Of a DNA stretch of 64,000 nt, positions 1 through 64,000 are shown piece by piece. The notes beneath the pieces were generated by a model, which was not told the DNA's origin, searched no databases, and saw only the letters and a list, made by a program, of their open reading frames with translations. This stretch comes from Acidobacteriota bacterium. GTDB lineage: Bacteria; Acidobacteriota; Terriglobia; Terriglobales; Acidobacteriaceae. Every line of letters starts with the position of its first letter. Position 1 is the stretch's first letter. The translations under genes and the position numbers were made by a program. The stretch is from contig JAJYSV010000004.1 of the NCBI GenBank assembly GCA_021793405.1, positions 62,001 to 126,000 on the forward strand, read 5' to 3'.

Positions 1-230
1 CGCAGGGGCAAGTGGGATTGATGATGAACGTGCGGGCTGCCGACCTGAACACCGTGTTGGGAGTGTTGCCCGCATTGAATTCGCCGACTGTCTCCACGCT
101 GAGTGATTCGCAGTGGGTGGCGGTCAACACCATTCTGGATGAACGGACCGTGCGTGATGTGATTCCGCGTCTGAAGGCGGCCAACGCAACCGGAATCGTC
201 GAATATCCGCTGAATAAAATTGTTTTTTGA
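1..230 (+). CDS. hisG: ATP phosphoribosyltransferase, C-terminal end (partial)
   Basis: This is the 3' end of hisG, cut by the left window edge; the reading frame is open from base 3 and stops at 230. HisG makes phosphoribosyl-ATP from ATP and PRPP, the first step of histidine synthesis. The visible 70-odd residues match the C-terminal ACT-like regulatory domain of long-form HisG, including the run GVLPALNSPTVSTL and the terminal GIVEYPLNKIVF. The domain indicates a hexameric, histidine-inhibited enzyme (family knowledge). hisD starts 13 bases downstream, so this is the upstream part of the his operon. Confidence 0.9.
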   Translation, partial: QGQVGLMMNVRAADLNTVLGVLPALNSPTVSTLSDSQWVAVNTILDERTVRDVIPRLKAANATGIVEYPLNKIVF

Positions 231-243
231 GAGCCGGGAAACA

Positions 244-1542
244 ATGAAGCTGATACGCACCTACGGAAGAAGCGCAAAAGAGGCAGAAGCTCTTCTGCGG
301 CAGATTGAAGGCCGCACCAGTGCGGCGACCTCGCGGTTGGAGCCTGCTGTGAAGCGCATGATTGCCACCGTGCGTCGTAAAGGAGATGCCGCGCTGCGGC
401 AGTATGCGCAACGGCTGGATGGCCTCGCGCCTGATGCTGCGTTGCTGGCAAGCGGCGGTGAGATGGCCGCCGCATGGGATCAAATCCCAATGGATTTGCG
501 CAAGTCGATGCAAGTAGCCGCGGCCAATATTCGTCGCTTTGCGCAATGGCAGATGCCCAAGGAATGGACGCGCAAACTGCCTGGAGTGACGCTGGGTCAG
601 CGTTGTCTGCCGCTGGCGTCAGTCGGCTGTTATGTTCCCGGCGGACGGTATCCGCTGCCTTCCACTTTGCTGATGACGGTGATTCCGGCACAAGTTGCGG
701 GGGTGGAACGGATCGTCGTGGTATCTCCACGGCCAGCGCGGGAGACGCTGGCAGCGGCACACCTGGCGGGCGTGAAGGAGTTCTATCGCATCGGCGGTGC
801 GCAGGCTGTAGCCGCGCTGGCCTACGGCACCGCCAACATCCTGCGGGTCGATAAGATTGTCGGTCCAGGAAATCTCTACGTCACCACCGCAAAGAAGCTG
901 GTCGCCTTCGACTGTGGCATTGACATGTTGGCCGGTCCCACTGAGATTGTTGTGGCAAGCGAGGACGGCGATCCGCAGTGGATCGCCGCCGATCTGGTGG
1001 CGCAGGCCGAACATGATCCGGAGGCGCTTGCCGTTCTGGTCACGAGCAACGCAGATTTGGCGCGGGAGGCTGCGAAGGAAGTGCAGAAACAATCCGCCCT
1101 AAACAAAATTGCCAAATTAGCCATCGCTAAGAATGGCTTCATTTTCATCACCAAAGACAAACAAGAAACTGAGTCTGTTACAAATAGGCTGGCTGCAGAA
1201 CATTTGACGATTGACAACGATAAAGATCTCGCCTGGGTTCGCCACGCAGGGTCGATTTTTGTTGGTGCCCAAACCCCCCAAACAATGGGCGATTATATCT
1301 CCGGTCCAAACCACGTATTGCCGACTGGACGGCTTGCGCGCGTACGTGGCGGACTAAGCGTCTACGACTTTCTCCGCCTGGTAACCACGCAGGAATATAC
1401 CTTGGCGGGACTCGCGCAACACGGCCCTCACGCTGCGCGGTTGGCAACAGCCGAGGGCCTGGTGGGACACGCCGATTCTGTTCGTATTCGCGAGGCTGCT
1501 CGCAGGACAGTTGGCCTCAATTTACCGAGAGGTGCGCGATGA
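244..1542 (+). CDS. hisD: Histidinol dehydrogenase
   Basis: HisD catalyses the last two oxidations of histidine synthesis (histidinol to histidine, NAD-linked, zinc-dependent). The protein is 432 aa from ATG 244, the normal family length; the upstream TTG at 220 would overlap hisG and is less likely. Zinc and catalytic residues are visible: Q254 and H257 in AQAEHDPEA, the E319-H320 pair in AAEHLTID, D350 in GDYISGPNHVLPTG, and H409 near the C-terminus. The stop overlaps the hisC start (ATGA). Bases from about 1085 to 1240, which include the catalytic Glu-His pair, are clearly more A/T-rich than the rest of the gene. Confidence 0.96.
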   Translation: MKLIRTYGRSAKEAEALLRQIEGRTSAATSRLEPAVKRMIATVRRKGDAALRQYAQRLDGLAPDAALLASGGEMAAAWDQIPMDLRKSMQVAAANIRRFAQWQMPKEWTRKLPGVTLGQRCLPLASVGCYVPGGRYPLPSTLLMTVIPAQVAGVERIVVVSPRPARETLAAAHLAGVKEFYRIGGAQAVAALAYGTANILRVDKIVGPGNLYVTTAKKLVAFDCGIDMLAGPTEIVVASEDGDPQWIAADLVAQAEHDPEALAVLVTSNADLAREAAKEVQKQSALNKIAKLAIAKNGFIFITKDKQETESVTNRLAAEHLTIDNDKDLAWVRHAGSIFVGAQTPQTMGDYISGPNHVLPTGRLARVRGGLSVYDFLRLVTTQEYTLAGLAQHGPHAARLATAEGLVGHADSVRIREAARRTVGLNLPRGAR

Positions 1543-2642
1543 GCATCGATCCGCCAACGCCGGTGCTGCAAAAGCTTCGCCCGCGCGTCGCCGTCGAGCA
1601 GATGCACGAATACCATCCTCCGCTGGCTGGAAGAGATGGCCTGCGGCTTGACTTTAACGAAAACACATTCGCTCCTTCTCCCCGCGTGAAGGCCGTGTTA
1701 CAGCGCATCGCAGCGGAAAGTCTGACGAAGTATCCGGAGCGGCAGCATGTGGAAATCATAGCGGCCAAACATTTCGGACTTCTGCCTGAAGCCGCGCTGC
1801 TGACCAATGGCGTCGACGAAGCGATTCATCTCGTCTGCGAGACCTATCTCGAGCCGGAGGACGAAGTCGTCATTGTCACGCCGACATTCTCGATGTATGC
1901 GCTGTACGCGGAAGCCACCGGGGCGCGCGTTCGCGCTGTCCAGGCAGACAACACGCTGCAATTCCCATATCGGCGAGTGCTGGAGGCAATCCAGCCTTCA
2001 ACCCGCCTCATTATGATTGCATCGCCCAATAACCCCACGGGCGCGGTGGTGGAGTCGTCCATTTTACTGGAACTGGCGACACTGGCTCCGCAGGCAGCAT
2101 TGCTTGTGGACGAAGCGTACTACCATTTCTACGGGGCCTCGGTTCTATCTGCAACAGCGACTGTGCCGAATCTGCTGGTAGCGCGAACATTCTCAAAAGT
2201 CTACGGTCTTGCTGGCCTGCGAATCGGCCTTCTTGCAGGCCATCCAGAAGCAATGCGGTTCATTCGCAAGGTGAGTTCACCGTACAACGTCAACTCCATT
2301 GCGCTGGAATGCCTGCCGGAAGCACTTGCAGACGAAGCCTATATCTCGTGGTATGCCGATCAGGTATCTCGCAGTCGAATTGCCGCCGAGCAAGCGCTGA
2401 CGAGGCTTAAGGTTCCGTTTTGGCCCAGCCACGCTAATTTCATTTTGATGAACATTGGCAGCACCCATAAGGCGTTTGTCGATTCCATGCGGCGCCAGGG
2501 AGTGCTGGTCCGAGACCGCAGCAGCGACCCCGGATGCGACGGTTGTGTGCGGATTACGTTGGGAATCATGGAACACACACAGCAAGGCCTTGTCGCATTG
2601 GAAAACACACTGAAGGAGTTGGCATGGCAACCGGAAAATTAG
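1539..2642 (+). CDS. hisC: Histidinol-phosphate aminotransferase
   Basis: This is a PLP-dependent class I/II aminotransferase that converts imidazole-acetol phosphate and glutamate to histidinol phosphate. It has 367 aa. Fold-type I signatures are present: NENTFAPSP near the N-terminus, the SPNNPTGA loop, the VDEAYYHF Asp/Tyr motif, and the Schiff-base lysine K220 in [16 protein letters not shown]. It overlaps hisD by four bases, indicating translational coupling, and its 3' end overlaps the start of hisB. Operon position supports HisC over other family members. Confidence 0.95.
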
Positions 2643-3232
2643 CGCGACGCAGCGCTACCCTGCAGCGGCATACAACAGAGACGAAGATCGATTTGAAGCT
2701 GACCGTCGACGGGCAAGGTCGTTACGATGTTCAAACCGGAATTCGCTTCCTGGACCACATGCTGGAATTGTTCGCGCGGCACGGTGGCTTCGATTTGTCG
2801 CTGATTTGCAAAGGCGATCTGGATGTCGACCAGCACCATACAGTCGAAGATATTGGCATTGCGCTGGGCGAGGCATTTTCGCAGGCGTTGGGAGATAAGA
2901 AAGGAATCCTCCGCGCCGGGTATTTTCTGATGCCGATGGATGAGACGCTGGCCGCGGCGGCCGTCGACCTGAGCGGACGAGCATCCTACGTTGTCGACAC
3001 CAAGGTCCGAGTGCGAATAGTTGGCGATCTGCAAACTGAATTGCTGCCTGATTTCTTTGAAGGCTTCGCTCGCGGTGCGCGCGCCAATGTTCATCTCAAC
3101 GTGTTATACGGACGGTCGAATCACCACAAGATCGAGGCAATTTTCAAGGCATTTGCACGCGCCATGCGATTTGCCTGCTCACGCGATCTGCAATTGCGTT
3201 CCATGTTGCCCAGCACGAAAGGCCTGCTGTAA
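2624..3232 (+). CDS. hisB: Imidazoleglycerol-phosphate dehydratase
   Basis: HisB dehydrates imidazole glycerol phosphate, a Mn-dependent step of histidine synthesis. I chose ATG 2624 because AAGGAG lies about six bases upstream and the protein then starts at the usual place (202 aa). A longer in-frame extension to 2534 would run deep into hisC. Duplicated metal-binding signatures are visible: [29 protein letters not shown] and [16 protein letters not shown]. It is monofunctional, without the HAD phosphatase domain seen in E. coli HisB, so histinol-phosphate phosphatase must be encoded elsewhere. Confidence 0.95.
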
Positions 3233-3244
3233 AGGAGGGCCCGC

Positions 3245-3856
3245 ATGAAGCCAGGAAAGACAGTGGTCATTGATTACAAGACGGGGAATCTGAATTCCGT
3301 TTGCAAATCGCTGCAGGCAGTTGGCGCGGACTTGATCGTCACAATGGAGCCGGAAGGTCTGCGGAATGCCGCGCGGATCGTACTCCCGGGAGTCGGTCAT
3401 TTTGCCTCCACGGAACGATTGCTGAGCAGCGGAATGGGCGACGCGTTGCGGAACCGGGTGGCCGATGGAATTCCGTTCCTGGGCATCTGCGTGGGCCTGC
3501 AATGGCTATTTTCCGGTAGCACGGAAGCGCCTGACACACCAGGATTGGGGATATTTCCTGAAATGTGCGAACGATTTCCCGCTGGCATCAAATCTCCGCA
3601 TGTTGGCTGGAATTCGCTCGAACTGACTGGAACCTCGCGTCTATTGGACGGCTTACCTCCTTCCTCTTATGTCTATTTCACTCACTCCTACCGGGCAGGG
3701 CGGATCAATGCAACAACTGCTGTTACAAACTACGGAGGAGACTTTTCCTCCGTGATAGAAAAGGACAACTGGATGGCGGTACAGTTTCATCCTGAAAAAT
3801 CCGGTGCGGTTGGGCTGAAGATTCTGCAAAACTTCATGAAGGTTTCCACATGCTGA
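3245..3856 (+). CDS. hisH: Imidazole glycerol phosphate synthase, glutaminase subunit
   Basis: HisH is the class I glutamine amidotransferase that supplies ammonia to HisF. It has 203 aa and a strong AAGGAGG-type ribosome site just before ATG 3245. The catalytic triad is visible: nucleophile C82 in GICVGLQ, and H182 and E184 in QFHPEKSG. The PGVGHF oxyanion-loop motif is also present. The stop overlaps the hisF start by seven bases, as expected for subunits of one heterodimer. Confidence 0.95.
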
Positions 3857-4620
3857 CACGCCGGATCATCGCCTGCCTGGACGTGAATGCGGGACGCGTC
3901 GTCAAAGGCATTCAATTTCTGGACTTGATCGATGCGGGCGATCCCGCCGCGTTGGCGGTGCGGCATGCCGCCGGCGGCGCGGATGAAATCGTCTTTCTAG
4001 ACATTACTGCGACGCACGAAAGGCGGGCTCTGTTGCTGGACGCCGTGCGCAGGGCGGCGGAGCAAATTTTTATCCCGCTTACAGTCGGGGGCGGGATACG
4101 ATCACTCGACGATGCGTTGCTGGTGTTCGATTCCGGCGCGGACAAGGTAAGCGTCAATTCCGCAGCGCTGGCGAGGCCGGAACTCATAACAGAGATTGGA
4201 TTGCGTTTCGGAGAGCAGGCCGTCGTCGTCGCCATCGATGGCCGGCGCAACCTGGGCAGCCCGGATACCGCGCAGGTCTATGCAAGCGGAGGACGCAAGG
4301 CGACCGGGCTGCGCGTGATTGACTGGGCGAAACAAGCGGAAGCGCGGGGCGCGGGAGAGATTTTGCTCACCTCCATGGATTCCGATGGCATGCGCAGCGG
4401 CTTCGACTGCGAGTTGACGGCGGCGGTGAGCGCGGCGGTTCAGATCCCCGTAATTGCTTCTGGAGGCGCGGGAAATGTGGGACATTTTGCCGATGTTTTT
4501 ACACGGGGATGCGCGGACGCAGCGCTGGCGGCCAGCATTTTTCACTTCGGAATTTCGGATGCGCGCACGCTGAAACAAGAATTAGCTGCGTTTGGATTGC
4601 CAATGCGGCTGCCCTGTTAA
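3850..4620 (+). CDS. hisF: Imidazole glycerol phosphate synthase, cyclase subunit
   Basis: HisF is a (beta/alpha)8 barrel that uses HisH-derived ammonia to form imidazole glycerol phosphate and AICAR. It has 256 aa, the standard length. The catalytic aspartates are in place: D11 in [10 protein letters not shown] and D130 in [10 protein letters not shown]. Phosphate-binding loops TVGGGIRS and IASGGAGN are also clear. It overlaps hisH and is followed 45 bases later by hisA. Confidence 0.95.
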
Positions 4621-4665
4621 CCGCTTCCCCTACACTGGAAGGATGAGAATGGATTTGAGGTCATC

Positions 4666-5388
4666 ATGCTGATCCCGTCGATCGATCTGATGGGAGGCCG
4701 TGTCGTGCAGTTGGTGCAGGGTGAGGATCTTGCGCTCGGATTCGACGATCTGAACTATTGGATCGAACGCTTTTCTACGTATCCTTTGGTACAGTTGATC
4801 GATCTGGACGCGGCGAAACGACAGGGCGACAATCGCCGCTTGATTGAAACCATTGTCCGTCGATTGCCATGCCAGGTGGGCGGTGGTATTCGCAGCAGTG
4901 CCGAGGCTCATATCCTGCTGGAGATGGGAGCGCGGCGTGTGATCTTTGGTTCCTCGTTGTTCAGCGGCCGCGCTGCTTCGGAGGGAATCGATGGCGGCGG
5001 CTCTCCCGCGATTACCAACCTTGTACGCACCCAGTTTGCCGAGGAGCTTGCTTTCTCTCTCGGCGTGGAGCAGCTGGTCTTTAGCGTGGACACGAAAGAC
5101 AGCAAAGTCGCGGTGCGAGGCTGGAGAGAAAAGATCGAGCTGCGGCCCCAGGATGCGATACAGCAACTGGAGCCATTTTGCGGCGCGTTTCTGTACACGC
5201 ATGTGGACACGGAGGGCACTATGTCAGGCTTTCCGATGGAAATTGCGCGCAGCCTGCGTCAGCAGACCCGACGCCAACTGATCGTGGCGGGGGGCATTCG
5301 TTCTCAGAGCGAGATTGACAATCTGGATGCGCAGCACATCGACGCAGTGGCAGGTATGGCGATCTATACGGGTCTGATGAAAGCCTGA
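4666..5388 (+). CDS. hisA: Phosphoribosylformimino-AICAR-phosphate isomerase
   Basis: HisA is a ProFAR isomerase with a (beta/alpha)8 barrel like HisF. It has 240 aa from ATG 4666. Motifs are IPSIDLMGGRVVQL with general base D7, the VGGGIRS phosphate loop, a second acid in FSVDTKDSK (D142) and IVAGGIRS. D142 lies about 13 residues later than in E. coli HisA because of a longer segment around residues 98-118. It ends the visible his run: hisI/hisE do not follow, and the next gene is convergent, so those steps must be encoded elsewhere. Confidence 0.9.
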   Translation: MLIPSIDLMGGRVVQLVQGEDLALGFDDLNYWIERFSTYPLVQLIDLDAAKRQGDNRRLIETIVRRLPCQVGGGIRSSAEAHILLEMGARRVIFGSSLFSGRAASEGIDGGGSPAITNLVRTQFAEELAFSLGVEQLVFSVDTKDSKVAVRGWREKIELRPQDAIQQLEPFCGAFLYTHVDTEGTMSGFPMEIARSLRQQTRRQLIVAGGIRSQSEIDNLDAQHIDAVAGMAIYTGLMKA

Positions 5389-5452
5389 GTGCAATGCTTC
5401 CCTGCTGATTTGCAATCGCAAGCAGGAGTGAATCGACAGTCAGGCCATGCGG

Positions 5453-6508
5453 TCAAGCCAGCGGAACGTCTCCCGTTGGCATATCCGTGGGTGCCGGCCA
5501 GCTTGCCTGGGGCGGCGCGGGCTGCTGCGGTATCGCAATCGTCCCAAATCCTTCTTTGCGCACTCGCAGGTCGAAATAGCAAAGTGCGGTGGCAATCCCG
5601 ATAAACGCCACGATGATCGCGCTCACAAGAATTCTGAAGGCAGCGAGAAGCAAGCCCAGAGCGCCGATTACCGACCCAGCATGCAGGTTGGCCCCATGGA
5701 CAACGATTAATTGCATCGGAACCGTGACGGCGGCGAAGACCAGATACACGCCGAAGATTGCCAGGAACAAGGCATAGAGTCTCCCCCGGCTGCCGCCGCT
5801 GAGATGGATCGATCGCCGGATAGACTCCGTAACGGAAAGGCCCTCAGCGAGGGCCACTGGAATCGATAGCGCATAGCGTGTGATGAGCCACAGCAACGTG
5901 ACAAGGTACAGTAGGAAAGCCATCAGCAGCAACAATACGATAAATAATGCCATACCAAGAGACGGCATATGTCCAAAGCGGAATGGCATCGCTCCCGCTG
6001 CGTGCGAGAAGCCGCCAAACATGAGGGCAACGATCATGGCCAACGCGCCAAATGCGATATAGAACAATAAGAGATAGCCGATCGTCCGCAATGCAACCAG
6101 CAGCGAAATCCCGATGAGTCTTCCCACCTTTTCCGCGGCAAGATTGCAGGATTCCCCCACCGTGATCGGCGCGTTCACGAGTTTCGCCTGGGTGGCAATA
6201 AAAAGCGCGCCCTGAATGATCTGGATAAGAATGAACAGTAAGACCGCACCTACCAGCATCGCAGGCGCCAGAACGAGAATGCGAGCCAAGGGAGCGGCCC
6301 CGGCCATAGAGCGACTTATCCAGAATCCACTGCCGCCCAGGATGCCTCCGAAAACGACTTCGACGCCGATGAGAATCAGCACAATGCCGAAGAAGAGCTT
6401 GAAATTTTCGCGCAGCAATCTGGAGGCGCGCTCAAACATCTGGCTCGGCGTAATGGGCCCGTACACATTGGGCTGCGGTGGGGCGGTTGCAAGCACGAAG
6501 TCGTTCAT
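5453..6508 (-). CDS. Polytopic membrane protein of unknown function
   Basis: This 351-aa protein has about six strongly hydrophobic segments separated by short loops, an N-terminal cytoplasmic stretch with an amphipathic helix (MFERASRLLRENF), and a Pro-rich C-terminal tail. The pattern resembles the membrane domain found alone or attached to glycerophosphodiester phosphodiesterases (GPDPase_memb type), where an ERASRLLRENF-like helix precedes the first membrane segment. No catalytic domain is attached. It is convergent with hisA. Function is not assignable from sequence. Confidence 0.75.
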   Translation of the reverse strand: MNDFVLATAPPQPNVYGPITPSQMFERASRLLRENFKLFFGIVLILIGVEVVFGGILGGSGFWISRSMAGAAPLARILVLAPAMLVGAVLLFILIQIIQGALFIATQAKLVNAPITVGESCNLAAEKVGRLIGISLLVALRTIGYLLLFYIAFGALAMIVALMFGGFSHAAGAMPFRFGHMPSLGMALFIVLLLLMAFLLYLVTLLWLITRYALSIPVALAEGLSVTESIRRSIHLSGGSRGRLYALFLAIFGVYLVFAAVTVPMQLIVVHGANLHAGSVIGALGLLLAAFRILVSAIIVAFIGIATALCYFDLRVRKEGFGTIAIPQQPAPPQASWPAPTDMPTGDVPLA

Positions 6509-6622
6509 AGGATTTGCCTGGAGTTTTTCTCTGGGCGAAGGCTAGCACAGCATAGGCGTAATGGTGAACAAGAAAATTACCGCCTCCTTGACCGCCGCTA
6601 GAAGGCACCCACCGCGATGAAG

Positions 6623-7957
6623 CTACCGGGACGCGCTGCGCTGCTGATTTGCAAGCTGATTCAGGGTATAAATCACAATGGCCCCGTCTTGCAATACCGC
6701 CACGCGGGTACCATCCGGAGAAAAATCAACGTTGGTTCCCGCGGTGTATACGGGTGAGGCGGGAATGCTTGCAATCAACGCACCGCTCAGCGTGTCGTAA
6801 ATATCGACGATCTGCGCATCGATCGATTGATTGTCGAGTGAATCGAGCGACGTCAGCGGACGGGTTGCATGCAGGCTTTCAATCGCAAAATGGGCGCCGT
6901 CCTGGGTGAGCAGAAATCTTGGAGAATATCTATCCGGGGCAACCAGCTTCTGCCATAAGAGCGCTCCTTGAAGGTTGAATGCCTGATACGCAATTTGCTT
7001 GTAATTCAGGCACATGTCCGCGACAAACACAGTGTTCGCAAGGGTCGTGAGGCGTGGAGCGCAGGTGGAATGGATCTGGGCAACCTGACGTCTAGAGCCG
7101 TCAAAGGATCGCAGCGTGACATCCCATCGATCGTGGGGCGCGCCCAGGGTTTCCAAAAAACCTTGTGCCAGCACCGGTATATCCAGGGGCACCTGAGCAC
7201 GCACGCGCCCGATGATTCCGATCGGGTCAACGCGAATAAAGTCGAGGTTCAGCATCTGGGGCGGAGCGTCCGCGGCTGCTGCTGGCGCTGGTTGAGCCTT
7301 GGGTGGAGATGGCTCCGGCTTTTCTTCGACCAATACAACTGAGCGATCCGGAGAAAAAATAATCGTCTCCAGCGTCCCCGCAAAATTAACGAAAGGGCGT
7401 GGAATCAACGACGCATCGACCTGCTCGAGTTGCGAGCAACGCCGCAGCAGAAACCGCCCATTGCGCAATGGCCAGAGAAAGTCCGAGAAATCGTACAGCT
7501 TCCATTCGTTCTGCTTCTCGACCCTTCCTGACGGAATTTCGAGAACCACGGCGCGGACCAGGCGTTCTGCATCCGTCTTGGAGCAGTCCTCGTCGCGATG
7601 CAACAAGGCCGCCGTATTGAAAACAAAAAGCAAGTGGTTGGCGTCGATAAAGCGAAGGTTGACCAGCGAATAATGCGAAAATTCAGGAAGTTCGCCCGGT
7701 GGCAGAAATCCCAACGGCGCGACGGGAATTCGCACTGGCGGTTGAATATCGTAGGATCTTGGAGGAGATGGATGCGGTCGTAGCGCCTGCATTCTGGCGG
7801 GATGGAATGCCAAGCAAATGGCCAGCAGAAACCCCAGTCCGGACTGAATGCAGTGTGACCGGCTGCAGCCATGGACTGCAATCCTATTGAGAGAGAACGT
7901 TCGCCCATCGGAGTGCAAGAACTGTCTGCTTTTCATTGACATCGCATTCTCGCGCAT
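6623..7957 (-). CDS. Secreted propeller-like protein, unknown function
   Basis: This 444-aa protein has an N-terminal basic stretch and a hydrophobic segment around residues 38-52 that would act as a signal peptide or anchor; internal ATGs at 7942 and 7936 are alternative starts. The body contains repeated strand-turn motifs (IFSPDRSVVLVEE, FLLTQDGAHFAIE, DFSPDGTRVAVLQDG) typical of WD40/TolB-like propeller blades, with an Ala/Pro-rich low-complexity insert near the middle. It is divergent from the M13 peptidase gene. I do not recognise a named family. Confidence 0.7.
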   Translation of the reverse strand: MRENAMSMKSRQFLHSDGRTFSLNRIAVHGCSRSHCIQSGLGFLLAICLAFHPARMQALRPHPSPPRSYDIQPPVRIPVAPLGFLPPGELPEFSHYSLVNLRFIDANHLLFVFNTAALLHRDEDCSKTDAERLVRAVVLEIPSGRVEKQNEWKLYDFSDFLWPLRNGRFLLRRCSQLEQVDASLIPRPFVNFAGTLETIIFSPDRSVVLVEEKPEPSPPKAQPAPAAAADAPPQMLNLDFIRVDPIGIIGRVRAQVPLDIPVLAQGFLETLGAPHDRWDVTLRSFDGSRRQVAQIHSTCAPRLTTLANTVFVADMCLNYKQIAYQAFNLQGALLWQKLVAPDRYSPRFLLTQDGAHFAIESLHATRPLTSLDSLDNQSIDAQIVDIYDTLSGALIASIPASPVYTAGTNVDFSPDGTRVAVLQDGAIVIYTLNQLANQQRSASR

Positions 7958-8020
7958 TTCTGATGGAAAGCACAGGCTCTTTCCATACGTTACGCTTTCA
8001 CGCGAAAGGAACCAAGAAGG

Positions 8021-10111
8021 ATGATCGCCCCAAGATTTCTACAGTACACGCTGGCGCTAACACTTTCTGGAATGCTGACCGCGATGTGCGGTCCAGTCTA
8101 CGGGCAAAGCTCCACGGCTTCCACCGCTGCCAAAGCACCCCAAACAATCTCTCCGATTCCCGGCTTCGATACCGGCATCATGGACACTAATGCCGACCCT
8201 TGTACCGATTTTTATCAATACGCCTGTGGCAAGTTTGCGGACAAGTATCCCATCCCCAGCGATCTGCCGCTGTATGACCAGTTTGAAAACCTCAATGAAT
8301 ACAATCATCAGCTGCTGCACGGCATTTTGGAGCAGGCCTCAAAGACAAACCCTGACCGCTCGCCGGATGAATAGAAGATTGGCGACTACTACGCCAGTTG
8401 CATGGATACGGCCGTCATCAACGCGGATGGATTGAAGCCGCTGCAGTCTGAACTGGATCGCATAGATGCGCTGAAGGATAAGAAGCAATTACCGGCTCTA
8501 ATCGCGCACTATCAGAAAATCAGCGTCGAAGCGTTTTTCGATCTTGGGTCCATGCAGGACTTCAAGGACGCGACCAAAGAGATTGCCGTCGTCGACCAGG
8601 GCGGTCTTGGCCTGCCGGAGAAGGGCTATTATCTGCGCAGCGATGCAAAAAGCGTGAAGCTGCGGCAGGAGTATGTGCAGCACATGGCGAATATGCTCCA
8701 CCTGTATGGCGAGCCCGCCGACAAAGCCATGACGGATGCCGAGGCTGTTCTGGCCCTGGAAACATCACTGGCCAAGGTCTCGATGGGCATTGTCGAAAGG
8801 CGTGACCCGTACAAGACATATCACATCGAAACCCTCACCAGCCTGGCGAGTACCGATCCCATCCTCGACTGGAGCGCACTGATCCGGGACGCCGGCGCGC
8901 CGACGATTGAGACTCTGAACGTTGCCAATCCCGCGTATTTTCAGGCGTTAAACGGCATTATCGAGCAAACGGATATGGCCATCCTCCGCAATTACCTGCG
9001 GGTGCATCTGCTCGACTCCTTCGCATCCCGTTTGCCCGAGGCCTTCGACGATGAGAACTTCGATTTCTATGGCCGCAAATTGAGCGGCATTCCGCAGATG
9101 GAGGTCCGCTGGAAGCGCTGCGTGAGCGCCACCAATGCCGCGCTGGGTGAAGCGTTAGGCAAGGTGTACGTCAACAAGTATTTTGCCGGGAATAGCAAGC
9201 AACAGACCCTGGACATGGTGAAAGCGATTGAAGCGGCCATGAACAAAGACCTGACCACACTCAGCTGGATGAGCCCGGAGACGAAAGTGAAAGCCATTCA
9301 GAAACTCGACCTGATCACCAATAAGATCGGTTATCCAGATAAGTGGCGCGATTATTCCAAGCTGATCATCAAGCCCGGCGATGCTCTTGGAAATTCCGTG
9401 CGCGCGCGGGAGTTTGAGGCAGCGCGGCAATTGAACAAGATCAACAAGCCGGTGGATAAGCAAGAGTGGGAGATGTCGCCGCCGACCGTCAACGCCTACT
9501 ACGATCCCAGCATGAACAATATCAACTTCCCTGCCGGTATTTTGCAGCCCGCGTTTTATGATCGGACAGCGCCCCCAGAGGTAAACTACGGCCACATCGG
9601 CGCCGTCGTAGGCCATGAACTGACGCACGGCTTCGACGACCAGGGCAGCTTGTTCGATGGCAACGGCAACCTGAAGAACTGGTGGACGCCCGAGGACAAG
9701 AAGCAATTTGACGCGCGTACCGCCTGCATTGCCAATGAGTACAGTGGTTTTGTGGCCGTGGATACCCTTCACGTGAATGGCAAGTTGACGCTGGGAGAAA
9801 ATACGGCTGACAACGGAGGCATCCGCCTTGCATACATGGCCATGGAGGCATACGCGCACCAGCACAACGTCGATTTGGCAAAGAAGATGGGGGACTTCAC
9901 CCCGGAGCAGCAATTCTTTATCGGGTATGCGCAGAACTGGTGCACCAACGCGAGGCCGGAGTTCATTCGCCTGCTAGTCCAGAGCGATCCTCATTCGCCG
10001 GACCAATTCCGCGCAAACGGCGTCGTTCAGAACATGCCGGAATTTGCCCACGCCTTCAGTTGCAAGAAGGGTCAGCCGATGGCCCCAGTCGATCGCTGCC
10101 GCGTCTGGTAG
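8021..10111 (+). pseudogene. M13 (neprilysin-type) metallopeptidase interrupted by an in-frame TAG
   Basis: One frame, 696 codons, encodes a complete secreted M13 zinc peptidase except for a TAG at 8372-8374 (codon 118). The frame continues without shift on both sides: SPDE, stop, KIGDYYASCMDT. M13 proteins commonly have Gln or a similar residue here, so a single CAG-to-TAG change would explain it. Otherwise everything is intact: an N-terminal signal peptide (about 28 aa), zinc motif H532-E533-x2-H536 in VVGHELTHGFDDQG, the third ligand E593 in ENTADNGG, and the C-terminal CRVW. It could be a recent pseudogene, a sequencing error, or a read-through case; translation could restart at ATG 8402 but would lack the signal peptide. 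Confidence 0.88.
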
Positions 10112-10198
10112 CGCGCCTGGCTAATATCTCCACGCGGGTACAGCGATCGAGCCGTGCCCGTTCTATTTGTCTGCGCTGAAAAATTCGATCGTCACTTC

Positions 10199-11128
10199 AT
10201 GAAAACTTCTCGTAACTCGCGTTCCTATGCGGCGCTCGGCTATGCTGCCTGTGCGCTGGCCGGAGGGCTATGGGGAACTGGTTTTTTCTTCGGCAAGATT
10301 GCCATGCGCGAAATGAGTTCAGCGCATATGGTGTTGTATCGGTTTCTGTTTGCATGCCTGGGGCTGAGCCCCGTGTTGCTGCGCGGCCGTCCCGGACTGA
10401 ACGCGCGCGGGTGGCGCATTCTTTTGATCGCGGCGTTAGTCGGCGTGCCGGGGCAATTCCTGCTGCAATTTGCCGGGCTCGCCCGCACCACGGTCTCCCA
10501 CGCTTCGCTGATGGTAGGCACGCTGCCGGTCGTGCTGGCTGTCGGCGCCGGCATCTTTGCCCACGAGCGGCTGGATCGAATCGGCTGGGCCGCGCTGGCG
10601 GTTTCTTCTATAGGCGCAGCACTGATCGCGTTGGGGCATTCTTCGGCGGCGGCGCGTGGCGACGCTCCCAGTCTTCTGGGCGACTTGATGGTGGTGGCGT
10701 CTCTCATGATTTCGCTGGTATGGATCTTGATGAACCAGCGGCTGCTGCGCGACCACTCGCCGCTGATTGTGACCGCGTACGGATTGATGACAGGGACGGT
10801 GATGCTGGCCGTGTGGGTGTTTGCTGTGGATGGGCCGCCGCCGATCCACATCTCGGTACAAGCATGGCTGGCACTGGCCGCCAGCGGCCTGCTGTGCACG
10901 GCAAGCACCACCCTGCTGTGGAACTGGGGCCTGACGCGCGTACCTGCTTCTCGCGCGGGCGTGTTTCTGAATCTGGAGCCGATGATCGGTTCGGTGCTAG
11001 GCGTGACCGTGCTGGGCGAGCAACTCGGCACCGCTGCTTGGCTGGGGGCAGCGATGATTCTTGGCGCTGCGATAACGCTGACCTCGCGACACGGCAGCCA
11101 TGTGGAAGATGAGCACCTGCTGGCGTGA
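10199..11128 (+). CDS. DMT-superfamily transporter, EamA family
   Basis: This 309-aa inner-membrane protein has about ten hydrophobic segments and two EamA-like halves, each with the Gly/Ala-rich pattern typical of drug/metabolite transporters. Conserved features include GGLWGTGFFFGKIA near the start and a C-terminal half with LNLEPMIGSVLGVTVLGE, a hallmark of EamA domain 2. ATG 10199 is the likely start, because the upstream in-frame GTG at 10154 adds a hydrophilic stretch. The substrate cannot be read from sequence. It is convergent with holA, with only ten bases between the stops. Confidence 0.88.
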   Translation: MKTSRNSRSYAALGYAACALAGGLWGTGFFFGKIAMREMSSAHMVLYRFLFACLGLSPVLLRGRPGLNARGWRILLIAALVGVPGQFLLQFAGLARTTVSHASLMVGTLPVVLAVGAGIFAHERLDRIGWAALAVSSIGAALIALGHSSAAARGDAPSLLGDLMVVASLMISLVWILMNQRLLRDHSPLIVTAYGLMTGTVMLAVWVFAVDGPPPIHISVQAWLALAASGLLCTASTTLLWNWGLTRVPASRAGVFLNLEPMIGSVLGVTVLGEQLGTAAWLGAAMILGAAITLTSRHGSHVEDEHLLA

Positions 11129-11138
11129 GGCTGGCACA

Positions 11139-12290
11139 TCAGCGAACGGCGGCTGCGTTTGGCTGGCGGTTTCCGATTTTCGCTAAATCGATGACCATGC
11201 GCTCCAGCACCAGCGATTTGTCCGGAGGCGAGGAGCGAATCTCCAGATCGGCGCGGGCGATACGCTCCAGCATCTGCATCAGGTCGCGACGCGATTTGTA
11301 ACGCCTGGCCTGCAGAATCAGATCATCGACGGCGAACGGCGGAACGCGAAAACCGGGCCAAAGCGCCTGCCAGATGCCGCGCGAATCGCGGACATTTTTC
11401 TCCAGGATCACCAGCATCTGGCGGAACGTGCGCGCCAGCATATGAAGATGGCCAATGGCGCCGTCTTCGCCGCTCTCACTTGCGTTCAACAGCCCCTGCA
11501 GCAGGAGTAATGCGCGAGCCGGGTCGTGAGCGGAAATCGCGTCCGTGAGTTGATAGAGCGAACGCTGCTTGGCGGAGACGACCATCCGTTCTACATCCGC
11601 CAGGGTGATCTGCTTCTTGCGGTCCACAAAGAGCGTAAGTTTTTCCAGCTCCGAGGCAATCCGCATCAGATCTCCATGGAGCGTATCGACCAACTCGCGC
11701 GCCGCATCCGGCTGCAATTCCACCCCGCGCGTTTCCGCAGTCTGAACGGCCCAGCGCATGGCGTCGGCATCCTCAGGCTGGCTGAGTTCGACGATGCCGC
11801 AATGGTCTCCCAGTGTTTCCCGGATGCGCTCATATCGGTCTTTGTCCTGCATGTCCATGCGGCGCACATCGCTGGGAATGTGGAGATGGTCGGCGACAAA
11901 CACGAGCAGCGCCTGCGGATTAGGGAGGCCAAGATACTTCTGAATCGCGGCAAATTCTTCCTTCTTCGCGCCGCGCTGGTAGAGCAATCGCACATTCCGC
12001 ACAAAGATGATTTGGAACGGAGCCATCAAGGATGGCGTGCTCACCTGGTCGATGGCATCGAATACGGTTGACTCCGACAGATCCACATCCGTAATGCAAT
12101 AGTCGCGAAACTGCGGGTCGATGAGCGCTTCGACGATTCCGCGGCGACACTGCTGCTGCAGGAATGCTTCATCGCCCAACAACACGTAACCGGCGCGCCG
12201 CACATCCGTGCCCACTTCTCGCAGCAGCTTATCCATGGCGAGAAAACCGCCGCCTAGCTTTGAACTCGTGTTGCCGGTTGGGCCCGTCAT
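11139..12290 (-). CDS. holA: DNA polymerase III delta subunit
   Basis: The delta subunit of the clamp loader opens the beta sliding clamp. The protein has 383 aa with the degenerate AAA+ layout of HolA: an N-terminal VLLGDEAFLQQQ segment, a middle SELEKLTLF region (the LEKL motif typical of delta), then a helical collar domain with LLLLQGLLNASESG. The stop of lptE is two bases upstream of this start, so the two are co-transcribed. The lptE-holA pair is also found in proteobacteria. Confidence 0.88.
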   Translation of the reverse strand: MTGPTGNTSSKLGGGFLAMDKLLREVGTDVRRAGYVLLGDEAFLQQQCRRGIVEALIDPQFRDYCITDVDLSESTVFDAIDQVSTPSLMAPFQIIFVRNVRLLYQRGAKKEEFAAIQKYLGLPNPQALLVFVADHLHIPSDVRRMDMQDKDRYERIRETLGDHCGIVELSQPEDADAMRWAVQTAETRGVELQPDAARELVDTLHGDLMRIASELEKLTLFVDRKKQITLADVERMVVSAKQRSLYQLTDAISAHDPARALLLLQGLLNASESGEDGAIGHLHMLARTFRQMLVILEKNVRDSRGIWQALWPGFRVPPFAVDDLILQARRYKSRRDLMQMLERIARADLEIRSSPPDKSLVLERMVIDLAKIGNRQPNAAAVR

Positions 12291-12292
12291 GG

Positions 12293-12817
12293 CTAAAAGG
12301 ACTCCAAAAGATCGCTGACCAGCGTCTGGGCAAAATCATGCGCCATGCGCTCCACGGCGGGCGAATCTTCCTGAATAAAGCTCGACAAATCGGCGGTCTC
12401 CTGGTACTGCGAGCGGAACTGGAAATGATCGTTGCTGTAGAGCACTTTTCCGGATGCATCCTTCAGCACCACACTGGCCGTGATCGTGATCAGGTAACTG
12501 GAGGACTGGCCAGTCTGCGAGTCGTACGTGAGTGGCGTATAGGTTTCCGTCAGGATGGTCCCGCGCAGGGTAGCATCCGCGGGGCGCGGGCGGTCGCTCT
12601 CGGTAACACGATCTTTTGTGCGGCTGGTCAACTGCCACACCACAGCATCGGTGAATGCGACCTCGGTGTGATAGTTTTCAACATTGGTCTGAAAAATTGG
12701 GACGTCTATGGTCCCAATGTCCGGCGGCAAATGGGTTGCGGACCCGACGGTGTGATAGCCGCAGCCCAGCGCAAGCAGCAGGAGCGAACATGCAAGGATG
12801 GGGACAGCAGGGCGCAT
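12293..12817 (-). CDS. lptE: LPS-assembly lipoprotein LptE
   Basis: This 174-aa outer-membrane lipoprotein has a signal peptide ending in the lipobox LLALGCGY (lipidated Cys about residue 19) followed directly by GYHTVG, the usual LptE opening. LptE plugs and assists the LptD translocon that inserts LPS. The middle shows the LptE-like pattern of Val/Ile strands and the RAxxTL-type segment (ADATLRGTI). Immediate linkage to holA supports the call. Sequence conservation in the family is low, so the name rests on lipobox, size and context. Confidence 0.82.
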   Translation of the reverse strand: MRPAVPILACSLLLLALGCGYHTVGSATHLPPDIGTIDVPIFQTNVENYHTEVAFTDAVVWQLTSRTKDRVTESDRPRPADATLRGTILTETYTPLTYDSQTGQSSSYLITITASVVLKDASGKVLYSNDHFQFRSQYQETADLSSFIQEDSPAVERMAHDFAQTLVSDLLESF

Positions 12818-12904
12818 AGAGTAGAAGATGACTTCCTGATTGTACGGTTTCTGTGCGGTGGATTGCCTGCCGCGGCAGACCGAAGCTAACCAGGCCGAAT
12901 GACG

Positions 12905-12931
12905 AAAGGAGCAGCCAGTAGCTGCTCCTTT
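12905..12931 (-). terminator. Hairpin downstream of ftsH
   Basis: A perfect 11-bp inverted repeat, AAAGGAGCAGC / GCTGCTCCTTT, with a five-base loop lies 42 bases beyond the ftsH stop and before lptE. In the ftsH direction it is followed by TCGTCATTC, only moderately U-rich, so termination may be partial. Confidence 0.6.
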
Positions 12932-12972
12932 GGGAGGGCTGAACTTGCGCGGAAAATCGCCGCCAATTCAAC

Positions 12973-14883
12973 TTATGCCGGAGAGGGTTGCTCGCCTGCA
13001 TAACCAGGCGCGCGCCCGGAGTCCGGCTTGAGGACATGCTGCACATCGCCGCCCGGAGGGCCGTCGTGCGGGGTGTCCAAGGGCGGCAGCTCCTTGCCTT
13101 CGACCAGCAACTTCAATTCTGCGGCGTCCAAAGACTCACGATCCAGCAGGGCCTGCGCCATACGATGCATCAGCGGCTGATTGTTCTCCAGCAGCGAGTG
13201 CGCCGCCTGATAGCCGTTGTCCACCAGCATGCGCACTTCGGAGTCGATCTGGCGGGCTGTCTCCTCGCTGAAATCGCGATGCTGAGAAATCTCGCGGCCG
13301 AGGAAAATCTGCTCTTCCTTCTTGCCGAAAGTCAGCGGGCCCAGACGGCTCATGCCGAATTCGCACACCATCTTGCGGGCAAGTTCCGTGGCCCGTTCGA
13401 TGTCGTTGCCCGCGCCGGTCGTCATCTGGTTCAAAAAGATCTCTTCCGCGCAGCGTCCGCCCATCAGGATGGCCAACTGCGTTTCCAGATAGTCTTTGCT
13501 GACCGTGTGCTGCTCATCTTCCGGCAACTGCATGGTCAAGCCCAAGGCCATGCCACGAGGGATGATCGTGACCTTGTGCAGCGGATCGGCATGTTCCCGC
13601 AGCGCAGCAACGATCGCGTGACCGGACTCGTGGTATGCCGTGGTGCGCTTTTCCTCATCGGTCAAGAGCATCGAGCGGCGCTCGGCGCCCATCAATACCT
13701 TGTCCTTGGCGGACTCGAAGTCATACATCGTAGCCACTTTGCGGTTCGCGCGCGCGGCACTGATTGCCGCTTCATTGACCATATTCGCCAGATCCGCGCC
13801 GGTAAACCCCGGGGTGCCCCGGGCCAGAACGCGAAGATCGACATCTTCCGCCAGCGGCACTTTCTTGACATGGACACGCAATACCTCTTCCCGTCCACGC
13901 ACGTCCGGGCGACCCACGATGACGCGACGGTCGAAGCGTCCAGGCCGCAACAAGGCAGGATCCAGCACATCGGGCCGGTTAGTCGAGGCGATCAGAATGA
14001 CGCCATCGTTCGACTCGAAGCCATCCATTTCCACCAGCAACTGATTCAGAGTCTGCTCCCGCTCGTCGTGCCCGCCGCCAAGACCGGCTCCACGATGACG
14101 TCCGACTGCATCAATTTCATCGATGAAAATGATGCAGGGAGCGTTCTTTTTGCCCTGCTCAAACAGATCACGAACGCGGCTGGCGCCGACCCCGACAAAC
14201 ATTTCTACGAAGTCCGAGCCGGAGATGGAGAAGAACGGAACGTTGGCTTCGCCGGCGACGGCACGCGCTAATAGCGTCTTGCCTGTTCCCGGAGGGCCGA
14301 CCAAAAGGACGCCCTTGGGAATGCGTCCGCCCAGCTTTTGGAACTTTGGCGCGTCGCGTAAAAACTCAATAATTTCCTTTAGCTCTTCCTTCGCTTCTTC
14401 TACGCCTGCAACATCCTTGAAAGTCACTTTCTTCTGCTGCATGGACAGTAATCTGGCTTTGCTTTTGCCGAACGACATAGCCTTATTGCCGCCTGTCTGC
14501 ATCTGCCGCATCATGAAGAACCAGAAGCCGCCCAATAACAGAAGCGGCGACAGCTGGATCAGAATATTGAACCAGGCGCTGCCTTGCGAATCCTTGATGG
14601 TGACACTGACCTGATGGTCTTCGAGCACCTTGTACATGTCGGGATAATTCGACGGCACGGTCGAATGAAAGGCCTCTTTGCCGGTGCGATAGTGGCCGCG
14701 CACATCATTGGCGGCAACCGTAACGTCCGCAATCTGACCTTGCTGGGCATCTGACATGAACTTGGAAAATGGGATCTCTTGGTCCTTGCCCATTCCCACA
14801 CCGCTTTCGACAACGTGCCACAGAACAATGAGGCAGGTTGCGATCAGAACCCAGAAAACTATTGTCTTTACCGTTGAATTCAC
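12973..14883 (-). CDS. ftsH: ATP-dependent zinc metalloprotease FtsH
   Basis: FtsH is a membrane-anchored AAA+ protease that degrades misfolded membrane and regulatory proteins. It has 636 aa: N-terminal TM helix (about 5-25), periplasmic domain, second TM helix (about 105-125), AAA+ domain with Walker A GPPGTGKT (about 195-202), Walker [10 protein letters not shown] and the SRH region, then the M41 peptidase domain with HESGH (about 418-422). The pore loop [10 protein letters not shown] is intact. The C-terminus is Gly/Pro-rich. It lies downstream of tilS, a common bacterial pairing. Confidence 0.97.
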
Positions 14884-15159
14884 GAACTACCCTCGTTTCG
14901 TACTTTCCAACCTTGGCCAGGAATCCAGATCTATGCCGCAGACAGAAAGACCCATCCCACTTCTCGTCTTACGCGCCCGACATTTGACTCACAGATTAGA
15001 CGCGAGAACGGGGCGCCTGGTCGCACAAATTTAAACTATCTTTGCGTCGGGTGCAATCGCCACCGACCGAAAGAACGCCCGCGCAGTCAAGATTCCCTGA
15101 TTCAAATTTTACTCCCAATCCCAGGAAGCGACGTAGAGTTTGCGAGACAAATGTGACCG

Positions 15160-16725
15160 TTACGATGACTTTTGAGTCTCACTGATGTCCGGATACGATC
15201 CCACGCCGGTTTCCCCCAATCGATCTGTTGGGTTCCGATTCCGACCGTTCGCAACATGAACGCCGCGCATCCAGATAATCCTTCCCATCCATACGACCAC
15301 CGGCCAGCGGGCACGTTCGTCGCCAGCGATCCGCATATGGCTTAGGATCTCCTTGATTTTTTTCGGACCCCGCGAATGCAAAAGCTCGACTCGATCTCCC
15401 GGCTGCCAGGCGCGGATCAATGCGGCGGGCAGTGGAAGGGGATTCGCGGTAGGGACGTCTTTCCCTTGCGCAGCTTCCAACACGGTCGCCGTAAATGTTG
15501 CTCGAAACGCCGGTGCGTCCACGGTTCCCGGAACGGGCAGAACGTATGCGGGAATGGCGGTTACATTCGTCGAGGCAGAACGGCTTCTGCGCCCTGCGCG
15601 GGTCTCAACAGCCGGCAGGGACCGCCGCTGAAACCGCAACTCACGCGCGGAGCGTTCCACGCATACGCCGCCGGGCAATTCCAAGTGCGTGCGTGCCGTG
15701 GAACCGTGCGTCCCGGATTCCACCAGGTCGAGCAGACGCTGGGTTGTTTCAAAGTCCAGCGCGACGTCGAATCGTTCCGCTGCCGCGCGCAGCACGCGAC
15801 GGAGCAAGCCAGTATCCAGGTCCTTCAGCCGCGCAATTTCCATGGCCGCAGTAGTGTCGCCCGGAGCGGTCGAAACGCTACGCCCTCCTCCGCGGGCTGG
15901 CTTGCCGGGCAGGAGCAGCAGCGGAAGCAGGCGCTCCAGTTCCGCCTGCCAATGCTGCTCTTCGGCGCGCGCGTTGGCTGCCAAGTGAGCCAGCGCATGC
16001 TCAATCCGCGGATTGTATGCACGCAGCAGGGGCAACAATTCATGGCGAATGCGGTTGCGGGTGGGAGCGAGGGAATCGTTGGTTTCGTCTTCGTACCAGG
16101 GCTGCCCAAGTACACGCAAATATGCCTCAATCTGCACCCTCTGCACCGCCAGAAAGGGCCGCACGCAACTGCCGCGGACAGGAGCGTCCCGATTCTCCGC
16201 GCTGCCCGTTTTTCCCCATCTCTGGACCGGATGAATTCCGCCCAGTCCCTCGGTCCACGCGCCGCGCAGCAGTTTCATCAGGACCGTTTCCGCCTGATCG
16301 TCGAGTGTGTGAGCGGTCGCCACCTTATCTGCCCGGTTCGCTGCCAGACATTCCCGGATGACCTGGTACCGCAGAGCGCGCGCCGCCGTCTCGACGGATT
16401 CTTTGTGCTCGGCGATTCTCTGCGGCGTGTCGACAGCAACAATCTCGCACGGAAGGTCGAATTGTTCGGCCAGCGTCCGGACAAATTCAGCATCGCGAAT
16501 CGCTGGCTGGCCGCGCAGACCGTGCTCGACGTGCAGGACGCTGAGGACAATGCCTAGCTCTTCGCGCCGGGTCAACAGGGTCCGCAGCAGCGCCGTGGAG
16601 TCCGCGCCGCCGGAAACGGCCACGCAGACTCGATCTCCCGGCGTAAACAAGGAGGTATCGAGCGGCAGATCAGCCACTGCTCCTGGGGGGTTCTTGTTCA
16701 CGCGTACTTTTGTCTTGTTTGCCAT
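15160..16725 (-). CDS. tilS: tRNA(Ile)-lysidine synthetase
   Basis: TilS adds lysine to C34 of the minor tRNA-Ile (CAU anticodon) so that it reads AUA; it is normally essential. The protein has 521 aa. The N-terminal PP-loop ATPase domain carries SGGADST at residues 38-44, followed by HVEHGLRG and TAHTLDDQAETVLMKLLRG, all diagnostic. A substrate-binding middle domain and a C-terminal TilS_C region (WQPGDRVELLHSRGPKKIKEIL) follow. A 276-base gap separates it from ftsH and probably carries the ftsH promoter. Confidence 0.93.
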   Translation of the reverse strand: MANKTKVRVNKNPPGAVADLPLDTSLFTPGDRVCVAVSGGADSTALLRTLLTRREELGIVLSVLHVEHGLRGQPAIRDAEFVRTLAEQFDLPCEIVAVDTPQRIAEHKESVETAARALRYQVIRECLAANRADKVATAHTLDDQAETVLMKLLRGAWTEGLGGIHPVQRWGKTGSAENRDAPVRGSCVRPFLAVQRVQIEAYLRVLGQPWYEDETNDSLAPTRNRIRHELLPLLRAYNPRIEHALAHLAANARAEEQHWQAELERLLPLLLLPGKPARGGGRSVSTAPGDTTAAMEIARLKDLDTGLLRRVLRAAAERFDVALDFETTQRLLDLVESGTHGSTARTHLELPGGVCVERSARELRFQRRSLPAVETRAGRRSRSASTNVTAIPAYVLPVPGTVDAPAFRATFTATVLEAAQGKDVPTANPLPLPAALIRAWQPGDRVELLHSRGPKKIKEILSHMRIAGDERARWPVVVWMGRIIWMRGVHVANGRNRNPTDRLGETGVGSYPDISETQKSS

Positions 16726-17217
16726 GATTTCGCTGGGCTATACGAGAGCTGAGCCGCCATCCTCCTGTATGGTATCGCTGGCATGGTTGAGGAGCCTGCA
16801 TCGGGGCAGTCAGCACGAAAATTTCCGGGAATCATGCCTCGACAAATCCAGTCGGCTAGGGCCGCGTTGTCCGCGCATGCATCAGATATCCGACGGAAAA
16901 CAACGCGAGGCCAACAATGGCGCTCGACTAGGGATTTCAGCAATGTAATGTTCATCAGAGCGCCCTTTCAAAGCGACGTGAAACTGGGTTCCTCTCGCCT
17001 GCTTGGAGTTTCATGCCCACGTGGGCATCCACCGCTTCATGGAAAGAGATTACCGCGTTGCCGAGCCCCCTTCCCCATCAGGTCCGGACTGACTCGGATG
17101 AATGCCGAAAGGGCCCCTTACCGTGGACCGCACATCATGGAATCCAAAGGGCCCCGGCCACCCAGCCTCTCTGTACGTCTGTACGGCAGTCCGCGCCTCC
17201 GGTATACTTCACAATTC
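16726..17217 (+). other. Intergenic region between divergent tilS and ispD
   Basis: No convincing gene is seen in these 492 bases. The right end has a plausible -10 (TATACT at 17203-17208) too close to the ispD ATG for a long leader, so any transcript from it would be nearly leaderless. A 16-base perfect palindrome lies at 17013-17028. The motif AAAGGGCCCC occurs twice (about 17108 and 17146). Confidence 0.6.
17013..17028. promoter_or_regulatory. 16-bp perfect palindrome, possible operator
   Basis: ATGCCCACGTGGGCAT is a perfect dyad located about 190 bases upstream of ispD and 290 bases upstream of tilS. Its position between divergent genes suggests a protein-binding site, but I cannot name a regulator. 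Confidence 0.3.
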
Positions 17218-17928
17218 ATGCACGTTTTTGTCATACTTCCCGCAGCCGGACTTGGAACCCGCATGGCAACGGCCGGTGCCGGCCGGCACGCTCCCAAGCA
17301 ATTTATTGAGCTGGGTGGACAGCCGATCCTGGTGATGACAGTGCGTGCCTTCCTTCAGGTTCCAGCCACCCATCGCATTTTCATTGCGGTGCGCAAAAAC
17401 GAGATCGAGCGCGTCGAATCTGAGTTGCGCAAACATGCCTTGCTGGAAAAAGTTTCCGTGGTGGAAGGCGGCGATACACGGCAGGAATCCGTCCGCAACG
17501 CCCTGGCAATGCTGCCTGCGGAAGATGAAGACATCGTGCTGGTGCATGATGCCGTCCGCCCGCTGATCGATACCGCCACTATCCAGCGCACCATTGAATC
17601 GGTGGAGCACCACCATGCCGCCATTGTCGGCGTGCCGGCGATCGATACGATCAAGCAGGTGGAGCGCACCGCGGATGGCGCGATCGTCACCTCTACCATT
17701 CCGCGCGAACGCATTGTGTTGGCGCAGACGCCGCAGGGATTTCGTTTTCGGCTGCTACGCCAGGCAATGGAAGCCGCGGAGGCAGATGGCTTTACGGGCA
17801 CGGACGAAGCCTCCCTGGTGGAGCGGTTGGGAATCGATGTTGCCGTCGTCCTGGGATCGCCCCGAAATTTGAAAATCACGCAGCCCGGAGATCTCCTGCT
17901 GGCCGAGTTCTATCTTCGCCAAGGCTGA
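17218..17928 (+). CDS. ispD: 2-C-methyl-D-erythritol 4-phosphate cytidylyltransferase
   Basis: IspD transfers CMP to MEP in the non-mevalonate isoprenoid pathway. It has 236 aa from ATG 17218; an open frame continues upstream but without protein-like conservation. Signatures are the nucleotide-binding loop LPAAGLGTRM with K/R residues (APKQFIELGGQPIL), the VHDAVRPLI motif and the late GTDEASLVE and KITQPGDLLLAE stretches. ispF follows 211 bases downstream, so the pair supplies two of the MEP-pathway steps. Confidence 0.95.
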   Translation: MHVFVILPAAGLGTRMATAGAGRHAPKQFIELGGQPILVMTVRAFLQVPATHRIFIAVRKNEIERVESELRKHALLEKVSVVEGGDTRQESVRNALAMLPAEDEDIVLVHDAVRPLIDTATIQRTIESVEHHHAAIVGVPAIDTIKQVERTADGAIVTSTIPRERIVLAQTPQGFRFRLLRQAMEAAEADGFTGTDEASLVERLGIDVAVVLGSPRNLKITQPGDLLLAEFYLRQG

Positions 17929-18139
17929 AAATGCTCGAAAGGCGTGTATTCTGCCTGAGGCAGGTATGCATCGTTTCGTAGACACAAAATTGGCCCGGCA
18001 CGCGCAGGAAGCAGTCTCAACCACCCGCGGCAGATCGTGACGGCAGAGATGGAACCCGTCCTCGGAACGGGTTAGAGGCCAGCCCGCAGATGCAGTCAGA
18101 GTAAGGACGACATCGTTTTCAGGAAGACCGCGAACCAAC

Positions 18140-18745
18140 ATGATGAGAATTGGATACGGCTGGGATTCCCACGCCTTCAAACCTGGTGTTCCGCTGAAGA
18201 TAGGGGGGGTTGCATTCGACCATCCCGCCGGACTTGCCGGCCATTCCGACGGGGACGTTCTATTGCACGCCATCACCGACGCACTGCTGGGCGCCGTGGC
18301 GGCCGGAGACATTGGCAGTTTTTTCCCGCCGGGCGACCCGCGATGGAAGGATGCCGACTCGGCGGTTTTTCTGCAAACGGCGCTGGAAGAAATCCGTCAC
18401 GCCGGCTATCGCATTGCCAATATTGATACGACGCTGGTTCTGGCCGCGCCGAAAATCGGACCGGTTGCGGAAAAACTGCGGGAGCGCTTGGCCGAGTTAC
18501 TGTCGATCGACCCCGGTGCGGTGAGCGTCAAGGCGAAAACTCCCGAAGGCCTGAACCAGGATGACGTGGCAGTTGCCCACGCCATTGTGCTGCTGGAAAA
18601 ACTGGATGACGATGCGTTGCTGGAACGGATGGCTGCGGTCGAGGAACCTCAAGTCCAAATGGATGATGTCGTTCGCAAGCTGGTAGGGCGAACCACCTCC
18701 GCACAAACTCGCAAACCTGGATTCAATACCGACGATATCTCCTAA
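18140..18745 (+). CDS. ispF: 2-C-methyl-D-erythritol 2,4-cyclodiphosphate synthase
   Basis: IspF cyclises CDP-ME 2-phosphate with loss of CMP. The metal ligands are visible in GYGWDSHAF (Asp and His) and the AGHSDGDVLLHAITDALLGA loop; DIGSFFPP and KAKTPEGLN are also family hallmarks. The protein is 201 aa, about 40 residues longer than typical, with an acidic, unrecognised C-terminal tail after the family domain. Two adjacent ATGs (18140, 18143) could start it. The 211-base gap after ispD contains small inverted repeats (AACCCGT / ACGGGTT at 18053-18073) of unknown meaning. Confidence 0.95.
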   Translation: MMRIGYGWDSHAFKPGVPLKIGGVAFDHPAGLAGHSDGDVLLHAITDALLGAVAAGDIGSFFPPGDPRWKDADSAVFLQTALEEIRHAGYRIANIDTTLVLAAPKIGPVAEKLRERLAELLSIDPGAVSVKAKTPEGLNQDDVAVAHAIVLLEKLDDDALLERMAAVEEPQVQMDDVVRKLVGRTTSAQTRKPGFNTDDIS

Positions 18746-18802
18746 GCGATCGGTGGAGGCGGTCCGTCGGCGTTATGGGTTCTCGGTTGGCAGGGATGCG
18801 AT

Positions 18803-19435
18803 TTAGAAGTGGTATGCGAAGCCAATCGCCGGCTCCGACATGATGTAGCGGCGATCCGTGGAGAATCGGCTTAACCCAAAATTATTCGTCTTAAAGATCT
18901 GTCCGCGATACTGGATTCGCAGGTCCCAGCTGGGACTTAGCTGATACGCGACGCCGCCGCCCGCGAGCACTGTCGGGGATTCCGTCTGCTCGGTGTCGTA
19001 CGTTGTCGTCCCGGGCTCGATCGGAGTAAAGAAAAGAAGGCCGCCGCCGATTTCAAGGAATGGATTGAACTTCTTGAAAGGGATGGTGCGCACGTACGCA
19101 AAGGTCGCTTCCTGCATGCCGGTATAGACGCGCGCGCCTCCGTAGACGCCACCCGCATTGGCGGTGAACTTGTTGGTGAAATGGCTATAGGAATAGTTGG
19201 CTTCCACCGCGCCATTGGGCGTGAGCAGATAGCGATATCCGAGATAAAGGCCCGTCCCCAGCGTGGATTTTTGTTGGACTGGCGGAGTGGTTGGGCCAGT
19301 CGTGGTCCCCTCCACGTAGGGCTGAATGACGCCCATGAAGCTCAGGTTCACGTCCTGCCGCATGCCCTGGTCCTGGGAGAATCCTGTTCCCGCCAGCATT
19401 GGAAGCAGACACAATAAAAAAAACAACTTCTTCAT
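18803..19435 (-). CDS. Outer-membrane beta-barrel protein (paralog A)
   Basis: This 210-aa protein starts at MKKLFFLLCLLP with a clear cleavable signal peptide, followed by alternating-residue strands and ending in FAYHF, the C-terminal aromatic signature used by the BAM insertion machinery. The pattern resembles small OmpW/opacity-like eight-stranded barrels common in acidobacteria. It is a close paralog of the next gene upstream (19584-20180), with shared NFNPF-type, YxLSPSWDLR and EPAIGFAYHF-like segments. No substrate can be inferred. Confidence 0.82.
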   Translation of the reverse strand: MKKLFFLLCLLPMLAGTGFSQDQGMRQDVNLSFMGVIQPYVEGTTTGPTTPPVQQKSTLGTGLYLGYRYLLTPNGAVEANYSYSHFTNKFTANAGGVYGGARVYTGMQEATFAYVRTIPFKKFNPFLEIGGGLLFFTPIEPGTTTYDTEQTESPTVLAGGGVAYQLSPSWDLRIQYRGQIFKTNNFGLSRFSTDRRYIMSEPAIGFAYHF

Positions 19436-19583
19436 TCGGTAGCAGACCTCTGGCCGATCAATCTTCCCGATCAATTCCCATTCGATTGCCGGGCCAATTT
19501 GAACTACATATCGTATCCGTCAAGCTTGCGTACATCGACTGGCCGCGCCAGGCGCAAACCACCCGAGTAGTTCTTCGTTTCCG

Positions 19584-20180
19584 TTAGAAGTGGTACGCAA
19601 AGCCAATCGCGGGCTGCTGCATGAGATACCAACGGTTGGTGCCGAACTGCGAGAGCCCGAACTCCATCGACTTGAGTACTTCCCCGCGATATTCAACGCG
19701 CAAATCCCAACTCGGGCTTAACTCATAGGCAATGCCACCGGAAAATACCATTGCGGGCGCTCTCGTGCGTGTGCCGGCGTTGGTCGTCGTTCCCGTGTCG
19801 TCGATCGGATCGAAAAGCAGCAATCCCACCCCGGCCCCTACAAACGGATTGAAATTTTTGTACACAAAACTGTGCACAAATTCGACCGATCCTTCCTGCA
19901 TAGAGTTATGGAATCTTGCATTGGAGAATGGAGCAACATACTTCATGTTCATTTGGGAATACTGGTAATTTCCCTCAAGCGCGCTGCTCGGCGTCAACAT
20001 GAAACGGTATTCCAGCAGTGCGCCCTTGCCCCAGGTTGAGGTCTGGGTGACCGCGTTGCCCGTGATGATTGGCTGATAAGTGCCGATGAAGCTCATGCTG
20101 GCGTCCTGCCGACTCTCCTGAGCAAACCCGATTGTCACCAGCGCGGGCAACAGACAAAACAAAAGAAACAACTTCTTCAT
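19584..20180 (-). CDS. Outer-membrane beta-barrel protein (paralog B)
   Basis: This 198-aa protein has a signal peptide (MKKLFLLFCLLPALVTIGFAQ) and a barrel-like body ending QPAIGFAYHF. It is the tandem duplicate of the adjacent gene at 18803-19435: same length class, same KKFNPF/KNFNPF motif, same YELSPSWDLRVEYRGE region. I chose ATG 20180 over the upstream in-frame start at 20219 because signal peptides of both copies then align exactly. The 148-base gap to paralog A allows separate expression. Confidence 0.82.
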   Translation of the reverse strand: MKKLFLLFCLLPALVTIGFAQESRQDASMSFIGTYQPIITGNAVTQTSTWGKGALLEYRFMLTPSSALEGNYQYSQMNMKYVAPFSNARFHNSMQEGSVEFVHSFVYKNFNPFVGAGVGLLLFDPIDDTGTTTNAGTRTRAPAMVFSGGIAYELSPSWDLRVEYRGEVLKSMEFGLSQFGTNRWYLMQQPAIGFAYHF

Positions 20181-20354
20181 GCGGTAATGAACCCCTCGTC
20201 CGCCATCTTTCACACGCAAACACGACGAACGCTTGCACGTGCAAAGTTTGGTTTGGCTCTGACTCCGTAACCTGTTTCCAATTGTACCTGTCAGGAAGTT
20301 TGTTCGGCGGCGGGGACATCATTTTTCCATCGGCTCAGATGGAATTGCGTCGAT

Positions 20355-20396
20355 CCAAAAAGAAGAAGGGCAGGGAGCGATTAGTTCCCTGCCCGG
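20355..20396 (-). terminator. Strong rho-independent terminator
   Basis: Read on the minus strand, GGGCAGGGA and TCCCTGCCC form a perfect 9-bp stem with a 9-base loop (20368-20394), followed immediately by a T-rich run (TTCTTCTTTTT). It sits directly after the stop of the Spy-like gene at 20419. Confidence 0.85.
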
Positions 20397-20418
20397 TTCG
20401 GCACACGTCTCAGCAGTT

Positions 20419-20943
20419 TTATTGTTGTGGAGGAGGCGGCGGAGCTTGATCGCCGGATGGCGGCGGTGGCGGCGCGCCTGCTCCAGGGCCCGGGCCCATG
20501 CCCTGTCCCCTCATGCCCATTCCACGACGGCGCCGCTGCATCTGCTGCTCAAACTGCTGCTTCTGGCTGTCTGTCATGATGGCTTCCAGCTTCTGATGGG
20601 TATCCATCATCGAATCCCGCATCTTCTGGCGGCGCGTCTGCGGATCGAGTGAGCTATCGCTCCGAATCGCCGCCATTTGCTTGCGCTGGTCTCGGAGGAT
20701 CGGCAGCATCTGCTTTTGCTGATCCGGCGTCAGGTTCAACATTGTGGTGAGCCGCTGCAACTGCTCCTTGGGGCTCGGCGGGCCACCGCGACGCATGGGC
20801 ATGCCGCCTTGCCGCGCCGGCATGCCCTGGGAGTCCGGCGGTGGGGTTGTGTTCTGAGCCTGCATTGCGGCGGGAACACAGAGGACAATTCCTAGAATTG
20901 CGATCCCCGTACTCATGAAGTGGACGACTGTACGATGATTCAT
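20419..20943 (-). CDS. Spy/CpxP-like periplasmic protein
   Basis: This 174-aa protein has a signal peptide (MNHRTVVHFMSTGIAILGIVLCV...) and a helical, Gln/Met/Arg-rich body containing LNLTPDQQKQMLPILRDQR, a match to the LTxxQ motif of Spy/CpxP periplasmic chaperone-like proteins. Charged helices with many Gln and Met residues follow, then a Gly/Pro-rich tail of repeated PPPP runs. An upstream in-frame start at 21018 would include sequence of the 104-bp repeat and is unlikely. A strong terminator follows. Metal or envelope-stress binding is possible but not shown. Confidence 0.75.
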   Translation of the reverse strand: MNHRTVVHFMSTGIAILGIVLCVPAAMQAQNTTPPPDSQGMPARQGGMPMRRGGPPSPKEQLQRLTTMLNLTPDQQKQMLPILRDQRKQMAAIRSDSSLDPQTRRQKMRDSMMDTHQKLEAIMTDSQKQQFEQQMQRRRRGMGMRGQGMGPGPGAGAPPPPPSGDQAPPPPPQQ

Positions 20944-20961
20944 AATCAAGTCCTTTCGATG

Positions 20962-21065
20962 GACGCGCACCGCGCAGCAACTGAACGCTTCCTGAACTGC
21001 ACTGGGGATCAGCGGCAAATCCGCGGGCTATCACGGTAGACGCCGTATAAACGCGGGAAGTTGCG
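20962..21065. repeat. 104-bp direct repeat, copy 1
   Basis: This sequence recurs in the same orientation at 24373-24476 with one difference (C at 21002, T at 24413). Near its ends are short inverted motifs GCAACT and AGTTGC. It lies just upstream of the Spy-like gene on its 5' side, and the trehalose genes sit between the two copies. Confidence 0.9.
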
Positions 21066-21236
21066 CAGCCAGCGAAGATTCCAGCGGCAAGTGAGATGGT
21101 TTGGAGAATTTCCACCTGTGTGTGTCATTTTGCCCGGATTGTTCAATTGGAGCACTCCTGAATATCTACGAAGGTCGCCCCCGCGCCTGATCCAGCGTCT
21201 AAACTAATCTTTTACGTTCTGCGCATAGAGAACGGC

Positions 21237-23534
21237 ATGGATGGATCGATGCGACTTCTCAGTTTGCGATTGATTGTGGCGTTGATCGTTGGGGTCACAC
21301 TGGTGTCCCTGGCCTTGTCCTGGTATGAAGTGCAGGCTGAGAAGAACGCACTGCGCCGCGACCTGGAGCACAAGGCGGAAGTGCTGGATGAGAGCCTTGC
21401 CGCCAATGCGGAGTTCTACCTGCGAACGGGCGACAGACCCGGACTCGAACAGATGGCCCAGCGCTTCAGTAATCGCGATCAACTGATAGGAATTGCCATT
21501 TATGGCAGGGATGGATCAGTCTTGGTCATCACTCATGCGCTGAATTCTATTCTTTCAGGCGTACCCCAACCACTGAAGGCTGCGCTTTCCGGCAATCGCA
21601 CGGAAGGCGAATTTACGCGCGTCCACTTCAAGTCGATGTACATGCGCGCGACTCCTCTGCATGCCGCCGATAGAAGCATCGAGGGCGGAATTATCGTAGT
21701 CCACGATACTGCGCATATCCGCGCCGAAGTGTTTCGCTTATGGGGCCGGGTGTTTCTTCACATAGCAGTCCAGATGCTGGTGATTGTCGCCATCACCGTG
21801 CTGATTGTCTATTGGAGCCTTGCCGGACCGATCGCACGCGCAGCGCAGTGGATGAGGGCCACGCGCACGGGACGGCACGCCGTCGAACCTCCTGCAAACG
21901 ATCTGGATATTCTGTCGCCTTTGACTCGTGAGGTAGCTCCACTGGCAGAAAGCATGCGGCAGGCACGAGCGGCGGCAGAGATGGAAGCCAGACTGCGGAA
22001 TACCAATGAATCTCTGTGGACCGCGCAACGGCTAGCCGATCATGTCCGCAATAAGCTGGATGGCAGCAGCCTGTTTGTGGTCTCGAATCGTGAGCCCTAC
22101 ATTCACAGCCGGCAGGGCAGCGACATCACATTTACAGTTCCAGCCAGCGGCCTGGTCACAGCCATTGAGCCGATCCTTTGCGCCTGCAATGGGACTTGGA
22201 TAGCCCATGGAAGCGGCAATGCCGACGCGGAGACCGTGGACAGTCATGACCGGCTGCAGGTTCCACCGGACGATCCCCGATACACGCTGCGCCGGGTATG
22301 GCTGAGTGCGGACGAAGAAGACGGCTATTACAACGGTTTCGCCAACGAGGGCCTGTGGCCACTGTGCCACATTGCGCATACCCGGCCAATCTTTCGCGCG
22401 TCAGACTGGGAATACTACAACAAAGTCAATGAGAGGTTCGCCGATGCGCTGGTGGAGGAAATGGCGGGCGAGGAGCATCCCGTTGTGCTGATTCAGGACT
22501 ATCATTTCGCCCTGCTGCCGCGCATGGTGAAAAATCGCCTGCCTCATGCGAGAATTGCGATCTTCTGGCACATTCCCTGGCCCAATCCCGAATCGTTCGG
22601 CATCTGCCCGTGGCAGCGGGAACTGCTGGATGGCCTGCTCGGCGCGGACCTGATCGGGTTCCATATTCAAGCGCACTGCAACAACTTTCTCAATACGGTC
22701 GATCGCGTACTCGAGTCTCGCGTCGACTGGGAACACTTTTCTGTCAAGCGTCACGACCACTGGTCCACTGTGCTGCCGTTCCCGATTAGCGTGGACTTTT
22801 CCGGCGAGATGTCCAATGCTGCCGAGGAGACCAATACCGCGGAAGAACGCAGTGCCCTGATCGCGGAACTCGGGATCGAAGCAACCTTCCTTGGTGTGGG
22901 CGTCGACCGCCTGGACTATACCAAGGGCATTATCGAGCGTTTCCAGGCAGTCGAGTCGTTCCTGGAGAGGTATCCCCGCTATCAGGACAACTTCACCTTG
23001 ATTCAGATTGGCGCGCCCAGCCGCAGCCGCATTCCACGGTATGCCGAATTTCAGTTGGAAGTGGAGGCCGAGGCCAGCCGCATCAATGATCGTTTCAAGC
23101 GCGGTAAATGGAGACCGATCGTTTTTCTGAACCGTCAACACACGCATCAGGAGGTGCGACGCTACTATCGGGCGGCGCACCTGTGCATGGTCACATCGCT
23201 ACATGACGGAATGAATCTGGTAGCCAAGGAGTATGTGGCTGCGCGGCAGGACGATCGCGGGGTATTGATCCTGAGCCGATTCACCGGGGCAGCCCGGGAG
23301 TTGCGGGATGCGATCATCGTTAACCCCTATGACATTCAGTCGACTGCCGACGCAATTGCGCAAGCACTCAACATGGATGTTAGCGAGATGATCGAGCGGA
23401 TGCAGCGTATGCGGAGGTCGGTGAAGGAACACAACATCTACTGGTGGGCAGGCAGCCTGATCGGGAAGTTATGCGAGCTTCGCCTAAAAGACATGAAGAG
23501 TATAAAAACCTCTATCGACAAGATGCCGGCGTAG
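21237..23534 (+). CDS. otsA: Membrane sensor / HAMP-like / trehalose-6-phosphate synthase fusion
   Basis: This 765-aa protein joins two parts. Residues about 1-270 look like a receptor: TM helix (about 9-28), an extracytoplasmic sensor-like domain, a second TM helix (about 170-197) and a HAMP-like linker with a charged coiled coil. Residues about 285-750 form a complete GT20 synthase that makes trehalose 6-phosphate from a nucleotide-glucose and glucose 6-phosphate: VVSNREPY, IQDYHFALLP, FWHIPWPNPE, GVDRLDYTKGI and SLHDGMNLVAKEYVAAR are all intact. The catalytic part would face the cytoplasm. otsB starts two bases after the stop. Start alternatives are ATG 21237 and 21249. Confidence 0.92.
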   Translation: MDGSMRLLSLRLIVALIVGVTLVSLALSWYEVQAEKNALRRDLEHKAEVLDESLAANAEFYLRTGDRPGLEQMAQRFSNRDQLIGIAIYGRDGSVLVITHALNSILSGVPQPLKAALSGNRTEGEFTRVHFKSMYMRATPLHAADRSIEGGIIVVHDTAHIRAEVFRLWGRVFLHIAVQMLVIVAITVLIVYWSLAGPIARAAQWMRATRTGRHAVEPPANDLDILSPLTREVAPLAESMRQARAAAEMEARLRNTNESLWTAQRLADHVRNKLDGSSLFVVSNREPYIHSRQGSDITFTVPASGLVTAIEPILCACNGTWIAHGSGNADAETVDSHDRLQVPPDDPRYTLRRVWLSADEEDGYYNGFANEGLWPLCHIAHTRPIFRASDWEYYNKVNERFADALVEEMAGEEHPVVLIQDYHFALLPRMVKNRLPHARIAIFWHIPWPNPESFGICPWQRELLDGLLGADLIGFHIQAHCNNFLNTVDRVLESRVDWEHFSVKRHDHWSTVLPFPISVDFSGEMSNAAEETNTAEERSALIAELGIEATFLGVGVDRLDYTKGIIERFQAVESFLERYPRYQDNFTLIQIGAPSRSRIPRYAEFQLEVEAEASRINDRFKRGKWRPIVFLNRQHTHQEVRRYYRAAHLCMVTSLHDGMNLVAKEYVAARQDDRGVLILSRFTGAARELRDAIIVNPYDIQSTADAIAQALNMDVSEMIERMQRMRRSVKEHNIYWWAGSLIGKLCELRLKDMKSIKTSIDKMPA

Positions 23535-23536
23535 CC

Positions 23537-24325
23537 ATGCAGGCTCCATCGGCAAAGGCCGCACTCACGGATTTCAGGGATAGGCTGGGTGCAGCAACGG
23601 AATCCGTTCTTCTGGTGGATTATGACGGTACTCTGGCGCCATTTCAAACCGAGCGCGACCAGGCCTATCCCTATCCCGGCGTTGTGCCCATCCTTGAAAG
23701 CATCCTTCAATGCGGCAGAACCAGAGTCATCGTAATCACGGGAAGACCCATCCGCGAACTGCAGACCTTGTTCCGGCCATCCAACAGCCTCGAAGTATGG
23801 GGCGCCCACGGTATGGAACATAAGTTGGCCGATGGAACGTACCAACAAACCGCCATCGCTCCGGGGACCGCTGCAATTCTGGCACAAGCCGAGAAATGGT
23901 TGATAGCCGCAGGCTTGGCCTCCCTGGCTGAGATCAAGCCAGGCGGCATTGCCATTCATTGGCGTGGACTGCCAGATGTCGAAATCGAGAGGATGCAAGC
24001 CCGCGCACGGGAGGGGTGGGCCGCATTTGCTGAGGAGCCAGGACTCAAGTTGCTCAATTTTGAGACGGGATTGGAGTTACGTGTGGCTCATCCGGACAAG
24101 GGTGATGTAGTGGCAGCGATTCTGGAGGATTTAGATCCCCATGCTCCCATCGCCTTTTTCGGCGATGATCTCACGGATGAAGATGCATTTCGTGTTCTAG
24201 GGGACCGCGGACTCTCTGTTCTGGTGCGGCCTGAGTATCGGGAAACAAGAGCGAAGGTATGGCTCAAGCCTCCGCACGAGCTGATCGTTTTTTTCGAACA
24301 ATGGCTGAACAGCATTTCCGCATAG
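23537..24325 (+). CDS. otsB: Trehalose-6-phosphate phosphatase
   Basis: OtsB is a HAD-superfamily phosphatase that releases trehalose from trehalose 6-phosphate. It has 262 aa from ATG 23537, placed two bases after the otsA stop, so the pair is translationally coupled. HAD motifs are visible: DYDGTL (nucleophile and acid Asp), the Ser/Thr motif in IVITGRPI, and the late FFGDDLTDEDAF acidic motif. An open frame begins inside otsA at 23444 but is not needed. Substrate channeling between the membrane-tethered synthase and OtsB is possible (inference). Confidence 0.93.
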   Translation: MQAPSAKAALTDFRDRLGAATESVLLVDYDGTLAPFQTERDQAYPYPGVVPILESILQCGRTRVIVITGRPIRELQTLFRPSNSLEVWGAHGMEHKLADGTYQQTAIAPGTAAILAQAEKWLIAAGLASLAEIKPGGIAIHWRGLPDVEIERMQARAREGWAAFAEEPGLKLLNFETGLELRVAHPDKGDVVAAILEDLDPHAPIAFFGDDLTDEDAFRVLGDRGLSVLVRPEYRETRAKVWLKPPHELIVFFEQWLNSISA

Positions 24326-24372
24326 GGCCTTTTACACTTGCCGGCTTGGCATGTAGATTTGTCAATCTGAGT

Positions 24373-24476
24373 GACGCGCACCGCGCAGCAACTGAACGCT
24401 TCCTGAACTGCATTGGGGATCAGCGGCAAATCCGCGGGCTATCACGGTAGACGCCGTATAAACGCGGGAAGTTGCG
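24373..24476. repeat. 104-bp direct repeat, copy 2
   Basis: This is 103 of 104 bases identical to copy 1 at 20962-21065, same orientation, starting 3,411 bases apart. It lies 47 bases after the otsB stop. The match stops sharply at both ends, which suggests a discrete element rather than a duplicated gene. Confidence 0.9.
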
Positions 24477-24814
24477 TAAGCGTCTGCGCTCCTGCGATCG
24501 AAAAGGCCATGAGCAACGACCCGATAGCAAACCATTTTGATCTCAGGTCTAGCATCTCCTATTCGATTCGGGCCTGCAGGTATGGCCTATGCGTGACACG
24601 CGGTGGTTGTTCAGGTTCTTTCTTAGGGATAGAGTCGGGATCGAATCCGGCGGAAGCTCCAGCCCAAGGTCGTTGTTGCTGCAACCGAAAGGGCGCACCA
24701 TAGCGCATGAATCTGCACCACCGCAGCGAGAGACAGCGGAATCAAGCGAGGTTTGTGAACATTCCTTTGGCAAAAGGGCTCGCAGCCAGTGCGCAGATCG
24801 CATCCCGGTGAGAC

Positions 24815-24828
24815 GTGATGTGTATCAC
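24815..24828. promoter_or_regulatory. FNR/CRP-family-like operator
   Basis: GTGAT-GTGT-ATCAC is a perfect 5-4-5 dyad close to the FNR consensus TTGAT-N4-ATCAA. A GATACT element at 24851-24856 could be the -10 of a promoter starting near 24863, which would place the dyad centre at about -41.5, the class II activator position. Regulator identity is inferred only. Confidence 0.45.
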
Positions 24829-24883
24829 TGATTGCAGCCATCGCCGGTTCGATACTTAAAGACCGTACTCAGGAGGTCTGTCC

Positions 24884-25285
24884 GTGAATAGTTTCTGTGC
24901 GCGCATGTTCGGTCTCACCCTGTTCGTTTTTCTCTTTTTGGCTATTGCTGTCCAACCTGCCATTGCTCAGCAGGAACAAGCCACGCATGTGTTCCATCGG
25001 CTGATTCCAGCCGGGGATACCTGTGCCACCTGCCATAAGGCGATTTATGACCAATGGAAAGCCAGCCCGCATGCCGCCAACGGTGTGGAATGCACTGTGT
25101 GCCATGGCGAGACAACAGCCAAGGACTTCGCGGGATTGCCGGGGTTAAGCACATGCGAAAACTGTCACAGCGATCAGGTGGCACAACTGAAGTCTGATCC
25201 ATTCATGAAAGGCAAGACGTGTGTGAGCTGTCATGAAGCCCACATCTTCGTGGAGCACAAGAAGGCGGCCCCGGCAGGCGAGTGA
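24884..25285 (+). CDS. Periplasmic tetraheme c-type cytochrome
   Basis: This 133-aa protein begins with GTG 24884, supported by AGGAGG seven bases upstream. It has a signal peptide (about residues 1-28, ending AIAQ) and four CxxCH haem-attachment motifs: CATCH, CTVCH, CENCH and CVSCH. Additional His residues (HVFH, SPH, HEAH) can serve as distal ligands. The layout fits small multiheme cytochromes that shuttle electrons to membrane-bound or periplasmic oxidoreductases. A truncated twin-arginine leader starts in its stop codon (GTGA overlap), suggesting it once belonged to a larger respiratory operon. Confidence 0.88.
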   Translation: MNSFCARMFGLTLFVFLFLAIAVQPAIAQQEQATHVFHRLIPAGDTCATCHKAIYDQWKASPHAANGVECTVCHGETTAKDFAGLPGLSTCENCHSDQVAQLKSDPFMKGKTCVSCHEAHIFVEHKKAAPAGE

Positions 25286-25401
25286 TCACAATTTCCAGGC
25301 GTGGCGTTCTCGAACTGCTGGCCGGTGCATCCGCGCTGACCGCCCTGGAAACGTGTCATTGCATGCCAAGGGAATGTACGACCAGTTGCCCTGAAAACTA
25401 G
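25282..25401 (+). pseudogene. Truncated twin-arginine leader of a lost oxidoreductase subunit
   Basis: A 39-codon frame starts with GTG overlapping the cytochrome stop (GTGA) and encodes ISRRGVLELLAGASALTAL, a textbook twin-arginine signal with RR followed by a hydrophobic core. The frame ends at 25401 with Cys-rich nonsense. In the +1 frame the sequence soon reads HAKGMYDQ, similar to the start of exported 4Fe-4S ferredoxin-like subunits, so decay by frameshift and deletion is likely. Tat export is typical of folded Fe-S or molybdenum proteins, which pair with multiheme cytochromes. Confidence 0.5.
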
Positions 25402-25758
25402 CGATCATGCGCCGGAAGATTCCGCCAAGCACGCGGATGCGCCGCAAGCGCGTTTGCCGCGACTGCGAATCGGAATCTTCCGCGGTTCCTCTTCAATTTG
25501 TCTGTTCTGTTTGGGCAAACGCGGAACCATGCAGTCGCGCAGTTCACTCATTGGTGTGAATGTCACCAGTAATCCTGATTTGCGCGATAGCTGCTGGACG
25601 TCGACCATCAGGAAGTACCGCCGAATCCACGCTTCTCCTCGGATAGGTCACTCGGCGTAAATGAGGCGATGTCATCGCGGAATGCTCAGACGATTTTGCA
25701 TCCACAGGAGCGACCAACCTCGCTTTCGAGCGGCGGATGGAATGGGTTGTGGCGGGCC
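25402..25758 (+). other. Apparently gene-free region after the decayed leader
   Basis: In this 357-base stretch I see no frame with convincing protein character. It lies between the decayed Tat leader and the 3' end of the LysR gene and may be residue of the lost oxidoreductase genes. Confidence 0.5.
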
Positions 25759-26682
25759 CTACGAGCCTTTCTCCACCTGATAGTGGAACGGGTCGCCGCG
25801 CTCCTTGGCCATCGACTCCACCACCTTGAGGAAGGCCAGGGAGGCGTGCGATAGATTGGCCTGCCTGCGATGAATGATGCGCAGACGACGCTCAAAAGAC
25901 AACTCCGGCACGCGCAACTGTACCAGTTCTCCGCGTTCGATTTCCTGTCGCGCGGTCAGGCCGGGCAAGAGAGCCACGCCGTTTCCCATGGCGACAAACC
26001 GCTTGATGGCCTCCAGGCTGGGCAGTTCCACCTCCATGTTCAGCGGCGTGCGATGGCGCTGGAAGGCCTGCACCACCTTCTGGCGCAGTGGCGATGGAAC
26101 GTTGTGAGCGACAAAATTTTCCGCTCCCAGTTCATGGATCGAGACTTCTTTCTCGCGCGCCAGCGGATGGCCGGGATGCATGACAAACACCAGCTCATCG
26201 CGATAGACGACAAGCGAGCGAATCTGCGGATCGTCGGGCCGGTAGGAAATGACGCCCAACTCCACTGAATGCTGCATCAGTTCCTCCGCCATGCGACTGG
26301 CCAGCGAGCGCTGGACGGTGACGTGAATTTGCGGGGACAGGCGGCGAAAGACATCGACCACCGGCAGCAGATACAGGCAGGTGTATTCGTTGGCCGCGAC
26401 ACTCAACCGCCCGCGATGGAGCGAGCGCAATTCCGATAACGCCGTGGTCGCCTCTCCGCGGAGGTTCAGCAGGCGCTCCGCATACTCCCGCAATACCTCG
26501 CCGGCGGCGGTTAGGGTGGCATCGCGGGCAGCGCGATCGAACAGCACCTCGTCCATTTCGACTTCGAGTTTGCGAATCACCTGGCTGACGGCCGGCTGGG
26601 TGCGATGCAACTTTACGGCGGCGCGAGAGAAGCTCTTCTCCTCGGCAACCGCCATAAAGGTTTCCAATTGAAATAAGTCCAT
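25759..26682 (-). CDS. LysR-family transcriptional regulator
   Basis: This 307-aa regulator has the LysR layout: N-terminal winged helix-turn-helix (LETFMAVAEEKSFSRAAVKLHRTQPAVSQVIRKLE pattern, about residues 5-40) and a two-lobed effector-binding domain (about 90-300). It is divergent from leuA with a 136-base intergenic region containing a dyad, so it probably controls the leu-ilv operon. The effector may be a pathway intermediate such as isopropylmalate (inference from LysR regulators of leucine genes). Confidence 0.93.
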   Translation of the reverse strand: MDLFQLETFMAVAEEKSFSRAAVKLHRTQPAVSQVIRKLEVEMDEVLFDRAARDATLTAAGEVLREYAERLLNLRGEATTALSELRSLHRGRLSVAANEYTCLYLLPVVDVFRRLSPQIHVTVQRSLASRMAEELMQHSVELGVISYRPDDPQIRSLVVYRDELVFVMHPGHPLAREKEVSIHELGAENFVAHNVPSPLRQKVVQAFQRHRTPLNMEVELPSLEAIKRFVAMGNGVALLPGLTARQEIERGELVQLRVPELSFERRLRIIHRRQANLSHASLAFLKVVESMAKERGDPFHYQVEKGS

Positions 26683-26731
26683 GGGGCATCCTTATGGTTT
26701 GCGAAGGCAAACTCGCCTTGATAAAATATTC

Positions 26732-26755
26732 TAATGCAATTAGTTGTTCGCATTA
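26732..26755. promoter_or_regulatory. Likely LysR operator between lysR and leuA
   Basis: TAATGC (26732-26737) and GCATTA (26750-26755) form a perfect 6-bp dyad with a 12-base spacer, in a local A/T-rich stretch. It starts about 50 bases upstream of the LysR start and ends 64 bases before leuA, matching T-N11-A-like LysR sites. Confidence 0.45.
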
Positions 26756-26818
26756 AATTGCCTTATGCTACATTAGAGAAATAAAGGTCGTCAGCGGCGG
26801 CCACCTTGAGGGGAACAG

Positions 26819-28030
26819 ATGGATCAGGAGCGAATTTTTTTCTTCGATACTACCCTCCGCGATGGAGAGCAATCCCCCGGCTGCAGCATGTACATAGCAG
26901 AGAAGCTGCGCATGGCGCGGCAACTGGAATTGCTCGGCGTCGATGTGATTGAAGCCGGATTTGCGATTGCCTCGGAAGGCGATTTTGCGGCTGTCAATCA
27001 AGTGGCCCGGGAGGTGCGTGGACCGCGCGTTTGCTCCCTATCGCGCGCCAAGGAAGAGGACATCACCGCCTCCGCGCGCGCGCTGGAGCCCGCCGCGCAT
27101 CCGCGCATTCATATTTTTCTGGCCAGCTCCGACATTCATCTGCAATACAAATTGCAAATTTCCCGTGAGCGGGCGCTGGAGTTGACGGACAAATCCGTTC
27201 GCCTGGCACGCACCTACGTCGATGATGTGGAGTTTTCGCCGGAAGACTCCACCCGGACGGATCGCGATTTCCTGTGCACCATGGTCCAGGTTGCGGTTGA
27301 TGCCGGGGCCACGGTCATCAATCTTCCAGACACGGTCGGTTATACAGTTCCCCACGAATATGCGGCCATCTTCCGCTTGATGAAGGAACGGATTCGCGGC
27401 ATCGAAAACGTTGTGCTTTCGAGCCATTGCCATAACGATCTTGGCCTGGCGGTCGCCAACAGCCTGGCTGCGCTGGAGGCGGGCGCACGGCAGGTGGAAT
27501 GCACGATTAATGGAATCGGGGAGCGTGCGGGCAACGCAGCTCTGGAGGAACTGGCGGCAGCGATTCATGTGCGGCACGACCAACTGCCGTTCCATCATGG
27601 ACTTGACCTGCAGCAACTTTTCCCAGCCAGCCAGACATTGGGCGAGATCATCACTTTCGGGCCTGCACCGAATAAGGCGGTTGTGGGCAGCAATGCTTTT
27701 TCGCATGAAGCGGGCATCCATCAGCATGGCGTGATGTCGAATCCCCTGTGCTATGAAATCATGACTCCGTCCCAGGTTGGAGTTCCTGCGAATCGGATGG
27801 TTCTGGGCAAGCATTCCGGACGCCACGCGCTCAACCATCGCTTGCAAGAACTTGGCTATCATTTGAACCGGACCGATCTGGATCTGGCCTACGACCGGTT
27901 TGTAGAAATCGCCGACCGCAAGAAATCTGTCTTCGATCAGGACCTGATCGGCATTATGCTGACCCACCTGCGCCAGACACCGACCCTTGGATCGCATGGT
28001 TCAACGGCAATTGCTTCCCCACAGGCATGA
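26819..28030 (+). CDS. leuA: 2-isopropylmalate synthase without regulatory domain
   Basis: LeuA condenses 2-ketoisovalerate and acetyl-CoA, the committed leucine step. At 403 aa it is about 100 residues shorter than usual. The catalytic TIM barrel is intact: FDTTLRDGEQSPGCSM, the SSHCHNDLGLAVANS metal HxH motif and NGIGERAGNAALEE. The linker domain ends near RKKSVFDQDL and the protein stops soon after, so the C-terminal LeuA dimerisation/leucine-sensing domain is missing. Operon position supports LeuA rather than homocitrate or citramalate synthase, but those remain possible. Confidence 0.87.
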   Translation: MDQERIFFFDTTLRDGEQSPGCSMYIAEKLRMARQLELLGVDVIEAGFAIASEGDFAAVNQVAREVRGPRVCSLSRAKEEDITASARALEPAAHPRIHIFLASSDIHLQYKLQISRERALELTDKSVRLARTYVDDVEFSPEDSTRTDRDFLCTMVQVAVDAGATVINLPDTVGYTVPHEYAAIFRLMKERIRGIENVVLSSHCHNDLGLAVANSLAALEAGARQVECTINGIGERAGNAALEELAAAIHVRHDQLPFHHGLDLQQLFPASQTLGEIITFGPAPNKAVVGSNAFSHEAGIHQHGVMSNPLCYEIMTPSQVGVPANRMVLGKHSGRHALNHRLQELGYHLNRTDLDLAYDRFVEIADRKKSVFDQDLIGIMLTHLRQTPTLGSHGSTAIASPQA

Positions 28031-28121
28031 GTCAATCCTCGGCAAGGGCGCAAGTGAAATCCCACGCCGTCAGACAATTCGGGCGCGACTGAGAACGAGG
28101 CGTCCACGCAGGAGTTTTTGA

Positions 28122-29237
28122 ATGTCAAAGGAAATCAAAGTCACCATCGTGGCGGGAGACGGGATTGGACCCGAAGTCACGCGCGAGGCCGTCCAGATTC
28201 TGGAGGCGATCGGTCAATGGAATGGTACCAAGTTCCAATTTGTTGAGATGCCGATCGGCGGAGTAGCTATCCGGCAGCACGGGTCGCCGTTACCGGAATC
28301 GACGCTGGACGCGGCACTCGACAGCGACGCGGTTCTTCTGGGAGCAGTCGGCGGAAACGAATTCAACCTGCTACCGCCGGACAAGCGGCCGGAAGCTGGG
28401 CTGCTGCAATTGCGACAGGCCCTCGGCGGGTTCGCCAATCTACGCCCGTCCGTGGCCTACGCGCCGCTGAGCAACAATTCCCCGTTGCGGCCTGAAGTGA
28501 CTGATGGAGCGAACATTCTGTTTGTGCGGGAACTGCTTGGCGGCCTGTATTTCGGCGAACCTCGTTCGTGGGACCGCGAATCCGGCGTCGCGTTCAACAC
28601 TATGCGTTATACCCGCGATGAAGTCGTGCGGGTGGCGCGGATCGCGTTTGAACTGGCGCAAAAGCGCCGTCATAAAGTGACCTCAGTCGATAAAGCCAAC
28701 GTGCTGGAAGTCTCGCAACTGTGGCGCGCGACCGTGACGGAAGTGGCAGCGGAATATCCCGACGTAAAGCTCGATCATCAATATGTCGACGCTTGCGCGA
28801 TGCACCTCATGAACACTCCGCGAAATTTCGATGTGGTGCTGACGGAGAATTTGTTTGGCGACATTCTTTCCGATGAAGCGGCAGTGATTACGGGTTCGCT
28901 GGGAATGTTGCCGTCGGGAACGATCGGCGGCAAGGTAAATCTGTATGAGCCGGTGCACGGCTCCGCTCCGGATATCGCGGGCACCGGCAAGGCCAATCCA
29001 CTGGGCGCGATTCTGACGGCGGCGATGCTGCTGCGCCACAGCGCGGACATGGAGCTGGAGGCACAGGCGGTTGAAACCGCGGTCCAGCGTGTCCTGGCCA
29101 ATGGCTATCGCACCGCGGACCTGGCCCGCATCAGCCAGCCCGATCAGCAAATCGTCAGCACGCGCGAGATGGGCAAGTACGTATTTGAAATTCTGAACGA
29201 AATCATCGATTGCAGTCAGGCGATGCATGCGGTCTAG
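28122..29237 (+). CDS. leuB: 3-isopropylmalate dehydrogenase
   Basis: LeuB oxidatively decarboxylates 3-isopropylmalate using NAD. It has 371 aa from ATG 28122. Family motifs include AGDGIGPEV at the N-terminus, the VRELLGGLYFGEPR loop, the NLFGDILSDEAAVITGSLGMLPS signature and EPVHGSAPDIAGTGKANP. It follows leuA by 91 bases and precedes leuC by 81 bases. Confidence 0.97.
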   Translation: MSKEIKVTIVAGDGIGPEVTREAVQILEAIGQWNGTKFQFVEMPIGGVAIRQHGSPLPESTLDAALDSDAVLLGAVGGNEFNLLPPDKRPEAGLLQLRQALGGFANLRPSVAYAPLSNNSPLRPEVTDGANILFVRELLGGLYFGEPRSWDRESGVAFNTMRYTRDEVVRVARIAFELAQKRRHKVTSVDKANVLEVSQLWRATVTEVAAEYPDVKLDHQYVDACAMHLMNTPRNFDVVLTENLFGDILSDEAAVITGSLGMLPSGTIGGKVNLYEPVHGSAPDIAGTGKANPLGAILTAAMLLRHSADMELEAQAVETAVQRVLANGYRTADLARISQPDQQIVSTREMGKYVFEILNEIIDCSQAMHAV

Positions 29238-29318
29238 ATTTTTTCTCCACGTCCTTGGCCTCGAATTTCAAGTTTTACCCTGGCCTGAACCCACGCAACA
29301 ATAGCACAGTGAAAGATC

Positions 29319-30740
29319 ATGGCAAATCATAAGAAAACACTTTTTGAGAATATCTGGGACGCTCACATCGTCGTCGCGCCGGAAGGCGAGCCGGCGCTCC
29401 TCTATATCGATCTGCACTTGATTCACGAGGTGACTTCTCCACAGGCATTCGACGGATTGCGTCTGGCCGGCCGGACAGTACGGCGCCCGGACCGTTGCCT
29501 GGCAACGGTGGATCATAATGTTCCCACGTTGGCAGGCGATCGCCTGATCATCCAGGACGCCATCGCGGCGAAACAGATTGAAACCTTGCGCCGCAACTGC
29601 AAAGAGTTCGGCATTGAACTCTACGATGTGCAGTCGAAACAGCAAGGCATCGTGCATATCATCGGGCCGGAACTTGGCTTCACCAAGCCGGGCATGACGA
29701 TTGTGTGCGGCGACAGTCATACCAGCACCCACGGCGCATTTGGAGCGCTGGCCTTCGGCATCGGCACCAGTGAGGTGGAGCATGTTCTGGCCACGCAGTG
29801 CCTGCCGCAATCGAAGCCGAAGACATTTCGTATCTCTGTTGAAGGCGAACTTCCGCCTGCCGTCACTGCAAAGGATATTGCGCTGGGCATTATCGGACGC
29901 ATCGGAACCGACGGCGCCACCGGCTACGTTGTCGAGTATGCCGGCTCAGCAATTCGCGCGCTTTCGATGGAAGGCCGCATGACGGTCTGCAATATGAGTA
30001 TCGAATCCGGCGCGCGCGCTGGCATGATCGCTCCCGATGCGACGACGTTTGCATATCTGAAAGGACGGTCGCAGTCACCACAAGGAAAAGCATGGGATGA
30101 AGCCGTCGAACATTGGAGTTCCTTGCCCTCGCACCCAGAGGCGAAGTTCGACCGCGAACTGGTCATCGATGCGAGGGGGTTGACGCCGTTCGTAACCTGG
30201 GGCACGCATCCTGGCATGGTGGTGTCGGTCACCGGAGCAGTTCCCACACCGGCTTCGGCTCCGACGGATTCCGAACGCCGCGCGTACGAGCGAGCACTCG
30301 AATATATGGCGCTCGAACCCGGAACGAAGATGGAAAATGTTCCCGTCGACCGCGTCTTTATCGGTTCCTGCACGAACGCACGGATTGAAGATCTGCGCGC
30401 CGCCGCGAAAGTGGTCACCGGCTATAAGGTCAATACCAAAGTACGCGCTATGATCGTACCCGGTTCGCAAAGCGTGAAAACGGAGGCCGAAAACGAAGGC
30501 TTGGATCGCATCTTCTTGGACGCTGGCTTTGAATGGCGCGAGCCCGGCTGCTCCATGTGCCTGGGCATGAATCCAGACATTCTGGAGCCGGGCGAGCGCT
30601 GCGCTTCCACCAGCAATCGCAACTTTGAAGGTCGCCAGGGTCGCGGCGGCAGAACGCATCTTGTCAGTCCAGCAATGGCAGCCGCAGCCGCCATTGCCGG
30701 TCACTTCACCGATGTTCGCAATTGGGAGTTCCGCAAATAG
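29319..30740 (+). CDS. leuC: 3-isopropylmalate dehydratase, large subunit
   Basis: LeuC is the [4Fe-4S] aconitase-family subunit that isomerises 2- to 3-isopropylmalate with LeuD. It has 473 aa. Cluster-binding Cys are seen in GSCTNAR and the later GCSMCLGM; the [13 protein letters not shown] and [10 protein letters not shown]-type signature ([16 protein letters not shown]) are also intact. leuD begins two bases after its stop. Confidence 0.97.
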
Positions 30741-30742
30741 CC

Positions 30743-31372
30743 ATGAAACCATTTCGCACACTTACGTCCAAGGTCGCGCCACTCGATCGAGTCAATGTCG
30801 ATACGGACCAGATTATTCCCAAGCAATTTTTGAAGCGCATTGAGCGTACAGGTTACGGAGAATTCTTATTCTTTGACTGGCGCCGCGGCGCCGATGGCGC
30901 TCCTAATCCGGAATTTTCGTTGAACAAACCGCAATATCAAGGCGCGGAAATTCTCGTCGCGGGACGCAACTTCGGCTGCGGCTCCTCGCGTGAACACGCC
31001 GCCTGGGCGCTCAGCGATTTTGGATTTCGCTGCGTGATTGCGCCCAGCTTCGCGGATATATTTTTCTCCAATGCCGCCAAGAACGGCATCCTGCTGGTCA
31101 CGCTGCCGGATGAAGAAGTGGCGGTGTTGCTGGAACGCGCCAAGAAGCCTGGCTACCGGTTGCACGTCTCTCTGGAATCGCAAACGGTGAAGGATGACCA
31201 GGGATTCGATGAATCGTTCACCGTCGATGCCTTCCGCCGCTCTTGCCTGCTGGAAGGGTTGGACGATATTGGCCTGGCGATGCGTCATACCGCGGCCCTC
31301 GATGCGTACGAGCAGAAGCATGACGCCGCTTTCTGGTCTGCTCCCAGACCGCTGCAAGGAGTAAGCGCATGA
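30743..31372 (+). CDS. leuD: 3-isopropylmalate dehydratase, small subunit
   Basis: LeuD is the swivel domain partner of LeuC. It has 209 aa from ATG 30743, two bases after the leuC stop; the longer frame from 30722 overlaps leuC. Motifs include [14 protein letters not shown] and [17 protein letters not shown]. The stop overlaps the ilvD start (ATGA), tying the leucine and valine parts of the operon together. Confidence 0.96.
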
Positions 31373-33069
31373 GCGACAACGGCAAGCAGAACGGGGCACA
31401 TAACCCGAAGCACAACAGCATCCCTTTGACCGAAGGCCCCAGCCGCGCGGCCGCGCGCGCCATGTTGCACGCGATCGGCTTCAATCGCGAAGATCTCGCC
31501 AAACCGATTATCGGCATCGCCAACACGTGGACGGAAATCGGTCCGTGCAACTTTCATCTGCGCGTTCTGGCCGAAGCCGTCAAACAAGGCATCCGCGACG
31601 CCGGCGGAACGCCCATGGAGTTCAACACCATTACCATCTCGGACGGCATCACCATGGGCACGCAAGGCATGAAGGCATCGCTGATCAGCCGCGAAGTCAT
31701 TGCCGACTCCGTCGAGCTGGTGGCGCGGGGCAATCTCTTTGACGGACTGGTGGCCATTGCCGGCTGCGACAAGAACATGCCCGGGACAGTGATGGCGCTG
31801 GCCCGCCTCGACATTCCATCGTTGATGCTCTACGGCGGCTCCATTGCACCTGGCCATCTCCACGGAAAAGACCTGACGGTGCAGGATGTGTTTGAGGCGC
31901 AGGGAGCGTTTGCTGCCGGCAAAATCGACGATGCGGAACTGAAGGCCGTCGAGGTCAGCGCTTGTCCGGGAGCAGGCGCCTGCGGAGGTCAGTTCACGGC
32001 CAACACCATGGCCATGGCGTGCGAATTTCTCGGCATCTCGCCCATGCACCTCTCCGGCGTGCCCGCGCTTTCCCCGGAAAAAAAGGAAGCGTGTCGTGCT
32101 GCTGGGGCGCTGGTGCTGGAGTTGGCGAAAAAAGACCTGCGACCATCGAAAATCATCACCCGCGCCGCACTGGAAAATGCCATCGCCAGCGTCGCCGCAT
32201 CGGGCGGGTCGACCAATGCGGTCCTGCATTTGATTGCAATTGCCCACGAAGCTGGAATTTCTCTCTCCGTAGACGACTTCGATCGCATCAGCCGGGAGAC
32301 TCCTCTGCTCTGCGACATGAAGCCGGGCGGACGCTACGTGGCCACGGACTATCAGGAGGCTGGCGGAAGCCGTCTGCTGGCGCAGCGTCTGCTTGCAGGC
32401 AAGCTCCTCGACGGCAGCACCTGGAATGTCTCCGGACGCACGCTTGCCGAAGAGGCCGAGTTGGCCAAGGAAAAGCCGGGGCAGAAAGTCATTCATTCGC
32501 TCGACAAGCCATTGAAGGCATCCGGCGGACTCGTCATCCTGAAGGGCAATCTTGCGCCTGAGGGCTGTGTCATTAAAGTCGCCGGACACGAACGCCTCAC
32601 GCATCGCGGCCCGGCGCGTGTATTCGATGCGGAAGAGGCATGCTTTGCCGCTTTGCAAACGGGCAAGATCAAGCCGAACGATGTCGTCGTAATTCGCTAT
32701 GAAGGCCCCCGAGGCGGACCTGGCATGCGCGAGATGCTGCAGGTCACTGCGGCGATCGCGGGCATTCCGGAGCTAAGCGAAACGGTGGCGTTGCTGACGG
32801 ACGGACGTTTCTCCGGCGCAACGCGCGGGCTGATGGCCGGTCACGTCGCGCCGGAAGCGGCGTTGGGCGGCGCGATCGCAGCCCTGCAGGATGGCGACAT
32901 GGTGGTATTTGATATTCCGAAGCGCGAATTGCGCGTGGAGTTAAGCGACGATGAACTCGGGGCGCGCATGAAAAACTGGCATACTCCGGCACCGAATTCT
33001 CCGCGCGGAGTCTTTCGCAAATATGCGGAGAGCGTTTCTTCCGCCGCACGCGGCGCAGTCACAAACTGA
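31369..33069 (+). CDS. ilvD: Dihydroxy-acid dehydratase
   Basis: IlvD dehydrates dihydroxyisovalerate and dihydroxymethylvalerate to the 2-keto acids for valine, leucine and isoleucine. It has 566 aa. Iron-sulfur and active-site motifs are present: [29 protein letters not shown] and the C-terminal [11 protein letters not shown]. The ATGA overlap with leuD and the two-base gap to ilvB show tight coupling. Confidence 0.96.
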
Positions 33070-33071
33070 GG

Positions 33072-34862
33072 ATGGAGAAGATGGCCATGGACAACAACGG
33101 AAAAACAAATCTCAACCCATCGGAGGCTGCAATTTACAGCCAGCCGACACGTCTCACGGGCGCGGAAACAGTATGGGCGACGATGGTGGGCGAGGGGGTG
33201 CGGGATGTGTTCGGCTATCCCGGCGGAGCGATTCTTCCCGTCTACGACGCGCTGCGGAAATTCCCCATTCGGCACATCCTGGTTCGTCATGAGCAGGGAG
33301 CGGCCCACATGGCGGATGGCTATGCCCGCGCCTCTGGCCGCGTGGGCGTTGCGATCGCAACCTCAGGACCGGGCGCGACCAACCTCGTGACCGGAATCGC
33401 CACTGCGATGCTCGACTCGATTCCAATGGTCTGCGTTACTGGCCAGGTTTCCAGCAAGGTGCTGGGCACCGACGCGTTTCAGGAAATCGACATTACCGGC
33501 ATCACGCTTCCCATCACAAAACACAATTATCTGGTCAACCGCACCGAGGATATTGCACCCGCCTTGCGGGAGGCCTTTCGCATCGCCAAATCCGGACGCC
33601 CCGGGCCCGTGCTGGTCGACATCACGAAAGACGCGCAGCAGAACTCCGCCATCTTTGACTTTGCCGCGGCCGCACCAGCGCCATATCGCCCGCATCCAAT
33701 GCTGTCTGCGGATTCGGTCGCTATCCGCGAAGCGTTGGAGTTGCTGCGCACGGCGAAACGCCCGGTCATTCTGGCTGGACAAGGAATTCTGCATTCGCGC
33801 GCGATGGAACAGGTACGCACGCTGGCGGAACGAGCGCAGATTCCTGTCGCTTGCACTTTGCTGGGGCTGACTGCATTCCCGGCGTCGCATCCGCTGAACC
33901 TGGGCATGATGGGCATGCACGGGGAAAGCTGGGTCAACCATGCCATTCAGCAGGCAGATCTCCTGATCGCCTGCGGCATGCGATTTGACGACCGCGTCAC
34001 CGGGTCTCTTTCCACCTACGCGCAAAATGCGAAGAAGATCCATATTGAAATAGACCCCGCCGAGATCAATAAAAATGTTCGCGTCGATGTGGCGCTGGTG
34101 GGCGACTTGAAGGAGATACTCGAGACGATGCTTCCGCGGATGCCGAAGCGTGATGGCGCGGCGTGGCTCCGTACCATCTCCACGATGAAGGGCAGCGCTG
34201 CGGTACATGATATTCAGCAGTTGCCGGACAACGGCCACCTCTACGCGGCGCATGTCATCAACGACATCTGGCGCGAAACCGGCGGAGAGGCCATCATTGT
34301 GACCGATGTGGGTCAGCACCAGATGTGGGAAGCCCAGTATTACAAGCACGAACAGCCGCGTTCGCTCGTCACGTCCGGTGGACTGGGAACCATGGGATTC
34401 GCGCTGCCCGCCGCGATCGGAGCCAAAGTAGCTTGCCCGGACAAGGAAGTCTGGGTGGTCGCCGGCGATGGCGGCTTCCAGATGACCAGCGCGGAGTTGT
34501 CCACAATTGTGCAGGAACAACTGAAGATCAATATCGCCATCGTCAATAACGGCTATCTCGGCATGGTGCGGCAGTGGCAAGAGGCGTTCTATGAGAAAAA
34601 TTACGAATGCACGCCTTTGATCAGCCCGGATTTCGTGAAGCTTGCGGACGCGCACGGTATTCGTGGCGCGCATGTCAATCGCCGCGCAGAGGTCATCCCC
34701 ACAGTGCGCGAAGCGCGTCAACATGGAAAAGTTTTTCTGATCGATTTTCATGTGGAGCAGGAAGATTCCGTCTATCCCATGATTCCGCCCGGCGCGGCGC
34801 TGCATGAAATGATCCGACGTCCGAAACCCAGTCCTCTGGTCGAAACAGCAACGGAGATTTAG
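33072..34862 (+). CDS. ilvB: Acetolactate synthase, large (catalytic) subunit
   Basis: IlvB is a ThDP- and FAD-dependent enzyme that condenses pyruvate with pyruvate or 2-ketobutyrate. It has 596 aa. Visible motifs: the N-terminal catalytic glutamate in VRHEQGAAHMADGYARASG, the FAD-binding middle domain, and the ThDP motif starting GDGGFQMTSAELSTI and ending INIAIVNNGYLGMVRQWQ. Starts at ATG 33072 or 33084 are possible. The regulatory subunit gene follows by 13 bases. Confidence 0.95.
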   Translation: MEKMAMDNNGKTNLNPSEAAIYSQPTRLTGAETVWATMVGEGVRDVFGYPGGAILPVYDALRKFPIRHILVRHEQGAAHMADGYARASGRVGVAIATSGPGATNLVTGIATAMLDSIPMVCVTGQVSSKVLGTDAFQEIDITGITLPITKHNYLVNRTEDIAPALREAFRIAKSGRPGPVLVDITKDAQQNSAIFDFAAAAPAPYRPHPMLSADSVAIREALELLRTAKRPVILAGQGILHSRAMEQVRTLAERAQIPVACTLLGLTAFPASHPLNLGMMGMHGESWVNHAIQQADLLIACGMRFDDRVTGSLSTYAQNAKKIHIEIDPAEINKNVRVDVALVGDLKEILETMLPRMPKRDGAAWLRTISTMKGSAAVHDIQQLPDNGHLYAAHVINDIWRETGGEAIIVTDVGQHQMWEAQYYKHEQPRSLVTSGGLGTMGFALPAAIGAKVACPDKEVWVVAGDGGFQMTSAELSTIVQEQLKINIAIVNNGYLGMVRQWQEAFYEKNYECTPLISPDFVKLADAHGIRGAHVNRRAEVIPTVREARQHGKVFLIDFHVEQEDSVYPMIPPGAALHEMIRRPKPSPLVETATEI

Positions 34863-34875
34863 GAGCGGAGATTCC

Positions 34876-36554
<1,679 letters not shown>

Positions 36555-36602
36555 CCGAAAAGCAAACGCTCGCGACAAGGGTGTAAAAGATGAAAGAATG
36601 AT

Positions 36603-36630
36603 GGCAGCCGAGACTGGCTGCCTTCACTCT
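36603..36630 (+). terminator. Terminator after ilvC
   Basis: GGCAGCC and GGCTGCC form a perfect 7-bp stem with a six-base loop, followed by TTCACTCTTTGT. It lies 49 bases after the ilvC stop and 47 bases before the histidine kinase gene, a fitting end for the leu-ilv operon. Confidence 0.6.
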
Positions 36631-36676
36631 TTGTCACTGAATTCTCACCCAACGGATCATCCATCAGGAACTTGTC

Positions 36677-38146
36677 ATGGAAGGCACAACGCAACAAGCC
36701 GTTCAAGACCCGGAACTTCCCCCCGGAGTGTCCCTGCTTCATTCACCGGAATCGAAGCTCCTGGATGCGCTGAGCAGGGTCCATCAATTGGACGGACTGA
36801 CGAACGCGGAGTACCTGTGGCTGGTGCGGCATAGCTGGGAGTTCTCCGCACCAGCCGGCACCCGCCTGTTCAGCGATGGCCAGCCTGCCACGCACATGAC
36901 AATTCTATTGGCCGGGGAAATCCAGGTCCGGCGCCAGCATGCCAGCCAGGGAAGCCTCTTCATCGGACGGTCCGGGCAGATTACCGGGGTGCTTCCCTTC
37001 TCCCGCATGAAGACAACCGGCGGCAGCGGCGTCGTTTCCGAGCCGGTCTGGGCGCTGCAAATCGCCAGAGATCAGTTCCCGGAAATGCTGGCGGCCATTC
37101 CGTCCATGGGCCAGCGTTGCGTGTCGGTGCTGCTGGACAGGGTGCGGGAAGTCACCCGGCTGGAGCAGCAGTCGGAAAAGCTGACCGCGCTGGGAAAACT
37201 GGCCGCCAATTTGGCCCACGAACTGAATAATCCGGCCAGCGCGGCACAGCGGGCGGCCAGCAATCTGCTGGAAGAATTGCGCAACTATGGCAAGGTCAGT
37301 TTTCAGGCCGGAAAACTGTGTCTAACCGACGAGCAGGAACGTCGCTATATGGACTGGAATCGCGGCATTCGAACCGCCATTGAGGCTCGTTCGAAGCAGC
37401 CCCGCGCGCTCGAAGCGGGTATACAGGAAGAGCGGCTCAACCGCTGGCTGGAGAAACGAAAAGTTACTGAACCGTGGTCGATCGCGCCCGTTTTCGCTGA
37501 GGCCAGCATCGAACCCCAGGATCTGATTCCTCTGGATGAGTTTCTGGGTTGCGAAGCTGCCAACCTAGCCCTAAGCCACCTTGCTTCGACGCTTCGCGCC
37601 GAACGCATGACCGGTGCCGTGCTCGAATCGACCGCGCGGATCTTCGACCTGATTCGCGCCATCCAGCAATATTCCCACATGGACCAGGCCCCGCTGCAGG
37701 ATATCGATATGGCCCAGTCTCTGGACGACACATTGAGCATGTTGCACTACAGGCTCAACGATGTGCGGGTAATCCGCGAGTACGACCCAAAACTGCCGTG
37801 CATCACAGCCAATGGAAGCGAGCTGAATCAGGTATGGATGGCATTGCTGGAAAACGCCTTGGATGCAGTCCGAAACCGCGGAACGATCCGGGTACGCACC
37901 CAGGATGGCGGAGATATGGTGCGGGTCGAGATTTGGGACAACGGTCCGGGCATCCCTGCCGAATTGCATGATCGAATCTTCGAACCGTTTTTTACCACGA
38001 AGCCGATCGGGCTAGGATTGGGACTGAGCCTTGATACTGTGAATCGCATCCTAAGTCGCTACCGGGGGACAATCCATGTGCAGTCCGAACCCGGAGCAAC
38101 ATGTTTCCAAGTCAGAATTCCGTTGCATCAAACCGGAGCCTATTGA
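36677..38146 (+). CDS. Soluble sensor histidine kinase with Crp-like sensor domain
   Basis: This 489-aa protein has no membrane segment. The N-terminal part (about residues 30-155) reads as a cyclic-nucleotide-binding (Crp/Fnr effector) fold, with FSAPAGTRLFSDGQPATHMTILLAGEIQV spread over the expected strands. A dimerisation/H-box helix follows with LAANLAHELNNPASAAQRA (phosphoacceptor His near 176), then an HATPase_c domain with N-box LLENALDAVRNRG, G1 WDNGPGIP and GLGLGLSLDTV. No receiver domain or adjacent regulator is seen, so its partner lies elsewhere. Whether it binds a cyclic nucleotide is not shown. Confidence 0.9.
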   Translation: MEGTTQQAVQDPELPPGVSLLHSPESKLLDALSRVHQLDGLTNAEYLWLVRHSWEFSAPAGTRLFSDGQPATHMTILLAGEIQVRRQHASQGSLFIGRSGQITGVLPFSRMKTTGGSGVVSEPVWALQIARDQFPEMLAAIPSMGQRCVSVLLDRVREVTRLEQQSEKLTALGKLAANLAHELNNPASAAQRAASNLLEELRNYGKVSFQAGKLCLTDEQERRYMDWNRGIRTAIEARSKQPRALEAGIQEERLNRWLEKRKVTEPWSIAPVFAEASIEPQDLIPLDEFLGCEAANLALSHLASTLRAERMTGAVLESTARIFDLIRAIQQYSHMDQAPLQDIDMAQSLDDTLSMLHYRLNDVRVIREYDPKLPCITANGSELNQVWMALLENALDAVRNRGTIRVRTQDGGDMVRVEIWDNGPGIPAELHDRIFEPFFTTKPIGLGLGLSLDTVNRILSRYRGTIHVQSEPGATCFQVRIPLHQTGAY

Positions 38147-38162
38147 GCCGGGTAAGCGCCGC

Positions 38163-38447
38163 CTATTTTTCGATTTCCACGCCGCGCCAAAAGGCAACAT
38201 GATTTTTGATGGCGCGCGCCGCTGGCTTGGGATCGGGATAGTACCAGGCGGCGTCGGAATTTTCCTGCCCATCGACCAGGATAGTGTAATAGCGCGCCTG
38301 CCCCTTCCATGGACAGGTCGAAATTGTTGAACTGGATCGGAAGTATTCGCGATCGATCGACTCATGAGGAAAATAAACGTTGCCCTCTACCAGTTGAGTT
38401 TTCTCGCTCTCAGCCAGCACTCTGCCATTCCACACCGCTTTCGCCAT
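38163..38447 (-). CDS. DUF427-family protein
   Basis: This compact 94-aa protein matches the DUF427 pattern: N-terminal KAVWNGRVLAES, the NVYFPHESI strand, the conserved STCPWKGQARYY core and the late AWYYPDPKPAA motif. No signal or membrane segment is present. Its biochemical role is unknown in the family. It is convergent with the histidine kinase gene (16-base gap). Confidence 0.88.
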   Translation of the reverse strand: MAKAVWNGRVLAESEKTQLVEGNVYFPHESIDREYFRSSSTISTCPWKGQARYYTILVDGQENSDAAWYYPDPKPAARAIKNHVAFWRGVEIEK

Positions 38448-38532
38448 AATTTCGCCTAGACTCCTTCATCTTTAACCATATCATCAGATGCGATCCTGCG
38501 GTTGAAGACGCAAGTTGTATGAGTCACAAGCA

Positions 38533-38564
38533 AAGGGAGGACGCGCTTTAGCACGTCCTCCCTT
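38533..38564 (-). terminator. Terminator hairpin after the small secreted protein gene
   Basis: AAGGGAGGACG and CGTCCTCCCTT form an 11-bp perfect stem with a ten-base loop. Read leftward, it is followed by TGCTTGTGAC, with some T residues in the stem base. It lies 45 bases after the stop of the minus-strand gene at 38609. Confidence 0.7.
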
Positions 38565-38608
38565 CCTAGGATTTTCCAGCCACGCCGGAAGTCTCATTGA
38601 GCTGCCGC

Positions 38609-38935
38609 TTACATGCTGCTGCCGCCTGCTTTCATAACTTTATCTACATGAATGCTGCTGCTGGAAGGATCGACCGTGGCGACAACCCTGACGTGGTCGC
38701 CGTAGTAGTCGCCGACAGCATTGGTGTTATCGATGGTCCACACCTTGTTCTTGGAGTCTACAAAAACGGGCTTCTGGCCTGACGCCACGCACTTTTTCAC
38801 GCATGCGGTTGTGTGCATGGATGCACCGCATTTGGAATCGCCGATCCAGCCGGTGAGTTTGTGGGTCTTCGCTGTTTGAGCACCGGCCAATGCCGTCATG
38901 CTACCGAGAGCCAATACAAATGCGATACGCTTCAT
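38609..38935 (-). CDS. Small secreted protein, unknown function
   Basis: This 108-aa protein has a signal peptide (MKRIAFVLALGSMTALAGAQ) and a small domain with three Cys (SKCGASMHTTACVKKC) followed by YVVD-like strands PVFVDSKNKVWTIDN and HVRVVATVD. This arrangement recurs in acidobacterial exported proteins annotated only as domains of unknown function; I do not know a role. ATG 38935 was chosen because the signal peptide then begins properly; the frame itself is open up to 39076. Confidence 0.72.
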   Translation of the reverse strand: MKRIAFVLALGSMTALAGAQTAKTHKLTGWIGDSKCGASMHTTACVKKCVASGQKPVFVDSKNKVWTIDNTNAVGDYYGDHVRVVATVDPSSSSIHVDKVMKAGGSSM

Positions 38936-39107
38936 GGTCTGATCCTCTGAACTTTCTTCCCGGGAAGGGAACTCTAACTGTAACCACATCTTTGTATCCG
39001 GTTGGATGCAGGATTGGCAAGCCGACTTTCCATCCCGGGAAAACCCACAGTCGGATTTTTCACAGCATGGAATCAAATGTTTCGTGGATCAATCGGACAG
39101 CAAATAC

Positions 39108-39551
39108 CTACAACGCGCGTTGCTGGATCGACTTCAGCATCGCCTGGAATCTATCGCGAGCAGCCGGGTATTTCTCGATGAGCTGCGTTGTCTGACGCAT
39201 GAATGGCATGCCCATTTTGTTCTGATATTCGTCTCGAAAGGCATGAAACTTGGCGAAAATATAAATTCCCTCGCCATTCGAGTCGATGAACAGGTCCGAT
39301 TTCACGGCGCCATGGTTCACCAGCGAAGCCGCCATTTCCCAGTAGCTGATCACCTGACGGAAATAGGCGTTCTCCTGCGTGTCCCCGCCCTGAGCCAGGG
39401 CCACAAATTCCTGAGCAGATTTCGGACTGAATTCAAAGATCAGCCAGTGGCGCGCCTTGCGCAGGAGTGCCTCCCTGCGAAGGTCGTACAGCTTGAGAAT
39501 GATATCGGCATCGTTGTGCGTGGCAATCTGACTTTCCATGTGTGATGGCAT
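39108..39551 (-). CDS. Conserved-looking hypothetical protein, DUF4760-like
   Basis: This 147-aa cytoplasmic, mostly helical protein contains DLRREALLRKARHW near the start and ISYWEMAASLVNHGAVKSDLF in the middle, similar to DUF4760-type proteins in which a small helical domain contains a conserved W-E-M/x-A motif. No signal or membrane segment. It lies six bases downstream of the methyltransferase gene on the same strand and may share its transcript. Confidence 0.65.
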   Translation of the reverse strand: MPSHMESQIATHNDADIILKLYDLRREALLRKARHWLIFEFSPKSAQEFVALAQGGDTQENAYFRQVISYWEMAASLVNHGAVKSDLFIDSNGEGIYIFAKFHAFRDEYQNKMGMPFMRQTTQLIEKYPAARDRFQAMLKSIQQRAL

Positions 39552-39557
39552 CCCTTT

Positions 39558-40193
39558 CTAATTATGCTTAATACCTGAAAGCAGCGCCAATTCGCGCCAC
39601 TTCCAGAGACAATCTACATCGCGAAATCCTATCTGGCGCAACCAATCGAGTTGATCCTCCACACTGGCACATTGATTGGATGGATCTTCCGCTGCCGTCG
39701 TCATTCCCATCTCCCGGTAAAAATCTTCGTGCAGCTTGTGTGTCGGCGAGGATACATGCTCCAAATTGCAGAACACGCCGCCAGGTTCGAGCATGGTGAA
39801 GATCTCTCCATACAAAGCAAACTTGCGGGCATCGCTCAAATGGTGAATGGCCAAGCTGGACACAACAACATCGAATTCGCCAAGGACAGGTAAGGGATTG
39901 TCCAGGTTATGTTCCACTACGGAAACTTCCGAAACCGCCGCAAAGCGCTCGCGTGCAGCCGCCAGCATCGCAGGCGAAAAGTCCATTGCCACGCCATGCG
40001 CTCGTGGATTGGCTAGTTTTACAAGGCTGAGCAATCGGCCATCGCCGGCTCCCAAATCCAGGACTCTGCGGACGTTTGAGGGCAGCAGTTCAAGCACCAC
40101 CCGTTCGCCTTCCGTACGATGAGGAATTGTATCGGCCCTCGCCAGATAGGCAAGCGCATGGGCTGTGGTTGCATATTCGTTCCGAATGTCCAT
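39558..40193 (-). CDS. Class I SAM-dependent methyltransferase
   Basis: This 211-aa soluble enzyme has the class I methyltransferase core: motif [15 protein letters not shown] (about residues 43-56), the acidic end of strand 2 ([11 protein letters not shown]), and motif [18 protein letters not shown] 40193 is preferred because AGGGGGCG sits just upstream; ATG 40211 is an alternative. The substrate is unknown. It lies 23 bases downstream of topA on the same strand. Confidence 0.87.
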
Positions 40194-40216
40194 TATCGCC
40201 CCCTTGTGCAAAAGTC

Positions 40217-43042
40217 CTATACAGCCAGCGGTTCGGGCTGTTTCTCTTCTGCTGCAGGCGCATCGCCAATGCGTTCCTCATAATGGCAAACGACTGTTTT
40301 TGCGGGAACTGCGGGCGCGTCGCCGGTGGACTTTTTGCGACCTTTGCCGCGTTTTTCCTCGGCCGCACTCTGCTTCTCGTTGTTCGGACAGACCAGATAC
40401 ACACCGGACTTAAGCGACTTCTCTAACAAATACGGGCTGCCGCATTCCGGACAGGTCTGCGGAACAGGCTTCAGATTTGACGTGAAATCGCACTCCGGAT
40501 AATTCGTGCACCCGTAGAAGAAGTTTCCACGCCGCGCTTTCCGCTCCGCAATGTCTCCCGTGCCGCAGATGGGACACTTCACTCCCGTTAAGTTCTGCTT
40601 GATGTACTTGCACTTGGGATAGCCGCTGCACGAGACGAACTCCCCGTACTGGCCGGTTCGCAAAACCAGTTGCATTCCACACTTGGGACAAGTTTCGTCC
40701 AGCGGGACAGCGGGCTTCTGCTGCTGTTTATGCGTCAGCTTGCGGATGGTCTTGCATGGCGGATCTTCGCTGTAGCCAGGACACGCCATGAACTGGCCGA
40801 ATGGACCGTTACGCAGTACCATGACTCGTCCGCAGTTCTCGCAGAACTCTTCCTCCGCCTCTGCTCCCTGGGCATCTGCTGTCTGCAGATTAGGCTTCGC
40901 CTCATAATTTTCTCGGGTGAAGGTACAGCTTACCTGCTCCACTACCAGTTTGCGGTCGGGCCCGGCGGCTGCGGCCAATGCAGATTCCAGTTCCTTCTTG
41001 TTTGTGGCTGTCGCAGCCACGGGCGCAGGTTCCGTGCCGCCAGTGGTTTTCACCGTCATCGGGTAATCGAGCTTGGCTTCAATTTTCTTGATCGCCTTCT
41101 TCGTATCTTTTTCCCACGCGGAACTGGCGACCGTAACCGGCTTCTTCTTGTCATAGGCGGAGCATGCGTAGAATGAACCGAATTTACCCCATTTCAGCAC
41201 CAGCGGCGCTCCGCACTGCGGACATATTTCTTCCGTCGGCTGTTCCATCCGCTTGATGTCTTCCATGTTTTTGTCGGCGACCTTCAACTCCTCCTGAAAG
41301 TAGCTGTAGAACCCGCGCAGCAAATCCGTCCACTTCTCCGTGCCGTCTTCCACCGCATCCAGTTCCACTTCCAGCTTGGCCGTGTATGCCGGATCGAAGA
41401 TGTAAGGAAAGTTTTTCACCAGCAGGTCATTTACCACCTGGCCCAGTTCGGTTGGATAAAATTTGCCAGATCCTTTCGGCGGAACTTTCACCGCGTACTC
41501 CCGGTCCTGGATCGTGCTGATGATCGAGGCATATGTGGATGGCCGGCCAATGCCGCGCTCTTCCAGTTCCTTCACCAGGGAAGCCTCATTGAAACGGGGC
41601 GGCGGCTCGGTAAAATGCTGCTCCGGTTTCAGGGCATTCAGGGTTAGCGGTTGCCCGTCGTTCAGCTGTGGCAAGCGGTTGCTCAGCGCCTCATCATCCG
41701 CATCTTTCGCGTCTTTCGCCTCTTCGTAAATCTTGAGAAAGCCGTCGAACTTCAAGACGGATCCGGTTACGCGGTAGTCGTAATTGCGATCCGCTTTGGC
41801 AACGATGTCTACCGTCGTCTGATCGAACACGGCCTGCACCATCTGCGAGGCGACAAAGCGCTGCCAGATGAGCTTGTAGAGTTTGTATTGCTCGTCGCTC
41901 AGATACTGCTTGATCTCATCCGGCGCCAATTCGACGTTTGTCGGACGAATGGCTTCATGCGCGTCCTGCGCGTCTTTCTTGCTTTTGAAAACGTTTGGGC
42001 TCGCCGGCATATACTTCTGCCCAAGTTTTTTCCCGATGTAGGCACGCGCCTCTTCAATCGCATCCGGCGAGACGCGAGTCGAGTCGGTACGCATATAGGT
42101 GATCAGACCCACCGTCCCCTGACCGCCGACCTCGACGCCTTCATACAAACGCTGCGCCACACCCATCGTCCGTCGCACGTTGAAGCCGAGTTTGCGCGAT
42201 GCATCCTGCTGCAGTTTGCTGGTGGTAAATGGGGCGGTCGGATTCTGCCGGCGCTCTTTCTTTTCGACGGACCGCACCTTCCAGTCAGCGGTTTTCAATG
42301 CGGCAACAATGGCATCCGTCTCCGCCTGGTTTGGAAGTGACGGAGTGTTCACCGTCTCGACGGTCGCTCGCTTGCCATCGATGCCTAGAAAGCGCGCCGT
42401 AAACTCCTGCTCGTCTTTCCCGCCGCCCGTCCCAGGCGTCAGCAGCGCATCCAGTGTCCAATATTCCACTGGCTTGAATGCCTTGATCTCCCGCTCGCGT
42501 TCGACAATCAAACGCACCGCTACGGTTTGCACCCTGCCCGCCGACAAACCACGTCGCACCTTGTCCCACAAGAGCGGAGAAATCTGATAGCCCACAATTC
42601 GGTCCAGCACACGCCGCGTCTGCTGCGCATCCACCAGACGCGCATCGACGTTGCCCGCATGTTGAAAGGCGGCCTTCACGGCCTTCTGCGTGATTTCGTT
42701 AAACGTGACTCGCTGGATCTTCGCTTTATTGCGAAGTTGCGGCTTCAACTGCAACTCCAGATGCCACGCAATGGCCTCGCCTTCGCGGTCAGGATCAGGC
42801 GCGAGGTATACGGCATCCGCGGTCGACGCTAGCTTCTTCAGCCGCTCGACGACCTTCTCTTTGCCAGGCATCACAATCAGCTCCGGCTCGAATGTGCCGT
42901 TTTCCAGTTCCACGCCGATCTTGCTTTTCGGCAAATCCATAATGTGGCCAAGCGAGGCCTCCACGATGAAATCCTTGCCGAGATATTTGTTGATCGTCTT
43001 CGCCTTCGCGGGAGATTCGACGATCACGAGTGACTTTGCCAT
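40217..43042 (-). CDS. topA: DNA topoisomerase I
   Basis: This is a type IA topoisomerase that relaxes negative supercoils. It has 941 aa. The TOPRIM domain opens [19 protein letters not shown] and carries the acidic [14 protein letters not shown] motif; the catalytic Tyr lies in [14 protein letters not shown] (about residue 316). The C-terminus has at least five C4 zinc-ribbon modules ([40 protein letters not shown]), more than the E. coli enzyme. dprA lies upstream on the same strand, a frequent pairing. Confidence 0.97.
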
Positions 43043-43267
43043 TCCAGATACACTTCCTTGTTCAGTAACGAATCGTATGTTGTTCGGAATGCTCTAAAGG
43101 ACGCTATGCTCCGAATTAGGTAACAAGAGCGAAACTACCATGGTTTTGCTCGGTGATACCAGTGCGCGGCTGAAACTCCTCTGGACTTCGCTTCCGAAAC
43201 GGCCAGTTCCGACCCGATCGGACAAAGATGGAAATATGGGTTGCACCGGCTGCGAGATTGGCTCGTT

Positions 43268-44485
43268 CTAAAATGTCCTCACGTAGTTTTTGCCCGGCAT
43301 GGCACGCACGCGCCCGGCAAGTTCCAGCTCAAACAGCGCGGTAAAAATCTCCGACGAACTCAATTTGTCTTCCAGCATCTCGACCAATTCATCCAGTTGC
43401 AGTGCCTGGTCCGGACGCAACGCATCGAAGACGCGCGCCTGATCTTCCGGCAGATCGGGCAAATCCGGCTTGCTGAACAAAGATGCAGCAGACCCGTCGG
43501 AAGATGCAATTCCCTGCCGTTCCTCCACCTCCATGCGTATCTCCGTGGGCAGTTCTTCCCACACGTCTTCCCACGTGGCTACCAGCTTGGCGCCTTGTTT
43601 AATCAACGTGTTCGGGCCCCAGGAGTTCTTCGACGTCACATTGCCGGGGACCGCGAACACTTCGCGATTTTGTTCCAGCGCGCATCGAGCGGTAATTCGC
43701 GTGCCGCTGTTTTCGCCGGCCTCAATCACCAGCACGCCGACGCTCATGCCGCTGAGTATTCTGTTGCGAATGGGAAAGTTCTGCGGCGCGGGAAAGGTTC
43801 CCATCGGATATTCGCTGAGAATTGCGCCTCCCGCCTCGAGGATCTGCTCCGCCAGTCGCTTGTTCTCCTTGGGATAGATGACATCGATCCCGGTGCCCCA
43901 AACGGCGATGGTTTTGCCGCGCGCATCGAGCGCGCCGCGATGCGCCGCTGTATCGACACCCCGCGCCATGCCGCTCAAAATAATCAAGCCATGCGCTGCC
44001 AGATCGCGGGCCAGCATCTCCGCCATTCCTGTTCCATAGGGCGTGGGATGGCGCGTCCCGACGATTGCAATTCCAGGCTGCGCCAGCGACGCTTTGTCGC
44101 CGCGCAACCACAACACGGTGGGAGGATCGTAGATCTCGCGCAACCGCTCCGGATATTCGTCGTCCGCGGGGGTGATCAGCGTTCCACCACCCTCCTGCAC
44201 ACGCTTCCATTCTTTTTCCGCTTCGATCAGGGATTTGCCGGAAACGATCGACTGCGCCGACACGGCCGGCAGGCGCAAGCCTTCCAACTGTGTCAGCGGC
44301 AGAGCCAGCACGCCTTCCGCGCTGCCAACGGTGTTGACGGCCCGCCAAATGCGAGTCATTCCAAGACGGCTGGTCATCGCAAGCGCAAGCCATGCCCGCC
44401 GCTCGCCATCCAGCACCTGCGGATCGGCCGGATCAAGGATGCTCTTTGCGCTATCGGAAGATCGGGAAGGAATATTCATGATCAA
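43268..44485 (-). CDS. dprA: DNA-processing protein DprA
   Basis: DprA loads RecA on incoming single-stranded DNA during natural transformation. It has 405 aa: an N-terminal helical region, a Rossmann-like DNA-binding domain with VGTRHPTPYG, SGMARGVDTAAHRGAL and GTGIDVIYPKEN, and a C-terminal winged-helix domain (about 335-395, QALQLDELVEML). GNVTSKNSWGPNTLIKQGA is also conserved. With cinA at 55 kb, this fits a competence or recombination toolkit, but dprA is broadly conserved and does not prove competence. Confidence 0.93.
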   Translation of the reverse strand: MIMNIPSRSSDSAKSILDPADPQVLDGERRAWLALAMTSRLGMTRIWRAVNTVGSAEGVLALPLTQLEGLRLPAVSAQSIVSGKSLIEAEKEWKRVQEGGGTLITPADDEYPERLREIYDPPTVLWLRGDKASLAQPGIAIVGTRHPTPYGTGMAEMLARDLAAHGLIILSGMARGVDTAAHRGALDARGKTIAVWGTGIDVIYPKENKRLAEQILEAGGAILSEYPMGTFPAPQNFPIRNRILSGMSVGVLVIEAGENSGTRITARCALEQNREVFAVPGNVTSKNSWGPNTLIKQGAKLVATWEDVWEELPTEIRMEVEERQGIASSDGSAASLFSKPDLPDLPEDQARVFDALRPDQALQLDELVEMLEDKLSSSEIFTALFELELAGRVRAMPGKNYVRTF

Positions 44486-44643
44486 AACAATTCATCAGCC
44501 AACAATTCCGGGCGATAAATATCTTCGCCTGAAAATTGACTCGATGTTGCGAGAGCGTATCCGGGGCTGGCTGGAATGTCAAGCAGGGCGACGATGAAGG
44601 CAGGGATTTCCAGTGGATATCGCGCGATAGAGAAGCTGAAGAA

Positions 44644-44802
44644 CTATGCGGTCTGCAACGATTCGTGCGCTGACTTCAGCTTTGCCAGAAGAAAAAGCGC
44701 GGCGACGAACAAGGAACCGCTGAGAAACAGTCCAATCAGGCCCAGGAACATGCTTCCCAATCCTAGGAGCTTCAGGAAAAATGTAATCGCGGATGCACTC
44801 AT
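44644..44802 (-). CDS. Possible small membrane protein
   Basis: A 52-aa frame from ATG 44802 encodes two close hydrophobic segments (LLGLGSMFLGLIGLFLSG, SLFVAALFLLAKL) and a short polar tail. It lies between dprA and mqnA. It could be a genuine small membrane protein or a chance frame; only the hydrophobic pattern supports it. Confidence 0.35.
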   Translation of the reverse strand: MSASAITFFLKLLGLGSMFLGLIGLFLSGSLFVAALFLLAKLKSAHESLQTA

Positions 44803-44894
44803 GGCTGATATCTTACCGCACAAGCGGACCGCCGCGCTTGCTGCAAAAGATGTACGCTGCAATCTTGATGCAGAGCATATTGTTACACTGAACC

Positions 44895-45782
44895 GTGATA
44901 GTAACATCGCAGGTTTGCGCTTCTTTTCCGCGCCTTAGCATCTCCGCTATTCGCTTTCTCAATCCGGCGCCGCTGATGTGGGACTTTGAACATCCGCCGG
45001 AAATGGCGCGGCTGGCAGAGCGCTATCGAATTCATTCCGCGATGCCGTCGCGGTGCGCGGCGGAATTGGCCGATGGTACCGCCGATATCGGGCTGATTCC
45101 AATTTCCGCGTATGCAACGACACCGGAGCTGGCCATCCTGCCCGGCTGCACCATCGCTTCGCTCGGTCGTGTCCGCTCCATCATTCTCGTGGTCAAGCAT
45201 CCAGATGGCATACAAGCGGTGCGCCGCGTTGCCGGCGACACAGCCTCGCGCGCATCGAATGCCTATGCGCAAATCATCTTTCGAAAATTCCTTGGCGTCG
45301 AACCGGAATTTGTTCTCCATACCCCCAATCTGGAGGCCATGCTCGATGACTGCGATGCAGCGATCCTGATTGGCGACCCGGCTCTGCTGGCGCTGGAAGA
45401 CAAGGCTGCGCGATTCGCCCGAACGGGCCAGCATCTGGACTATCTGGACCTGGGACAGGAATGGAAACGCCATACCGGCCTGCCATGGGTTTCCGCCGTG
45501 TGGGCGGTGCGACCCGATGCTGTCGCCGTATCCGGCCTGACGTCCGCCAGCATCATCGACGATTTCGTCCGGTCGCGTGACCACGGCATGACACACATCG
45601 AGGACCTTGTCCGTGAATGGGCGCCTCGTATTCCGGTGCCGGCGGCAACGATTCGCACCTATCTCTCCACGAATATTCATTACGTGCTGGACGAGCCATG
45701 CCTCGCGGGAATGGAATTGTTCTTCCGCTACGCGGCCGAATGCGGCGTCCTGCCGCCCGCACCCCAGCTTCGCTTCCTCTAG
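44895..45782 (+). CDS. mqnA: Chorismate dehydratase, menaquinone futalosine pathway
   Basis: MqnA converts chorismate to 3-enolpyruvylbenzoate, the entry to the futalosine route for menaquinone. The 295-aa protein resembles periplasmic binding proteins: ISAIRFLNPAPLMWDFEH near the start, GTADIGLIPISAYAT, and the conserved SRASNAYAQIIFRKF and DAAILIGDPALLAL segments. The start is likely GTG 44895. Its presence implies menaquinone made without the MenFDHCEB route; the other mqn genes are not in this window. Confidence 0.92.
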   Translation: MIVTSQVCASFPRLSISAIRFLNPAPLMWDFEHPPEMARLAERYRIHSAMPSRCAAELADGTADIGLIPISAYATTPELAILPGCTIASLGRVRSIILVVKHPDGIQAVRRVAGDTASRASNAYAQIIFRKFLGVEPEFVLHTPNLEAMLDDCDAAILIGDPALLALEDKAARFARTGQHLDYLDLGQEWKRHTGLPWVSAVWAVRPDAVAVSGLTSASIIDDFVRSRDHGMTHIEDLVREWAPRIPVPAATIRTYLSTNIHYVLDEPCLAGMELFFRYAAECGVLPPAPQLRFL

Positions 45783-45875
45783 CCCATGCCGGTCTTCAAG
45801 CTTCCAGAGAAAATACATTCCTCTATGGGCTGAGATACATACGCTAGTTTGTGCTGCGGAAGATTTCCACGCCGG

Positions 45876-45881
45876 TATAAT
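45876..45881 (+). promoter_or_regulatory. Consensus -10 element
   Basis: TATAAT lies 85 bases before the small secreted protein gene at 45966. The -35 region 17 bases upstream (GCTGCG) is poor, so an activator or an extended -10 may be needed. Confidence 0.35.
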
Positions 45882-45965
45882 GGCCTCAGGCCAGTAATTG
45901 AAAGCCTGCTTGGAATTTCCTCGATCCCCCAGCCTCTTGAAGAGCACACTCCCTAAGGCACATCT

Positions 45966-46307
45966 ATGAAAGTAAGTCGGATTATCGCATCGCACGCGTG
46001 GTTACTTGCCGCATGCATGGCAGGGGCACAGGTACGGACTCCTGCGCCAACTGCCAACCATCCAGCAACCATGCAAAATACTACCCAGCCGGATGCGAAC
46101 AGGGCTCAAGCGCAGAAAGCGCAGGCTAAAGAAGTCAAGCGGCAAGTCAAGTATAAGAATAAGGCGGCAAAAGACCGAGTGAATGCTCTCAAGGAGCAGG
46201 AGAAGGCCTCAAAAAGCCGGGCCAAGGCAAACAGACAGCGAGACAAATCTGACGTGGATCTAGCCAAGGCCGCCACCGAGCAGGAACAGTCTACTCCGCA
46301 ACCGTAA
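45966..46307 (+). CDS. Small secreted Lys/Ala-rich protein
   Basis: This 113-aa protein has a signal peptide (about residues 1-21, ending AGA) and then a very basic, Ala/Gln/Lys-rich helical body with repeated AKxxKR- and KSRAKANRQRDKS-type segments and an acidic end. It is likely periplasmic or secreted. I recognise no family. A -10 consensus lies upstream. Confidence 0.6.
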   Translation: MKVSRIIASHAWLLAACMAGAQVRTPAPTANHPATMQNTTQPDANRAQAQKAQAKEVKRQVKYKNKAAKDRVNALKEQEKASKSRAKANRQRDKSDVDLAKAATEQEQSTPQP

Positions 46308-46444
46308 CCAGCCGTGCAAACGCACTCCAGAGTTCTTCGAGCGCGGGATTGGCATGTTCCAACGATTCTTCGCAGCTGCTGGTGATAAAGCGCATGCCTC
46401 ACTTGGATTCCAGTTGTGACCTTCCGACTGTTTCGGAGGGTCTT

Positions 46445-46549
46445 TCACTTTGTACGGTTGGCGCAACGAAGGCCGACCATCTTTCCGGCTGCATCCCATA
46501 AGGAGCCGAAGACGCGCCGCGCGGCCTCAGGATTCTTCCCAGTAGCCAT
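46445..46549 (-). CDS. Possible 34-aa small protein at the glycosyltransferase 3' end
   Basis: ATG 46549 lies inside the end of the glycosyltransferase fragment and encodes a 34-residue frame that reads NPEAARRVFGSLWDAAGKMV, with a strong coding look and ending in TGA at 46445. Another short frame (46291-46395) follows. Neither is recognisable, and both may be chance frames. Confidence 0.25.
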   Translation of the reverse strand: MATGKNPEAARRVFGSLWDAAGKMVGLRCANRTK

Positions 46550-46727
46550 GGTCGCGAAGGAAGTAATCGGGATTGCCGGAGTTCAGCGCGGTCTTCAAAA
46601 ACATGCCGGCAATTTGCATGTGTCCCATTTTTTGAAAGCGCCGATTCGAGGTCATCACCTCGCCGGGAATCACAGCAAATCGCCGCAGCGAGACCAGGTC
46701 CCCACTGACAGGTGGATCGAGCTGCAA
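46527..46727 (-). pseudogene. Glycosyltransferase family 2, C-terminal fragment
   Basis: This minus-strand frame encodes SLRRFAVIPGEVMTS, then NRRFQKMGHMQIAGMFLKTA and ends YFLRDHGYWEES. These segments look like the C-terminal end of family 2 glycosyltransferases whose N-terminal part lies at 48062-48469 on the same strand and in the right order. A stretch of roughly 70-80 residues between the two parts is missing and replaced by the lower-GC insert. The frame has no proper start, so the fragment is probably not made as a functional protein. Confidence 0.5.
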
Positions 46728-46774
46728 CCTTGAGCAATCGTGAGCGTATACTGACCGGGATCGGAGGCGCCATA

Positions 46775-47359
46775 ATGGCGATTCATGGTTGGTATTTCGC
46801 CTGGTGGCTGTTAGATGTTTTAGTGCTCAGCATCTTTATTGCTGTGTTTGAAATCTTTTTTGAAAAGGACAACGGGTGGGCATCCGGGTTAAGCCAGCAC
46901 GGACTTGGGAAACGCCTGTGGCAAGGGACCACTTTCGTTCGGCTGTTCGAAAAGCCCTACATCACTGTCTACCACTTGACGATGTTCGGCGCGATCGTAC
47001 CCCTGATCCTTGTCGGCCAATATTGGATCGTCCGAGTCTTCTTGGTTAGCCATGCTTTCGCCATGCACGACATCGGAATATTGACGATATGGCAGGTTGG
47101 ATCTGTACGCTTCATGCCGCTGTTTTCCATTATCGCGGCGTGGCTAGCTATCTCTACCATAGAGGACTTCATGTGGTTCGCATTGAATTGGTACTACCCC
47201 ACTAGCCTACAGGATCTATTCTCTGGCCGAATTTGGTGGCACACTCGATGGATCGCACTCGGCAAGATCAAAGTTCCAAGATTTTATATATCTACACTAG
47301 TAATCGCGGCGGTCTTTCTGTATGCGAGCACGCACATTGCAAGGATTGCAGGCGCCTAG
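46775..47359 (+). CDS. Multi-pass membrane protein, unknown function
   Basis: This 194-aa protein has about four to five hydrophobic segments rich in Trp and Phe (YFAWWLLDVLVLSIFIAVF, LTMFGAIVPLILVGQYW, FSIIAAWLAIS, ISTLVIAAVFLYAS). ATG 46775 is preceded by a good ribosome site (GGAGG); an upstream in-frame start is weaker. Polar loops carry an acidic FFEKDNGW motif and HAFAMHDIG, of the kind that might bind metal, but this is speculative. Composition differs from the flanking genes. The second insert gene follows by 62 bases. Confidence 0.65.
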   Translation: MAIHGWYFAWWLLDVLVLSIFIAVFEIFFEKDNGWASGLSQHGLGKRLWQGTTFVRLFEKPYITVYHLTMFGAIVPLILVGQYWIVRVFLVSHAFAMHDIGILTIWQVGSVRFMPLFSIIAAWLAISTIEDFMWFALNWYYPTSLQDLFSGRIWWHTRWIALGKIKVPRFYISTLVIAAVFLYASTHIARIAGA

Positions 47360-47421
47360 ACGCAATCTCGTGCCGCTGGTTCGCAACAGGGACTCTGCTT
47401 CGTTGGGAGAGCGGAAAACGG

Positions 47422-48096
47422 ATGAAGACCACCGATGAGACACTCAAGGACTATTGGGTCCTAGCAATAGGTGTTGCGTCTGCGACCGCTTATTGGTTGA
47501 TGTCGAAAGAAGTATTTCTCAGAGCGCTCACCAGCGGCATAGGCCCTGCCATCACGTTTATTGCTGTGCTGGCTTCCACGCTGCTGTTTTTCGCCTTTTA
47601 CATCGCTGGTACGAACGACGATCTCGATAAAGCGGCGGGATATGTCACGGGAATCAAGTTGGAAGGACCTTGGCACATCATCCTTATTTTTGCATTGGCC
47701 ATATGCTTCGGTGCCCTTTTTGCGTTTGCCGCTAACCTTATCGTTTACTGTGGGATTCTGTTCGGTCTTCTACTTGTAGACTTTATTGGCTTCCTCACCA
47801 TAAGGCGGAAATTCATCAAGAATGAGGCCAAAGCCAAAGAGAGGGTGCCGCTAACAAAGTGGCGCGCCCTCAAGAACTATTATTTCGTGAGACCTCATCT
47901 ACTACTGCGCTCGTTGCGGCTCCTGGGAACTGCCGTCGCTTTGGCCCTCGCCGTGTTGCTGGAAACGAGACGATCCGCCGCTCTAGGCGAGCTTGCCTGG
48001 GCGATCGTAGTTGCATCTGTGTGGTCTGCTGAGTATTGCCACTCAAACTGGCGTAAATTACTTAAAAAAGATTTGGGGTTACATCCCGCACATTGA
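47422..48096 (+). CDS. Multi-pass membrane protein, unknown function
   Basis: This 224-aa protein from ATG 47422 has an N-terminal polar stretch, then hydrophobic segments (YWVLAIGVASATAYWLMS, ITFIAVLASTLLFFAFYIAG, IILIFALAICFGALFAFAAN, LIVYCGILFGLLLVDFIGF), a basic loop (RRKFIKNEAKAKER) and two further helices. An open frame continues upstream but lacks membrane character. It is the partner of the preceding gene, on the same strand with similar composition. Its last codons run into the junction with the glycosyltransferase fragment. I recognise no family. Confidence 0.6.
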   Translation: MKTTDETLKDYWVLAIGVASATAYWLMSKEVFLRALTSGIGPAITFIAVLASTLLFFAFYIAGTNDDLDKAAGYVTGIKLEGPWHIILIFALAICFGALFAFAANLIVYCGILFGLLLVDFIGFLTIRRKFIKNEAKAKERVPLTKWRALKNYYFVRPHLLLRSLRLLGTAVALALAVLLETRRSAALGELAWAIVVASVWSAEYCHSNWRKLLKKDLGLHPAH

Positions 48097-48469
48097 GATT
48101 CAGTAAGTCAAAAGCAGAGTAATCATCGGACTTGGACGCTTTTTCCGGTGCCTCCACGGAACGCCGCAGCAGGGATGGATCGCGCAGCTCTACATCCGCA
48201 TCCACAAGAAGCACATAAGGTGTGGCAGCGCGATGCGCGCCTGCATTGCGGCCCACGGCAGGCAGACCTCCGGGGATAATCTCAACGAGAAACCGCGCGG
48301 GAAACGACCGCGCGATTTCTGCTGTACCGTCGGTTGAGTTGGCATCAGCAACGAACACTCTGGTATCCGGCAAGCGCAGGTAATCCTGCCGATTCAAAGA
48401 GGTCAGCAGCTTCGGCAACGACTGGCTCTCGTTCCGCGCTGGAATGACGATAGTGAGTTCCGCCCGCAT
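48062..48469 (-). pseudogene. Glycosyltransferase family 2, N-terminal fragment
   Basis: This 135-aa frame starts at ATG 48469 with LTIVIPARNESQSLPKLL, the GT-A nucleotide-sugar entry motif, then VVADANSTDGTAEI-like strand (VFVADANSTDGTAEI) and the metal-binding LLVDADVELRD. It then ends in 25 unrelated residues at the junction with the lower-GC insert, so roughly the first half of the enzyme remains. The C-terminal half appears to lie at 46527-46727. The start overlaps the end of the upstream metallophosphoesterase gene by 125 bases in another frame. Confidence 0.7.
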
Positions 48470-49154
48470 AGGTTTGGATCTCCACGCCGTGCTGGTTGAT
48501 GGTAAGGAACGTGGCGCGCGCATCGACCCACGAGCCGGAGTTGTAGTACTCTACGCCGTCGCAGAGCAACGACAACGCGGCATGCGTGTGGCCGCAGAAC
48601 ACGCGCTCGCATTTACCAATGCGAGCATCATGGATCGCTCCCCTGGCAACTTTGTCGGAGAGCAGCAGCCAACGTGTGTTCAGGCGATCCAGAAAGCGCG
48701 AGAAACATTTGGTACGCGAATCCACTTTCTGGATTTCCAGAAAGATCCGCTCTCCCAAACGCCTGAGCCATCGATTCTTTTTGACGAAGCCATCGAACTG
48801 GTGCCCATGCATGGCCAGGTGACGTTTGCCTTCGTACTCCCACACATACCGCTCGTAGACGGGAACACCGACCAGGTGGGACATCAGGTTCGCGAGACCA
48901 GTATCATGATTGCCCTCCACCCAGACCACTTCGACCTGACGCTTCGGATTGGAAAGCTTGCGAATATAAGACAAAAACTTCCAGTGCTCGCTGGTGAGGC
49001 GGCGAAAATTGAGATCGGAAAAAATATCGCCCAGCAGCACCAGGCGCCGATAGCGATGCGACTGCAGCATGTCGAGCGCATCCTGCGCCCGGCTCAGTTC
49101 GGACCCAAGATGAATGTCCGACAAGATCAGCGTGTCGTACGGGTCGCCATTCAT
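48345..49154 (-). CDS. LpxH-like metallophosphoesterase
   Basis: This 269-aa calcineurin-type phosphoesterase has the five motifs: DIHLG (D-x-H), LLGDIFSD, WVEGNHDTG, MHGHQFDG and FCGHTHAAL. The pattern and size resemble UDP-2,3-diacylglucosamine pyrophosphohydrolases of lipid A synthesis (LpxH/YbbF group), which would fit the Gram-negative envelope, although related phosphoesterases act on other substrates. It precedes the glycosyltransferase fragment on the same strand with a 125-base overlap, so the two probably were one unit acting on lipids or LPS. Confidence 0.85.
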   Translation of the reverse strand: MNGDPYDTLILSDIHLGSELSRAQDALDMLQSHRYRRLVLLGDIFSDLNFRRLTSEHWKFLSYIRKLSNPKRQVEVVWVEGNHDTGLANLMSHLVGVPVYERYVWEYEGKRHLAMHGHQFDGFVKKNRWLRRLGERIFLEIQKVDSRTKCFSRFLDRLNTRWLLLSDKVARGAIHDARIGKCERVFCGHTHAALSLLCDGVEYYNSGSWVDARATFLTINQHGVEIQTYAGGTHYRHSSAEREPVVAEAADLFESAGLPALAGYQSVRC

Positions 49155-49302
49155 GCCCTAGTTATGCGGCATTTCTCAGCACTGTACGATGAGCGGCAGA
49201 TGAAAAATAGGTAAATCGTCACGGCAGTAACCGCGTTAGAGCGGTCGGATTTGTTTCCGCTGACGCTGCACCTTCCATTACACTTGTCACATCTAACTGC
49301 GT

Positions 49303-50340
49303 ATGGAATTTCGACAACTAGGACGATCAGGATTGAAGGTGCCGGCGCTTTGCTTCGGCACAGGAACATTTGGCGGGAAGAGCGAATTTTTCAAAGCGTG
49401 GGGCTCGACGGACGTGAAAGAGGCGACGCGTCTCGTCGACATTTGCCTGGAAGCCGGCGTAAACATGTTCGATACCGCGGACGTGTATTCGAAGGGGCTG
49501 TCCGAGGAAATACTGGGCCACGCCATCGCCGGACGACGCGACAAGGTGCTGGTGTCCACCAAGGCCACCTTCCCGATGGGTGATGGACCGAACGATCGTG
49601 GCTCGTCGCGGTACCATCTGATCCCGGCTTGCGAGGCGAGTCTGAAGCGCCTGGGAACGGACTACATCGACATCTATCACCTGCATGGCTTCGATGCGCT
49701 GGCACCCGTGGAAGAGACGCTTGACACTCTGAATACGCTGGTGCGCGATGGCAAGGTGCGGTACATTGCGTGCTCGAATTTCTCCGGCTGGCATTTGATG
49801 AAGTCGCTGGCTGTCTCGGAAAAGTACGGCTGGTCGCGCTACGTGGGGCACCAGGTGTACTACTCTCTGATTGGCCGCGATTATGAGCAGGAATTGATGC
49901 CGCTGGGCCTCGACCAAGGGGTGGGTGCCATCGTCTGGAGCCCGCTGGGATGGGGACGATTGACTGGGAGAATTCGCAGGGGACAGCCCCTGCCGGAAGT
50001 GAGCCGATTGCATAAGACATCGGAGCAGGGACCGCCGGTGGACAATGAATACTTGTACACGGTGGTGGATGCGCTCGACGCGATGGCCAGGGAGACAGGA
50101 AAGACGGTGCCCCAGATCGCACTGAACTGGCTGCTGCAGCGACCGACGGTTGCAACCGTGATTATGGGTGCCAGAAACGAGGAGCAGTTGCGGCAGAATC
50201 TGGCAGCGGCAGGCTGGAATCTGACGGCGGAGCAGGTCGCCAAATTGGATGCCGTTAGCAAGACTACGCCTCCGTATCCTTATTGGCATCAGAAGCAGTT
50301 CCGGGACAGGAACCCGTCTCCCGTGCCTGAATCGGACTAG
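49303..50340 (+). CDS. Aldo/keto reductase
   Basis: This 345-aa NADPH-dependent AKR has a (beta/alpha)8 barrel with the family catalytic residues: FDTADVYSKGLSEE (Asp/Tyr), STKATF (Lys), YIDIYHLHGFD (His) and the late cofactor loop GARNEEQL. It resembles AKR11/YajO-type enzymes. It lies alone between the metallophosphoesterase (divergent) and fabH (convergent). The substrate is unknown. Confidence 0.92.
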   Translation: MEFRQLGRSGLKVPALCFGTGTFGGKSEFFKAWGSTDVKEATRLVDICLEAGVNMFDTADVYSKGLSEEILGHAIAGRRDKVLVSTKATFPMGDGPNDRGSSRYHLIPACEASLKRLGTDYIDIYHLHGFDALAPVEETLDTLNTLVRDGKVRYIACSNFSGWHLMKSLAVSEKYGWSRYVGHQVYYSLIGRDYEQELMPLGLDQGVGAIVWSPLGWGRLTGRIRRGQPLPEVSRLHKTSEQGPPVDNEYLYTVVDALDAMARETGKTVPQIALNWLLQRPTVATVIMGARNEEQLRQNLAAAGWNLTAEQVAKLDAVSKTTPPYPYWHQKQFRDRNPSPVPESD

Positions 50341-50382
50341 TGGGCGCTGCGACTGGTGGTCGGCTGGCTGCGTTGCGAGACG

Positions 50383-51399
50383 TTAGATTTCCCAGCGCAG
50401 CAGGCAGGTCCCGACGGTATACCCGGCGCCGACAGATGCCAACAGAACCAAGTCGCCCTTGTGCAGCTTGTTCTCTTCTCTCGCCGTCTGCATAGCCAGT
50501 GGAATGGTTCCAGCGGTGGTGTTGCCGAAGCGATCGATGTTGATGATCACACGCTCCGGCGCGATCCCCAGCCGCTCCGCCGTGGATACGATAATGCGCT
50601 TATTGGCCTGATGCGGAATAAAGCAATCCAGATCGCTGCCATGAATGCCATTGCGGGCGAGCAGGGCCTCGGTCGCTTCCGACATTTTGCGAACCGCGAA
50701 TTTGTACACGGCCTGCCCATCCTGATGAACGACGTGCATATTCTTCGCGACGGTTTCCGCGGTCGGCGGATGCAGACTGCCCCCACCCGGCATATATAAC
50801 GAAGCCGCGCCGGAGCCATCGATTTCGTGCAGGAAATCGATCATCCCGACTTCGCCTTCTTCCGCCGGTTCCAGCAGAACGGCGCCCGCTCCATCGCCGA
50901 AGATAATGCAGGTCGAACGGTCCTTGTAATCAATGATCGACGACATGACATCCGCGCCAATTACCAGCACTTTCTTGTGCGCGCCCGATTCGATCAGCTT
51001 CGCTCCCACCTGGAGCGCATACACGAAGGCGCAGCACGCCGCGGACATATCAAAACCCCACGCGCCTTTCGCGCCCAGCTTGTCCTGCACCAGGCAGGCT
51101 GTCGCTGGAAATAGCATGTCAGGCGTCACGGTGGCGACGATGATGACTTCCACTTCGCTCGGTTCGATGCCACGCTCGGCGAGACAGATGCGGGCTGCCG
51201 CCACCGCTAAATCGCTGGTCGCAACGCCGGGATCGACTAGATGACGCTCGCGGATACCGGTTCGTTCCACGATCCACTGATCGTTGGTGTGGACCATCTT
51301 TTCAAGGTCGGCATTGGTGAGAAGCCGCGGAGGAACGTAGGTTCCGAGCGCGGTAATTTTTGCCCGGCACTGTGACCGGGGGCGAAGATCGAATTTCAA
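50383..51399 (-). CDS. fabH: Beta-ketoacyl-ACP synthase III
   Basis: FabH condenses acetyl-CoA (or branched acyl-CoA) with malonyl-ACP to start fatty acid synthesis. It has 338 aa with the Cys-His-Asn triad: Cys in DMSAACCAF (about residue 121), His in [10 protein letters not shown], Asn in [11 protein letters not shown]. The C-terminal [11 protein letters not shown] is typical. Branched starters would be consistent with the valine/leucine operon nearby, but specificity cannot be read from the sequence. The SRP RNA gene lies upstream on the same strand. Confidence 0.95.
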
Positions 51400-51483
51400 C
51401 GTGTTGGCCTCGAAAAAGTTCTGTGTTCCGCGTGGACGTGGAGGGTGTTTCCAGCAGGCTGGCAGTGCCGCGGCGATTCAAGC

Positions 51484-51578
51484 GCCGGGTAACCTACTGC
51501 GCACGCATGAGCCCGTTGCCGTTGCTTCCTTCCGGACCTGGCGGGGTTGGCGGGATTGCGTCGCGTAGGACCCGGCAC
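51484..51578 (-). ncRNA. ffs: Small bacterial SRP RNA (4.5S-type)
   Basis: Read on the minus strand, the sequence holds the universal SRP core, CCAGGTCCGGAAGGAAGCA, at about 51524-51542. The arms pair well: GCCGGGT with ACCCGGC, CCTAC with GTAGG, and ACGCA with TGCGT, giving one long hairpin of about 95 bases without an Alu domain, the normal small form. A TATCAT element at 51585-51590 would be its -10, starting the RNA at about 51578. This RNA binds Ffh and works with FtsY, encoded at 59.3 kb. Exact ends are approximate. Confidence 0.92.
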
Positions 51579-51643
51579 AGGTTGATGATATCACCGCGCG
51601 ATAGCTCTCCGGAGATGCCGGCCTTTTGCGCAGCGTTGGTAGA

Positions 51644-53170
51644 ATGAAAGGTGTGAAGAATCTTGAAATGAACGCGTCTTCTATCACTCCAGGCGACCGC
51701 GCCGTGCGTCCCAGGATCGGCTTCGTCAGCCTGGGCTGCCCGAAGAACCTCGTCGACAGCGAAGTGATGATGGGGATCTTGTCCGAGGCTGGAGCGACCA
51801 TGACTGCGGACGCGGCCACCGCGGATGTGCTGGTGGTGAACACCTGCTCGTTCATCGACAAGGCGAAGCAGGAATCGATCGATACCATCCTGGAAATGGC
51901 GCGGCACAAGACAGACGGCAAGGCCACGCGCCTGGTTGTCGCCGGCTGTATGGTCGAACGCTATCGGGACGAAATCCGGAAAAATATTCCGGAGGTGGAT
52001 GCCGTGGTCGGCACCGGCGAGCTGGAACAAATCCTCGCCGCAGCGGGTCTTGCTGCTCCGCCGACAGATTTCAGCCCCGCCTCCGCAGACTCGCCATTTC
52101 GTATATTGACCAGTGCCGAGGCGAACATCGCACATCGCGCGGAAGGCAATCACCGCGAGACGCAAGGACGATTTTCCCGCGAGAGCTGGGACGGCGCGAT
52201 CGCCAGCCTGCCGAATTATCTGTACAACGAGAACACGCCGCGACTTCGCGCCACAGCGCGCAGTTCCGCATATGTCAAAATCGCGGAAGGCTGCGACCAT
52301 CCTTGCGGTTTTTGCATTATTCCGCAGCTTCGCGGTAAATTCCGTTCGCGGAGATTTGAGTCGGTGGTTGCCGAAGTCGAGCGGCTAGTAGCCGAAGGCG
52401 TGCAGGAAATCACGTTGATCGGCCAGGACACCACCTGCTATGGCGAAGACTTTGGCATGAAAGACGGCCTGGCGCAGTTGCTCGATCGCCTGGCGCGCGT
52501 CGAAGGTCTGCGTTGGCTGCGTTTTTTGTACGCTTACCCCAACAAGGTGACGCCGGCGCTGTTCGATACCATGGCCCGGCACGAGAATATCTGCAAATAC
52601 CTCGACGTGCCGCTGCAGCACGCGGCGCCCAATGTTCTGAAGCGCATGAAGCGCGGCGGCGGGGCGGACATCTTCCTGAAAATGATTGAGCGGGCTCGGG
52701 CGATCATGCCAGGAATAACGCTGCGCACTTCCTTCATTGCCGGCTTTCCAGGAGAAACGGATGCCGACTTTGAATTGCTGATGGATTTTATTCGCGAAGC
52801 GCGCTTCGACTGGATGGGGGTCTTTGAGTATTCCGATGAAGAAGGTTCGGCCGCTCATGCGCTTGGCGAAAAAGTTCCCCGGCGAACCATCGCGGTCCGG
52901 CAGCGCAAACTGATGCGAGCCCAATTGCAGATCAGCCGTGAAGCGCGTGCCGGACAGGTAGGCCGCAGCTGGGACGTACTGGTGGAAGGTGAAAGCGGGG
53001 AAACGCCGCTGTTGTGGCAGGGGCGGGCCGCCATGCATGCTCCGGAAATTGACGGAAAAATTCTGATCAACGACTTTGGACCCTACGAGGCTTTGCAACC
53101 AGGAGGCTTCCATCGCTGTGAAATTACTGACGCCCACGATTATGATCTGGTCGCTCGCATCGTGGCGTAA
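51644..53170 (+). CDS. rimO: Ribosomal protein S12 methylthiotransferase
   Basis: RimO is a radical-SAM enzyme that methylthiolates Asp88 of S12. It has 508 aa from ATG 51644 (500 aa if ATG 51668 is used). The N-terminal UPF0004 domain reads RIGFVSLGCPKNLVDSE and holds its own cluster Cys (CPK, NTCSF, GCM). The radical SAM motif C217-x3-C221-x2-C224 is in CDHPCGFC, followed by PQLRGKFRSR. A C-terminal TRAM domain completes it. A segment of roughly 50 residues between the first two domains is longer than in E. coli RimO. Confidence 0.95.
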   Translation: MKGVKNLEMNASSITPGDRAVRPRIGFVSLGCPKNLVDSEVMMGILSEAGATMTADAATADVLVVNTCSFIDKAKQESIDTILEMARHKTDGKATRLVVAGCMVERYRDEIRKNIPEVDAVVGTGELEQILAAAGLAAPPTDFSPASADSPFRILTSAEANIAHRAEGNHRETQGRFSRESWDGAIASLPNYLYNENTPRLRATARSSAYVKIAEGCDHPCGFCIIPQLRGKFRSRRFESVVAEVERLVAEGVQEITLIGQDTTCYGEDFGMKDGLAQLLDRLARVEGLRWLRFLYAYPNKVTPALFDTMARHENICKYLDVPLQHAAPNVLKRMKRGGGADIFLKMIERARAIMPGITLRTSFIAGFPGETDADFELLMDFIREARFDWMGVFEYSDEEGSAAHALGEKVPRRTIAVRQRKLMRAQLQISREARAGQVGRSWDVLVEGESGETPLLWQGRAAMHAPEIDGKILINDFGPYEALQPGGFHRCEITDAHDYDLVARIVA

Positions 53171-53245
53171 AAGTTTCACTGCGCTTCGAGATAAACAAGA
53201 TGACCATTGATCTGTAACTTATACCCTTAAATTGTGAGACTCTCT

Positions 53246-53479
53246 ATGGCAAAAGAGAAAAGTACGAATCCAACCGCTCTCCGGTGTCCTACCTGCCGCA
53301 CGCTGGTGCTGCGAGACGATGATAATTTTCCATTTTGCAGCGACCGCTGCAGGATCATTGACCTGGGCAAGTGGGCCAGCGGCGCTTATCGCATTTCTTC
53401 TCCGATCCTCGACCCGGAAGTGCTGGAGGGTCTGGACGACATGCACCGCAGTGGACATAGCTCCGGCGATGACGAATAA
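53246..53479 (+). CDS. yacG: DNA gyrase inhibitor YacG, zinc ribbon
   Basis: YacG is a small zinc protein that binds GyrB. The 77-aa protein has the CPTC...CSDRC four-Cys zinc site and the hallmark RCRIIDLGKWASGAYRI. ATG 53246 is used; an upstream GTG at 53234 would add four residues. Its stop is directly followed by the pgpA start (TAAATG), so the two are co-translated. Confidence 0.9.
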   Translation: MAKEKSTNPTALRCPTCRTLVLRDDDNFPFCSDRCRIIDLGKWASGAYRISSPILDPEVLEGLDDMHRSGHSSGDDE

Positions 53480-53974
53480 ATGACGAAGCGGCGAACCGGC
53501 TGGGCCTGGGTGCTGGCGACTTTTTTCGGTACGGGATTCCTGCACCCAGGCCCGGGTACGTGGGGTTCCGCGGCTGGACTTCTGTTGTGGCTAGCGGCTG
53601 CTCATTGGGCGCATCCTTCCCCCATCCATCTTGCCGCCGGAACCGCCATCGCAGCCTTGATTGCAGTCCTGGGAGGCATTCCGGCCTCCGGCATCGTCGC
53701 GCGCGAGGCCGGCACCGACGATCCGCAGTTTGTAGTTCTGGATGAAGTCGCTGGCCAGTGGATTGCGCTGATTGCGGCCACCACTCGGCCGTGGAGTTGG
53801 TTGCTGGCGTTTCTGTTGTTCCGTGTTTTCGATATCCTGAAGCCAACTCCAGCCCGCCAGTTTGACAGGATGCATAGCGGGTTCGGCATCATGATGGATG
53901 ACGTAGCCGCGGGAATGTATGCCCTGATCCTCGTATGGCTGGTTCGACTTTTTTCGATGGGCTGGCGGTTCTAG
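53480..53974 (+). CDS. pgpA: Phosphatidylglycerophosphatase A
   Basis: PgpA dephosphorylates phosphatidylglycerol phosphate in the inner membrane. It has 164 aa with about four hydrophobic segments. Family motifs are present: FFGTGFLHPGPGTWGS, DPQFVVLDEVAGQW with its acidic pair, and FRVFDILKPTPARQFDRMHSG with GIMMDDVAAG. With plsY and gpsA downstream it contributes to a phospholipid gene group. Confidence 0.93.
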   Translation: MTKRRTGWAWVLATFFGTGFLHPGPGTWGSAAGLLLWLAAAHWAHPSPIHLAAGTAIAALIAVLGGIPASGIVAREAGTDDPQFVVLDEVAGQWIALIAATTRPWSWLLAFLLFRVFDILKPTPARQFDRMHSGFGIMMDDVAAGMYALILVWLVRLFSMGWRF

Positions 53975-53988
53975 AGCGCGGGAGCGCG

Positions 53989-55032
53989 ATGGAAATGAAA
54001 TTTGGAATTCACTCGACTGAAAGTACGCCGCAAATTACGTCCATCACCCCGCTGGCGGCGTTACCAGGCGGCGAAGTGGAAGTGCATGGACACAGGCTGG
54101 CAACGGACGCGCTTCGCCAGCCGACCGCCACCATTGGAGAGCAGCCGTCTTCTGTCACCATGAGCCGTGCTTCCAAGGTTCTGCTGCATGTCCCCGACGG
54201 AGCCATTTCCGGCAATGTCCAGGTGCGCGTGGACGGACATACCAGCAATGCCATGCCGCTGTCGGTGGGAGTCGCGGTTGCGGACAGCATGGACCCGGTG
54301 GCCAATCCCGCCGTGGATCCCGAGAGCAATATTTACGTCCCATTTTCCGGCCCACGCGGCCAGCAAACTCCGACATCAGTCTTTCAGGTCGATGCCGAAT
54401 ACCAGGTGCGCCCGTTTGTCACAGGGATTATGAACGCTACGGGCGTGGCGCTGGATGGCGATGGAAATTTATACGTCTCCTCGCGCCACGAAGGAACGGT
54501 CTACCGCGTGACTCCGAGCGGGGCGAAGTCCGTCTTTGCCGAAGGCATGGGAGTCGCCACAGGCCTGGCCTTCGATCGGGACGGATTTCTGTATGTGGGC
54601 GACCGCAGCGGAACGATTTTCAAGATTGCGCAAAACCGCCAGGTCTTCGTTTTCGCCACTCTGGAACCGAGCGTCTCCGCCTATCATTTGGCCTTTAACG
54701 ACAACGGAACCCTGATGGTAAGCGGGCCGACCACGTCGGCAAATGAGTCGATCCACGCCATCGAGCCGAATGGAGAGATTTCCAACTTTTACACCGGGCT
54801 GGGGCGTCCGCAGGGCATGGCATTCGATGTTGACGGCAACCTTTACGTGGCTGCGTCGCTGCATGGCCGCCGCGGCGTGGTAAAAATCAATCCCAAACGC
54901 GAAGCATCGCTGGTCATCTCCGGATCTGGAATTGTCGGTCTGGCATTCCTCCCGGAAGGCGATGCCGCCGTGGTCACGCGCGATACCGTATATCATGTGG
55001 GATTAGACATCCTCGGACGCTTGCTGCACTAG
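53989..55032 (+). CDS. IPT/TIG plus NHL/SMP-30-like beta-propeller protein
   Basis: This 347-aa protein has an N-terminal IPT/TIG Ig-like domain (about residues 13-95, ITPLAALPGGEVEVHGHRL) and then a propeller of NHL/gluconolactonase-like blades with repeated motifs (GVALDGDGNLYVSSR, GLAFDRDGFLYVGDR, GMAFDVDGNLYVAAS). No clear signal peptide is seen from ATG 53989. Such proteins are common in acidobacteria with unknown roles, probably binding or scaffold functions. Confidence 0.8.
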   Translation: MEMKFGIHSTESTPQITSITPLAALPGGEVEVHGHRLATDALRQPTATIGEQPSSVTMSRASKVLLHVPDGAISGNVQVRVDGHTSNAMPLSVGVAVADSMDPVANPAVDPESNIYVPFSGPRGQQTPTSVFQVDAEYQVRPFVTGIMNATGVALDGDGNLYVSSRHEGTVYRVTPSGAKSVFAEGMGVATGLAFDRDGFLYVGDRSGTIFKIAQNRQVFVFATLEPSVSAYHLAFNDNGTLMVSGPTTSANESIHAIEPNGEISNFYTGLGRPQGMAFDVDGNLYVAASLHGRRGVVKINPKREASLVISGSGIVGLAFLPEGDAAVVTRDTVYHVGLDILGRLLH

Positions 55033-55088
55033 ATCCTGTTACGGGCGCATGTCGATTTGGCATCCGCTCTGGTTCTCACTTCGCCCAC

Positions 55089-56333
55089 ATGCTCGCAGAA
55101 ATCATCGCCGTCGGCTCGGAGCTTCTCACCCCTTTCCGTCAGGACACGAACTCGCTGTTCGCTACGGAGCAATTCAATTCTCTCGGCGTCACGGTGGTCT
55201 TTAAGACCATCGTCGGAGACAGAAGACCGCATCTGGCGCAAGCGGTTTCTCACGCTCTGAGCCGCGCCGATATCGTGTGTGTCATGGGCGGCCTTGGCCC
55301 AACGGAAGATGACATTACGCGTGAAGCGGTCGCGGAAGCCCTGGGAGTGCGGCTGCGCCGCAATGGCGATCTGCTGGCCGCGCTCTACAAGCGGTTCGCG
55401 GAGCGACGCGCCAGCATGCCCGGCAACAATTCCAAACAAGCGGACCTGATCGACGGCGCGGAGATTTTGCCGAATGCCAACGGGACCGCGCCAGGTCAGT
55501 GGCTGGACACCGTAGTTGGCGAATACCGCAAGATCGTCATCCTGCTTCCAGGGCCCCCCATGGAATTGAAAGCGATGTTTACCGCCGAGTGTTTACCGCG
55601 TCTGCAAGCAGCGCTGCCGCCCCGCCACATTGCACGACGCGTGCTCAAGATGGCAATGCTGCCCGAGTCCGAGGTGGATGCGCGCCTGGCTCCCATCTAT
55701 ACGCGGTTCAATGATGTGGAGACGACGATTCTTGCGCACGCCGGCGAAGTACAGCTGCACTTGCAATGTACCAAGGCAATCCTTGAAGTTGCGCAGGGGC
55801 GCGTTAACGAACTGGCCAGCCGTGTTGAAGAGGAAATGGAAGACGTCATCTTCTCTTCCAACGGCGAATCGCTGGAACAGATTGTTCTCTACTACCTGGA
55901 GATTCGCGGAGCAACCGTTGCGGTTGCGGAGAGCTGCACGGGAGGATTGCTGGCTCAGCGGATGACCAGCATCAGCGGCAGTTCCCGCTCCTTTCTGGGC
56001 GGAGCGGTAGTGTATACCGACGATCTGAAGGTTCAATTCGCCGACGTGCCGGAAGATTTGATCGAAGAAAAGGGCGCGGTCAGCCGCGAGGTTGCCGAAG
56101 CTCTGGCCCATGGGATACGACGCCGGGCACAGTCCACGATTGGAGTGGGCATCACCGGCATCGCCGGGCCGACGGGAGGTAGCGAGGCCAAGCCGGTTGG
56201 CCTGGTCTACATCGCCCTCGACGACGGAAAAGAGATCAATGTATGTGAACGGAAATTTCGCGGAGATCGCGAACGGGTGCGCTGGCTGGCCAGCCAGCAG
56301 GCGCTCGACATGATCCGCCGTAAGTTCATGTAA
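55089..56333 (+). CDS. cinA: CinA-like protein (competence/damage inducible, NMN amidohydrolase)
   Basis: This 414-aa protein has the CinA two-domain layout: an N-terminal MoCF/COG1058 domain (AEIIAVGSELLTPF, GGLGPTEDDITREA, LLPGPPMELKAMF) and a C-terminal PncC-type nicotinamide-nucleotide amidase domain (VAVAESCTGGLLAQRM, GGAVVYTDDLK, GVGITGIAGPTGGSEAKPVG). The family recycles NMN and pyridine nucleotide by-products. plsY follows 60 bases downstream. Confidence 0.93.
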   Translation: MLAEIIAVGSELLTPFRQDTNSLFATEQFNSLGVTVVFKTIVGDRRPHLAQAVSHALSRADIVCVMGGLGPTEDDITREAVAEALGVRLRRNGDLLAALYKRFAERRASMPGNNSKQADLIDGAEILPNANGTAPGQWLDTVVGEYRKIVILLPGPPMELKAMFTAECLPRLQAALPPRHIARRVLKMAMLPESEVDARLAPIYTRFNDVETTILAHAGEVQLHLQCTKAILEVAQGRVNELASRVEEEMEDVIFSSNGESLEQIVLYYLEIRGATVAVAESCTGGLLAQRMTSISGSSRSFLGGAVVYTDDLKVQFADVPEDLIEEKGAVSREVAEALAHGIRRRAQSTIGVGITGIAGPTGGSEAKPVGLVYIALDDGKEINVCERKFRGDRERVRWLASQQALDMIRRKFM

Positions 56334-56386
56334 TCCACGCTGGAAGTTCAACTCAAATACAACACGCCGCTGCTACACTCGAACAG

Positions 56387-56402
56387 TACTGTCATGACAG
56401 TA
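56387..56402. promoter_or_regulatory. Palindrome covering the plsY start codon
   Basis: TACTGTCATGACAGTA is a perfect 16-bp palindrome that includes the plsY ATG (56394); a second dyad, ACAGTACTGT, overlaps its left half, giving three alternating ACAGTA/TACTGT half-sites. It could be an operator or an RNA hairpin that hides the start codon. Confidence 0.35.
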
Positions 56403-57032
56403 GACTTGATAGCAGCAGCGATCGCGTACTTTCTTGGCTCGATTCCATTTGGCTACCTGCTGGTTCGGATGTTCCGTAAGGAGGACATCCGCCAGACTGG
56501 CAGCGGAAACATCGGGGCGACGAATGTTCTGCGTTCCGGCTCCCGATGGTTGGGCATTCTCACGCTCGCACTCGACTTGGGCAAAGGATTTCTGGCGGTC
56601 GAAATTGCGCGCCATCTGACGACCGGCCATCACGCCATCCAAGCCGCCTCCATCGCCACTTTATTCGCGGTAATCGGCCATGTATTTCCCGTGTGGCTTC
56701 ACGGCAAAGGCGGCAAAGGAGTGGCCACGGCGCTGGGAGTGTTTCTGGCCCTGGCCCCTCTGGCCGCCGTCTCCTCGGTCGCCGTTTTCATCATCATCAC
56801 AGCGATGACGCGGTATGTCTCGCTGGCTTCCATTCTTGCTGCTGCGTCGTTCCCTGTCTGGGTCTGGCTGACTCAGCGATTTTTGCATGTCCACTACGGC
56901 TACGGGCCAATCTTTGTTGTCAGCACGATCCTTGTGCCAGCCATTATTCTCATCAAACACCGGAAGAACATCGACCGATTGCTGCATGGAACGGAATATC
57001 GATTTGGCGGCAAGGAAAGTAAAGCCGCATGA
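56394..57032 (+). CDS. plsY: Acyl-phosphate:glycerol-3-phosphate acyltransferase
   Basis: PlsY adds the first acyl chain to glycerol 3-phosphate, using acyl-phosphate. It has 212 aa with about six membrane segments and the three PlsY motifs: SIPFGYLLVRMF and the TGSGNIGATNVLR loop, HVFPVWLHGKGGKGVAT, and the later basic region. It overlaps gpsA by four bases (ATGA), coupling glycerol 3-phosphate supply with its use. Confidence 0.95.
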   Translation: MTVDLIAAAIAYFLGSIPFGYLLVRMFRKEDIRQTGSGNIGATNVLRSGSRWLGILTLALDLGKGFLAVEIARHLTTGHHAIQAASIATLFAVIGHVFPVWLHGKGGKGVATALGVFLALAPLAAVSSVAVFIIITAMTRYVSLASILAAASFPVWVWLTQRFLHVHYGYGPIFVVSTILVPAIILIKHRKNIDRLLHGTEYRFGGKESKAA

Positions 57033-58045
57033 GCCGTATTGCCGTCGTCGGAGCTGGATCGTGGGGAACAGCTCTCTCACTGGTTCTGGCGCGGCGAGGC
57101 GGCCACACGATCACCCTTTGGTCCCATACCCGTTTGGTCGCCGAGGCGATTGAACAGACGCGTGAAAATACCATCTACCTGCCTGGCCTTCTCATTCCGG
57201 AAACTGTCCGCGTCACAACCTATCTGGAAGAAGCGGTGGGCTCCGCGGAAATTTTGATCCTGGCGATCCCCGCGGAGCATTTGCGCAGTATCTGCCGCCT
57301 GATGGCTCCCCTGCTCAGCCGCGATCAACTGATCGTCAACGCGACCAAGGGAATCGAAGATGGCACCTTCCTGCGCATGACCCAGGTGATGGCAGAAGTA
57401 CTGGCGGGACAAGCTTTGGAGCTGCCCTGCGGGGTTCTCAGCGGCCCTTCCTTCGCCCAGGAAGTGGGCGCGGGCAGTCCGACTGCCATCACTATTGCGT
57501 CCTGCGATCCCTCTCTCGCCACACGCGTGCAGGAGGAATTTGCAGGCCCGACACTGCGCCTGTATACCAACGATGACGTCGTGGGAGTCGAGCTGGGCGG
57601 AGCGCTGAAGAACGTGATTGCCATCGCCGCTGGTGCGACGTATGGGCTGGGGTTGGGCCATAATAGCGTGGCCGCGCTGATCACTCGCGGGATCGCGGAA
57701 ATTACGCGCCTGGCCGTCGCCTGCGGCGGCCGCCGCGAAACCCTCGCTGGACTCTCGGGACTCGGCGATCTGGTCCTCACCTGCACCGGGGTATTGTCCC
57801 GCAATCGACATGTCGGACTGGAACTGGGCAGCGGCCGCCGTCTCCCGGACATTCTTGCGGACATGCATGGCAAGGTGGCCGAAGGCGTCCGCACCACCGA
57901 TGCGGCGCTCGGTCTCGCCCGCGGGATGGGCGTCGAAATGCCCATTACGGAGCAAGTGGCCGCAGTTCTCCACGAGCGAATTTCGGCAAAGGACGCGATG
58001 CGGGAACTCATGTCTCGACCTGGACGAGATGAATTGTCTCTCTGA
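57029..58045 (+). CDS. gpsA: Glycerol-3-phosphate dehydrogenase [NAD(P)+]
   Basis: GpsA makes glycerol 3-phosphate from dihydroxyacetone phosphate for phospholipid synthesis. It has 338 aa. Motifs: the N-terminal VVGAGSWGTALSLVLARRG cofactor loop, ATKGIE, LSGPSFAQEV, the catalytic GGALKNVIAIAAGATYGLGLGHNS region and GLGDLVLTCT with SRNRHVG. The start overlaps plsY, so both are translated together. Confidence 0.96.
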   Translation: MSRIAVVGAGSWGTALSLVLARRGGHTITLWSHTRLVAEAIEQTRENTIYLPGLLIPETVRVTTYLEEAVGSAEILILAIPAEHLRSICRLMAPLLSRDQLIVNATKGIEDGTFLRMTQVMAEVLAGQALELPCGVLSGPSFAQEVGAGSPTAITIASCDPSLATRVQEEFAGPTLRLYTNDDVVGVELGGALKNVIAIAAGATYGLGLGHNSVAALITRGIAEITRLAVACGGRRETLAGLSGLGDLVLTCTGVLSRNRHVGLELGSGRRLPDILADMHGKVAEGVRTTDAALGLARGMGVEMPITEQVAAVLHERISAKDAMRELMSRPGRDELSL

Positions 58046-58203
58046 TGCCATGACCGCGTTCCTCCCTCGCGCGGGCGGATTCCCGATTAGAATCAGTGCA
58101 AAACGAAACTTTATCTATCTCGCAGGGTTTACCTGGAAAAGTTTTTCTACATTTGGCGCATCCCAAGGTAATATCGACAGAGAGCAATTTGGTTATTGGA
58201 AGC

Positions 58204-59304
58204 ATGACCCCGCTCACACATCACGGGATTGGCATGCAGATCAAACGCAATCCTCGACTCTGGGTTCTCTACCTCACCCTGCTGCTGCCAGCTGCGGCCG
58301 GAGTCATCTCGATCATGCTCGCCCGGAACGCCTTCTATTCCCCCAGATGGAGCGACAAGATCATCGAATACCTTCTGGCTGCCGTGGCCGTGGGTATCTC
58401 CGTCAAGTGCTGGAAGGTTACGTGGGAATTTGCCCACGACATGCGTCAATTTCTGGAGACGCTGCAGGCGATCAAAAGGGGAGAATTCGTCTTGCGCACG
58501 GGCCATGCAGGCTTGCCGGAGATTGAAGAGCTTGCCCGCGAGCTGGGCGGAATGAACGAGAGCCCCGATACGTCCCTGGCCAAGTGGATTTTGCTTTCAC
58601 GAGATCATCATGCCATCTTTGTCCGGCTGGTCGAAGCGATGTCCGCCTCCCTGAGCACGAAGAGTTTTTATGCCCGTGGACACTCTGGACGCGTTGCCGA
58701 ATATGCTTCGTTGATCTGCACGGACCTGGGATTACCGGCCGAGGAGAGCAGGCGAATCCGTTTTTCCGCTCTGCTGCATGACATCGGCAAGATCGGCATA
58801 GATCCGAATATCCTGACAAAACCCGGGGTGTTAACCCCTGACGAATTCGCCCTCCTGAAAACACACACGACGCGCGGAGCGGAGATGCTTCGCCCCGTCG
58901 CGGAATTTGCGGATCTTCTTCCTGGCGTAGAGCTGCATCATGAATCGATGGATGGGTCGGGATATCCCTACGGACTGAAAGGCGATCAGATTCCTTTGAT
59001 GGCCCGCATCATTGCCGTTGCGGACACCTTCGATGCCATGACGCACAACCGAACCTATCAGGACGCCATGGACGGTTCATACGCACTGCGGATTATCCGC
59101 ACCATGGCGGGTAAGAAATTCGACGAGCGTGCGGTCGAGTCCTTCTGCCGGGTGTATGCCGCCGGGTTTGTTGTGCTGCCCCACCGGCGCGAAGAGAAAC
59201 TCGGGCCAAGCGGATCCCTCCCCTCTGCGCCGCTCCCGACGCCAATCCGTGTGGCCGAAGAATCTCCTGAACCATCCACGCTCGTAGGCGTGACTCGGGA
59301 TTGA
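58204..59304 (+). CDS. HD-GYP domain protein, probable cyclic-di-GMP phosphodiesterase
   Basis: This 366-aa protein has two N-terminal hydrophobic segments (about residues 20-70), a short linker and a C-terminal HD-GYP domain. Catalytic features are intact: GHSGRVAEYA, LLHDIGKIGI (HD pair), HTTRGAEML, HHESMDGSGYP (the GYP motif) and VADTFDAMTHNR. HD-GYP domains hydrolyse cyclic di-GMP. An in-frame start at 58096 would add 36 poorly conserved residues; the choice is uncertain. It lies 32 bases before ftsY. Confidence 0.88.
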   Translation: MTPLTHHGIGMQIKRNPRLWVLYLTLLLPAAAGVISIMLARNAFYSPRWSDKIIEYLLAAVAVGISVKCWKVTWEFAHDMRQFLETLQAIKRGEFVLRTGHAGLPEIEELARELGGMNESPDTSLAKWILLSRDHHAIFVRLVEAMSASLSTKSFYARGHSGRVAEYASLICTDLGLPAEESRRIRFSALLHDIGKIGIDPNILTKPGVLTPDEFALLKTHTTRGAEMLRPVAEFADLLPGVELHHESMDGSGYPYGLKGDQIPLMARIIAVADTFDAMTHNRTYQDAMDGSYALRIIRTMAGKKFDERAVESFCRVYAAGFVVLPHRREEKLGPSGSLPSAPLPTPIRVAEESPEPSTLVGVTRD

Positions 59305-59336
59305 TACACTGAAGGTGAACGCTTCGACCACACCTC

Positions 59337-60284
59337 ATGCTGTCACTCTTCAATACTCCAGAACAAAAACCCGGCTTGATGGACCGCATGAAGCAGGCGG
59401 TGTCGCGAACCCGCAGCGGCCTGCAAGAACGCATGGACGACCTGCTGACGCTGGCGCGTCCGGTCGATGAGTCCGCCCTCGAAGAACTGGAGGGCACGCT
59501 GATCGCATCCGACCTGGGAGTGGTCACCTCGCAGGAGATCATCGATCGGCTTCGGCAACAAGCCTCGCGGCAGCAAATTCGCGATGGAGTCGAGTTGCAG
59601 CGTCTACTGAAGGCGGAGATGCTGCGTATTTTGGATTCTGTACCTTCGGGACAACGCGCGTTCGCAGGAAAACCGGAAGTCATCTTGATGGTGGGGGTCA
59701 ACGGGACCGGCAAGACGACCACCACAGGAAAACTCGCCGCCTATTTCCGCGAGCAAGGGAAATCTGTTTTACTTTGCGCGGGAGACACGTTTCGCGCGGC
59801 AGCGATCGAGCAGCTCGAGGTATGGAGCCAGCGGGCGGGCGTAGAAATGATCCGCACACGCCAGGGCGGCGATCCGTCGGCGGTTCTGTATGATGCCCTC
59901 CAGGCCGCACAGACCCGCAGCATGGACGTTCTGATTGTGGATACAGCGGGTCGTCTGCATACGAAAAACAATCTCATGGCGGAGCTGGAGAAAATTCGCC
60001 GCACCGCGCAGCGTTTTGACGCGAATGCTCCTCATGAAACACTGCTGGTCATGGACGCAACCACAGGACAAAACGGACTGCAGCAGGCGCGGCTCTTTAC
60101 CCAGGCCGCCGCTGTTTCCGGCATTGTGCTGACGAAGCTGGACGGCACGGCAAAAGGTGGAATTGTGATCGCCATCGCTCGTGAATTGCGGCTGCCGGTG
60201 CGCTATGTTGGGATCGGAGAGCAAATTGGGGATTTGATTCCTTTCGACAGCAACGCCTTCGTTGATTCGTTGCTGGAAAGCTGA
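59337..60284 (+). CDS. ftsY: Signal recognition particle receptor FtsY
   Basis: FtsY is the SRP receptor GTPase at the inner membrane. It has 315 aa with an N domain (about 1-95) and a G domain: P-loop GVNGTGKTTTTGKLA, DTFRAAAIEQL, DTAGRLHT, TKLDGTAKGG and the closing GIGEQIGDLIPF. The acidic A domain of enterobacterial FtsY is missing, as in many bacteria. The SRP RNA gene lies at 51.5 kb on the opposite strand. Confidence 0.95.
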   Translation: MLSLFNTPEQKPGLMDRMKQAVSRTRSGLQERMDDLLTLARPVDESALEELEGTLIASDLGVVTSQEIIDRLRQQASRQQIRDGVELQRLLKAEMLRILDSVPSGQRAFAGKPEVILMVGVNGTGKTTTTGKLAAYFREQGKSVLLCAGDTFRAAAIEQLEVWSQRAGVEMIRTRQGGDPSAVLYDALQAAQTRSMDVLIVDTAGRLHTKNNLMAELEKIRRTAQRFDANAPHETLLVMDATTGQNGLQQARLFTQAAAVSGIVLTKLDGTAKGGIVIAIARELRLPVRYVGIGEQIGDLIPFDSNAFVDSLLES

Positions 60285-60367
60285 GGTCTCATCCTGCTCC
60301 CTCGCCTACTTGTCTCAGCAGCATGAATTTCACAAATCATCACGCTCCAAAACAGGTCACGGGAAAA

Positions 60368-61513
60368 ATGACGCATACTGAATCGAACACGGACGAAGTT
60401 TGGATGGAGCGCGCACTGGCGCTGGCCGAGGCCTCAGTCGGCCTCAGCTCCCCCAATCCCTCCATTGGGTGCGTGCTGGTAAAGGACGACGCCGTGGTAG
60501 GCGAGGGCGCCCATATTTACGATGACAAGGACCATGCCGAAATTGTCGCGCTAAAACAGGCCGGAGAGCAGGCTCGCGGCGCCACAGCCTATGTAACGCT
60601 GGAGCCGTGCAGCCACCATGGCCGCACCCCACCCTGCGCGGACGCATTGATTGCAGCTGGCGTGGCCCGGGTTGTCACTGCGGTACGGGACCCCAATCCG
60701 CAGGTGAGCGGACGTGGCCTCAACAAATTGCAGGCAGCCGGAGTTTCGCTCACCATCGGCGTGAAGGAAGCGGCAGCGCGCAGAATTAACGAGGCCTTCG
60801 CGAAGTTCATCCGCACCCACAGGCCATTCCTCACCCTGAAAGCGGGGATCACGCTCGACGGTCGCATTGCGCCACCGACCACCAAGGACCATGTTCCCTC
60901 TGGCTCTACCCACTGGATTACCGGCGATCGCTCCCGCGAGGTTGTGCAGGAGCTGCGCCATGGCGCGGATGCGATCCTCACCGGAATCGGCACCATTCTG
61001 AGCGATGACCCACTCCTGACCGACCGCAGCGGCAGGCAGCGCCGACGGCCGTTTCTGCGCGTTGTCCTGGATTCCTCCCTGCGGCTTTCCGTGGATTCCC
61101 AGCTTGTGCGAACAGCAAGTCAGGATGTTCTTGTCTTCCACACCAAGCCATCCGTAAAACGCGCCAAGGCTCTCAGGGAACGTGGGGTTCGCGTTGAACG
61201 GCTTGATCCGGACCCGGTAACCGGTCGAGTTCCTCTGCGCGCGGTAATGGAACGGCTGGCGGCAATGGATATGGTCAGCGTGATGCTGGAGGGAGGTTCC
61301 CAGATCAACGCGTCCGCTCTGGCAGCGCAGATCGTGGATAAACTATTCCTTTTCTACGCCCCTGTCATCTATGGGAGTGCAGCCATCCCCATGGTCCGTT
61401 CGCTGGAGCCGAACACATATTTCACTACCCGTCTGGGAAGTTATCAACTCCACGAATTAGGCGAAGATTTCGCTGTGGAGGGCTATCTCCACAATCCGTG
61501 GGAAAGCGCATAG
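60368..61513 (+). CDS. ribD: Bifunctional riboflavin deaminase-reductase
   Basis: RibD performs the deamination and reduction steps of riboflavin synthesis. It has 381 aa from ATG 60368 (or 396 aa from 60323). The N-terminal deaminase holds the zinc site in DKDHAEIVALKQA and LEPCSHHGRTPPC, preceded by SSPNPSIGCVLV. The C-terminal reductase shows LKAGITLDGRIA, THWITGDRSR and GIGTILSDDPLLTDR. ribE follows by 48 bases; no FMN riboswitch fits the 83-base gap before ribD. Confidence 0.94.
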   Translation: MTHTESNTDEVWMERALALAEASVGLSSPNPSIGCVLVKDDAVVGEGAHIYDDKDHAEIVALKQAGEQARGATAYVTLEPCSHHGRTPPCADALIAAGVARVVTAVRDPNPQVSGRGLNKLQAAGVSLTIGVKEAAARRINEAFAKFIRTHRPFLTLKAGITLDGRIAPPTTKDHVPSGSTHWITGDRSREVVQELRHGADAILTGIGTILSDDPLLTDRSGRQRRRPFLRVVLDSSLRLSVDSQLVRTASQDVLVFHTKPSVKRAKALRERGVRVERLDPDPVTGRVPLRAVMERLAAMDMVSVMLEGGSQINASALAAQIVDKLFLFYAPVIYGSAAIPMVRSLEPNTYFTTRLGSYQLHELGEDFAVEGYLHNPWESA

Positions 61514-61561
61514 GCGGAGCGCACGACGCGCCCGCAGCGTGGACGCCCGAAAGGATCTGCA

Positions 61562-62239
61562 ATGTTTACCGGCTTGATCGAAACCACCGGAACGATCCGT
61601 TCCTTGGAAGAATGGCACGGCGTCATGCGCCTTACCGTCGCCGGGCCCGCTTCGCTGGTACAGCGGCTGCAACTCGGCGATAGCGTGGCCGTCAGCGGCA
61701 TCTGTCTTACAGTCATCGACACCAGCCCGGACAGCAGCATTTTTGCCGCCGACCTGGCGGCCGAAACGATCGCGCGCACTTCCCTGTCGCGCCTGCATCC
61801 CGGCTCGGTTGTGAACCTGGAACTCCCCACCCCGGCCGGCACACCGCTGGGCGGCCACGTTGTGCAAGGACATGTGGACGGCGTGGGCACAGTCCAATCG
61901 CTTGAGCCGCTCGCAACCGGCGTGCAGTCATCCGCAACGGATTGGTGGCTCCGGCTGAGGATTCCAGAAGACTGCACGCGGTACGTGGTTGAGAAAGGTT
62001 CGATTGCAATCGAAGGTATCAGCTTGACAATCGCGCGCGTCGAGGGAACGGCGGTCACCATCGCCATCATTCCGCATACCTACGCGGTGACGAACCTGCA
62101 CACATTAACGCCCGGCAGCCCTGTCAACATTGAAGTGGACGTGATGGCGAAATATGCTGAGCAGCGAGCCGCGTCGCCCATGGCACAGGACAAACCATTC
62201 GAGCTGACAGTGGAATATCTGATCGCGAACGGATACTGA
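61562..62239 (+). CDS. ribE: Riboflavin synthase, alpha chain
   Basis: This 225-aa enzyme dismutates two lumazines to riboflavin. The typical tandem lumazine-binding repeats are visible: MFTGLIETTG at the start, GDSVAVSGICLTV in the first half with the GGHVVQGHVDGVG junction, and GSIAIEGISLTIA in the second half. It follows ribD on the same strand. ribBA and ribH are not in the window. Confidence 0.94.
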   Translation: MFTGLIETTGTIRSLEEWHGVMRLTVAGPASLVQRLQLGDSVAVSGICLTVIDTSPDSSIFAADLAAETIARTSLSRLHPGSVVNLELPTPAGTPLGGHVVQGHVDGVGTVQSLEPLATGVQSSATDWWLRLRIPEDCTRYVVEKGSIAIEGISLTIARVEGTAVTIAIIPHTYAVTNLHTLTPGSPVNIEVDVMAKYAEQRAASPMAQDKPFELTVEYLIANGY

Positions 62240-62277
62240 GTTCGTCTCGATCGCAAGGGGTCGCCGCTCGCGAACAT

Positions 62278-64000
62278 TTACTCACTACTGCCGGCGGCCA
62301 GATTTTGTTGCGCTAACCATTCCGTCAGCTTGGGTTGTTGAGCGGCGCGCAGAACCGTGCAGTCGTGGATGGAATCCGTGGCGCGTTGCAAAGACCGCTG
62401 CGCTGCCATGACCGGATGCGCCGTAAAGAAAGTCTGCACTTGCTGGCTCTTTTCCGCGCTGCAAAACGACCCAGTAGAGTCCACCAGATAAACACCCATC
62501 ATCGTTGTTAATTGGGCATGCACCTTGTCCCAATTCTGTTGGATATACTCCCACGCGATGGGGCGCGTGTCGCGTTGGCGCAGCGCCGTCACGAACAGCA
62601 GAGCGGAATCTTGATTGCGCACCTGGCCAGAGGTCGCGTAATCAAGCGCCCGGCGAAGCAGAGTTGGATCGCGGAAGTTGGCCAGAGAAATTAACGCGGC
62701 TCTCTGCGCATCGGGATTGTTGGACGTCTTGCTGAGCGCTTGCAACTGGTCGAACAAATGGGGGTCGCCGTTCTCGGATGCAATGACCAGGGCCGGATGC
62801 GCCAGCTCCGGTTCCACATCCGCCTCGTTTGCGATATATTTCTCCGTCAACTGCTTCGCCTCCGCGATTATCTGCGGATCACGCCCTATTTCTCCCAGTA
62901 CCGCAAACAGCGTTGCACGCAACTGCCGCTTCGCGACAGGGTCGGACGCGCTCACATTTTGCGCCCGCTCGTACGCCGGGCGGAACTGTTCCCGCACCCA
63001 CGCCGCCAGCAGTTTCCGATCCGCCGGCGTCGCAATCCGCTCATCGACGGCTGCAACGGCACCGACTAATTCTTCAATCACGTCTGCATTCGGATCATTT
63101 CGCAGTTGGGAAACCAGGTTCATATAATCCGCGATGCTGCTTCTTCCGGAACGCATCAACGCCCATTCATCGCCGGCCAGGCCGATGCGCTCTGGAGGAG
63201 TCAAGCCCGTCTCCGCAACGCTGAGAATCTTGCTGGTATCGGCAGTGTCATACTCCGTGCGGTAATATCCCCGGCCGTTTGCGTTGGCATAAAAAACTTC
63301 CGCCGAGGGAACAGGCAGACCTTGCTGCGAGGAGGAAAGCGGCTCGCACTGGGGATCTCTGCTCGTTTTGAAGCAGACAGGCACCGTCCAGGTCTGAGCC
63401 TGAAACGCATGGATCTCCGGGTTCAGATAGAAGCGCTGCTGAGAGACCATGGCTGAGCCGTTCTGCGGCGAACTGAATGTAAGCAGCGGCACGCCGGGTT
63501 CAGCGATAAAGCTATCCATAACTTTATCGATTGGCTTGTCACTGGTTGCCGTCTGCGCATTCCAGAAGTCCTGGGCAGTCGCATTGGCGAACATGTGCGC
63601 TTCCAGATAGGCGTGGACGCCGCGCCGAAAGACTTCCTTGCCTTCGTAATTCTCCGTCATGGCAAGCACCGCAGCACCCTTTTGGTACGTGATGCCATCG
63701 AACATCTCGTTGATCTCCGCAGGTGTATCGGCCTTGGCCCGAATGGCGCGCGTCACTTTGCCGGCGTCATAGTTCAAGACGTTGTCGAGCGAGAGCGCCT
63801 CGTCCTGCGGAATATTCCAGTCGGGGTGCCATGCCGCAACTGCTTTCGACTCCATCCAGGTGGCAAATCCCTCGTTCAGCCACAGATTGTTCCACCAGTT
63901 CATGGTGACCATGTCGCCGAACCACTGGTGCGCCATCTCATGCGCCACGTCGATGGCCACCAGTTTCTCGGCATTCACGGAAGCGGTCTTTTCGTCGACC
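62278..64000 (-). CDS. M1-family zinc aminopeptidase, C-terminal part (partial)
   Basis: The gene runs off the right edge; about 570 codons are visible and the frame is open to base 64000, so the first visible GTG at 63978 is not the true start. The zinc motif HEMAHQWFG is followed by the third ligand in WNNLWLNEGFATWME, identifying an M1 (aminopeptidase N-type) enzyme. A helical ERAP1-like C-terminal domain of about 300 residues follows (VRNQDSALLFVTALRQRD, AWEYIQQNWDKVHAQL). N-terminal signal and substrate cannot be judged from this piece. It is convergent with ribE. Confidence 0.92.
   Translation of the reverse strand, partial: VDEKTASVNAEKLVAIDVAHEMAHQWFGDMVTMNWWNNLWLNEGFATWMESKAVAAWHPDWNIPQDEALSLDNVLNYDAGKVTRAIRAKADTPAEINEMFDGITYQKGAAVLAMTENYEGKEVFRRGVHAYLEAHMFANATAQDFWNAQTATSDKPIDKVMDSFIAEPGVPLLTFSSPQNGSAMVSQQRFYLNPEIHAFQAQTWTVPVCFKTSRDPQCEPLSSSQQGLPVPSAEVFYANANGRGYYRTEYDTADTSKILSVAETGLTPPERIGLAGDEWALMRSGRSSIADYMNLVSQLRNDPNADVIEELVGAVAAVDERIATPADRKLLAAWVREQFRPAYERAQNVSASDPVAKRQLRATLFAVLGEIGRDPQIIAEAKQLTEKYIANEADVEPELAHPALVIASENGDPHLFDQLQALSKTSNNPDAQRAALISLANFRDPTLLRRALDYATSGQVRNQDSALLFVTALRQRDTRPIAWEYIQQNWDKVHAQLTTMMGVYLVDSTGSFCSAEKSQQVQTFFTAHPVMAAQRSLQRATDSIHDCTVLRAAQQPKLTEWLAQQNLAAGSSE

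Follow-up and report, generated by a model that had tools for sequence, protein, structure and literature searches.

Operons that join a PlcP phosphoesterase to a glycosyltransferase lead to the production of phosphorus-free glycolipids under phosphate limitation (PMC9239053, PMC4796936, PMC5193443, PMC8528852). A gene row from Oxalobacteraceae (L056:1133-4429) resembles these plcP-agt or UgtP-type operons, as it contains an OlsB-like acyltransferase, an LpxH/PlcP-like phosphoesterase and an MGDG_synth glycosyltransferase, followed by a gene for a four-helix membrane protein. All of these neighbour assignments lie below the NCBIfam cut-offs, and the row resembles a single phosphorus-free lipid operon. 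In contrast, no four-helix membrane gene is mentioned for the plcP-agt and UgtP-type operons in the sections of those reports used here (PMC9239053, PMC4796936, PMC5193443, PMC8528852), and the four-helix family did not surface in text searches for the lipid genes. The locus described here differs from these operons in another respect, since it has just an LpxH/PlcP-like phosphoesterase and a broken GT2 glycosyltransferase gene.

The window is a stretch of 64,000 nucleotides from an Acidobacteriota bacterium (contig JAJYSV010000004.1, positions 62,001 to 126,000). An earlier, sequence-only reading of it had described a glycosyltransferase gene split by two membrane-protein genes. The account considered probable here is that the GT2 gene of a metallophosphoesterase-GT2 pair lost its function through the replacement of approximately 245 bp of its interior by acquired DNA that carries two membrane-protein genes. 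The features of the locus are as follows.

46527-46685, minus strand: putative GT2 pseudogene, piece 2, the last 51 residues (46527-46682) and the stop codon (blastn; protein alignment to 8/8 congeners)
46681-46689, plus strand: CGCCGCAGC, 9-bp direct repeat near the left junction (read by eye)
46686-48155, no strand: insert of about 1,470 bp (alignment to relatives; absent as DNA from nine congeners)
46775-47359, plus strand: ORF1, 194 aa, predicted four-helix membrane protein, divergent family member (family HMM, masked-motif score, AF2)
47422-48096, plus strand: ORF2, 224 aa, predicted multi-pass membrane protein with five hydrophobic segments (codon-usage score; no convincing relative)
48062-48155, minus strand: read-through tail of piece 1 in the insert, to the stop codon, non-homologous (identity to relatives ends at about 48156)
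48156-48469, minus strand: putative GT2 pseudogene, piece 1, residues 1-104 of the intact protein (PF00535; 77-86% aa identity to eight intact congeneric GTs; alignment)
48162-48170, plus strand: CGCCGCAGC, second copy, 6 bp outside the right junction (read by eye)
48345-49154, minus strand: calcineurin-like metallophosphoesterase gene, precedes GT2 (Pfam PF12850/PF00149; continuous DNA match in L009-L016)

The N-terminal open frame (48062-48469, minus strand) contains a DAD motif and matches Pfam Glycos_transf_2 (PF00535) with an E-value of 3.5e-17 over residues 6-102, while the C-terminal frame (46527-46727, minus strand) has no Pfam match. When 61 genomes were searched with the N-terminal piece, intact GT2 proteins of 238-249 amino acids were found in eight of the nine other genomes of the genus, all at 1.7e-50 or better. 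The ninth (G001, 73% complete) gave no match better than 2.3e-6. Piece 1 is most similar in its homologous part to these PF00535 orthologues, and piece 2 matches the final 51 residues of all eight in a gap-free alignment. As DNA, piece 2 up to about 46685 aligns to the 3'-terminal part of this gene in six of the eight congeneric loci (L009-L014), with blastn identities of 79-81% for L009-L012 and L014 and 73% for L013; L015 and L016 gave no blastn match to it. Its homology perhaps extends to about 46695.

The two pieces correspond to residues 1-104 and 188-238 of the congeneric orthologues, and the window has the insert in place of residues 105-187. This gap of 83 alignment columns confirms the proposed deletion, although its size had been estimated at 70-80 residues. 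As judged from these alignments, both flanking pieces are one GT2 gene that has lost its middle third. The proposal of a single gene in two collinear minus-strand pieces thus holds, the C-terminal piece belongs to the same family as the N-terminal one, and the uninterrupted gene exists in close genomes. In ten further genomes of the bacterial family, the GT2 open frames are 243-345 amino acids long, compared with 162 in the window. Because the gene is intact in eight of nine congeners and the open frames are longer in these ten genomes, the split state is considered derived. The lost region includes a Y-A-E-D stretch common to all eight congeneric GT2 proteins, which we take to be the region where GT2 enzymes have their catalytic base. 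With residues 105-187 missing, no complete GT2 domain including this stretch occurs in one open frame in the window. With the Y-A-E-D region gone, GT2 enzyme function was almost certainly lost as well, and the gene is now taken to be a pseudogene.

The order of metallophosphoesterase and GT2 is the same in the window and the eight congeneric loci, suggesting a pair kept in the genus in which GT2 would be the second gene. The metallophosphoesterase is the only match in its own genome to an LpxH/PlcP-like probe at E ≤ 0.01 (28% identity, 7.4e-17).

In the closest relative (G009, locus L011), 244 bp occupy the place where the window has approximately 1,470 bp; window position 48156 pairs with L011 position 743, and 46685 with 988. 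This agrees with the insertion-with-deletion that had been suggested. The DNA between the pieces is indeed of lower GC (0.507 versus 0.577 for the window). The codon-usage z-scores of ORF1 and ORF2 (-3.39 and -4.00) are below those of all 50 other ORFs of the window, a set that may include spurious ones and therefore makes a milder test. The insert DNA is found in none of the nine congeners. Among the 61 genomes searched, ORF1 and ORF2 were each found in their own genome alone, where each matches just itself. The lower GC, the low codon-usage scores and the absence from nine congeners make the insert look foreign, and it was presumably acquired horizontally. It counts against the preferred account that neither a donor sequence nor a second copy is known, which leaves the route of acquisition unproven.

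The surroundings of the insert also show signs of exchange. The identity between the window and G009, calculated in 75-base steps, is 85-100% between 45475 and 46450 and also outward of 48250, and falls to 73-84% in the steps adjoining the insert (46525-46685 and 48156-48250). In the C-terminal part of GT2, G009 is the outlier: its identity to the four nearest congeners is 71.9-74.5%, whereas that of the window is 79.7-81.0%. Against three further congeners, the values of G009 and the window hardly differ (68.6-70.6% and 69.9-71.2%), and the N-terminal stretch adjoining the insert reveals no contrast between G009 and the window in their identity to congeners. Because divergence from G009 rises beside the insert and G009 is the outlier in the C-terminal part, some recombination or allele exchange at the GT2 gene is likely, in one lineage or the other. 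This divergence complicates the preferred account. A small Lys/Ala-rich protein of 113 amino acids without a Pfam match is encoded nearby at 45966-46307, within a block that shares 91% DNA identity with L011. DprA, a recombination mediator common in bacteria, is encoded at 43268-44485 of the window, which proves nothing about the insertion.

Both plus-strand ORFs encode multi-pass membrane proteins, as had been claimed. ORF1 is preceded by GGAGG 7 nt before its ATG and has four hydrophobic segments by hydropathy. Its AF2 model (mean pLDDT 74.9, pTM 0.70) places helices at residues 5-33, 65-97, 114-137 and 169-191, so hydropathy and model agree on four transmembrane helices. ORF1 alone gave no match in the first scan of the genome contig collection and none in plasmid and phage records, and its best matches in Pfam, NCBIfam and PHROGs, at E 0.07 or worse, were rejected as evidence of a known family. 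Foldseek matched the AF2 model to nothing at an E under 6, and VIA-align, run against 32 chains, gave no Z above 4.9; no fold is claimed.

Relatives were reached through a viral contig (L032, 58% identity to ORF1 over 31 residues), a degenerate pattern that led to a second contig (L035) and a profile search that led to a genome of the same phylum (G075). An alignment of six sequences then led to 67 family loci in genome contigs, chosen by the motif [IL]EDF[LM]WF[VAW] and kept by tblastn from 89 pattern matches. The family HMM has 65 rows (L099 and L103 left out), and alignment A5 consists of 64 loci plus ORF1 (L092, L099 and L103 left out). The consensus includes the pieces EIQIEG..GWA..LPTWRI, GGRP.TGYH, IEDFLWFVLNP and WHK.W. 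For the 65 family proteins (ORF1 and 64 loci), Pfam and NCBIfam gave no match at E 0.01, and profile A4 retrieved one row from PDB sequences, at E 0.58. Three weak profile matches (L037-L039, E 0.003-0.006) did not come back with a larger profile at E 0.001 and were rejected. Within the phylum, the family profile found members in 2 of 396 genomes, the present one included, with at most nine candidates scored per genome.

Against the HMM of 65 loci, which was made without ORF1, ORF1 scores 58.9 bits. Since the loci had been picked by the motif, the corresponding IEDFMWFA was masked in ORF1; the score was then 36.2 bits, and it was 22.4 bits when 32 residues from IEDF to the WWH region were masked, compared with 14.9 for the best of 500 shuffles. 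ORF1 keeps 19 of the 26 columns that are conserved in at least 90% of the other 64 members, including E26, Y66, H67, E130, D131, F132, W134, F135, N138 and P168. It differs at the remaining seven, among them G31, W42 and P139, which are identical in 64/64 of the rest, and its helices 2 and 3 are separated by an additional stretch. Its identity to the family is at best 33% over 124 columns. By its profile scores, ORF1 is a member of the four-helix family; because of the seven changed columns and its very long branch in the tree, it is called divergent, and its function may differ from that of its relatives. This divergence also weighs against the preferred account. An earlier idea that ORF1 is closest to an archaeal group was dropped, as the tree places it on a long branch between the archaeal/CPR group and the rest, and for the same reason no origin is claimed.

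ORF2 gave no convincing relative in Pfam, NCBIfam, PHROGs, 61 + 297 genomes, viral contigs, plasmids, phages or PDB sequences, and its best matches to known families in the first three were likewise at E 0.07 or worse and discarded. An ORF2 match in G260 (E 0.0026, 74 residues, one stop) was taken as chance. Among the matches obtained for the insert, one to L031 (E 2e-4) was rejected because that frame reads by eye as an MFS-like transporter. Folding without an alignment gave a pTM of 0.37. ORF2 therefore appears to be an orphan within the collections searched. The notion that the two genes form a small undescribed cassette is thus upheld for one partner: ORF1 is a member of a broad family that no Pfam or NCBIfam model covers and that most commonly has a glycolipid-type glycosyltransferase as its neighbour, whereas ORF2 stays alone. 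Within the collections covered for ORF2 the pair did not recur, and no ORF2 relative lies among the neighbours of the 67 four-helix loci.

The neighbours of the family were collected as ATG-start ORFs of at least 90 amino acids within 3 kb, a mechanical pick that surely includes some spurious ones. Glycosyltransferases of one family adjoin the four-helix gene at 27 of the 67 loci, 26 of them on the same strand. All 67 loci are used in each denominator; 54 have flanks of more than 1.2 kb on both sides, and the glycosyltransferase is present at 24 of them. The two genes overlap or are separated by fewer than 50 bases in 24 of the 27 cases (20 upstream, 4 downstream), with start codons chosen by the author and stop codons excluded from the gaps. 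Two further same-strand glycosyltransferases lie upstream at 180-190 bases, and the 27th, on the other strand, is at 348. MGDG_synth (PF06925) is matched by 26 of these enzymes and the GT28 C-terminal domain (PF04101) by all 27; one of them is nearest to diglucosyl diacylglycerol synthase in NCBIfam, below the cut-off. The carriers of both genes include Burkholderiales, Geobacter relatives, Lentisphaerae, Verrucomicrobia, Riflebacteria and a Gemmatimonadota genome. By Pfam, other glycosyltransferases adjoin the family gene at L047, L101 and L105 and lie further off at L078, while those at L102, L089 and L091 are look-alikes by clustering alone. An LpxH/PlcP-like phosphoesterase occurs within 3 kb at 5/67 loci and an OlsB/OlsF-like acyltransferase at 4/67, both named from L056 and L062. 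These neighbours are termed PlcP- or UgtP-like by their profile matches. Neighbours of these kinds are missing from many family loci, for example in Dehalococcoidia. ORF1 itself has no adjoining MGDG_synth-type glycosyltransferase, a feature that is frequent in the family and not universal, and no GT-B glycosyltransferase neighbour, unlike many family loci.

Because of this gene order beside glycolipid-type glycosyltransferases, the four-helix protein may help in glycolipid synthesis or handling. In the preferred account, ORF1 would be a lipid-glycosylation partner in the inner membrane, acting as a scaffold or in substrate delivery or product handling. It is a weakness of that account that the usual MGDG_synth partner of ORF1 is missing from the genome. 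A bolder proposal is that ORF1 represents a four-helix helper or subunit of bacterial glycolipid synthesis (phosphorus-free lipid operons) that has so far escaped recognition, is spread from Pseudomonadota to Patescibacteria and archaea, and here travels with ORF2 as a new partner and has taken over a lipid-glycosylation locus; this is tentative and considered unlikely.

The plainest reading of the entry of the insert is a one-off insertion-deletion by recombination, which may have been illegitimate or homology-facilitated, and not transposition. The sequence-only reading had suggested an unknown element without a visible transposase. A true mobile element, passenger or non-autonomous with two cargo genes, could have inserted with an adjacent deletion, and the foreign composition of the insert and the 9-bp direct repeat CGCCGCAGC at 46681-46689 and 48162-48170 would fit such an event. 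However, homology to relatives runs on for 6 bp past its right copy, where the window and L009 still agree over TTCCGT, which places the repeat away from the junction; a target-site duplication by CGCCGCAGC was therefore dropped, and no other clean one was found at the insert junctions. The two ends share no inverted-repeat pair, no match to a transposase family was obtained for either ORF, and the insert is present as a single copy in the genome and in none of the congeners. The lack of a transposase is thus as had been noted, but the element itself finds no support in these features, and such an origin is rather improbable. The foreign composition and the lack of a visible donor relative would also suit an assembly artefact, in which DNA from another organism of the sample was joined into GT2, and the 4.6-Mb genome is in 137 contigs and may be a metagenome assembly. 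A chimera would nevertheless need two joins inside one gene; both junctions are far inside one contig and are flanked on each side by collinear DNA, and the estimated contamination is 0.85%, so that this explanation is very improbable.

The insert could also be read as decayed sequence without true genes, since no ORF2 homologue was found in the collections searched. Against this stand the HMM score of ORF1 and a longest stop-free run of 296 codons in the insert, which exceeds that of all 1,000 shuffles (maximum 234), leaving this reading a negligible probability. Another alternative is an adaptive exchange, in which ORF1 as a helper and ORF2 as its partner replaced GT2 beside the sole LpxH/PlcP-like phosphoesterase within a shared lipid pathway. 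The adjoining MGDG_synth-type glycosyltransferases at 27/67 family loci (one by the GT28 C-terminal domain alone) and the phosphoesterases at 5/67 speak for it, and the uniqueness of the phosphoesterase beside the insert is suggestive. In contrast, ORF1 and ORF2 are convergent to the phosphoesterase-GT2 pair and therefore do not share an operon with it, the genome has no MGDG_synth gene (PF06925), and the two Pho-box-like sites in the window (up to three mismatches; 4.4 expected by chance) are not near the insert. Such an exchange has a low probability. Inactivation of GT2 by a single replacement with acquired DNA thus remains the probable explanation.

Gene inactivation by acquired DNA is ordinary, and the lasting interest of the locus lies in the unnamed four-helix family. 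A membrane-protein family that lacks Pfam and NCBIfam models and whose gene, in several phyla, overlaps or directly adjoins that of an MGDG_synth-type glycosyltransferase is a lead worth following; if its members make or move glycolipids, a gap in a known lipid pathway would be filled. Members also occur on putatively viral contigs of a viral collection, at L032:4728-5162 (77.6 kb) and L035:715-1161 (63 kb). In G075, two family genes that are 52% identical stand in tandem (L036:940-1983), with no adjoining glycosyltransferase of the neighbour family, downstream of a gene that reads by eye as elongation factor G. The second of them is identical to the L042 protein (100% over 172 residues).
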